Part shown: positions 1 to 30,022 of the stretch, in pieces
How the letters are laid out: each line of letters opens with the position of its first letter
How positions within the stretch are numbered: position 1 is the first letter of the stretch
Virus record (IMG/VR): IMGVR_UViG_3300045135_000817
Location: 1 to 30,022 of that record
Strand: one strand, 5' to 3'
Source: a virus
Length of the DNA: 30,022 nucleotides
The notes under the pieces: model-generated
The model's input: only the letters and a program-made list of their open reading frames with translations
Database searches by the model: none
What the model was told of the DNA's origin: nothing
Translations under genes and position numbers: made by a program

Positions 1-573
1 AGCAATCGTTAAGTCGCCACCAGAGTTATAAATAGCCGATGTATCTGTTGTGCTATCAAAGAATAGACGGGCAGACGAAGTTGCATCAATTCCGTTTTGC
101 GCAAGTTCAATGCCGTTAGCATATGATCCACCAACTGTAACTGTTGTGTTGGCTGTGCTTTCGCCTATTGCCGCACCATCAGCAACGACAGTACCCGTTA
201 CGTCAATACCTGTTGAGGTGGTGGCGAGTTTAGCTGCGTTGTCATGGTACAGAGTAACGGCCCCATTTGTTACGAAGGAAGCCATACTTTCTCCGTCAGC
301 CGAGTTATTTATCCAAACAGCACCGCCATTTGTCTTTAAATATAGATTACCAGTACCCGCATCTTGGATATTACTGTGTGACCCATCGTGATAAATCTGC
401 AAATCCGCAGATGCACCAAACTGCGCCTTGACGTTATCGCCAAAGTTAAGCGTACCCGTCAGAGTGCCGCCAGATAATTCCAGCTTATCCGTATTTAGAT
501 TTGTGAAGTTGCTGTCAACTTCGGCATGGGTTAACGGTGAACCCTTCCCTGAACGTGTAACAATCGTAGACAT
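1..573 (-). CDS. Phage tail fibre / receptor-binding protein, N-terminal part (runs off left edge)
   Basis: An open frame starts with ATG at 573 and reads 191 codons to the window edge without a stop, so the C-terminal part is missing. The N-terminus (MSTIVTRSGKGSPLTHAEVD) followed by NFTNL and a LSGGTLTGTL repeat is typical of marine phage fibre proteins. The motif DLQIYHDGSHSNI, near residue 60, also recurs in such fibres. The middle is rich in Thr, Ala and Gly and looks like repetitive beta-structure. It is the last gene seen in a minus-strand block of tail and terminase genes, 3 bp after its neighbour. The role in host recognition is inferred from family resemblance. Confidence 0.75.
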   Translation of the reverse strand, partial: MSTIVTRSGKGSPLTHAEVDSNFTNLNTDKLELSGGTLTGTLNFGDNVKAQFGASADLQIYHDGSHSNIQDAGTGNLYLKTNGGAVWINNSADGESMASFVTNGAVTLYHDNAAKLATTSTGIDVTGTVVADGAAIGESTANTTVTVGGSYANGIELAQNGIDATSSARLFFDSTTDTSAIYNSGGDLTIA

Positions 574-576
574 AGA

Positions 577-990
577 TTAGTCCAATCGTATTTTTAGATT
601 ACCTGCCGAAATGCGGAAAATATCGCCCGTGTCTATTGCTTTAGGGAGCGCAGTCGTAAAGTCGCTTGGATCGGTCAACTCAGCATACGCAAGCAAGTTG
701 CCACCCGTCAAAGCGTCATACACGCCTGCGTATGTCACAGTACCCCAAGATGCCGTTGCCGTGGGAAACTCAATCGCTGCCCCAGTTGTCGCCTCTGTTG
801 GGCTTGTGCCGCTCACAGTAAACGCCGCAGTTTGACGCGCGTATGACCCGCCAGACACTTCCGTACCCGCCGCGCTATCGCTAGACGCAGATGTATGCAA
901 GCCAACGTAAAGCGTAGTCGGTGCAGTATACGCAACACCGCCGAATACATGGTCAAGGATTTTGTCCTCAAGATAATCTGTAAAGCTCAT
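577..990 (-). CDS. Conserved phage tail-associated protein (GLHT family)
   Basis: This 137-residue protein has the pattern of a small structural protein found in many phages and prophages. It has a YVGLHTSAS motif near residue 28, GTEVSGGSYARQ near 43, TASWGTVTYAGV near 80, and a C-terminal DIFRISAGNLKIRLD. Such proteins are usually annotated as tail fibre or minor tail proteins; the exact role is not known. Its ATG overlaps the stop of the upstream adaptor gene (TGATG), so the two are probably translationally coupled. It sits between the adaptor and the tail fibre, which fits a virion role. Confidence 0.65.
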   Translation of the reverse strand: MSFTDYLEDKILDHVFGGVAYTAPTTLYVGLHTSASSDSAAGTEVSGGSYARQTAAFTVSGTSPTEATTGAAIEFPTATASWGTVTYAGVYDALTGGNLLAYAELTDPSDFTTALPKAIDTGDIFRISAGNLKIRLD

Positions 991-1610
991 CAGTAACTCC
1001 TAATGCTCATGCGCATACCCGAAGTCGTGCTACGCGCTTTGTCCGATGCCATATTAACATTGTCTATGGCAGATTGATAGAGAGATGCCCAAATCTGAGT
1101 GCGCTGATCATCAACAAGGTAGGGCGCGGAATGCACAAGCGCACCATACAGGTACGCATCTGGCGCATACTCAAGCACCCAATTGCTTGTATTGCTGTCA
1201 GACAGCGCAGGCGTTCTGCCATAGTACAAAAGCTCTGCCGTGTATGCAGTGTCAGGCGTTGGGAAGATTTCAAACGCGCCATCGCTCATTGTAAAATACT
1301 GCGGGCGACCTGCTACGTTTGCGGCGCTCATGCGGCGATTAATCATGTCTGCGTGCGAAGTTTGGCGCAGTTCGTATGTTTGACCGCCAGACAAGTAAAA
1401 GCGAATGCTTTCAAGCCAATCAGATGGCACGCGAGAATACTGGTCATCTAGCTGCACAGTTGCGCGTTTTTCCATACGCCAGTGACGTATCTTTCGATCC
1501 ATGTCGGCTTCTGCAAGACTAATGAAGTCAGGAATAACGCTTGTAAGATCATCGCGGTTTAGCCAGTTGGCTATTGCTGTCTTTAGTTCTGCATAGGTTG
1601 TAATAGCCAT
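990..1610 (-). CDS. Head-tail adaptor protein, SU10-like
   Basis: The start is placed at ATG 1610 (206 aa), overlapping the upstream stop as TAATG and preceded by GGTGAAG; a GTG two codons earlier is less likely. The N-terminal pattern TYAELKTAIANWLNR, then IPDFISLAEADMDRKIRHWRM, matches phage adaptor proteins of the SU10/P22-type connector. These form a ring under the portal and link head to tail. The middle part (PSDWLESIRFYLSGG, FEIFPTPD, ELLYYGRTP) and the alanine-rich helical end also fit. It is separated from the portal gene by about 20 kb, which is unusual if this is the only adaptor. Confidence 0.7.
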   Translation of the reverse strand: MAITTYAELKTAIANWLNRDDLTSVIPDFISLAEADMDRKIRHWRMEKRATVQLDDQYSRVPSDWLESIRFYLSGGQTYELRQTSHADMINRRMSAANVAGRPQYFTMSDGAFEIFPTPDTAYTAELLYYGRTPALSDSNTSNWVLEYAPDAYLYGALVHSAPYLVDDQRTQIWASLYQSAIDNVNMASDKARSTTSGMRMSIRSY

Positions 1611-1870
1611 TACCACTTCACCTTATTTGCCCAATATGCGGCGCTCATCTTGCCTTTGGAAATGTTTTTAGCGTGCCTTGCCTTAAACGACTTAGCACGC
1701 TTTGTCATAGTCTTATCACCAGTTTTGCCTTGCTGACCAAAGCGGATCGTCTTTACCTTATCACCTTCTTTAGCCACAACTACGTGTGACTTGGTTTTGT
1801 GGCTTGGAGTGCGCTTAGGCTTATTATAACCCGATACTCCAGCGCGGGCGAGGCGGGGGTCTTTAGGCAT
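1610..1870 (-). CDS. Conserved small basic phage protein, unknown function
   Basis: This is an 86-residue, strongly basic protein with the sequence blocks GVSGYNKPKRTPSHKTKSH, VVVAKEGDKVKTIRFGQQG and KRAKSFKARHAKNI. The pattern recurs in many marine phage contigs, as far as I recall, without an assigned function. Both ends overlap neighbours as TAATG. High Lys/Arg content and its place among terminase and head-tail genes suggest contact with DNA or a packaging role, but that is inference. Confidence 0.6.
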   Translation of the reverse strand: MPKDPRLARAGVSGYNKPKRTPSHKTKSHVVVAKEGDKVKTIRFGQQGKTGDKTMTKRAKSFKARHAKNISKGKMSAAYWANKVKW

Positions 1871-2928
1871 TAGAACGCTGGTCCTGTAAATGGTGCGGGC
1901 TTTGGTGTCTCTCTGCGAAGAATGTCAGCACGCTCTGCAATAAGGCGTTTACGTTCTGGGTCAGAAAGGTCAAACAAGGTGCCGCCTGTTTCAGTAAACA
2001 ACTGACGCTCAGCCTGATACTCTGGACGACTTTTGTAATACGTTGAGTAATCATCTCTGCCGCCAGAAATTACATAATCCTTGTAGTCTTGAACGATTAA
2101 AGGATCATTTTCCATCGCACGCAAAGGTATCGTCGCTGACAATGATTGCAGCATTGTTTGCGCCTCACTGGGCGGCGCTGATGGCACATCAAGCAAAGCG
2201 CCTACGCTTGGCGCATCCATATTAGTTGCGGATGGTGGCACCATGGTTTGACGCGGCAACAATCCCATTGGGTCTGGGGTTTTAGGCGGCTCTGGCGTTT
2301 TATAGCTGCCCATAGTAGAAATCCCTAGTGCCGCTGGGGCTTCAATTTCAGAACCACCTTGAAGTTGATCTTGCGTAACAGGCTCCATTGCCGCTTGCCC
2401 CGCAAGAATACCCGCAGCACGCATGCGTTGATTTTCTGTAAGCGTAGAAGGTTCCGTACCTCGCTGAAAGTTACGAGGATCAAATTCAGCAGCAGGCACA
2501 GCTTGACCCATAACAATGGCTTCTTTTTGCGCATCCGTAAGCGTAGATGGCTCAGTACCCCGCTGAAAGTTACGAGGGTCAGATGTAACAGGAAGAGTAG
2601 GGGGCAGTAAGCTCTCACTATATTCAGTGATTGGTGTACCAGTTGTCATAGTTGGGCGCAAAACAGGTTTAGGTGAGCTAGTTCGTGCAGATGTGCGTGC
2701 AGCAATACGCTCAACATTATCCTGCGCTTCAAGCGGTTTAGCAAAGAGATTACCAAGGATAGACAGTAGGCCACCGCCCTCAAACTTATCGCCAGATGCG
2801 CCAGCACCGCCACCGTCTAACATGTCCATCAAGCCAGTAAAACGCTTGCCTGTACCTTCACGCCCGCCACGTATTGCGTTTAACGCACCTAAGCCAGCAA
2901 GTAATCCTAGTGCTGCTCCTGCTTTCAT
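1870..2928 (-). CDS. Putative virion-associated protein with internal repeat
   Basis: This 352-residue protein is not recognised. The N-terminus is small-residue rich (AALGLLAGLGALNAIRGG) and could be a hydrophobic or membrane-interacting helix. Two copies of DPRNFQRGTEPSTLT occur about 32 residues apart, near residues 116 and 150, so part of the gene arose by internal duplication. The C-terminal third has SYYKSRPEY-like and DLSDPERKRLIAERADIL segments. It is rich in Pro, Thr and Ala. Its context between tail and terminase genes suggests a virion or internal protein. Its ATG overlaps the stop of the 40-residue gene upstream (ATGA). Confidence 0.5.
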   Translation of the reverse strand: MKAGAALGLLAGLGALNAIRGGREGTGKRFTGLMDMLDGGGAGASGDKFEGGGLLSILGNLFAKPLEAQDNVERIAARTSARTSSPKPVLRPTMTTGTPITEYSESLLPPTLPVTSDPRNFQRGTEPSTLTDAQKEAIVMGQAVPAAEFDPRNFQRGTEPSTLTENQRMRAAGILAGQAAMEPVTQDQLQGGSEIEAPAALGISTMGSYKTPEPPKTPDPMGLLPRQTMVPPSATNMDAPSVGALLDVPSAPPSEAQTMLQSLSATIPLRAMENDPLIVQDYKDYVISGGRDDYSTYYKSRPEYQAERQLFTETGGTLFDLSDPERKRLIAERADILRRETPKPAPFTGPAF

Positions 2929-3047
2929 TTCTTTTTACCTTTTTTCTTTGCGCTGAGCTTCTTCAAGTCTGCGCCAGTAATTTTCTTGCGTGGTGGAGCC
3001 ACTGCGGCTAACTTTTTTTGCTTTGGGCTATATTTAGAATACGGCAT
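2925..3047 (-). CDS. Tiny Lys-rich protein (40 aa)
   Basis: ATG at 3047 to TGA at 2925 gives 40 residues beginning MPYSKYSPKQKKLAAVAPP and ending in a Lys-rich tail. It overlaps the stop of the upstream gene (TAATG) and the start of the downstream gene (ATGA), which supports real translation. Similar tiny Lys-rich proteins occur near terminase genes in marine phages. No function is known; DNA binding is possible from charge alone. Confidence 0.55.
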   Translation of the reverse strand: MPYSKYSPKQKKLAAVAPPRKKITGADLKKLSAKKKGKKK

Positions 3048-3238
3048 TAGGACTTCACCTGCTTTTCCCATTCATAACACTTAACTTGGGTAATTGTATA
3101 CGTTGGATATTTCATCTGCAAAGAGGGAACCCCATTCTGCATAAAATCCGCTATGCATTTATTCTCATCGTCATACGCAGGACCACCGACTGCAAAGCAG
3201 TAATTCTGAGCGCATAAAAGAACAAATGCAGTAAACAT
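3047..3238 (-). CDS. Small protein with signal-like N-terminus, unknown
   Basis: A 63-residue protein starts MFTAFVLLCAQNYCFAVGG, a short hydrophobic segment that resembles a signal peptide or single membrane anchor. The rest is mixed (DDENKCIADFMQNG, YTITQVKCYEWEKQ) and has two cysteines after the hydrophobic part. The stop and start overlap neighbours, so it lies in the same operon. Possibly a small periplasmic or envelope-associated phage protein; function unknown. Confidence 0.5.
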   Translation of the reverse strand: MFTAFVLLCAQNYCFAVGGPAYDDENKCIADFMQNGVPSLQMKYPTYTITQVKCYEWEKQVKS

Positions 3239-3242
3239 TACA

Positions 3243-3422
3243 TCACTTCTTACCCTTTACTTTCTTCTTAGCTGTTTTAGCCGCTGCTTTAAACGCTTTA
3301 GCTGTTGGCGCACCTTTTGCACCAGCTTTGCGCATCTTCTCGCCAGAGCCTGCAGCAATTCTTTTACGTTTTGCATGAATCGCATCGTATAGCCCTTTAT
3401 CTCCAGCTTTTTTTCTAGGCAT
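3243..3422 (-). CDS. Small Lys/Ala-rich conserved phage protein (59 aa)
   Basis: ATG 3422 to TGA 3243 encodes 59 residues starting MPRKKAGDKGLYDAIHAKRK, followed by AAGSGEKMRKAGAKGAPT and a Lys/Ala-rich tail. The pattern GDKGLYDxIHxKRxRI then GSGExMRKPGxKGAPT recurs in phages, in what I believe is the DUF5872-like family, with unknown function. It overlaps the end of the HNH gene upstream by 8 nt. Strong positive charge suggests nucleic acid contact (inference). Confidence 0.6.
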   Translation of the reverse strand: MPRKKAGDKGLYDAIHAKRKRIAAGSGEKMRKAGAKGAPTAKAFKAAAKTAKKKVKGKK

Positions 3423-3933
3423 CCTTTACAAACTCCACGTCGAGAGACAATTCTTCATCTGATAACCACATGGTAACAGATTTACATATATCAAAAAATG
3501 TCTCTGCATCCAAATCTGATTTCATTCTGTTGACGACATTACAACATAAAACAGTGTTTTCAGGAATGTAACCAATACTACTATCAATCCTTTCAACCGA
3601 AACAGAAAGCAATGTATTTGGTTGCAGTTCCATCTTAAAACCAGTGTAAACGCAAATACCTTCTTGACGCTCCCACATATCAATTAAGTCTTGACGCGTT
3701 ATTAAAAAATCATGCCCTCTCTTATCGGAAGAGTTTTTGCAGGTTCGCAAGAATGTTGTTATTCTTCCCTCAAATGTAGAATATCGCTTCTGTCTTGATT
3801 TTAGATTTCCTGCCTTGCAGCACTCCTTACACCAAGAGTGAAATCCGTCTTTCCTCTGCGAGTGCCTAAAGAAAAACTCATTCGTCGCAGGAAAAGTTGC
3901 CTTGCATTTAAAACAGGTACGACCCTTCGCCAT
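3415..3933 (-). CDS. HNH endonuclease with N-terminal zinc finger (probable homing endonuclease)
   Basis: The 172-residue protein has an N-terminal Cys4 zinc-binding part: CFKC at 7-10 and CKEC at 35-38. It then has an HNH-type core with CVYTGFKM, SVERIDSSIGYIPENT and NVVNRMKSDL. This is the layout of small phage HNH endonucleases, many of which are free-standing homing enzymes. The codons are visibly more A/T-rich (AAA, TTT, AAT) than those of the flanking terminase genes, which suggests transfer. It sits between two tiny genes, with its start overlapping the upstream stop (TAATG). Confidence 0.75.
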   Translation of the reverse strand: MAKGRTCFKCKATFPATNEFFFRHSQRKDGFHSWCKECCKAGNLKSRQKRYSTFEGRITTFLRTCKNSSDKRGHDFLITRQDLIDMWERQEGICVYTGFKMELQPNTLLSVSVERIDSSIGYIPENTVLCCNVVNRMKSDLDAETFFDICKSVTMWLSDEELSLDVEFVKDA

Positions 3934-4010
3934 TACTTATACTTCTTACCCTGACACTTCCCAGCACGCTTACACGCTGCAGGTGTTGGACAACCTTTGC
4001 ATGGTTTCAT
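3933..4010 (-). CDS. Micro-protein, Cys/Lys-rich (25 aa)
   Basis: ATG at 4010 is preceded by a strong GGAG ribosome binding site (GGAGTTAGCT). The frame encodes MKPCKGCPTPAACKRAGKC plus a short Lys-rich tail, ending TAATG at the HNH start. The four cysteines (CxxC...C...C) suggest metal binding. Very similar micro-proteins appear next to terminase genes in other aquatic phages, as I recall. Function unknown. Confidence 0.5.
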   Translation of the reverse strand: MKPCKGCPTPAACKRAGKCQGKKYK

Positions 4011-4041
4011 AGCTAACTCCTTTTGCTGCAAACGTATCACA

Positions 4042-5448
4042 TTATGCAATTCCGCGCAAATTCCGTTTTATTTCGCCTCGCCAAGAGCTAAACGAGCCAG
4101 ATAACGCAGTTGCAGCGTCACTTGCCATAGTCAAACACAGGGCATCAGCCAAGTCAGGCGAGGCCAAACCACGCTTGCGCATCTCATCCTTACTCTCAGC
4201 TTTCATTTTACCACTAGAGGTAAAGCTATACCTAATACTGGTCAACTCTGCGATGAGTTGGTCATTCTTAGGTAGCTTACATGAGCGATCTTCTAGCCAA
4301 CCTTTAGTTTTAAACCAAAGTTCACTCCGCAGATTAAGATAGGTATCGCCCATGCTTGGCGCTTCAGCGACGTTTACGCCGCGCACAGGCAAGCCAATCT
4401 CACGCAGGCGGTCCACCACACCTGAACCTACGCCAATGCTATCGACAAGTATCTGCGTGGGCTGTCTGCTGGGCGGTAACGCCTCATACTCAGCAACCAC
4501 CCTACCCACAGTCTGCATCAAATCCAGCCCAGACCAAGCCCTAAGCTCAGTCACAATCGGACCCTGACGCTTACACAGCGCAGTCTTATCCGTACCAAAC
4601 CGTGCTACATCCAAACCCCAGACTGACTTGGTATCCTCATCAATCTGCACATCGCGGTGCGTGGCATTCTCCACAAGATGAAACGGAATAATCGTGTCAT
4701 CGTCTGCAAGCGGAAACTCACCCAGCACACGAATACGAAACGCATTGCTTTCCTCGCCATACCTGAGCCGCATCTCATTGACGAACTCATCGCTGACCAA
4801 GGGGCTATCTACGCAAGACCACCTGCGCGTCCACCAGCTATCTGCCATGCGCGTCTGGCTTTCAAAAAACGTACCACTGGAGCGCGTAGGGTTGCTGAGC
4901 ATGATCGTAGTCGCGTTATGGCCCGACATAGACCCAGCAGCAGCCTCAAATACCTGCTCAGGCACACCAGAGGCTTCGTCCACAACCAACATAACATGCT
5001 CAGAGTGAACCCCAGCCAAGGCTTCAGGCGTTTCTGCCCTACTCGTCCTTGCAGAAATAAACATCTCTGCGGGCGCAGAGGTATGCTCAACGCGATCCGA
5101 TTTCACGTTAAGTATGCTCTGCAACCCTTCAGGCAACTCGTTGATCCAGCGCTTCAGCTCCGCAAACAACGCGTCAAAAAGCTGACTAGAAGTTGGCGCA
5201 GTTACAACAACTTTATTTGGGTAATGCATCAAAAAATACCATAGCATTGCCCATGATGCTGCTGTAGACTTACCAGTACCATGACCAGACCGAATGCTAA
5301 TCTTGCGTTCGCCAGACGCAATCGCTTCCAAAAATTCCGCTTGATACGGCAGTGGCTCCACATCAAGCACTTCGCGCACAAATAAAGTAGGCTTCTTGCC
5401 GTACCTCTGCACAAACTCAAGCATTGTGTTCTGCGCATTCTCACTCAT
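4042..5448 (-). CDS. terL: Terminase large subunit
   Basis: TerL packages phage DNA into the prohead, with an ATPase motor and a nuclease that cuts concatemers. The start is ATG 5448 (468 aa) with AAGGTGA upstream; a TTG two codons earlier is less likely. Walker A is GHGTGKST near residue 55-62, Walker B MLVVDE near 153-158, and a SNPT coupling motif lies near 185. The C-terminal RNase H-like nuclease shows GLDVARFGTDKT near 278, ILVDSIGVGSG near 333 and SPDLADALCLTM near 430, giving the usual acidic triad. The gene overlaps terS by 8 nt. All expected motifs are present. Confidence 0.95.
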   Translation of the reverse strand: MSENAQNTMLEFVQRYGKKPTLFVREVLDVEPLPYQAEFLEAIASGERKISIRSGHGTGKSTAASWAMLWYFLMHYPNKVVVTAPTSSQLFDALFAELKRWINELPEGLQSILNVKSDRVEHTSAPAEMFISARTSRAETPEALAGVHSEHVMLVVDEASGVPEQVFEAAAGSMSGHNATTIMLSNPTRSSGTFFESQTRMADSWWTRRWSCVDSPLVSDEFVNEMRLRYGEESNAFRIRVLGEFPLADDDTIIPFHLVENATHRDVQIDEDTKSVWGLDVARFGTDKTALCKRQGPIVTELRAWSGLDLMQTVGRVVAEYEALPPSRQPTQILVDSIGVGSGVVDRLREIGLPVRGVNVAEAPSMGDTYLNLRSELWFKTKGWLEDRSCKLPKNDQLIAELTSIRYSFTSSGKMKAESKDEMRKRGLASPDLADALCLTMASDAATALSGSFSSWRGEIKRNLRGIA

Positions 5449-5935
5449 GGTCAATCACCTTCGTTTTACGCAGCGCGTCTAAGTGAAAATCACCGATATT
5501 AATGTTGATTTGCTGGTTTCCCTTATTACCATACCTTTGCTGGTTCCAAGCAGCCGCAGCAAGATTATTCTGGCCCACCTGCTGCTTCAATATACCCAAA
5601 TCAATCTGCGATACATTGGCCTCACTTGCGTCCCGCGTATTCTCACCGCTCAGCGCCTCAAAAACCTCACGCTGTCTGCGATCAGACATATTCTCAATCA
5701 GCTCAAAGTTCTTATCAAAATATGCATCAGCAGCGTCTCTGCGGGCCTCATTGACCGCCGCAGTTAATTCTGGGTTTTTCATTATTAAAACTCTAAGCGC
5801 ACCCTCTGACATATCCAAGTCTGCCGCCAAGCTGCGCAAAGACTTTGCTTCTAAAATCCACTCAAGCAAATATTCACCGCCACCCCTGCGCATAATTTCA
5901 GCAGTGCGCTTCTGACGTAAAGCATTGCCAGCCAT
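5441..5935 (-). CDS. terS: Terminase small subunit (probable)
   Basis: The gene lies directly upstream of terL and overlaps it by 8 nt, the usual terS position. The start is set at ATG 5935 (164 aa) because AGAAGGA lies just upstream; a TTG nine codons earlier has no such support. An N-terminal helix-turn-helix is suggested by ILEAKSLRSLAADLDMSEG and ALRVLIMKNPEL. A helical middle and a NNLAAAAWNQQRYGNK segment follow. Small terminases bind the packaging site with an HTH and oligomerise through a central helix. The call rests on context plus the HTH-like segment. Confidence 0.75.
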   Translation of the reverse strand: MAGNALRQKRTAEIMRRGGGEYLLEWILEAKSLRSLAADLDMSEGALRVLIMKNPELTAAVNEARRDAADAYFDKNFELIENMSDRRQREVFEALSGENTRDASEANVSQIDLGILKQQVGQNNLAAAAWNQQRYGNKGNQQININIGDFHLDALRKTKVIDHE

Positions 5936-6166
5936 ACTAAATCCTTCTCTGATTGCACGCAAATTTTAACATGATACCGCGCAAAAGCAAGCGGGGGAGG
6001 GCGGGGGGCTGCAGGAAGGATTACTGGGAACAACGCACAGGGAGGGAAGCGTTCTTCGCGAGGGCAGCACCCCCTGCTTTTATATAACACGGATTTTTGT
6101 GTGTGGGAATGTATAATAATAATAGGGGGTGGGGTGGGGGCTAGACGGGGGGGGTTCTCGGCAAAA

Positions 6167-6184
6167 CTGAACTGACCAGTTTAG
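6167..6184. promoter_or_regulatory. Operator-like inverted repeat, copy 1
   Basis: CTGAACTG-AC-CAGTTTAG is an 8-2-8 inverted repeat with one mismatched pair, followed by TTTA. A second copy with the same layout lies at 6282-6299. The paired sites suggest binding by a dimeric regulator; the regulator is not identified. Confidence 0.55.
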
Positions 6185-6281
6185 TTTAACATTCTAGCTC
6201 AACCATAGGTAGCACGCATAATAGGGATTATGTTAAATTGGCGTTTTTCGTGGGTTTTGCGTTCGCCTTATAAGTGTATTG

Positions 6282-6299
6282 CTAAACTGAACGGTTTAG
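6282..6299. promoter_or_regulatory. Operator-like inverted repeat, copy 2
   Basis: CTAAACTG-AA-CGGTTTAG has the same 8-2-8 layout as copy 1 and is also followed by TTTA. The two copies are 115 bp apart start to start, close to 11 helical turns, so bound dimers could face the same side of the DNA. Confidence 0.55.
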
Positions 6300-6355
6300 T
6301 TTATTCGCGCGCGCCCGCCTGCGACCTGCGTTTTATTGTGTGATGCGTTGGTTTT

Positions 6356-6370
6356 GTGACGTAACGTCAC
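6356..6370. promoter_or_regulatory. 15-bp perfect palindrome upstream of plus-strand genes
   Basis: GTGACGT-A-ACGTCAC is a perfect palindrome around a single central base, 74 bp before the first plus-strand gene. Downstream are two ATTGATA repeats (near 6390 and 6412) in an AT-rich stretch that could hold a promoter. The palindrome may be a second operator. Confidence 0.4.
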
Positions 6371-6443
6371 TTTGGTTTTTACTTGTTGCATTGATACTGT
6401 TTAGATATTACATTGATATCACAAGCAATGGGAAGGATACACA

Positions 6444-6677
6444 ATGGACTACGAGACAGAAAGATTTGAAGTTGATTACCATGCAGGATGGTTAGTCATC
6501 ACAGACAAAGAGAACAACCGCAACGAATGTGTGCAACTGACAAACAGCAAGGGCAGAAACATAACGCTAAGCCAGTTCAAGAGCAGCGTTAAGACTGGCG
6601 GCATTGATAAGGCATGCACTGTCTTTCTTAAACTTGCCGCGACACACAAACCAAACGCAACAGCGTGTTATTCATAA
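6444..6677 (+). CDS. Unknown small phage protein (77 aa)
   Basis: ATG follows GGAAGGATACACA, a good ribosome binding site. The 77-residue product (MDYETERFEVDYHAGWLVIT...) has no recognised motif. It looks like a small globular protein with a beta-rich first half and LSQFKSSVKTGGIDKACTVF in the second half. It is the first gene of a rightward operon of five small genes directly after the control region, the usual place for early host-takeover or regulatory proteins. Function unknown. Confidence 0.65.
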   Translation: MDYETERFEVDYHAGWLVITDKENNRNECVQLTNSKGRNITLSQFKSSVKTGGIDKACTVFLKLAATHKPNATACYS

Positions 6678-6692
6678 GAAAGGATTAAAGAC

Positions 6693-6875
6693 ATGTTCAA
6701 GGCAGCAGTAATTACCAAGGCACCAACTGGCAAATTCATTTTTGTTGGGCGCGTACCAGCAGCATTGTGCAATACCCGTTACGACACACTAGACGCGGCA
6801 AAGATCGCTGCAGTTGATTGCATGATGGAACATGGGGAAACATTTCCCGTAAATGTAGCGAATGATTTAAAGTGA
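6693..6875 (+). CDS. Unknown small phage protein (60 aa)
   Basis: A ribosome binding site (AAAGGA) precedes ATG 6693, 15 bp after the previous stop. The 60-residue product contains TGKFIFVGRVPAALCNTRYDT and TLDAAKIAAVDCMMEHG, resembling a short beta-hairpin plus a helix. Proteins of this shape are common small unknowns in phage early regions. No function can be assigned. Confidence 0.6.
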   Translation: MFKAAVITKAPTGKFIFVGRVPAALCNTRYDTLDAAKIAAVDCMMEHGETFPVNVANDLK

Positions 6876-6895
6876 CGCTACGTAACAATAGACAA

Positions 6896-6923
6896 GGTAT
6901 CACTGTGATTGCATAGTGATACC
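6896..6923 (+). promoter_or_regulatory. Hairpin / operator-like inverted repeat upstream of next gene
   Basis: GGTATCACT at 6896-6904 pairs exactly with AGTGATACC at 6915-6923. The stem extends inward by three more pairs (one G-T), leaving an ATTG loop. There is no U-run after it, so it is not an obvious terminator. It sits 21 bp before the ATG at 6945 and could act on translation, message stability or as a protein-binding site. Confidence 0.5.
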
Positions 6924-6944
6924 ACAACACAAGGAAACGAGACA

Positions 6945-7472
6945 ATGACAAGTTATATCAATACAGACCACACAACGGGCCAAATGTCGATTGACAGCGA
7001 ATACTTTGGTAAAATTTACATTCGCTTCGGCAAACACCCATCAAGCATAACATCACGCTCTGAGGGTCTTATTTACGGTGGTGGTGCGCGTTTTATCAAA
7101 GAGCAGATCAAATCTTTAGAGGAACACAAAGACGCGCTTGATATTCACATAGACTACGACAAAACGATCACGATCAATAAGGTTGATTACGAGGGTATCA
7201 GCTTTGAGATGCAAAAATTCCACGATGGATCGCGCTTATGTACATATGTGCGCGGCAAACGCAAAGGCGGTTTCTATCACGACAGTATGACAGAGGCCGC
7301 GCGTGACAAGGTGCGCAAAGAGATTGAATGCATTATTGGCGATGACTTTGACCATATTGCCAGCGCGGCGCGCGCATTCGCTATTACCAACTTCAAGCAC
7401 ACTGTTCGCGTATCATTGGAAAACGTCAAAGAGAACGTGCAATCCGCGCTTGATTACTTAGGGAAAGTGTAA
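6945..7472 (+). CDS. Unknown phage protein (175 aa)
   Basis: ATG 6945 is chosen because AAGGAAACG lies 5-14 bp upstream; an in-frame TTG at 6909 would lie inside the hairpin. The product has beta-rich stretches (KIYIRFGKHPSSI, DIHIDYDKTITINKV, RLCTYVRGKRKGGFYHD) and a helical C-terminus (AARDKVRKEIECII, VSLENVKENVQSALDYL). I do not recognise a family. It overlaps the next start (TAATG). Confidence 0.65.
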   Translation: MTSYINTDHTTGQMSIDSEYFGKIYIRFGKHPSSITSRSEGLIYGGGARFIKEQIKSLEEHKDALDIHIDYDKTITINKVDYEGISFEMQKFHDGSRLCTYVRGKRKGGFYHDSMTEAARDKVRKEIECIIGDDFDHIASAARAFAITNFKHTVRVSLENVKENVQSALDYLGKV

Positions 7473-7585
7473 TGAAAACCTACATCCAAATATTCCGCAA
7501 CATGAACACCGCCGAAAAACTATGCGCAACATGGGCTGTGTTCCTAACGATAATTACATGCGCACATATCGTATTCATATCATAA
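7472..7585 (+). CDS. Small membrane protein (37 aa)
   Basis: ATG 7472 overlaps the previous stop as TAATG. The 37-residue product ends in a hydrophobic segment (WAVFLTIITCAHIVFIS) long enough to cross the membrane once, after a polar N-terminus. A likely small inner-membrane phage protein; function unknown. Confidence 0.5.
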   Translation: MKTYIQIFRNMNTAEKLCATWAVFLTIITCAHIVFIS

Positions 7586-7597
7586 GGATCAGAGACA

Positions 7598-7945
7598 ATG
7601 GAAAAGCATAACTGGATAAACACCTTGAACCGCATGCAAAGCGAGTGCCAAGCATTGCGCAACTTAACAGGTACACAACAAGAGGCCATTCGTGATGCCA
7701 TATCGGCTCTACGCAACGCAACAGACACTTTAGGCAATGACTTCGATCTATGTCTGAGCGATTGCCGCGCTATAGACCGCGCTTTTTGGGCCATGCATCA
7801 CGCCTTTGAAAACCTTGAGCCGAACGAGCATCAGCTTGAGCAAATCGAAGCGCATAACCTTGAATGGGACTACGAAACGCAAACGTGGTCAGAGGTAGTG
7901 CCAGACGACGAAACCGTGGATGACTGGCATCCTCACGGCGTTTAG
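7598..7945 (+). CDS. Unknown acidic helical protein (115 aa)
   Basis: The ATG follows AAGGATCAGAGACA. The protein is mostly helical (TQQEAIRDAISALRNATDTL, CRAIDRAFWAMHHAFENL) with an acidic, Trp-containing tail (LEWDYETQTW, DDETVDDWHPHGV). Acidic small early proteins sometimes mimic DNA or bind host proteins, but there is no direct evidence for that here. Its stop overlaps the stop of the convergent minus-strand gene by 4 nt, so the two operons meet tail to tail. Confidence 0.6.
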   Translation: MEKHNWINTLNRMQSECQALRNLTGTQQEAIRDAISALRNATDTLGNDFDLCLSDCRAIDRAFWAMHHAFENLEPNEHQLEQIEAHNLEWDYETQTWSEVVPDDETVDDWHPHGV

Positions 7946-8115
7946 TCTAGCTCAGCCAATCGCCGCGCCATGTCGCGCAAAATGTATTTCAATTCGCGGG
8001 TAGGTATCGTTCCGATATACTGCCCGCGTTCGCTTGACCAGATGCGCAACCCGTCATCGTAGACGCTCCACCTTAGCGCGGCTTGCGTTTGTTCGTCAGC
8101 TCTGTTTTCCGCCAT
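7942..8115 (-). CDS. Unknown small protein (57 aa)
   Basis: The start is set at ATG 8115 because AAAGGAAATATT precedes it. The 57-residue product contains LRWSVYDDGLRIWSSERGQYI and a helical end RELKYILRDMARRLAELD. It overlaps the upstream gene by 43 nt in another frame. It is the last gene of the leftward replication operon. Unknown function. Confidence 0.5.
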   Translation of the reverse strand: MAENRADEQTQAALRWSVYDDGLRIWSSERGQYIGTIPTRELKYILRDMARRLAELD

Positions 8116-8333
8116 AATATTTCCTTTCGCTCTTCCTCTGTCCACGGTTCCACCTGCGCACCATATTTGCGCCTATTAGCGAAGCCCTCTAATTCCTCTA
8201 GCGTTGTCACGCTCTGCAGCTTGTCATGCAGCGTCAAACCGCGCCGCACCTTGAACGTGCCATGCGGATGAACCGTAGCCGTTCCTGCGGCTATTCTATC
8301 CTGCAACCATTTAGGAAATTCTTTTTTCTGCAA
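8073..8333 (-). CDS. Unknown small basic protein (86 aa), TTG start
   Basis: No ATG fits, but a TTG at 8333 has AAGGA seven bases upstream, so TTG is the likely start. The product has KEFPKWLQDRIAAG, VHPHGTFKVRRGL and GFANRRKYGAQVEPWTEEER segments and a basic tail. It is reminiscent of small phage proteins with a DNA-binding flavour, but no family is recognised. It is in the same direction as the primase-helicase gene, 164 bp downstream of it. Confidence 0.5.
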   Translation of the reverse strand: MQKKEFPKWLQDRIAAGTATVHPHGTFKVRRGLTLHDKLQSVTTLEELEGFANRRKYGAQVEPWTEEERKEILWRKTELTNKRKPR

Positions 8334-8370
8334 ATCTAAATCCTTCCCACCATTTCAGCGTGACCACGTT

Positions 8371-8405
8371 AATCACGGTTTTATTTTATATATAAAACCG
8401 TGATT
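8371..8405. repeat. 14-bp perfect inverted repeat, AT-rich hairpin
   Basis: AATCACGGTTTTAT (8371-8384) and its exact complement (8392-8405) flank a 7-nt AT loop. It lies in the gap between the primase-helicase gene and the next minus-strand gene. No U-run follows the stem, which argues against a classic terminator. It could be part of a replication origin or an operator. Confidence 0.55.
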
Positions 8406-8430
8406 TCGTGGTTTTGGTCTGCTCTCTGTT

Positions 8431-8460
8431 TTATTCCACTGTTTTCCACGGTTTTCCACT
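8431..8460. repeat. Three 10-bp iteron-like direct repeats
   Basis: Three tandem 10-mers (TTATTCCACT, GTTTTCCACG, GTTTTCCACT) share TTCCAC at exact 10-bp spacing. A 14-bp inverted repeat lies 26 bp to the left, and the primase-helicase gene ends 38 bp to the right. Helically phased repeats beside a replication gene are typical of origins, but copy number and length are small. Confidence 0.4.
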
Positions 8461-8497
8461 ATTCCCCCCACCTAACCCATTGATTTCATTACGCTGG

Positions 8498-10432
8498 CTA
8501 AAATGGTGCATCACGTTCCCCATCGCTTGTCCGCCCTTCTTTGCTGACAATCCAGATTTTCCCCGCATTTACCTCAATGTAGCCTTTTTCTTGCAGCTTC
8601 CCGATAGTCTGCGTCCAAGTTTGTTGCGGGTCTTTCGTTGTGACCTTGCCAACAAAATGTTCCCTTATCGTGTCGCTGTCGATACACCAGAACTTGCCCG
8701 CGTCAGGCCATCCAGCCCCCGCAGGATTAGGCGAACCCACGCGCTCCCCGCGAAGCTGCATGAAACACTTGCGGAACAGCTTTTGGTTTTGCCCCTGTGG
8801 CCTCGCGTCATTGTGCACAGCTTCCATTTCTTCGCGTGTCGCTTCACGTATGATACAAGTCGTGACCTGATCACCGTCTGCGTCTTCCCCAAGCTCGACT
8901 ATCTGCAGAATAAAGTTTATCTCCGCGCCTGTCTCCATGTCGCGCTGCTTTGTTGCTCTTGCGGTGCGCACGCGCGTTTCTTCGTCGTACGATAGTTCAA
9001 TCTCTGTATCACATGCCGCCCGCAATGCGCTTGCCCCACGCGCACCTTTCGACGCGTCTTTGCCGCTATGATGGACAAGCATGATGTGCACCCCTGTGCG
9101 ATCTCGTATAGCGTCTAGTCCTGCAATCAGGCGCGACATTTCGCTGTTATTATTTTCGTCCATTTGACCTGCCGTGGCCCTCGCAAGGGTGTCGATTACC
9201 AAAACCGTGACAGGTTCCATGCGCCGCCCAATCTCCGCCATGATAGCTTCTATCTTCGCTATATCTTCATCCGCGTCATATAGATTGATGGGCGAGGGTC
9301 TGACCGCTAGTGATACATCGTTGAACCCGTGCTTCTCGTGCAGCGCATATAGTCGGTTCTCGAATGCTCTGCCGCCCTCTGTGGCTAGATATAAGACTGA
9401 CCCGCGTTTGATCTTATTGCCGATCCATTCTTCGCCCGCAGCAATGTGGTAAGCGAGGCTCATGCAGAAAAATGACTTGCCCACGTTTGACGGGCCATAC
9501 ACCACGCTAATTGAGTTTTCCGCGATCCAGTTCTTGATTATATATGTGCTGTCCAAGCGTGGCCTTGCTGCACTTGGGAATATCACTTCGTCTAGCACGT
9601 TGCGCGGTTCTAGCTTCTTGCGTGTATCCTCTGCGCCTCTGGCTATGTAAACGTCATTCCAGTCTAAACCTTCGCTGTCTGGCAGGACGCATTCCACGCC
9701 ATGTTCCTTGAATGCTTGTTCGCAGGCTTTTAGCCCTGCAGGGTCATTGTCTCCTGCAATGATAAAGCGCGTTTCAGGTTTAACTTCACGAAGCGCGGCA
9801 ATGACGTTCACAATATTGCTGGCGTTCAGGCAATGCACCGCGGGCTTGCCCGTTGCTTCGTGTACGCTGCATGCTGTGGCAAAACCTTCGCAGAGATATG
9901 CAAAATCTTCGATCTTGCCGCCCACAACGTGAAAGCAGCCCTTGTAGTCTAGCCCGTAGTTGAATTTCTTTTTGCCAGTTTCGTCTATGAATTGCGTGCC
10001 GACTACCTTGCCTTGATTGTTGATGATCCTGATATGCAGATCGCCCTCATCAATGATTGCCGTGTGTTGCTTGATGCGCTTTCTAGTTAAATATGGGTGC
10101 AGCTCTGGCGTTTCTGGTAGCTTCACCACGTTATCTGGGGTTTTGTTCATTGCGCCGCTCGTTTCGCTTATGATTTCCTTGTCTGGATAAAGGCCACGCT
10201 CTCGCAATATCTGGATGATCTCTTTCCAATCCTGACATTGCCGACAGTTTACCTTTAGATTTCCTTGATATTCGCTAATCCAAAACCGATCAACACCCCC
10301 GCAATTAGGGCAAGGCCCATGGTGCTCTTGGTGGCTTGTCTTTTTAAGCTGTAACGCGCTTATGATTTGCGGCGCATATACGCTATATATGGGTTCTGGG
10401 TACTTGATCTTACCTACATCTTGCCCTATCAT
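8498..10432 (-). CDS. DNA primase-helicase (TOPRIM plus RecA-like ATPase)
   Basis: This 644-residue protein combines three parts of phage bifunctional primase-helicases. An N-terminal zinc finger has C41, C44, C63 and C66 (CPNCGG...CRQC). A TOPRIM fold spans about 175-260, with Glu182 (YLCEGFATA) and the acidic AGDNDPAG motif near 226. A RecA-like ATPase follows, with Walker A GPSNVGKS at 313-320 and Walker B LVIDT near 411. MLVHHSGK and GARGASALRAA motifs are typical of RepA/AAA_25-type helicases. The enzyme should make primers and unwind DNA at the phage fork. ATG 10432 has only a weak ribosome site. Confidence 0.9.
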   Translation of the reverse strand: MIGQDVGKIKYPEPIYSVYAPQIISALQLKKTSHQEHHGPCPNCGGVDRFWISEYQGNLKVNCRQCQDWKEIIQILRERGLYPDKEIISETSGAMNKTPDNVVKLPETPELHPYLTRKRIKQHTAIIDEGDLHIRIINNQGKVVGTQFIDETGKKKFNYGLDYKGCFHVVGGKIEDFAYLCEGFATACSVHEATGKPAVHCLNASNIVNVIAALREVKPETRFIIAGDNDPAGLKACEQAFKEHGVECVLPDSEGLDWNDVYIARGAEDTRKKLEPRNVLDEVIFPSAARPRLDSTYIIKNWIAENSISVVYGPSNVGKSFFCMSLAYHIAAGEEWIGNKIKRGSVLYLATEGGRAFENRLYALHEKHGFNDVSLAVRPSPINLYDADEDIAKIEAIMAEIGRRMEPVTVLVIDTLARATAGQMDENNNSEMSRLIAGLDAIRDRTGVHIMLVHHSGKDASKGARGASALRAACDTEIELSYDEETRVRTARATKQRDMETGAEINFILQIVELGEDADGDQVTTCIIREATREEMEAVHNDARPQGQNQKLFRKCFMQLRGERVGSPNPAGAGWPDAGKFWCIDSDTIREHFVGKVTTKDPQQTWTQTIGKLQEKGYIEVNAGKIWIVSKEGRTSDGERDAPF

Positions 10433-10489
10433 TGCTTTAACAAATGCTCCTCACACGGTTATTTGTTTTTCTTGTCTCGATGATGAACT

Positions 10490-10522
10490 GCCCCACGTGA
10501 TCGCTCCGTGGGGCATTTTTTT
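10490..10522 (+). terminator. Terminator-like hairpin with T-run
   Basis: GCCCCACG at 10490-10497 pairs exactly with CGTGGGGC at 10507-10514, and the plus strand continues ATTTTTTT. This is a classic intrinsic terminator for rightward transcription, yet nearby genes read left. On the minus strand the hairpin comes right after the HNH stop without a following U-run. It may have arrived with the HNH gene or stop stray antisense transcripts. Confidence 0.55.
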
Positions 10523-10964
10523 ACTCTGCATGTTCTTTTGCGTGGCATAGTGGGCAGAGCCAAACCACATCCAAAGGCTTTGCATAGTCATGGTGATGCC
10601 CATGTATCTTGCCACCTGCTCCACATTTTTCACAATTTTCTGGCTTAATCACTTTGCCACTCCTTACTCTACTCCACAGTAATACATGCGCCGCACGCTT
10701 TTCTGGGTTTTGTTCTTGCCACTTCTTTTTGGCCTTACTCATTGATGCCCTGCCAGCTTTTGTGGCTTGGTATTTCTTGTGCCTTTCTTTTACCCTTGGG
10801 TCATTTTGAAAGCGCTTTTTGTCGTACTCTCTATAGTACTCTGCTTTTTCCTTTCTGTTCTGCCGAACTTTCTCTTTGTGACATTCCTTGCAGCGATTAG
10901 TCATCGAAGCGTAAAACTCGGCGTTTTCATCGGTCACGCCGCAAACCTTGCATGTTTTTGTCAT
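10521..10964 (-). CDS. HNH endonuclease (probable free-standing homing endonuclease)
   Basis: This 147-residue protein has an N-terminal Cys4 finger (CKVCG...CKEC), then a long basic helical linker (residues ~30-90). The C-terminal HNH core is CEKCG, IHGHHHDY, and LCPLCHAKEH. The His-His pair and final His are the expected metal/catalytic residues. It breaks the replication operon between the ssDNA-binding protein and primase-helicase genes. Flanking hairpins suggest an inserted unit with its own expression signals. Its start codon lies inside the arm of a perfect hairpin (10963-10984). Confidence 0.75.
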   Translation of the reverse strand: MTKTCKVCGVTDENAEFYASMTNRCKECHKEKVRQNRKEKAEYYREYDKKRFQNDPRVKERHKKYQATKAGRASMSKAKKKWQEQNPEKRAAHVLLWSRVRSGKVIKPENCEKCGAGGKIHGHHHDYAKPLDVVWLCPLCHAKEHAE

Positions 10965-11011
10965 GGCCCTAGGTTAAGGGCCATAACGGGATATGTCAAG
11001 ATATACCGTTA
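10963..11011 (-). promoter_or_regulatory. Two adjacent hairpins around HNH start, with -35-like box
   Basis: ATGGCCCT (10963-10970) pairs exactly with AGGGCCAT (10977-10984) and covers the first base of the HNH start region. Next to it TAACGG (10984-10989) pairs with CCGTTA (11006-11011), with inner ATAT/ATAT pairs. Between the arms the minus strand reads TTGACA, a perfect -35 box with no good -10. The structures could terminate the ssDNA-binding protein message and control HNH translation. Confidence 0.45.
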
Positions 11012-11659
11012 AAAGGGTATCTCGTCCTCTAGCACGTTATTCACAGGTGCAGCTTGTGGCGCACTTGGCTTAACAGGCGGCAAGCCAAAGGGGTCATCCC
11101 CTTGCTTTGCTGCGGTAAAGCCATCAGTTGCGCTGAAAGGATCGCTTGTGGCTTCCTCTGCAAGTTCTAAGACCTGCACACCGCGCAACCTAAGCCCAAC
11201 ACCAGACACAGCCCCCGTATTATACGCGAATAGCTGCCCCCACACATTGACCTTGCTGCCTGTCGTTAGGCGAAAGTCAGGTGGCAAAGAGTTGCGATTT
11301 GCGTCCTTTTGCACTGGTGGGTTTGTCGCTTCACCTGAATAAGCACCCTTGAGCTTGGCCTTGCCTTGCGGCTGCCCGTCGTCTAGCTCTTTGTATGGGT
11401 AATACATGGGCTTGGGTTTCCACTTGCGCTTGGTGTCTGCCTTGGCAGTTTCCTCGTAAATCTCATCGCATTTCTTCAGAAATTCCGTGGCATCTTCATT
11501 GCTCATATTGAATGAGATTTCATACGCTGCCCCGTCATCGAGTGGACCACATGGCACGGTTTTGTTTTCCATGTTGTCAAAACGATAGCATCTGTTGATG
11601 CGCGGGTATTGCGCGGTTACGTTCTCGAATAGAACTTGGTTTGGTGATAGCATTTTCAT
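11009..11659 (-). CDS. Single-stranded DNA-binding protein (probable)
   Basis: The start is ATG 11659 (216 aa) with AAGGAGA eight bases upstream. The protein has an OB-fold-like stretch (RLTTGSKVNVWGQLFAYN, VGLRLRGVQVLEL) and a flexible Pro/Ala-rich tail. It ends in an acidic tip, NVLEDEIPF, as bacterial and phage SSBs do for partner binding. It lies between the primase-helicase and exonuclease genes. It resembles phage SSB/DUF2815-like proteins; the fold assignment is inferred. Confidence 0.75.
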   Translation of the reverse strand: MKMLSPNQVLFENVTAQYPRINRCYRFDNMENKTVPCGPLDDGAAYEISFNMSNEDATEFLKKCDEIYEETAKADTKRKWKPKPMYYPYKELDDGQPQGKAKLKGAYSGEATNPPVQKDANRNSLPPDFRLTTGSKVNVWGQLFAYNTGAVSGVGLRLRGVQVLELAEEATSDPFSATDGFTAAKQGDDPFGLPPVKPSAPQAAPVNNVLEDEIPF

Positions 11660-11676
11660 GGTCTTGTCTCCTTCGC

Positions 11677-12501
11677 TTAAAATGCTTCTATTTGATCTTC
11701 CATCCATGCAGGAAGAAAGACTTGATTTACGTCAGGCCAATCTGTCGTAAATTCCCCTGTTCGCATAGCATTGCCGATCTTTTCCAATGTGGCAAGCATG
11801 CGTTTGTGTGCGTGTGCTAGGTGTAGCTCACTTAGTTCATGCACAGTTGTGACATATGGTGCGTTCTTTTCTACTGCTATGAGATACATAGTTTTGCAGG
11901 GTAAACCCGCTTGCCACATAGTGTGCAGGTAGAAAGCTATTTGCACATCATAGTTATACCGCCGAATTTCTTTATGAAATGCCTCTGGCGATGCGTCCTG
12001 CGTGGTTTTGATGTCGATGATGTAAGGCTCATCCGTTTTCTTTTGCGGCATGATTAGCCCATCTGGGCGCACCTTTATGTCAACATTTGTTTTGCTGCAG
12101 GTTGTGAATATACTGGCCTCTGCGACGAAGCTGTCATTGTACACAGTTTCCTTTAGGAAGTCGCAGTGCATGAATGCGTTTGTTGCCATAGCCATGCAGG
12201 TGTCAAAGTCTTTTTCGGTCAGCAACACTTTGCCAGCTTTGTCAGCTTTCGCTTTGGCATCCTTCCATTTGCTGCCGCGTCTATCCTCTGGGCCGCGCAC
12301 AACTAAATCCTTTTCAGGCTCTAGGATTAGCGCATGCACAGCTTTGCCTATGTCGAATGCGTTGCTTTCTTTGCGCTCTTGCCCTGCCCAGTGGAGTAGG
12401 GATTTGCTTAGGACTGTCTTTACGTCACTACTTGAGATATGCGGATGTATCTCTTTGTCGTGATACTCATAGTCTGGCAGGTTGTATTCAATTTGTGTCA
12501 T
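11677..12501 (-). CDS. PD-(D/E)XK exonuclease (phage RecE/exodeoxyribonuclease VIII-like)
   Basis: This 274-residue protein fits the phage exonuclease family related to the RecE nuclease domain (DUF3799/PDDEXK_1-like). Visible motifs are GKAVHALILEP at 52-62, VRPDGLI near 144-150, IIDIKTT at 161-167 (catalytic Asp163 and Lys165), and a YDVQIAFYL helix near 184 holding the family's Gln/Tyr. Such enzymes resect DNA ends for recombination with an annealase or SSB. The SSB-like gene follows 17 bp after. ATG 12501 overlaps the upstream stop (ATGA). Confidence 0.85.
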   Translation of the reverse strand: MTQIEYNLPDYEYHDKEIHPHISSSDVKTVLSKSLLHWAGQERKESNAFDIGKAVHALILEPEKDLVVRGPEDRRGSKWKDAKAKADKAGKVLLTEKDFDTCMAMATNAFMHCDFLKETVYNDSFVAEASIFTTCSKTNVDIKVRPDGLIMPQKKTDEPYIIDIKTTQDASPEAFHKEIRRYNYDVQIAFYLHTMWQAGLPCKTMYLIAVEKNAPYVTTVHELSELHLAHAHKRMLATLEKIGNAMRTGEFTTDWPDVNQVFLPAWMEDQIEAF

Positions 12502-12740
12502 ACGCCGCTCCTGTTAATGTGCTCGCCGCACCACCCATCTCTATGCATAATTATCTCGAATGGGCTTGTGTCCATCATGTACTCCATTTGCCTAGCATTT
12601 TCGTAGCCCATGATGCTTCCATTTTGCTTGTACGTTGGCGGGTATCTGCGACATTCGCCGTAAGCTGGTTTGCCGTCCTTATCGTCAAGCTGGTTGCACC
12701 AAAACACGCAGTTTCTACATGCTTTCAATCTATTTTCCAT
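12498..12740 (-). CDS. Cys-rich small protein (80 aa), metal-binding
   Basis: The sequence has CRNCVFW near residue 8, GECRRYPPTY near 28 and DGWCGEH near 68. The spacing CxxC...C...C and the flanking FW, CRRxPP and WCGE are typical of a small conserved family seen in phages and bacteria. It probably binds zinc or iron-sulfur; function is unknown. It overlaps genes on both sides inside the replication operon. Confidence 0.6.
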   Translation of the reverse strand: MENRLKACRNCVFWCNQLDDKDGKPAYGECRRYPPTYKQNGSIMGYENARQMEYMMDTSPFEIIMHRDGWCGEHINRSGV

Positions 12741-13131
12741 TCCAGTTCTCCCTTGCTACATAAATGAATGCTTCCCAATCCATCCGCACTTTTTCATCGT
12801 GATGCGCACCATCGCCCATCAGATACTCCAAACGCATGACCACAGTGATTGGTTGTCTGTCGTATTTGTAGATAAGCACGGGTTCTTTACCTGCTGCCTG
12901 CGCTGCCCTTTCGACTTGTATCCACCACTCAGGACGAAACGTGTGATGCTTGCCGCCGTATCTTTTGCATTCAATAACGTAAGGCCAGCTATCATCATCT
13001 GTAATGATGTCGCCGTGGTCTGCGGCTCTGTACTGCTCTATATCGCGCTTTGCGTTCAAGCCCAGATCAGCAAACAACATGTTCGCTATGCTGCGTTCAA
13101 ACGATGCGCCTTTGTTACGCCCGTTGACCAT
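12730..13131 (-). CDS. PD-(D/E)XK nuclease, Holliday junction resolvase-like
   Basis: This 133-residue protein starts with RNKGASFERSIANMLFADLG, like phage resolvase/restriction-type nucleases. It has the catalytic pattern Glu12, Asp41 (HGDIITDD) and Glu54-x-Lys56 (VIECKRYGG). The rest has WWIQVERAAQAAGKEPVLIYKY, the usual final helix and strand of the family. It should cleave branched DNA made during replication and packaging. It overlaps both neighbours in the replication operon. Confidence 0.75.
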   Translation of the reverse strand: MVNGRNKGASFERSIANMLFADLGLNAKRDIEQYRAADHGDIITDDDSWPYVIECKRYGGKHHTFRPEWWIQVERAAQAAGKEPVLIYKYDRQPITVVMRLEYLMGDGAHHDEKVRMDWEAFIYVARENWNGK

Positions 13132-13306
13132 CTAGCTGCGCTTCCAAGTGTTCCGCAAAAAACATAATCGCATCTTCTACAAAGTCGCTGCGGCTATGCT
13201 TTCTGCGGCCCTGTGGTTTGTATACGTCCTCAAATCGCAGTCGCTCTATTACTTCGTCTGCATACTTACTTAGATGCAGCATGCATGGCTTTGTGTCGTT
13301 ACTCAT
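13115..13306 (-). CDS. Small protein, possibly ribbon-helix-helix (63 aa)
   Basis: ATG 13306 is chosen because GAGGT lies upstream; the longer frame begins inside the divergent promoter region. The product reads PCMLHLSKYADEVIERLRFE, then GRRKHSRSDFVEDAIMFFAEHL. A beta strand, a basic segment and RSDFVEDAI resemble ribbon-helix-helix DNA-binding proteins. Being first in the leftward operon, it may be an autoregulator (inference). Confidence 0.55.
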   Translation of the reverse strand: MSNDTKPCMLHLSKYADEVIERLRFEDVYKPQGRRKHSRSDFVEDAIMFFAEHLEAQLDGQRA

Positions 13307-13405
13307 TTTTACCTCACAAAAAATTGTTGACACCCTGCTTTTAGCTTGATACCAAAGAGATGTCAACGGGGAATTGACGCAATATCAACATGTGGAAGGA
13401 TTAAC
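13307..13405. promoter_or_regulatory. Divergent promoter region with inverted repeat
   Basis: This 99-bp gap separates the leftward replication operon from the rightward accessory operon. GTTGACA (13326-13332) and TGTCAAC (13361-13367) form a perfect 7-bp inverted repeat 28 bp apart. Each arm holds a TTGACA -35 hexamer: the left arm reads right, the right arm reads left, so overlapping divergent promoters are plausible. The -10 boxes are weak. Confidence 0.5.
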
Positions 13406-13585
13406 ATGGAAAAGCACTATAAATATGTTGACGCACATCTACGTGCGTCTAGCGCAGCGGAGAACATACGCCAATGGGCAGAGCGCGGCGAGTTGATTGA
13501 CTTGCAGTGGGCAGAGGAAATGTGCCAGCACATTGACTTGATGGACAAAATGGTACGCCCCAATGTGGTCCAGCATACTCGTTGA
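13406..13585 (+). CDS. Unknown small helical protein (59 aa)
   Basis: ATG 13406 has GGAAGGA just upstream. The product is mostly helical and acidic (RASSAAENIRQWAERGELID, EEMCQHIDLMDKMVRPN). It is the first gene of the operon that carries the guide-RNA-like array. Nothing identifies its function. Confidence 0.6.
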   Translation: MEKHYKYVDAHLRASSAAENIRQWAERGELIDLQWAEEMCQHIDLMDKMVRPNVVQHTR

Positions 13586-13654
13586 GTTCATAGAGCAAAT
13601 GCATGGGGTGTCGGTTATCTGGCGTCCCAGCGAAACAGAAAAGGAGCCACCGTT

Positions 13655-13834
13655 TTGATAGGTTACATCGCATGTCCAGAGTGCAATGGCACAGGCTACA
13701 TAGAGCGTGAACGTGTGGCACCTTGGATCGACAGAGATACCCCGCCAGACTTGGAAGCATACGAGGAAGTATGTGAGCTATGCCAAGGTGACGGTGAGAT
13801 AGAAACAAATAAACATGAGGAAGATGAAGAATGA
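13655..13834 (+). CDS. DnaJ-like zinc-finger micro-protein (59 aa), TTG start
   Basis: A TTG at 13655 with AAGGAG nine bases upstream opens a frame that overlaps the next start (ATGA). The product has two CxxCxGxG-type knuckles, CPECNGTGY and CELCQGDGE, spaced about 36 residues apart. One such pair forms a single zinc site in DnaJ and related proteins. It ends in an acidic tail. Without this start no ATG-led frame exists here. Function unknown. Confidence 0.6.
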   Translation: MIGYIACPECNGTGYIERERVAPWIDRDTPPDLEAYEEVCELCQGDGEIETNKHEEDEE

Positions 13835-14373
13835 CATACCAAGAACCTAAAAAATCACTTGTATTGGAAGCAGTAGAAAAAGCATGGGACGGCTCAAAGA
13901 CGCACCGCGAGGCTGCTGAGAAATATTTGAAGATGCTGCGTGAAGATACAGCATTGCGTGAGGCTGCAACTGAGCGTGTGCTGGAGCGCATTGCGACAGA
14001 GGATGTTAGTCGTCGGTCACGCTCTAGCCGCGCTACGTTTAAGCGTGAGGCTGAGAAGGTCACGCGACAGGTTGTGCTGAAGAAAGGCGAAACGTCTACA
14101 CCGTCTGTGTCGCTGAAGAATACAGCATCAGTTTATGCCAAAGATATGTTTGAGCGGTTCATGCTGCCTAAACTTGGCATTTCCCTTGGTGACGCAACCC
14201 GCGACGATCTAGTGCAGGTTGTGCAATCCGAAGAGGGATTGATGCGCACACATAAACGCAACCACAAATTCTTCTCGGCTATTCTGAAAAAGATGCCAGA
14301 GGATAAGATTGTCCGTGATGTTTGGACAATCGAAGAAGTTGAAAAGCTGCACACAGAAACGATGGCAGCATAA
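13831..14373 (+). CDS. Unknown conserved phage protein (180 aa)
   Basis: The gene starts ATG 13831, overlapping the previous stop (ATGA). The N-terminal half is helical and charged (KSLVLEAVEKAWDGSKTHRE, REDTALREAATERVLERIA). The second half has FERFMLPKLGISLGDATRDD and RTHKRNHKFFSAILKKMP, a possible short nucleic-acid-binding helix pair. I do not recognise a family. The array begins only 8 bp after its stop, so the same transcript should read through into it; any link to array function is inferred from position. Confidence 0.65.
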   Translation: MTYQEPKKSLVLEAVEKAWDGSKTHREAAEKYLKMLREDTALREAATERVLERIATEDVSRRSRSSRATFKREAEKVTRQVVLKKGETSTPSVSLKNTASVYAKDMFERFMLPKLGISLGDATRDDLVQVVQSEEGLMRTHKRNHKFFSAILKKMPEDKIVRDVWTIEEVEKLHTETMAA

Positions 14374-14380
14374 TGTTACA

Positions 14381-14426
14381 GGGGGCCGAAAAAGAAGCAC
14401 AGAAATGTCATGTGAGCTGCGCCCCC
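14381..14426 (+). repeat. TIGR unit 1
   Basis: Stem GGGGGC/GCCCCC. Spacer A AAAAAGAAG (14389-14397), spacer B TGTGAGCTG (14411-14419). Edge base A2 is G here instead of A. Confidence 0.8.
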
Positions 14427-14437
14427 AAATTTTTACA

Positions 14438-14483
14438 GGGGGTCATTGTGAAAACGCAGAAATGCCATTTTTCCTTCACCCCC
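14438..14483 (+). repeat. TIGR unit 2
   Basis: Stem GGGGGT/ACCCCC, a compensated change from unit 1. Spacer A TTGTGAAAA (14446-14454), spacer B TTTTTCCTT (14468-14476). Confidence 0.85.
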
Positions 14484-14494
14484 ACCAGTTTTAT

Positions 14495-14540
14495 TTGGGC
14501 CACACAGACTGCACAGAAATGTCATTCAGGGCCTGCCCAA
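14495..14540 (+). repeat. TIGR unit 3
   Basis: Stem TTGGGC/GCCCAA. Spacer A CACAGACTG (14503-14511), spacer B TTCAGGGCC (14525-14533). Unit 4 follows with no linker. Confidence 0.85.
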
Positions 14541-14592
14541 GGGAGAGGTCAGGCGCAACGCTCAGAGATGTCAATTCATCACCGCCTCTCCC
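14541..14592 (+). repeat. TIGR unit 4
   Basis: Stem GGGAGAGGT/GCCTCTCCC, the innermost pair T-G. Spacer A GGCGCAACG (14552-14560), spacer B ATTCATCAC (14574-14582). Core reads CTCAGAGATGTCA. Confidence 0.8.
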
Positions 14593-14604
14593 AACAGTTT
14601 TATT

Positions 14605-14650
14605 TGGTGCCAACAGGAGACAGCAGTAATGCCAATTTCAGATCGCACCA
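14605..14650 (+). repeat. TIGR unit 5 (diverged core)
   Basis: Unique stem TGGTGC/GCACCA. Spacer A ACAGGAGAC (14613-14621), spacer B ATTTCAGAT (14635-14643). Core is AGCAGTAATGCCA. Confidence 0.75.
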
Positions 14651-14651
14651 A

Positions 14652-14703
14652 GGGAAGGGCCAGCATAATGTCGCAAAAATACCAACGCGTAGACGCCCTT
14701 CCC
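14652..14703 (+). repeat. TIGR unit 6 (diverged core)
   Basis: Unique stem GGGAAGGGC/GCCCTTCCC. Spacer A GCATAATGT (14663-14671), spacer B ACGCGTAGA (14685-14693). Core is CGCAAAAATACCA. Confidence 0.75.
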
Positions 14704-14714
14704 AACTTTTTACA

Positions 14715-14760
14715 GGGGGTCATTCGAGCAGCGCAGAAATGTCACATGAAGCTCGCCCCC
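14715..14760 (+). repeat. TIGR unit 7
   Basis: Stem GGGGGT/GCCCCC with T-G innermost pair. Spacer A TTCGAGCAG (14723-14731), spacer B CATGAAGCT (14745-14753). Confidence 0.85.
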
Positions 14761-14769
14761 CCACAATTT

Positions 14770-14815
14770 TTGGGTCAGAGAAAGAACGCAGAAATGTCAT
14801 TCCATACTTACCCAA
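14770..14815 (+). repeat. TIGR unit 8
   Basis: Stem TTGGGT/ACCCAA, a T-A innermost pair where units 3 and 11 have C-G. Spacer A GAGAAAGAA (14778-14786), spacer B TTCCATACT (14800-14808). Confidence 0.85.
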
Positions 14816-14867
14816 GGGAGAGGCTAACCCTGCCCCGCAGAAATGCCAGTTAAAGTCCGCCTCTCCC
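14816..14867 (+). repeat. TIGR unit 9
   Basis: Stem GGGAGAGGC/GCCTCTCCC. Spacer A ACCCTGCCC (14827-14835), spacer B GTTAAAGTC (14849-14857). The first interior base is T instead of C. Confidence 0.85.
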
Positions 14868-14879
14868 GACCAGTTCACA

Positions 14880-14925
14880 GGGGGCCATTGCGGGATCGCA
14901 GAAATGCCACCAGCATCCCGCCCCC
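14880..14925 (+). repeat. TIGR unit 10
   Basis: Stem GGGGGC/GCCCCC. Spacer A TTGCGGGAT (14888-14896), spacer B CCAGCATCC (14910-14918). Spacers could pair in part (CGGGAT with ATCCCG across the edge). Confidence 0.85.
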
Positions 14926-14932
14926 ACCAAAT

Positions 14933-14978
14933 TTGGGCCATATAGGTAGCGCATTTATGCCGTTCTCGTCCCGCCCAA
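14933..14978 (+). repeat. TIGR unit 11 (diverged core)
   Basis: Stem TTGGGC/GCCCAA. Spacer A TATAGGTAG (14941-14949), spacer B TTCTCGTCC (14963-14971). Core is CGCATTTATGCCG. Confidence 0.75.
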
Positions 14979-14984
14979 TAACCA

Positions 14985-15028
14985 GAGGCCATTACGGCTC
15001 CGCAGCAATGCCATAAGACGAGCGCCTC
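14985..15028 (+). repeat. TIGR unit 12
   Basis: Short stem GAGGC/GCCTC. Spacer A TTACGGCTC (14992-15000), spacer B TAAGACGAG (15014-15022). Core CGCAGCAATGCCA. The Tas start codon is 21 bp after this unit. Confidence 0.8.
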
Positions 15029-15049
15029 GCAACATAAAAAGGAAAACAA

Positions 15050-15757
15050 ATGGACAAGAGATACGAAAACCCGACAATCGCAATGATTTACCGCACATGG
15101 CGCAATCGTCAGAATATGGTGCGTGCAGAGGGCAAGCTAGTATTGCAGATCAAGGCAATCTGCCGTGGCTTCTGTGACGGCGACATCAAGGAAGCAAACA
15201 AGCTGTATAAACGTCTAAAGGATGGAGAGGGCACATTAGAGGCCACAGCCGCTACGCAGCCTCTATTCGAGGCCAGAGAGCCTCTACTGGAAAGCCGTGC
15301 CGCGTTTGAGAAATGGCTTATTGATCTAGCTAAGCAGCTGCCTGCCGCAACATTTGTGGATAAGGTAAGGGGTTTCGGTCATCTTGGCCTTGCAGGTATC
15401 GTGGGCGAAGTCGGCGACTTCATGGCATACGAGAAAGAGCTTGACGGTATATACAAGCGGGCTGGACTTGCCGTGATTGAAGGTGAACGGCAGCGCAAGC
15501 ACAGCAATGCCGACATGGCTCTTTTACATGGTTACAACCCATCTAGGCATTCTGTGTTCTGGACTATTGGTGACAGCTTGCTAAAATCACAGGGTAAAGA
15601 AGAAAATGCTGGGCCATACCGCATAATCTACGATAATCGTAAAGCAATGGAACGTGAGCGCGTTGACACAGATGGTCACGCTCATAACCGCGCTTTGCGT
15701 TACATGACCAAGCGCCTAGTGCGCGATTTATATAACGAATGGAAAGAGGTAGCATGA
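15050..15757 (+). CDS. Tas protein, nuclease-less (TasA-like, Nop / IS110 C-terminal-like)
   Basis: The 235-residue protein starts at ATG 15050 with AAAGGAAA upstream, directly after the array. Residues ~15-100 are helical and charged (RTWRNRQNMVRAEGKLVLQI), like the coiled coil before the IS110 Transposase_20 domain. Residues 106-123 read VRGFGHLGLAGIVGEVGD, matching the GIGxxxAxxxxAEIGD helix-hairpin-helix of that domain and of Nop-type RNP proteins. GIYKRAGLAVIEGERQRK (133-150), YNPSRHSVFWTIGDSLLK (162-179) and HNRALRYMTKRLVRDLY (212-228) follow in the family order. The place where IS110 enzymes carry the catalytic Ser-Gly reads Glu-Gly, and no RuvC DEDD or HNH part is present. So it should bind guide RNA and DNA without cutting. 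Tas proteins are described as guided by dual-spacer tigRNAs. Confidence in a Nop/IS110-like domain is higher than in the exact subtype. Confidence 0.82.
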   Translation: MDKRYENPTIAMIYRTWRNRQNMVRAEGKLVLQIKAICRGFCDGDIKEANKLYKRLKDGEGTLEATAATQPLFEAREPLLESRAAFEKWLIDLAKQLPAATFVDKVRGFGHLGLAGIVGEVGDFMAYEKELDGIYKRAGLAVIEGERQRKHSNADMALLHGYNPSRHSVFWTIGDSLLKSQGKEENAGPYRIIYDNRKAMERERVDTDGHAHNRALRYMTKRLVRDLYNEWKEVA

Positions 15758-15758
15758 A

Positions 15759-15932
15759 ATGACTGACAACCAGATCGCAAAGTATTTGGAACACACAATA
15801 AGAGACTGCATAGCGGCACGAGCAAATCCCACATCTGCACTAGTGCATATTGATGCAATACATTCTAGGATGAAACACGTTTTAGATAAGCTCAAAGAAG
15901 AGCGTGAAGATGTAACAGGAGCACCAGTATGA
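15759..15932 (+). CDS. Unknown small helical protein (57 aa)
   Basis: ATG 15759 starts one base after the Tas stop and its stop overlaps the next start (ATGA). The product is helical (NQIAKYLEHTIRDCIAARAN, IDAIHSRMKHVLDKLKEER). Position makes it co-translated with the Tas gene, so it may be an accessory protein, but nothing in the sequence shows this. Confidence 0.55.
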   Translation: MTDNQIAKYLEHTIRDCIAARANPTSALVHIDAIHSRMKHVLDKLKEEREDVTGAPV

Positions 15933-16195
15933 CAATAGCTACAGCATGGGCTGCACTAGCCAAGCAGGAAAATGCTGCGTACCGCAAGAAATGGGGTACA
16001 GGTCTGCAACAGCAGAAGAGGGAAGAACCAAAGCCAAAGCAAAAGGGCAGGCCGAAAGGCTCGTACAACCCAGAACGCTTGGCGTTGATTAAGGAGCTGA
16101 TAGAGGAAGGTTTCCGCACGGTAGACATTGCCAGAGAGGCAGGAATATCTGAAAGCAGCGTGCGTTACTGGAAAGCTAAGTATTTCATGAAGTAA
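15929..16195 (+). CDS. Small helix-turn-helix protein (88 aa)
   Basis: The C-terminal part reads RLALIKELIEEGFRTVDIAR, then EAGISESSVRYWKAKYFMK, a clear helix-turn-helix of the resolvase/terminase-like kind. A basic KGRPKGSYNP segment before it resembles an AT-hook. The N-terminus is helical (ATAWAALAKQENAAYRKK). It is the third overlapping gene after the array and could be a regulator of the operon or a DNA-binding partner of Tas (inference). Confidence 0.65.
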   Translation: MTIATAWAALAKQENAAYRKKWGTGLQQQKREEPKPKQKGRPKGSYNPERLALIKELIEEGFRTVDIAREAGISESSVRYWKAKYFMK

Positions 16196-16317
16196 TCGTG
16201 TGGGGCGGACTTGTGCGAGATTTTGCCGATCAACAAGCCTGATTGCGCAACAACACAATAATCACACAAACATTTTCGCCCCACCGCGACAATTTATCAA
16301 AACAGGGAGTGAGTGCA
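16196..16317 (+). other. Intergenic region with long-range 8-bp inverted repeat
   Basis: GTGGGGCG (16200-16207) pairs exactly with CGCCCCAC (16277-16284), extendable by two pairs, enclosing 69 nt. The interior has TTGC and GCAA around 16223-16250 and no open frame with a ribosome site. It resembles a TIGR unit in its GC-rich closing stem, but the interior is not 34 nt and the core is absent. It may be a separate structured RNA. Confidence 0.35.
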
Positions 16318-16539
16318 ATGGAGTTTTTTACTGCTTTTTACATAGAATACGCTGTGCGCGGCATGGATATACAAACGTATATACTGTTGCCCAGCTATGA
16401 GGCATGTCAGATATTTATCCGCGATAATGAGGACATGGCAGAGTATATGTTTGCAGACGGTGATGTTGATATGTACTGCAGGCCAACGCCTTACCTGTCT
16501 AAATCAATTAGACCAAAGCTGCGCCCAGAGGGTCTTTAA
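16318..16539 (+). CDS. Unknown small acidic protein (73 aa)
   Basis: ATG 16318 follows GGGAGTGAGTGCA; an earlier in-frame ATG lies in the structured intergenic region and is less likely. The product (MEFFTAFYIEYAVRGMDIQT, then SYEACQIFIRDNEDMAEYMF) is aromatic and acidic with a short basic tail. Unknown function. Confidence 0.55.
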   Translation: MEFFTAFYIEYAVRGMDIQTYILLPSYEACQIFIRDNEDMAEYMFADGDVDMYCRPTPYLSKSIRPKLRPEGL

Positions 16540-16596
16540 GGTGTTACAAAAACATGTTATATTTCAAGCATGTAGCCAACACAAGAAGTCTGAGCC

Positions 16597-16950
16597 TTGC
16601 CTATCAAAGACAAGGGGAAGCGCAGGGAATATAACAAGAAGTACGGCGCTGATTGGTATCAGCGTAACCGTGAGAAGACGCTTGAGCGCGTCCGAAAGCG
16701 CAAGAAAGAGCAGCGACAAAAGTTCAGGGATTATAAGGCAGGCTTGTCCTGCTTTTTTTGTGGCTTTTCCCATCCTGCTGCAATAGATTTTCACCACCCC
16801 GACCAGAACGGCGATCCAAAGGTAAGTGCCTTATTGCAGCAAAGCAGATTTAAGAAAATGTGGGAAGAAATTGAGAAAACGATCCCACTGTGTTGTAACT
16901 GCCACAGGATTTATCATTGGATGGAAAAAGAGGGAGAAAAGGATGAATGA
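16597..16950 (+). CDS. HNH endonuclease-like protein (117 aa), TTG start
   Basis: The frame opens just after a stop at 16591 and the first usable codon is TTG 16597, with only weak AGAAG upstream. The product has a Lys/Arg-rich helical first half (KRREYNKKYGADWYQRNREK) and an HNH core: CFFCGFSHPAAIDFHHPD near residue 50 and IPLCCNCHRIYHW near 96. This is a common phage HNH, often annotated as a homing or packaging-associated nuclease. It is a separate gene three positions after the Tas gene. Confidence 0.7.
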   Translation: MPIKDKGKRREYNKKYGADWYQRNREKTLERVRKRKKEQRQKFRDYKAGLSCFFCGFSHPAAIDFHHPDQNGDPKVSALLQQSRFKKMWEEIEKTIPLCCNCHRIYHWMEKEGEKDE

Positions 16951-17143
16951 CCTACCAGAATACTTTGCCATCGCAGCAAAGATTATAGAGCGTGCAGAGC
17001 GCGGTTTGCCGCAAGATAGGTGGATGCGTGGCGATCACGAAATGGAAGCCCTTGTTCGGGCTTATATCGCTTTATTGAACACTTGTTCAAATATGCACGC
17101 TGACATGATACAACGCGGCACAGATGCAATGGATATTAGCTGA
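16943..17143 (+). CDS. Unknown small protein (66 aa)
   Basis: ATG 16943 lies inside the end of the HNH gene with GGAGAAAAGG upstream. The product is helical (NDLPEYFAIAAKIIERAERG, HEMEALVRAYIALLNTCSNM). This short family with an ERGLPQDRWMRGD-type segment is common in phage early regions. Function unknown. Confidence 0.6.
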   Translation: MNDLPEYFAIAAKIIERAERGLPQDRWMRGDHEMEALVRAYIALLNTCSNMHADMIQRGTDAMDIS

Positions 17144-17194
17144 CCTTCTGGCAAAACCCTGTACAATGGGGGAGCCAACATAAGGAGTGCAGCT

Positions 17195-17383
17195 ATGCAA
17201 ACTTTCCTGAAGATCGACATGGATGACGATATAGAAAGCACAAGCGAAGAGGTGGATGCGCTCTTAGACTACATGGATGAACGTGTAGAGCAAGGAGTGC
17301 AGCCTGAAGAGGTCATGGCTGCAATCATAGTTGTACTGGCGCTTATCTCAGGTGAGACAGGTGACGCAGAAACGCTGCACTAA
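17195..17383 (+). CDS. Unknown small acidic protein (62 aa)
   Basis: ATG 17195 has AAGGAG upstream. The product is acidic (DMDDDIESTSEEVDALLDYM) with a hydrophobic helix VMAAIIVVLALISG near the C-terminus. Its stop overlaps the stop of the convergent endolysin gene by 4 nt. A TACAAT at 17162 could be a -10 box, but no -35 supports it. Unknown function. Confidence 0.6.
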   Translation: MQTFLKIDMDDDIESTSEEVDALLDYMDERVEQGVQPEEVMAAIIVVLALISGETGDAETLH

Positions 17384-17856
17384 ACGATAAGTTCAAAGTG
17401 CGGCATATCGTTGAAGCCTCTGCGACCCTGCGATCTACGTAGATCGTGATAGGCTTCCCAGCATTCTTTCATGTCTGTTTGCCATAGTCTGCAGTCATAC
17501 GGGTACTTGTGATCTGGCACAGCCCATGCAGCGCCCCAGCACAGCGCAACGTCACACACCTTTGCTGCCTGCTGCATTGCATCTGCAATCGGGAAGTACG
17601 CACTTTCTTCCCAGCGAATACCTGTAACGCTGTCGTATGCGCCTAAGTCCACAGCAAGCCCATCAATGTGCTTTGACTTCATGGTCTGGCTGTTGCCCTT
17701 CTGCACAAGCTCACGCTGACGTTCAATGGAACGCAAACCTTCCAAAACTGTGAAGTCAGTCTTTGATATGCCGATAGCATACTTCACGACTGCAACTAGA
17801 CGCTCATCAACACCCTCTAGGCGTGACAGGCTACGCTTTCCTAATTTAAAGCTCAT
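17380..17856 (-). CDS. Endolysin, M15-family peptidoglycan peptidase
   Basis: The start is ATG 17856 (158 aa) with GAGAGGA upstream. The protein shows the M15 zinc-peptidase motif SKHIDGLAVDLG (zinc ligands His63 and Asp70) and the third ligand in MPHFEL near the end (His153). It resembles phage L-alanyl-D-glutamate peptidases. It cuts peptidoglycan cross-link peptides at lysis. No signal peptide is seen, so it should need a holin; a membrane protein gene overlaps its start. It is the last gene of the late operon. Confidence 0.88.
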   Translation of the reverse strand: MSFKLGKRSLSRLEGVDERLVAVVKYAIGISKTDFTVLEGLRSIERQRELVQKGNSQTMKSKHIDGLAVDLGAYDSVTGIRWEESAYFPIADAMQQAAKVCDVALCWGAAWAVPDHKYPYDCRLWQTDMKECWEAYHDLRRSQGRRGFNDMPHFELIV

Positions 17857-18197
17857 TTCTTTAATCCTCTCATAGTTCTTATTCCGAAACTGGCGGCAAT
17901 CGACGCATACATGCCCCATTGAACCCAGAGGGGGGTTGTCTCAAGGTTAGCAAATCCCTGTGCCATGGTATCTTGTAAGCTAGGCACAAAGTTAGCAGCA
18001 AGGATAAGAACAAACACAATAGTCCAAAGTTCGTCCTTCCATGAGTTTTGTGCAGAACGTATAGCCTCAAGTTCCCAATCAATCTCGCCAGTGGCTTGCT
18101 TGAGTTTGATTTCTGCATTTGCTTTCTGTACCGCTGTCTTCCCATCAACCCAAGCAGTCGCCAAACCGCCAAGGCTGGATATAATACTCGCAATCAT
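17853..18197 (-). CDS. Holin-like membrane protein (114 aa)
   Basis: Two hydrophobic stretches are visible: MIASIISSLGGLATAW at the N-terminus and WTIVFVLILAANFVPSL near 60, with a third amphipathic segment (WGMYASIAASFGIRTM) near the end. The layout matches the three-segment holin family of phages, next to the endolysin gene and overlapping it by 4 nt. Holins make membrane holes to release the endolysin. The charged middle helix (KANAEIKLKQATGEIDWELE) is also family-like. Confidence 0.7.
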   Translation of the reverse strand: MIASIISSLGGLATAWVDGKTAVQKANAEIKLKQATGEIDWELEAIRSAQNSWKDELWTIVFVLILAANFVPSLQDTMAQGFANLETTPLWVQWGMYASIAASFGIRTMRGLKK

Positions 18198-18409
18198 ACA
18201 GACCCCCGATCCGTCTTAGCTTCTTTGTTCATCCAGATGCCAAAGCAGCCTGTGAGAGCGCCCATGCAGACGCTAACTAACCCTGCTTGACCATTCGTAG
18301 GGTCAGGCAAGGACATGTACCAGTGGACGCTTTGGTAGGTTAAGATCGTCACGACCAACATCATTAGCCGTGGAAAGATTTTATATTCATCAATCACTGT
18401 TGCTGGCAT
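18194..18409 (-). CDS. Small membrane protein of the lysis cassette (71 aa)
   Basis: Two hydrophobic segments, PRLMMLVVTILTYQSV and GLVSVCMGALTGCFGIWM, are joined by a polar loop with LPDPTNGQ. This short family is common next to holins in marine phages and may be a second holin or an antiholin. It overlaps the next gene by 4 nt. Confidence 0.6.
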   Translation of the reverse strand: MPATVIDEYKIFPRLMMLVVTILTYQSVHWYMSLPDPTNGQAGLVSVCMGALTGCFGIWMNKEAKTDRGSV

Positions 18410-18486
18410 AAATACGCTCCGCTATTCGTTTATGCGTGGTGATTATAAGGACTTTTCCATTTTTGTATACACACCAGACATTTGGC

Positions 18487-18651
18487 TTAATTTCGATCAA
18501 CCGCAAAACAGGTGACTGCTTGCCCGACATTCTTAACCATTACCTCTGCTTTAGCCTTTGCCTTGTTGCAGTGTGCCTCTGTACCAAACGTGCCTAGCTG
18601 ATAATACTCAAAGCGATTATCTATGAAGCTAAGCCACACTAATATCCACAT
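18487..18651 (-). CDS. Small protein with hydrophobic N-terminus (54 aa)
   Basis: ATG 18651 overlaps the upstream stop (TGATG) and the frame ends at TAA 18487. The product starts MWILVWLSFI, then DNRFEYYQLGTFGTEAHC and KAKAEVMVKNVGQ. The N-terminus could be a membrane anchor or a weak signal. Two cysteines follow. It may be a spanin-like or envelope protein of the lysis cassette; this is only a guess from position. Confidence 0.45.
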   Translation of the reverse strand: MWILVWLSFIDNRFEYYQLGTFGTEAHCNKAKAKAEVMVKNVGQAVTCFAVDRN

Positions 18652-19118
18652 CACCACTTTTCCATATAAACGCCAAGATAATAGATAGCCAAAACAACCC
18701 CAGTGACAGCAAGTATGACACCCGCTGCAATCTGAATTTGCTCCATCTTTTTCTCATGTGCTAATTGTGCTGCCTTGCGTGCAGCTTGGCGTTGCTTACG
18801 CGCCTCATTCTGCCAAGCGATCCAGCGATCCCAAGTGCCTGCAGGGGCGTATAACCTGCAGTAGCTTTCTAGCTCAGCGCGTTTTTGTTTAATGTTTTCA
18901 AGGGCTTGGAACTCTTCCCAGTCACCCTCATCGCCACCTGTTATAGCAGTAAGTGGGCTGCTCTTTTTCTTCTTAACAGCCTCTTTAATATCTTCTTCTG
19001 CTGCAAGGAATTTACCTATAGAGCTAATAACGCCCGCAGTCTCTTTTCCATTACCAAGAGCAGTCTTGATAACCGAATAAGCGGCATTCGCAGCGGCAAT
19101 GCTCTCAAGTATAGCCAT
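18651..19118 (-). CDS. Membrane-anchored protein with C-terminal TM (155 aa)
   Basis: The N-terminal half is helical (ANAAYSVIKTALGNGKETAG) and the middle is charged and coiled (WIAWQNEARKQRQAARKAAQ). A single C-terminal membrane helix, IAAGVILAVTGVVLAIYYLG, is followed by a short basic tail. Such tail-anchored proteins occur in marine phage late regions next to lysis genes. Function unknown; a role in lysis is possible. Confidence 0.6.
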   Translation of the reverse strand: MAILESIAAANAAYSVIKTALGNGKETAGVISSIGKFLAAEEDIKEAVKKKKSSPLTAITGGDEGDWEEFQALENIKQKRAELESYCRLYAPAGTWDRWIAWQNEARKQRQAARKAAQLAHEKKMEQIQIAAGVILAVTGVVLAIYYLGVYMEKW

Positions 19119-19119
19119 G

Positions 19120-19356
19120 TCATTTTCGCAATGCTTGCTCTATGTTGTCGAGCTTCGTGAAGATTGCGGCAATGGTGGTTTTCATTTCTTTCATCTCACG
19201 ATCATGTGAGCTTTTGGTGGCGTCATGCTGAGCTTTGAGAACTGCAATGTCAGTGTGATGCTGTGCTTGGCGGTTGAACATGTAAATAACAACTCCAGCA
19301 ATCGGTAAAACGATCCACTGCATCACCGCATTAATCATCTCAAAATTCATTTCCAT
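19120..19356 (-). CDS. Membrane-anchored coiled-coil protein (78 aa)
   Basis: ATG 19356 is preferred, with another in-frame ATG two codons later; the longer frame starting at 19380 has no ATG. One N-terminal membrane helix (WIVLPIAGVVIYMFN) is followed by a coiled coil (AQHDATKSSHDREMKEMK and further). It resembles inner-membrane spanin or XhlA-like lysis helper proteins in layout. Not assigned with certainty. Confidence 0.5.
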   Translation of the reverse strand: MEMNFEMINAVMQWIVLPIAGVVIYMFNRQAQHHTDIAVLKAQHDATKSSHDREMKEMKTTIAAIFTKLDNIEQALRK

Positions 19357-19357
19357 C

Positions 19358-19660
19358 TTACCACTTACCTTCCCACACACGCAGGCCGCTAAATTCGTTA
19401 CTCATTAACTTCCTTTTTATCACATCTTTCACTGCTTGTGTATCTGTCCATGCTACTCCAGCCTCTTTTAGCCAGTTATTTAGCATAGCCATGTCCACAT
19501 TGCCGACATGCTTATAGTCAGATGCGAATGCGTTAGGGGATAGCTCACGCGCTTGCTGAGCGTCTTTCAGCGCTACAGATGCGTCATGCGTCTTTTTGAC
19601 GATGAGCATATCATCTTCAAACTTGATGGTTTCTTTGATTTTAGTTGAGGTGTTTGCCAT
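19358..19660 (-). CDS. Unknown conserved phage protein (100 aa)
   Basis: The product has an N-terminal IKETIKFEDDMLIVKKTHDA strand pair, DAQQARELSPNAFASDYKHV, then NVDMAMLNNWLKEAGVAWTD and a helical end (AVKDVIKRKLMSNEFSG, LRVWEGKW). The VDMAxLNNWLKEAG pattern recurs in aquatic phages near the major capsid gene. Function unknown; it overlaps the next gene by 20 nt. Confidence 0.6.
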   Translation of the reverse strand: MANTSTKIKETIKFEDDMLIVKKTHDASVALKDAQQARELSPNAFASDYKHVGNVDMAMLNNWLKEAGVAWTDTQAVKDVIKRKLMSNEFSGLRVWEGKW

Positions 19661-19949
19661 CTTCCCAAGCCTCGTTTACGTCTGGTGTGGATGGGTCATC
19701 GCCTTTCAGCGTACCGTCTGCCTTACGCGCACGCTTACGCTTCGCAGGTGCTTTCTTTGCTGCAGGCTTCTTAGGCGCAGCTTTCTTTGGTGCGGGTGCC
19801 TCAAGCGGAAGTTCAGGCAGAACCTCTAACGCCATAGGCTTTGTTGTGCAAATCTTGTTATATTCTGCTTCTGGAATATCAATAATATCGCCATTACGCA
19901 CGCGACCTACGCTTGTGGACATGCTGCGATACTTAACTAAAACTCTCAT
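19641..19949 (-). CDS. Lys/Ala-rich head-associated protein (102 aa)
   Basis: ATG 19949 has a strong AGGAGG site. The first 50 residues form strands (MRVLVKYRSMSTSVGRVRNG, DIIDIPEAEYNKICTTKPM), then an Ala/Pro/Lys linker (APKKAAPKKPAAKKAPAK). It ends in GTLKGDDPSTPDVNEAWEDG, a pattern shared by proteins following major capsid genes. Likely a head or head-tail protein; the strong ribosome site fits high expression. Confidence 0.65.
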   Translation of the reverse strand: MRVLVKYRSMSTSVGRVRNGDIIDIPEAEYNKICTTKPMALEVLPELPLEAPAPKKAAPKKPAAKKAPAKRKRARKADGTLKGDDPSTPDVNEAWEDGKHLN

Positions 19950-19968
19950 TACTGCCTCCTGATAAAGA

Positions 19969-19990
19969 GAAGGGGCGTTGCCGCCCCTTC
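19969..19990 (-). terminator. Hairpin terminator after major capsid gene
   Basis: GAAGGGGCG (19969-19977) pairs exactly with CGCCCCTTC (19982-19990) around a 4-nt loop, 16 bp after the capsid stop. On the minus strand the stem is followed by TCTTTATC, a moderate U-run. It probably limits read-through from the abundant capsid message. Confidence 0.7.
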
Positions 19991-20005
19991 AATAACGTTA
20001 TGACG

Positions 20006-20962
20006 TTATGATGTTGTGTTGTCGAACACGCCGCCGTTTGCAGCTTCGTTCTTACAGACCAATGTAAGCTCTGTAACAACTTGGCGAGTTGTGTTGTCGC
20101 CAGTTTTTGCAAGTGCAACGTTTTTGGTTGGACGCAATGTTGCGACTTCCCACATATCATCCTGCATGATGAATACGTCACGTGAACGGTTCTCACGAGA
20201 AGGCATGAACTCAATAGTTCCCCAAGGAGTTACATACACTGCAAGTGATTTAATCACACGCTCGTCACCAGCTTGTACCGCTGAACGTTGGTTGTTGTTA
20301 CCTGTGAAGGCCAACGCTTTGTTCATTTGGAACGCTGATAGATACACTGTGTCTGGGTTTCCGCCGTTTTCCCAGATTGACTGCATAACACCATCAAAGC
20401 GATCTTGTGAGAACGCAATCAATGTTGTTGTTTCGTCTGTACGTGCGTCTGTACCGTCACCAGTTGGGTCTGCACCTTCGTTAGCACCAAAGTCTGTGTT
20501 TGATGTCAACCATGCAGGCGCACCAGCAAGCTCACGTGCAGTTGTAGAGTTACCTGCTGCGCGTGCGTTGTTGTCGAAAAGTGCTTTTTCGATGTCCAAC
20601 TTTTGCTCTTTGGCAATTTTTAGCGTTTGATACGCGATTTCACGCGCACGGCCCGCTTTGTCCAAACCTTCGTCTGTGTCTGGTACGACAACAGCGTTCT
20701 TGAAGATTTGTGTGTAGTTGCCCAAGCGAGTTGTCGCTGAACGTGCTTCTGCAGTTGTTGCGTCACCTTCAATGTGAGCGTTTGCTGCAGACGCGCGTAG
20801 GCTGTCTGTTTGCCATTCATGCAATGTATTGCGTGCACGTGTCTTTGCAGACTTCGTGTGGAATGGCGTTTCTTCTGGCGAAATGTTAGTGATCAAATCA
20901 CTCAAGTCTTCGCGGATGCCGATAGCATCATAGCTGTCGAATGTGTTGGTTGGCTGTGCCAT
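20006..20962 (-). CDS. Major capsid protein, SU10-type
   Basis: The 318-residue protein builds the icosahedral head. The sequence matches the SU10-type family (PF17236/DUF5309) in order: AIGIREDLSDLITNISPEETPF at the start, then HEWQTDSLRA, RLGNYTQIFKNAVVVPDT and AYQTLKIAKEQKLDIEKALF. Next come SIWENGGNPDTVYLSAF, PWGTIEFMPSRENRSRDVFI and LRPTKNVALAKTGDNTT near the end. Length and order agree with the family. Upstream is the scaffold gene; downstream is a terminator hairpin. AAAGGAAAG precedes the ATG. Confidence 0.92.
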   Translation of the reverse strand: MAQPTNTFDSYDAIGIREDLSDLITNISPEETPFHTKSAKTRARNTLHEWQTDSLRASAANAHIEGDATTAEARSATTRLGNYTQIFKNAVVVPDTDEGLDKAGRAREIAYQTLKIAKEQKLDIEKALFDNNARAAGNSTTARELAGAPAWLTSNTDFGANEGADPTGDGTDARTDETTTLIAFSQDRFDGVMQSIWENGGNPDTVYLSAFQMNKALAFTGNNNQRSAVQAGDERVIKSLAVYVTPWGTIEFMPSRENRSRDVFIMQDDMWEVATLRPTKNVALAKTGDNTTRQVVTELTLVCKNEAANGGVFDNTTS

Positions 20963-20978
20963 AGTTCACTTTCCTTTA

Positions 20979-21959
20979 CTAAAGTTTTGGGTCTAGGAGT
21001 AGGTCAGCAAAGTCACGGATATTCCCTGACTTCATTGCTCTAGCCTCCTGCTTTCTGCGAGTTGCAGTTGCACCATCCTGAACTTTCTTTGCACCAGCTT
21101 TGACCATAGGCTTAGCTTTCTTAGCTTTCTGATCTACGTTTTTGCGATTGGCCTGTAGTTTGCGATAGCGTATCGCGTCATACAGGATTTCAATCTCTAC
21201 AGCATCGGTAAGCTGCATTAAGGCTTCCTGTGGAACACCATAATACTCTTGACCACCACGTAGCATATCCTGAGCCGCTTTCTCATATTTCTGAGGGTCA
21301 GCGAAATCAGGCACACGTTGCTGCAAGATTTGCATTTGCTCCTGACGGTGCTGCATCTTTTGCTGCTCCGACTGTTGCGCCTGCTGTGCTTGCAGTTGCT
21401 GCACTTGTTGCATCTTTGCGTTATACTCACCCATTGCCGTTTCGTAGGCTTCCTTCTCTTGCATGTACCCAATCGGGTCACTCTCAAGAAGTTCCTTTGA
21501 TGGCGGCGTAGGTGGAGCAAGTTCGCCATTCTGCGCTTGCTGGGTTAAAGTGTTCAGCACGTTTAACTGCTGAGCTAGTTGCGCTTTTGCTGCTTCAATC
21601 TGCTTAGATTGCTCAGCGTTTTCACGCATTTTTTGCTGAATATAGCCCTGACCCGCAGCAGACTGCTTTAGTTGGGAAAGGGTCCAGCGTTCTGGTTTTC
21701 CGTCAATAGTGACGTCAAACAGAGCTTCGCTGTCATCCTCAACGGCTTCTACTTCGTCAGTATATTCAGTTGCATCATCTTCGTATTCGGCTTCACCATC
21801 ATCGTCAGATGCTTCGATGACTTCCTCATCCGCAATATCTTCTGCAAAATCGCTCTCAGCGTCCTGAGTTGGCTCTTCTGTAGCTTCAACTGTTTCTTCG
21901 GAATTATCCTGTGGTGCCAAAAGGCTCTCCACTGCGCTCTCAATAGTAGTCGCTTCCAC
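20979..21959 (-). CDS. Scaffolding protein, GTG start
   Basis: GTG 21959 is preceded by AAGGAG at good spacing. The 326-residue product is very acidic at the N-terminus (residues ~20-80). It has a FDVTIDGKPERWTLSQLKQ strand-helix motif near 83, a long Gln-rich coiled coil (~110-215), and a basic C-terminus with KAKKAKPMVKAGAKK. It lies between the portal-side gene and the major capsid gene, the usual place of the scaffold, which is lost after head assembly. Confidence 0.85.
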   Translation of the reverse strand: MEATTIESAVESLLAPQDNSEETVEATEEPTQDAESDFAEDIADEEVIEASDDDGEAEYEDDATEYTDEVEAVEDDSEALFDVTIDGKPERWTLSQLKQSAAGQGYIQQKMRENAEQSKQIEAAKAQLAQQLNVLNTLTQQAQNGELAPPTPPSKELLESDPIGYMQEKEAYETAMGEYNAKMQQVQQLQAQQAQQSEQQKMQHRQEQMQILQQRVPDFADPQKYEKAAQDMLRGGQEYYGVPQEALMQLTDAVEIEILYDAIRYRKLQANRKNVDQKAKKAKPMVKAGAKKVQDGATATRRKQEARAMKSGNIRDFADLLLDPKL

Positions 21960-21970
21960 GGTGCTACTCC

Positions 21971-22201
21971 TTATTTGCGATCTAACATGCGCTCTGCAGC
22001 AATAGCTGCGTCAAGCTGCATTTCGATCTGGTTTAACGCCCGCATGATTGCGTGCGCCTCTTCGCGCTGCTCAATTTCCTTGGCAGTGCTGTTTGCGAAT
22101 ATGCTTAGCTGCACATCGCGAACATCTTGGACAAACTGCTGAAAAGCAGTGTCATTCTTTAAACGCTTAGCTTCGTCTGCCTGTATGCGAATGCTCTGCA
22201 T
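21971..22201 (-). CDS. Unknown small helical protein (76 aa)
   Basis: The start overlaps the portal stop (TAATG). The product is helical throughout (IRIQADEAKRLKNDTAFQQF, EEAHAIMRALNQIEMQLDAA). Small helical genes of this size sit between portal and scaffold in many podovirus-like phages. Function unknown; likely part of head assembly. Confidence 0.6.
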   Translation of the reverse strand: MQSIRIQADEAKRLKNDTAFQQFVQDVRDVQLSIFANSTAKEIEQREEAHAIMRALNQIEMQLDAAIAAERMLDRK

Positions 22202-24252
22202 TATCCTCTCGCCGCTTGTTGCGCTGCTCTAATCGCAGCTACGTCAACTTGTGTGCCATACTGGCCTAGCACCTTGGCAGCATCAACCAGCAAGTCTTGA
22301 TCCATCTGGTCACGCTTGCGATCATCTTCCATCATAAGTTTCTGCTGCTCTAGCTGCAATTTAGCCATGTCTGACTGCATATTGGCTTGCGCTTTCATTT
22401 GCTCTGCAGCTAGGTAGGCTTGGTTAGGATCAGTACCCTGAGCCTGCTGAGCCTGCGCTTGCTGCTGCATTTGAAGTAGCTGCTGCTCGACCTCTGGCGT
22501 GATTGGAGCAAAATATCTGTCAGAGTTTCTAATGCCAGCAGCAGCTAACATATCAGACAACGTATTGCGTATGTTCGTCAAGCTCACCATGCCGTTAAAC
22601 GGTCCATACTGCGTGTAAATTTGCTGCTGGATTTGGAACGCTTGCTGATACGCCATCATCTTTTCTTCTTCGCGGCCCGTGCCTAGGCCCACGTTGATGC
22701 CGATGTCCATGTCAGACTTCCATACGCGCGGATCAACCTGCACAAACTGACCGCCCATCTTCACAAGCTGCTCTTCGTCTGTGTTCTTGATTGCTGCGCG
22801 TAGCATGATGCCAAACAGGCGCTTCATGCCGTCTGCAAGGTTACGCACCATTACCTCAATCTGACCAGCTTGCGCTTGGATTGTAGCTTGCACGGCTGCG
22901 CGTGTGGTTGACTGCATGCTGTCTGGGTCAAGCCCCATGGATGCACGGGATACGCCTGTTTTGTTCTCTACAACCTGATCCATGTATGTCAGCGCACCCA
23001 GCGTCTGGCCTGCAGTAAATGGAACTGTAAGCTCCTGCACTGACCCTGCTTGACGCATACGCACGATTGCGCCGATTTCATTGTTCAGCACATCATCAAT
23101 ATTGACTGCGCCATCAACAATGCCGATGCGTGGGTTGTTTGTCATAGCTACGTTGTCTAGCACGCCACGCAAGATAGCTGTGCTTGCGTCTTGGTCATCC
23201 ATGATGATCTCTGCAAGAGAACGCCCAAAGAATGTGTGTGGCTCTGGATCAACTTCAAAGACTGCGAATGGCACCTCATCCCAAGGCTCAAAGTCTAGCA
23301 GCTTATAGCTTGTGCCGCCGCAGATAAAGCGATGCAGAACTGGCACACCCGTGCCATCTACGTCAATCTTCATGTAGGCTTCCGTGACTGCTACGCTGCG
23401 CATTGCAGGGTCACCCTCTTGATCCTCGTAGTCGTCTTGGCTGTAGCCTTGGCGCTCAATAGTTTCTGCTTCTGAAATGTCTGATGCGCCATACAAGCCG
23501 TCTAGCTTATAAACATCCTCAAAGTCATAGCCCATCTCAACCAAGTCACCCACGCGCATCTCTGTGCGGTGCGCTACGATATACGCATCATCAATGTTGC
23601 GGGCCTGCGAGTTAATGAAAAACTCTTCTGGCGGTACGCTTTCTAAGCGCATCTGACCGTTTGGTATTTGTCTGCTGATCTTGAGCGAATGCACGGGCGC
23701 TTCCACTTCTGCGCCAAACTCATCCATGCTCATTTCCATCTCTACGCCATGCTCAAGCACATCTACATCATCGTCAGAGACAAGCAGCATATACTCTTGG
23801 TCTGTCAGATTGTCGTATGTGTAGATTTCAGCATCATATGACGTTTCGTAGTACGCCTTTACGATACCTGTTTTCTTTATAAGCGCATCGTGGATCGCAT
23901 CGTTTAGCACGCGATACCCGTCATTCTTTGTGAATGCATAATGAATGTACTGCGTAGCCTGCTCTGCTGCAGCAACATCCTCTGGGCCTTTTGGAAGGAA
24001 CTCTACAGGCTTAGCTGTAGACATAAACACACGCATGATGCTGGGCTTGACGCTGCGAATTGTGTCACGCACTTTTGTTGCTACAACTTTGCTGCGCCCA
24101 TCCTCATAGCCAATATCCACTTCACCATCAAAGTAGCGCTGCGCCTTGATGCGCTGATCTGTTATCTCGCTCTCCACAAAGTCCACAGCCTGCGCCATAG
24201 CGTCTTGCAGGATAGCTTCGATCTCGCGTTTATCTTTTGCTTTTGGCTGCAT
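22201..24252 (-). CDS. Portal protein, P22-like
   Basis: The 683-residue protein forms the dodecameric ring through which DNA enters and leaves. The N-terminal AQRYFDGEVDIGYEDGRSKVV and TKVRDTIRSVKPSIMRVFMS match P22-like portals. They are followed by YIHYAFTKNDGYRVLNDAIH and an LIKKTGIVKAYYE strand, then the stem region FFGRSLAEIIMDDQ and the clip/wing region with TGVSRASMGLDPDSMQST. The last 100 residues are Gln/Ala/Met-rich and coiled (barrel-like helices). It sits beside the scaffold and capsid genes. Confidence 0.92.
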   Translation of the reverse strand: MQPKAKDKREIEAILQDAMAQAVDFVESEITDQRIKAQRYFDGEVDIGYEDGRSKVVATKVRDTIRSVKPSIMRVFMSTAKPVEFLPKGPEDVAAAEQATQYIHYAFTKNDGYRVLNDAIHDALIKKTGIVKAYYETSYDAEIYTYDNLTDQEYMLLVSDDDVDVLEHGVEMEMSMDEFGAEVEAPVHSLKISRQIPNGQMRLESVPPEEFFINSQARNIDDAYIVAHRTEMRVGDLVEMGYDFEDVYKLDGLYGASDISEAETIERQGYSQDDYEDQEGDPAMRSVAVTEAYMKIDVDGTGVPVLHRFICGGTSYKLLDFEPWDEVPFAVFEVDPEPHTFFGRSLAEIIMDDQDASTAILRGVLDNVAMTNNPRIGIVDGAVNIDDVLNNEIGAIVRMRQAGSVQELTVPFTAGQTLGALTYMDQVVENKTGVSRASMGLDPDSMQSTTRAAVQATIQAQAGQIEVMVRNLADGMKRLFGIMLRAAIKNTDEEQLVKMGGQFVQVDPRVWKSDMDIGINVGLGTGREEEKMMAYQQAFQIQQQIYTQYGPFNGMVSLTNIRNTLSDMLAAAGIRNSDRYFAPITPEVEQQLLQMQQQAQAQQAQGTDPNQAYLAAEQMKAQANMQSDMAKLQLEQQKLMMEDDRKRDQMDQDLLVDAAKVLGQYGTQVDVAAIRAAQQAARG

Positions 24253-24253
24253 G

Positions 24254-25702
24254 TTATTGTCCTTGTGTTTGCGGCAATAGGCCAGTTTCCTCGCCTGCTT
24301 CCAAGCCCATCAAAGTTCGTATTTCTTTAAGACTAATTGAGCTATTTGGCTTTAGACCTGTGGCTAATGTATTCTTAATCTGCTCAGCCTGCTTTAATGT
24401 CCTAGCGTCCGACAAACCTTTAGCCCCCGCACCAGCTAAAGATACGCCAGCCATTGCTGGGTTGTAGGCAATAGCACCCACATTCAGAGCCTGCATAAGC
24501 CCATTACCTGTTGGCGACATTTTGCCGATAAGGCGCAAGGCGTTGTCGCTCATTTTGCCCTCAACAAATTGTTGCATCATCTTGATTTCGTAATCTTGAA
24601 AGAATTGTGTTTTTCTCTTGTTTTTCAATATACTAGCAACTGCGCGGCGATAATTGTTTACTATGTTGCCGCCTGATCCACTTGCTGCAGTATCAAGCTC
24701 AGCTTTCTTAAATGCATCTTCAAGCATTTCTAGTTTTTTATAACGCTTGTTGGCTTCTCTTGCTGCGCCCATCAAACGATTTGCTGGAGCTTTAGCTTCG
24801 ATTGCCTCATCAATAACGTCAATAATTCCACGAATACCCTGCTCATTGCGTGCTGCACCGTAGCGTTTGTATAAACTTTGACGCAACTTATCCAACTGCC
24901 CGACAGTCATTGTGCTGTCCATTTGAGCTTGAATTGTTTTCAAAGCAGCCTTGGTCTGCAGATCAACCTCTGGCACATAGTTGAACTCTGCAACCTTTGC
25001 GTTAGCTTTGGCGACGATCTGGTTCATTTCATTCGGCTTAAACTTTACGCCTGCCTTATCAACTGCGCTATATGCTGCGTTTTTAACCTGCTGCAGATTT
25101 TCAAGAGTTGGACGCTCAACTGATCTTTTGAACAATGCTTGCGTAGTCTTGTTCGCAGCTTTTAAACCTACAGACGGTGCAGCAAATGCACCAATAATAC
25201 GGGCTGGAAGTTCTGCAGATGGGGCATATTCCTCTGCTGCCTGACCTGCAGCCTCGCTACCAGCGCCTGCTGCTGTCATAGCCACACCACGGCGCGCAAG
25301 ACCAGCAGGACCACCAATTGCGGCAGATGGTAAAAACTCAGCTATAGTTTGGGCATATTCGCCAGCAGCGGTCTGAGGCTCATACTCCTCTGCAGGAAAC
25401 GCCTCACGCAATGCCTGTCCTATCGTAGACTGCAGAACTGGTGTTTTCTCATCCACATCGTAGCCAAGCAAGTCTTTGGCTTCTTCATATGTTCTAACAC
25501 CAAGGCGGCCCAACATTTCAAGGGTTTCTGGGACAGCTATAGCACCCTCACGCAAGCCACTCTTTAGCGCCATTTTTACATCTTCACCGCGCGACACCTC
25601 TGGCGCAGGCTCTGCGGCCTGTGACGCAAAAAATGCATTTGCGCTTGCTTCGTCTGGAAACTGTATGATGCGGCCATCACCTGCGTCTACAACAACTGCC
25701 AT
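24254..25702 (-). CDS. Internal virion / DNA-ejection protein (482 aa)
   Basis: The N-terminus (VVDAGDGRIIQFPDEASANAF) resembles a short domain found in phage internal proteins. The rest is long, helical and rich in small residues, with glycine/alanine membrane-like stretches (AAIGGPAGLARRGVAMTAAG, GVSLAGAGAKGL) that may insert in the membrane. It lies between the lytic transglycosylase protein and the portal, the usual place of ejection proteins. Its start overlaps the upstream stop (TAATG). Confidence 0.7.
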   Translation of the reverse strand: MAVVVDAGDGRIIQFPDEASANAFFASQAAEPAPEVSRGEDVKMALKSGLREGAIAVPETLEMLGRLGVRTYEEAKDLLGYDVDEKTPVLQSTIGQALREAFPAEEYEPQTAAGEYAQTIAEFLPSAAIGGPAGLARRGVAMTAAGAGSEAAGQAAEEYAPSAELPARIIGAFAAPSVGLKAANKTTQALFKRSVERPTLENLQQVKNAAYSAVDKAGVKFKPNEMNQIVAKANAKVAEFNYVPEVDLQTKAALKTIQAQMDSTMTVGQLDKLRQSLYKRYGAARNEQGIRGIIDVIDEAIEAKAPANRLMGAAREANKRYKKLEMLEDAFKKAELDTAASGSGGNIVNNYRRAVASILKNKRKTQFFQDYEIKMMQQFVEGKMSDNALRLIGKMSPTGNGLMQALNVGAIAYNPAMAGVSLAGAGAKGLSDARTLKQAEQIKNTLATGLKPNSSISLKEIRTLMGLEAGEETGLLPQTQGQ

Positions 25703-27120
25703 TACTTTACAGGCTCCACTTTGCCAGTTTGGGGATTATATATGTGGGTGACATTTGACGCTGCGGCTGGCGCAGCTTGAGGGGTTTCTGTCCCGCCAGA
25801 CTTAAACTCCGCAGATGCGCTATCAATTGCAGAATATAAGTCCTCAACAGTTGGCGTGTACTTGCTGCCCTCATATCCAGCCAAGCTAAAGTTGTTCTTT
25901 CTGTAGTATTCAGCCATCGCAGTCTTGGACGCAGCAGATGCTTCAAGTTGGGCAAGTAGCGCACGCAGTCTTGCTGCGTTTTCTTCTGGTGGCAGCGCAA
26001 TATTGTATGCACGCTTGATAAGCGCTTCACCTTCTTTTTGCGCAAATTGACCACCAAGTGTTTCTCTAAGGCTAGTCTGGATAACGCTTTCAACCAAGTC
26101 CTTAGCTTGCTGACTTTTTGGGTTATAGATTGAGCGACCAAGTTCACCAATAACAGCCTGCAATGGACCAGTTAAATCCTCACCAGCCTCAAGCTGGTCT
26201 AGCACGGTTTTAATTTTAGCTGTACGGAAGCGCGCCTCACCTAGCCCAACTAGGTCAAGATCAATAAGCTCTTCACCGAACTTTTTATTCATTGCTTCAA
26301 GGCCAGCAGGAACTTCGCCTGTTTTTTCTATTTGGGCTAAGTCTTTTGTAAAGTCTATAAAGGTTCCATCATAGCCCTGAGCTTGAGCTAGTTTGTACTT
26401 CTCAATATCAACAAACTTTTTGTCGCTCTTTGTAATTGCTGTAAGCGCCTCTGCCCCTGAAATTCCCTGATTTCTTACTAAGTCTGCCAGCTTTTTATCA
26501 CCAAGGCTCTCAATGTATGACGCTGTAACATTCGCCTTAGCCTGTGCGTCACGCTTATCTCTGCGCTCCTGCATGCTCAGCGCACGTTGCTGAATAAGAG
26601 GTGTCAACCGTGCATCACCCGTTCCAGCCATAACTGCCATTGCAAGTTTATCGCTGAACTCTGGGCTTAGCCCTAGTGCGCCACCTATACCTTGCCCACC
26701 AAGCAGGCCACTTAGCAAACCTTGAGGTTTTTGCGGTTCTTGAGCCATTGCTGCACCACCTTTTCCACCAAGTATCTTGGCAACATAATTTTGTGTTTCT
26801 GTAATGTTTGGAACGCCGTTTGCTTTTGCAACACGGCTTGGACCTGCGTTGTATGCAGCCAAAGCCAAAGCAGGATCACCAAAGCGATCTAGCTGCTGCC
26901 TCATGTAACGCGCCGCACCTTCTAAGTTCTGCACGGGATCGTTTGGATCAACGCCAAGCTCTTTTGCTGTCGCAGGCATAAGCTGACCAAGACCAATTGC
27001 CCCAGCAGAGCTAACTGCATCAGGGCGAAACGCACTTTCTGCCTGTATTTGGCGCACGAATAAATCTGGGTCTATCCCGTATTTCTGCGCTGTTTGGTAT
27101 GCAAGCTGGCGATAATCCAT
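25702..27120 (-). CDS. Virion lytic transglycosylase / ejection protein
   Basis: The first 130 residues form a soluble lytic transglycosylase domain: PDLFVRQIQAESAF with catalytic Glu28, then GAIGLGQLMPATAKELGV and ALALAAYNAGPSRVAKANG. The remaining ~340 residues are helical and unlike known enzymes, as in phage ejection proteins. During infection it would open the cell wall for DNA entry. It is followed by a second ejection-type gene and the portal. Confidence 0.85.
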   Translation of the reverse strand: MDYRQLAYQTAQKYGIDPDLFVRQIQAESAFRPDAVSSAGAIGLGQLMPATAKELGVDPNDPVQNLEGAARYMRQQLDRFGDPALALAAYNAGPSRVAKANGVPNITETQNYVAKILGGKGGAAMAQEPQKPQGLLSGLLGGQGIGGALGLSPEFSDKLAMAVMAGTGDARLTPLIQQRALSMQERRDKRDAQAKANVTASYIESLGDKKLADLVRNQGISGAEALTAITKSDKKFVDIEKYKLAQAQGYDGTFIDFTKDLAQIEKTGEVPAGLEAMNKKFGEELIDLDLVGLGEARFRTAKIKTVLDQLEAGEDLTGPLQAVIGELGRSIYNPKSQQAKDLVESVIQTSLRETLGGQFAQKEGEALIKRAYNIALPPEENAARLRALLAQLEASAASKTAMAEYYRKNNFSLAGYEGSKYTPTVEDLYSAIDSASAEFKSGGTETPQAAPAAASNVTHIYNPQTGKVEPVK

Positions 27121-27126
27121 ATTAGA

Positions 27127-27903
27127 TCACATTAAGAATAGTAGAGATGCAGGGTTAAACGGTTGGCTAGTTGTTGTCGTCGTTGGCGTTCTTATGCCGC
27201 TCAAAATCTGAGATAGCGCACCAAGCCCAGCCAGAGGCGCACCAGTTTGCCCCATGTACTGCTGCTTAGCCAAGTCAAGCAGCTGCTGTTGCATTCTGCG
27301 CTGGAACTGAGCCTGTTCACCAACTGCAGCTTGCGTTGCTTGACCCATACCAAATGCCTGACCACCAAGCCCAGCTAAACCACCTGCTGCTGCCTGCTGC
27401 ACGCCCGCGCCTGCTAATGCCGCTTGCTGGTTTGCTAAGGATGCTTGTTGCTGCAAGTTCGCTTGCTGAAGCGCACGCTGTTGCTCTTGCCCAATGTCAT
27501 ACTGCGCAGCCTGTTGCGCCTGTTGGAATGCTTGCTGACGTTGACGCGCTGCAAAATCGCCAGCCATGCGCCCATATTCGCCCATTGCTACACCTTCAGC
27601 GACACCTTGACGTGACCCGCCAAATGCACGCGCGGCAGTTGCCTGTGCGCCAAGCTGGTTCATGGCTTGCTCACGTTGGCGTGCAATATCCGCTTCGCCA
27701 CGCTGAATAACCTGCTCTGTATATGGCGACATATACTGTTGCATATTTGCCGTGGCTAGTGATCCAACTGGGCCAATCTGCGCAGCTTGCGCTGTTGGAG
27801 CTTGGAAGCTTGCAAGGCCACCGTAAGTCTGGCCTGCTTGCTGCATGGCCTGTGATGCACCTTGAAATGCATTCTGTACTGGTTGATTACCTGATGCACC
27901 CAT
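27127..27903 (-). CDS. Gln/Ala-rich virion protein (258 aa)
   Basis: This protein is very rich in Gln, Ala and Gly with repeats such as QQAAQYDIGQEQQRALQQA. It also has an ARAFGGSRQGVAEGVAMGEY block that recurs in internal virion proteins of marine podovirus-like phages. It precedes the transglycosylase gene in transcription order, so an internal or ejection role is likely. It ends in a small hydrophobic tip (PASLLFLM). Confidence 0.65.
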   Translation of the reverse strand: MGASGNQPVQNAFQGASQAMQQAGQTYGGLASFQAPTAQAAQIGPVGSLATANMQQYMSPYTEQVIQRGEADIARQREQAMNQLGAQATAARAFGGSRQGVAEGVAMGEYGRMAGDFAARQRQQAFQQAQQAAQYDIGQEQQRALQQANLQQQASLANQQAALAGAGVQQAAAGGLAGLGGQAFGMGQATQAAVGEQAQFQRRMQQQLLDLAKQQYMGQTGAPLAGLGALSQILSGIRTPTTTTTSQPFNPASLLFLM

Positions 27904-28532
27904 TAGATTACTCCTAAAGCGTCTAAAACTCTATTTTTAGCCTCACGCATGCCACCAAACAGGCCACCTGTGCTTTGACCGCGCAAAACTGGGCGAGGGC
28001 TGCTGTCACGCGGGCCAAGGTTAGTATTTGGACCAGCAGAGTTTCCGTAATGCATCTGCATGATCTCAGCATGGCTTAGGCCATCATTGTCGCTACCGCC
28101 CGAAACTGGTGCCATGCCAAGTGGGCCAGTTGTTACCTCTGGTACTGGCGGCGGGGCAATCTCTGCACCCGTGATTGGATCAAAGCGACCAAGGCCAGCT
28201 AGGTATGCATACTGCTCTGGGCGTTGCTCCTGCAGGCGCTGCAGTGCAGACATATACGCAGGGTAAGAGCTATAACCAGAAACACCGCCTGCAGACGTAA
28301 CCTCTGCGTCACCCATAGTAAGTGGGGCTGGACCTTCTAAGCCAAATGCGGAAGCCATTGCGCCTACGTTGCGATTTAACGCACGCTCAGTTTCGCTAAT
28401 CTCAGCAATCTCTGGACCCATGTAAGGCACATAACCTAAATCCTGAATTTGCTGCGCACGCTCTAACGCTTTTCTACCAGCTTCTTCGATGTATGCTGGT
28501 ATTTTTGTTTCCTGAGTGCTTCGGCTACCCAT
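27903..28532 (-). CDS. Unknown virion-associated protein (209 aa)
   Basis: The product begins MGSRSTQETKIPAYIEEAGR, then KALERAQQIQDLGYVPYMGP, a pattern repeated in marine phage structural genes next to the Gln/Ala-rich protein. The rest is Gly/Pro-rich and likely flexible (SGGSDNDGLSHAEIM). It overlaps the next gene (TAATG). No enzymatic motif is seen. Confidence 0.6.
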   Translation of the reverse strand: MGSRSTQETKIPAYIEEAGRKALERAQQIQDLGYVPYMGPEIAEISETERALNRNVGAMASAFGLEGPAPLTMGDAEVTSAGGVSGYSSYPAYMSALQRLQEQRPEQYAYLAGLGRFDPITGAEIAPPPVPEVTTGPLGMAPVSGGSDNDGLSHAEIMQMHYGNSAGPNTNLGPRDSSPRPVLRGQSTGGLFGGMREAKNRVLDALGVI

Positions 28533-28533
28533 A

Positions 28534-28908
28534 TTAAAACTCCAAGTGCATTGTTATGGAGTGAGGCTTCCAGCCCACTTTCTCCAAAGGTTTCTGCCAT
28601 CCAAAACGACCATCAAATGAAGCAAATGAACAGCCTTGCAATTTTGCCCATTCTTTCACATTTTCAGTCATTTGTAAAATTTCATCCAATTCACCACCCG
28701 CAAGGAACACATGCAAGGCTTTTGTGTTAGGATATACCACGATTTCCGTAATAATGCACCCACGCTCTGCAGGCCAGAGTTGCATCTTTCCAGAGCGTAT
28801 GCCTCCGCATACTTCGTCCCACGTATTGTGACCGCCAGAGCGCTCTAGCGCAGCCTCAATCCAAGGCTTGCATTTAAACAATACGTCTATGGGAGTATGT
28901 GCATTCAT
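28534..28908 (-). CDS. Conserved phage protein, GNAT-like shape (124 aa)
   Basis: ATG 28908 overlaps the upstream stop (ATGA); the longer frame runs through the upstream gene. The product contains GGHNTWDEVCGGIRSGKMQL, WPAERGCIITEIVVYPNTKA, LHVFLAGGELDEI and a C-terminal WAKLQGCSFASFDGRFGWQ. This family appears in tail regions of many podovirus-like phages. The strand pattern with GC...GRxGW recalls acetyltransferase-like folds; function is unknown. Confidence 0.6.
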   Translation of the reverse strand: MNAHTPIDVLFKCKPWIEAALERSGGHNTWDEVCGGIRSGKMQLWPAERGCIITEIVVYPNTKALHVFLAGGELDEILQMTENVKEWAKLQGCSFASFDGRFGWQKPLEKVGWKPHSITMHLEF

Positions 28909-29564
28909 CCGTGCATCCTCGTAATAGCAAGCGTTGCAGCTGGTGCCGCTGGGCTGAACGCAGTTGCCGCAGACGCATCCAAAAAGCCTGACGTGCTGTC
29001 CACCGCCCACATAACTTGCAAGTAATCTCCAGCTGTTACGTCAAACTTTGCCGCGCGTGACACAACAAGCGTTGCGCCGTTCTGATGCAGCGCGTTCTTC
29101 ATGGTTGAGCCTTCCGCATCCGTACCGTTCAATCTAGGCCAGAAGTAGAAGTTGACCGTGCTAGATGACGTTGAGCTAATCTGCGCTGAGAACATCAGCA
29201 AGTATTCACCACCCTCTGCAAAGACGATCTTCGTTGGATCGGTGCCATCAAGCGAGATGCCCTTGTTGCCTGTCGGCGTGTCAAACTGGATCGCATATGC
29301 CGTGTTAGTAGCTGCCGCAGTTACATCTGTGGAGCGGATCAAGTTAGCGTGTCCATCCTCTAAGACGATCTGCACAAACTCTCCGTTCTTGGATACAACG
29401 GGATACCCTGCATCATCATCCCACAGGATAACGCCATTCTCTGATGGGTTGTCGTCTGCTGTCTTGAAGTACAAGCGTGGAAGCTGCCTGCGCAAATATG
29501 CGGTAAGGTTATTACCCCAAGCCTTAACGTTGTCGCCAATCGGCGGTAGGACGGGTGCTGCCAT
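28905..29564 (-). CDS. C1q/TNF-like virion surface protein (219 aa)
   Basis: The N-terminal 70 residues have PVLPPIGDNVKAWGNNLTAY, then RLYFKTADDNPSENGVILWD. The C-terminal 140 residues resemble a C1q/TNF-like jelly-roll: NTAYAIQFDTPTGNKGISL, KIVFAEGGEYLLMFSAQIS, VNFYFWPRLNGTDAEGS and AGDYLQVMWAVDST. Such domains form trimers on phage surfaces and fibres. It follows the gp10-like tail gene, so it is likely a tail or decoration protein. Confidence 0.7.
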   Translation of the reverse strand: MAAPVLPPIGDNVKAWGNNLTAYLRRQLPRLYFKTADDNPSENGVILWDDDAGYPVVSKNGEFVQIVLEDGHANLIRSTDVTAAATNTAYAIQFDTPTGNKGISLDGTDPTKIVFAEGGEYLLMFSAQISSTSSSTVNFYFWPRLNGTDAEGSTMKNALHQNGATLVVSRAAKFDVTAGDYLQVMWAVDSTSGFLDASAATAFSPAAPAATLAITRMHG

Positions 29565-30022
29565 TACCTACGCCCACCCGCTTTTGCATCTACCCGCATT
29601 GTGCCAACACGCCATGCCGCGTAAGGCGCATCGCCCTCTACACGCATTCTGATCTGGCGACCTGAGAAGCGCACGGCAGTCGGGCTAGACGGCGTGTAAG
29701 GCCCGTGCGTGTATTCTGTGTCGTTGGGGTAGTATCTGCTTTTGAAGATGACATCTACATCACCCTGCGTCTTTTCATCAGGGATCAAGTCTGTGACCTG
29801 CATAATGTTATCGCCGTTGCCAATGCTGATCGGGCCGCTTTCCGCGAATACAGATTGCTCTGTGCCGCTTACCGCATAGGAAAGGCCAACTTCATGGTCA
29901 TACATTGCGCCCGCTGCATCCATAAGCATTGGATACTCAAACACGCCGCGTGACGCGCCAGAAGTGCGGGACAAGTTACCGATTAGCCAGTGGTTTTCCT
30001 TGTAGTCAAACGCCACATAGCG
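29564..30022 (-). CDS. Tail accessory / stabilisation protein, P22 gp10-like (C-terminal part, runs off right edge)
   Basis: The frame is open to the window edge (CGC TAT GTG ...), so the GTG near 30016 is an internal Val rather than a start. The visible ~153 residues read FDYKENHWLIGNLSRTSGAS, then GVFEYPMLMDAAGAMYDHEV and YEYTHGPY-like strands to RMRVEGDAPYAAWRVGTMRV. This is the pattern of the P22 gp10-like stabilisation protein found at the head-tail connector of podoviruses. The N-terminal part is missing. Confidence 0.7.
   Translation of the reverse strand, partial: RYVAFDYKENHWLIGNLSRTSGASRGVFEYPMLMDAAGAMYDHEVGLSYAVSGTEQSVFAESGPISIGNGDNIMQVTDLIPDEKTQGDVDVIFKSRYYPNDTEYTHGPYTPSSPTAVRFSGRQIRMRVEGDAPYAAWRVGTMRVDAKAGGRR

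What the first reader, a model, noticed from the sequence alone, without database searches (positions are those of the whole stretch)
15050..15757. Nop/IS110-C-terminal-like protein without nuclease, next to the array
Seen: GFGHLGLAGIVGEVGD and the following AGL...EG, YNPSRHS and ALRYMTKRLVR blocks keep the order of the IS110 Transposase_20 domain. The RuvC-like DEDD half is absent and the catalytic Ser-Gly position reads Glu-Gly. Known: Tas proteins are Nop-like relatives of IS110 and box C/D RNP proteins; nuclease-free TasA forms exist. Inference: an RNA-guided DNA-binding protein that could block or regulate rather than cut.
Basis: partly seen in the sequence, partly recalled or inferred. 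Interest (0 to 1): 0.92.

Follow-up and report, generated by a model that had tools for sequence, protein, structure and literature searches.

The report
Phage-borne TIGR-TasA guide-RNA system
A marine phage carries a nuclease-free, RNA-guided DNA-binding protein (TasA) with a 12-unit guide array; in close relatives the guides change fast and two of them perfectly match genes of related phages, which suggests the system silences competitor phages rather than cutting them.

Summary
ORF 15050-15757(+) is a 235-aa solo Nop/Tas protein without nuclease: NCBIfam TIGR-Tas E=6.7e-22, solved TasR E=1.9e-10; a weak AF2 model has TasH as top fold match. Directly upstream (14381-15028) lie 12 stem-loop units, each stem - box C (YCA) - 9-nt spacer A - box D (CG) - 8-nt loop - box C - 9-nt spacer B - box D - stem. 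This is the published stem-loop TIGR-TasA type (Faure 2025), so the locus is a member of a known system.

New here: (1) 73 fetched loci carry the array (211 distinct spacer pairs). At 95-98% tasA identity, same-position units keep boxes and loop, but most spacers differ. (2) Spacer bases A9 and B9 covary as Watson-Crick partners (44-50% vs 25%; permutation P about 1/20,000), implying 17-bp target sites whose central base pair both spacers read; the TasR paper reported no such covariation. (3) Only in that geometry do guides match DNA perfectly: two 17/17 hits in related phages (expected 0.03-0.18; 1/300 shuffles), in an endolysin-neighbour gene and a tail fibre. Target records tested lack tasA.

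Likely role: RNA-guided, non-cutting silencing of related phages. Binding and effect are inferred.

The parts
15050..15757 (+). tasA: 235-aa solo Nop-domain Tas protein, predicted long N-terminal helices plus C-terminal Nop/RNA-binding part, no nuclease
14381..15028 (+). TIGR stem-loop array, 12 units, ends about 20 nt before the tasA start codon
14381..14426 (+). unit 1: GGGGG stem, A=AAAAAGAAG, B=TGTGAGCTG
14438..14483 (+). unit 2: GGGGG stem, A=TTGTGAAAA, B=TTTTTCCTT (A9:B9 complementary); the same spacer A occurs with another B in L004/L006
14494..14541 (+). unit 3: TTTGGG stem, A=CACAGACTG, B=TTCAGGGCC (A9:B9 complementary); identical spacer pair in L002
14541..14592 (+). unit 4: GGGAGAGG stem, A=GGCGCAACG, B=ATTCATCAC (A9:B9 complementary); identical spacer pair in L002
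14603..14652 (+). unit 5: TTTGGTG stem, A=ACAGGAGAC, B=ATTTCAGAT; identical pair in L003 and L049
14652..14703 (+). unit 6: GGGAAGGG stem, A=GCATAATGT, B=ACGCGTAGA (A9:B9 complementary); identical pair in L002 and L006
14715..14760 (+). unit 7: GGGGG stem, A=TTCGAGCAG, B=CATGAAGCT
14767..14818 (+). unit 8: TTTTTGGG stem, A=GAGAAAGAA, B=TTCCATACT (A9:B9 complementary); identical pair in L013
14816..14867 (+). unit 9: GGGAGAGG stem, A=ACCCTGCCC, B=GTTAAAGTC
14880..14925 (+). unit 10: GGGGG stem, A=TTGCGGGAT, B=CCAGCATCC
14933..14978 (+). unit 11: TTGGG stem, A=TATAGGTAG, B=TTCTCGTCC (A9:B9 complementary)
14985..15028 (+). unit 12: GAGG stem, A=TTACGGCTC, B=TAAGACGAG (A9:B9 complementary); a GAGG-stem unit recurs as last unit before tasA in many relatives
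17918..17934 (-). window's own copy (2 mismatches) of the 17-bp site in the small gene 17853-18197(-), next to the endolysin, that a guide of relatives L007-L009 matches perfectly in other phages

Best explanation
This is a phage-encoded TIGR-TasA system of the stem-loop type. The array is most likely transcribed with tasA (same strand, no terminator-like site between them) and cut into single stem-loop guide RNAs. A TasA dimer binds box C/box D at the two ends of each guide. The two 9-nt spacers pair with opposite strands of one 17-bp DNA site, written 5'-[B1-9][reverse complement of A1-8]-3', so that A9 and B9 both read the central base pair. Having no nuclease, the complex does not cut; it opens and occupies the site and blocks transcription or replication. 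The natural targets of at least some guides are genes of related phages that lack the system, so the likely job is to suppress competing phages. Guides are exchanged fast, sometimes half a unit at a time, while the scaffold stays fixed. Shown here: protein family, array anatomy, box and stem pairing, A9-B9 covariation, guide turnover, two perfect matches in related phages. Inferred: transcription, processing, binding, blocking, benefit to the phage. Component confidence: TIGR-TasA identity 0.97, 17-bp geometry 0.8, targets in related phages 0.65, non-cleaving silencing 0.6.
For: Tas homology: NCBIfam 6.7e-22, TasR 9MTY, TasH complex 21kl as top fold hit with probability 0.87, other listed hits at most about 0.4. 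Array: 353 units on + and 0 on - in window plus 48 relatives; stem pairs 97-99% paired over four positions with G-C/A-T/T-A exchanges, and box C base 1 covaries with box D base 2, as the TasR structure requires (PMC12045711). Geometry: A9-B9 is the only strong outlier of 81 position pairs, Z=5.9; own unit 48.6% vs neighbouring units 22.5%, permutation 1/20,000. Targets: perfect 17-mers only at 1-bp overlap among ten spacings, 2 hits vs 0.03 naive and 0.10-0.18 in shuffles, 1/300 shuffles reach 2; one target is exact in 7 loci and 1 mismatch off in 16 more. Target-bearing records tested lack tasA; the records of guide carriers L007-L009 lack that site within 3 mismatches. Turnover: tasA 95-98% identical, spacers mostly 20-60%, boxes/loop mostly 75-100%.
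Against: Only 2 of 104 A9-B9-consistent guides have a perfect target in 4.36 Mb of partly redundant related phage DNA. Enrichment at 1 or 2 mismatches is weak (23/300 and 35/300 shuffles reach it). About half of the units do not show A9-B9 complementarity. None of the window's own 12 guides has a target with fewer than 2 mismatches. One near target is in a TIGR-bearing phage (L004, 1 mismatch), and several target records are fragments, so 'targets lack the system' is not proven. The geometry was found and tested on one phage group.
Confidence: 0.68

Rival explanations
1. Same TasA system, but it regulates the phage's own or the host's genes (for example lysis timing, lysogeny, host takeover) rather than other phages.
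For: No nuclease, so repression is natural; TasA roles in regulation are discussed in PMC12045711. Host genomes were not searched for targets.
Against: No self-target within 2 mismatches in the window, and no exact match in the other array-bearing phages' held DNA. Spacers turn over in near-identical phages, unlike what is expected of guides for conserved self or host sites. Perfect hits fall in other phages.
Confidence: 0.2
2. A9-B9 complementarity is a base pair or packing contact inside the guide RNA or RNP, not a sign of overlapping target halves.
For: Both bases sit at equivalent places next to box D in a pseudo-symmetric RNA.
Against: The pair is not nested in the hairpin (A1 faces B9, A9 faces B1). 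Perfect DNA matches occur only with a 1-bp overlap. IS621 guides likewise overlap, by 2 bp at the core (my reading of the numbering in PMC11208158).
Confidence: 0.15
3. A decayed IS110 element: the C-terminal half of a transposase left beside degenerate repeats, without function.
For: IS110 models match weakly; the PHROG name is 'transposase'.
Against: The Tas model is far stronger than IS110. Intact ORF at 80-98% identity in dozens of phages, conserved stems and boxes beside fast-changing spacers; distant phage relatives (L050, L051, L095) have arrays too.
Confidence: 0.02

Closest known systems
TIGR-TasA with stem-loop array (Peromyscus gut metagenome locus, Faure et al. 2025, PMC12045711)
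   Same: Solo Nop protein, no nuclease; tandem stem-loop units; [quoted passage not shown] palindromic stems in place of edge repeats; TIGR systems are found mostly in mobile elements.
   Different: Here the loop between spacers has a constant length and near-constant sequence (CAGAAATG, a form the paper mentions as intermediate), all spacers are 9 nt, and A9 and B9 covary. Natural candidate targets are seen.
TIGR-TasR / TasH with dual-repeat arrays
   Same: Tandem spacers assigned to opposite strands; box C/box D pairing; homologous Nop domain (9MTY, 21kl).
   Different: No nuclease here; stems instead of edge repeats; site inferred as 17 bp with one shared base pair instead of 18 bp abutting. 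The paper reports no obvious covariation of spacers A and B.
IS110/IS621 transposase and bridge RNA
   Same: Nop-like Transposase_20 part; two guide segments on opposite strands; IS621 guides overlap at a 2-bp core (my reading of its numbering).
   Different: No RuvC DEDD half, no serine at the place aligned with TasR Asn-Gly, many guide units instead of one target and one donor loop.
Box C/D snoRNP (Nop5/Nop56/58, Prp31)
   Same: Box C/box D guide RNA logic; Nop fold by published comparison.
   Different: No Pfam Nop match; two candidate spacer targets are in phage DNA genes. K-turn partner and fibrillarin genes were not specifically searched for.

Membership tests
TIGR-Tas (TasA, stem-loop class) | Tas-type Nop domain | tested here: met
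   NCBIfam NF052498 E=6.7e-22 but 78.5 bits, under its curated cut-off of 100; 9MTY TasR E down to 1.8e-14; fold search top hit TasH 21kl, weak model. The dual-repeat TasA of a Microcystis phage passes the cut-off (193 bits), two other stem-loop ones do not.
TIGR-Tas (TasA, stem-loop class) | no RuvC or HNH nuclease in the protein | tested here: met
   235 aa, Tas match from residue 49 to 232, no nuclease family
[quoted passage not shown]
   12 units, 9-nt spacers, YCA and CG boxes
TIGR-Tas (TasA, stem-loop class) | variable palindromic stems in place of edge repeats | tested here: met
   4-8 bp stems of several unrelated sequences, compensatory exchanges; eight units folded singly form the outer stem
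TIGR-Tas (TasA, stem-loop class) | box C and box D form a covarying pair at both ends | tested here: met
   outer: C-G 132, T-A 42, T-G 37, C-A 5; at the loop: C-G 167, T-A 17, T-G 21, others 11
TIGR-Tas (TasA, stem-loop class) | spacers A and B pair with opposite strands of one DNA site | tested here: inconclusive
   A9-B9 covariation and two perfect 17-bp sites in that geometry; no experiment
TIGR-Tas (TasA, stem-loop class) | array is expressed, processed and bound by Tas | not testable with these tools
   needs RNA pull-down
IS110 transposase | N-terminal RuvC-like DEDD domain | tested here: not met
   absent
IS110 transposase | catalytic serine in the Transposase_20 part | tested here: inconclusive
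   AVIEG aligns to SVDNG of TasR, no serine at E144; not aligned residue by residue to IS621
IS110 transposase | bridge RNA with donor and target loops and element ends with core dinucleotide | not tested
   12 similar guide units are present instead; element ends were not searched for
Box C/D RNP Nop protein | match to the Pfam Nop domain family | tested here: not met
   no match at E<=1

The most novel reading that the evidence does not exclude
In stem-loop TIGR-TasA, each guide specifies one contiguous 17-bp DNA site whose central base pair is read by both spacers, an arrangement between TasR (abutting halves) and IS110 (2-bp shared core). Phages use it as a quickly retargeted, non-cutting weapon against related phages, with guides replaced inside fixed scaffolds, sometimes by swapping half-units at the loop.
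Probability: 0.5. Interest if true: 0.88.

Novelty: new variant of a known kind. Interest (0 to 1): 0.77.

Why it matters
The TIGR-Tas authors state that genuine spacer targets were hard to identify and that the function of nuclease-free TasA is unclear (PMC12045711). This phage group supplies 73 loci with 211 distinct spacer pairs, a rule for writing each pair as one searchable 17-mer, and candidate natural targets in phage DNA. That makes the role of TasA, and how guides are acquired without adaptation genes, testable. The inferred shared central base pair would link TIGR guides to the IS110 bridge-RNA core.

Tried and rejected
Codon-third-position periodicity of spacer variation: striking in a few spacer families (TCGACAACG/TCGACGACA/TCAACGACA; CAATCGTGA/CACCCCAAT), but over all homologous spacers no excess; dropped. 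Self-targeting in the window and related phages under several geometries: none. Gap of +2 bp (12 hits): only three guides, mostly redundant loci, within control range at 2 mismatches. Raw excess at gap -1 (27 vs 10.8 units): largely inflated by the A9-B9 covariation itself; a control that keeps it leaves 21 vs 14.1 families and, over all DNA, 33 vs 27.5. Terminase gene as target (guide GTGAGATTA/CCACTCCAT, 1 mismatch in L203): kept only as a suggestion. First structure model too poor (pLDDT 56); second still weak (61.8), so its fold match is supporting only. Close relatives in bacterial genomes: none found. Rfam: no family above threshold. Promoter and terminator scans at chance. A9-B9 in the dual-repeat array of Mvi-JY20: about 1 of 7 units by eye, no sign of covariation (sequence).

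Full report
What is there. The window is a 30-kb virus record. Its portal is nearest to Octadecabacter Antarctic DB virus 2 (48% identity) and its primase to Roseobacter phages CRP-821/822 (50% over part), so a Rhodobacterales host is likely (inference). Most genes run leftward; between about 13.8 and 17.1 kb a small group runs rightward and contains the array and the ORF in question.

The protein. ORF 15050-15757(+) encodes 235 aa. No Pfam family matches meaningfully. NCBIfam's TIGR-Tas model matches residues 49-232 at 6.7e-22, the IS110 model at 2.2e-5. The only meaningful match in the PDB by sequence is 9MTY, which is the TasR of the TIGR-Tas paper. A weak AF2 model (pLDDT 61.8) still has TasH in complex with pre-tigRNA and DNA (21kl) as the top Foldseek hit among 350,542 chains, probability 0.87, though its E-value is only 0.22. 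The protein is thus a solo-Nop Tas protein, TasA; the sequence evidence carries this, the fold match only supports it.

The array. Each unit reads: stem, YCA, 9 nt, CG, CAGAAATG, YCA, 9 nt, CG, stem. Twelve units lie at 14381-15028. Searching only for boxes and loop, without asking for stems, returns 12 matches in the array, all with 4-8 bp stems, one elsewhere in the window with no stem, and none on the other strand. Over all loci with arrays, 531 of 543 in-array motif matches have stems of at least 4 bp; outside the arrays 24 of 26 have 0-1 bp. Stems are of several unrelated sequences. Box C base 1 pairs with box D base 2 with C-G to T-A exchange, like the box pair seen in the TasR structure. 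This is the stem-loop array type of PMC12045711, section 9, in its form with a constant loop.

Relatives. Forty-eight close relatives came from IMG/VR (49 rows), none from bacterial genomes or plasmids. Distant ones: Rhizobium phage RHph_X2_25 with stem-loop units of 10-nt spacers around the gene, contig L095 with units of CGA/TG boxes read by eye, and Microcystis phage Mvi-JY20 with a dual-repeat array of 36-nt period. All three score on the TIGR-Tas model.

Guide turnover. In 73 loci with arrays (some are overlapping pieces of one contig) there are 211 distinct spacer pairs. Among pairs of loci whose tasA genes are 95-98% identical, units at the same distance from tasA keep most of their boxes and loop (mostly 75-100%) but most spacers are unrelated. 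Five pairs of units share spacer A exactly with a different B, two share B with a different A; 0.08 would be expected by chance for the former. Guides are therefore replaced inside fixed scaffolds, sometimes by halves. No mechanism for this was seen.

One contiguous site. Spacer base A9 is the Watson-Crick partner of B9 in 55 of 110 or 48 of 108 (other choice of representatives) spacer families, against 25% expected. It is the only strong outlier of 81 position pairs (Z 5.9, next 2.6). Neighbouring units as control give 22.5% against 48.6% in the own unit. If the two spacers take opposite strands as in TasR, this is what a 17-bp site with one shared base pair gives. In the TasR work spacers did not obviously covary, and sites with gaps of 0-2 bp were cut. 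In IS621 the target guides overlap by 2 bp at the core, on my reading of the paper's base-pair numbering.

Targets. In 4.36 Mb of related phage DNA, with arrays masked, perfect matches exist at a 1-bp overlap only, out of ten spacings tested. Guide CCCCCTCTG/ACTGTACCC (arrays L007-L009) matches CCCCCTCTGGGTACAGT in a small gene next to the endolysin (PHROG 2524, function unnamed, holin-like by eye): exact in 7 loci (some overlapping), one mismatch in 16, two in the window. Guide CTACATTCA/TTATGTCTT (array L040) matches a tail-fibre gene in L308. Naive expectation is 0.03, and shuffled pairs that keep the A9-B9 class give 0.10 to 0.18, with 1 of 300 reaching two. The tested records with either site lack tasA, though several are fragments, and the records of L007-L009 lack the first site within 3 mismatches. 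Near matches with 1-2 mismatches are only weakly enriched.

Mechanism and limits. The simplest reading is RNA-guided occupation of genes of related phages by a protein that cannot cut, hence interference with their transcription or replication. Family and anatomy are firm. The 17-bp geometry is well supported statistically, but it was found and tested on one phage group. Targeting of other phages rests on two perfect matches. Expression, processing, binding and benefit are inferred. The window's own guides have no target closer than two mismatches in the DNA held.

Noticed in passing
L051 4612-4928 (Microcystis phage Mvi-JY20, PP438412): Dual-repeat TIGR array (ATGCGAGCC / ACGAAACCC, 36-nt period, terminator-like end) just downstream of an unannotated TasA that passes the NCBIfam cut-off.
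   Followed up: partly
L050 7340-8850 (Rhizobium phage RHph_X2_25, MW960032): Stem-loop TIGR units with 10-nt spacers on both sides of a 33%-identical TasA near the repressor; two units lie inside the annotated ORF start, so the true start is probably downstream. Three of five units have complementary last spacer bases.
   Followed up: partly
L095 3080-4900: A third array type with CGA/TG boxes and AAAC-like loops around a 308-aa TasA relative, read by eye.
   Followed up: partly
same-A or same-B unit pairs, e.g. window 14443 vs L004 5504: Half-unit swaps: the same spacer A with an unrelated spacer B (5 cases) or the reverse (2 cases), suggesting exchange at the central loop.
   Followed up: partly
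L007-L021 last units (GAGG stem): Some spacer families vary only at every third position (e.g. TCGACAACG, TCGACGACA, TCAACGACA), as if tracking a coding target; not significant over all spacers.
   Followed up: yes
window 15929-16195 +: Small helix-turn-helix protein (Pfam HTH_Tnp_1, HTH_28, HTH_7 above cut-off) downstream of tasA in the same rightward group.
   Followed up: no
window 3415-3933 -, 10521-10964 -, 16597-16950 +: Small Cys/His-rich proteins that look like HNH-type endonucleases by eye; no Pfam match.
   Followed up: no
window 17853-18197 -: Small protein next to the endolysin (PHROG 2524, unnamed): possibly a holin-like lysis protein, highly conserved at TTPLWVQWGMY.
   Followed up: partly
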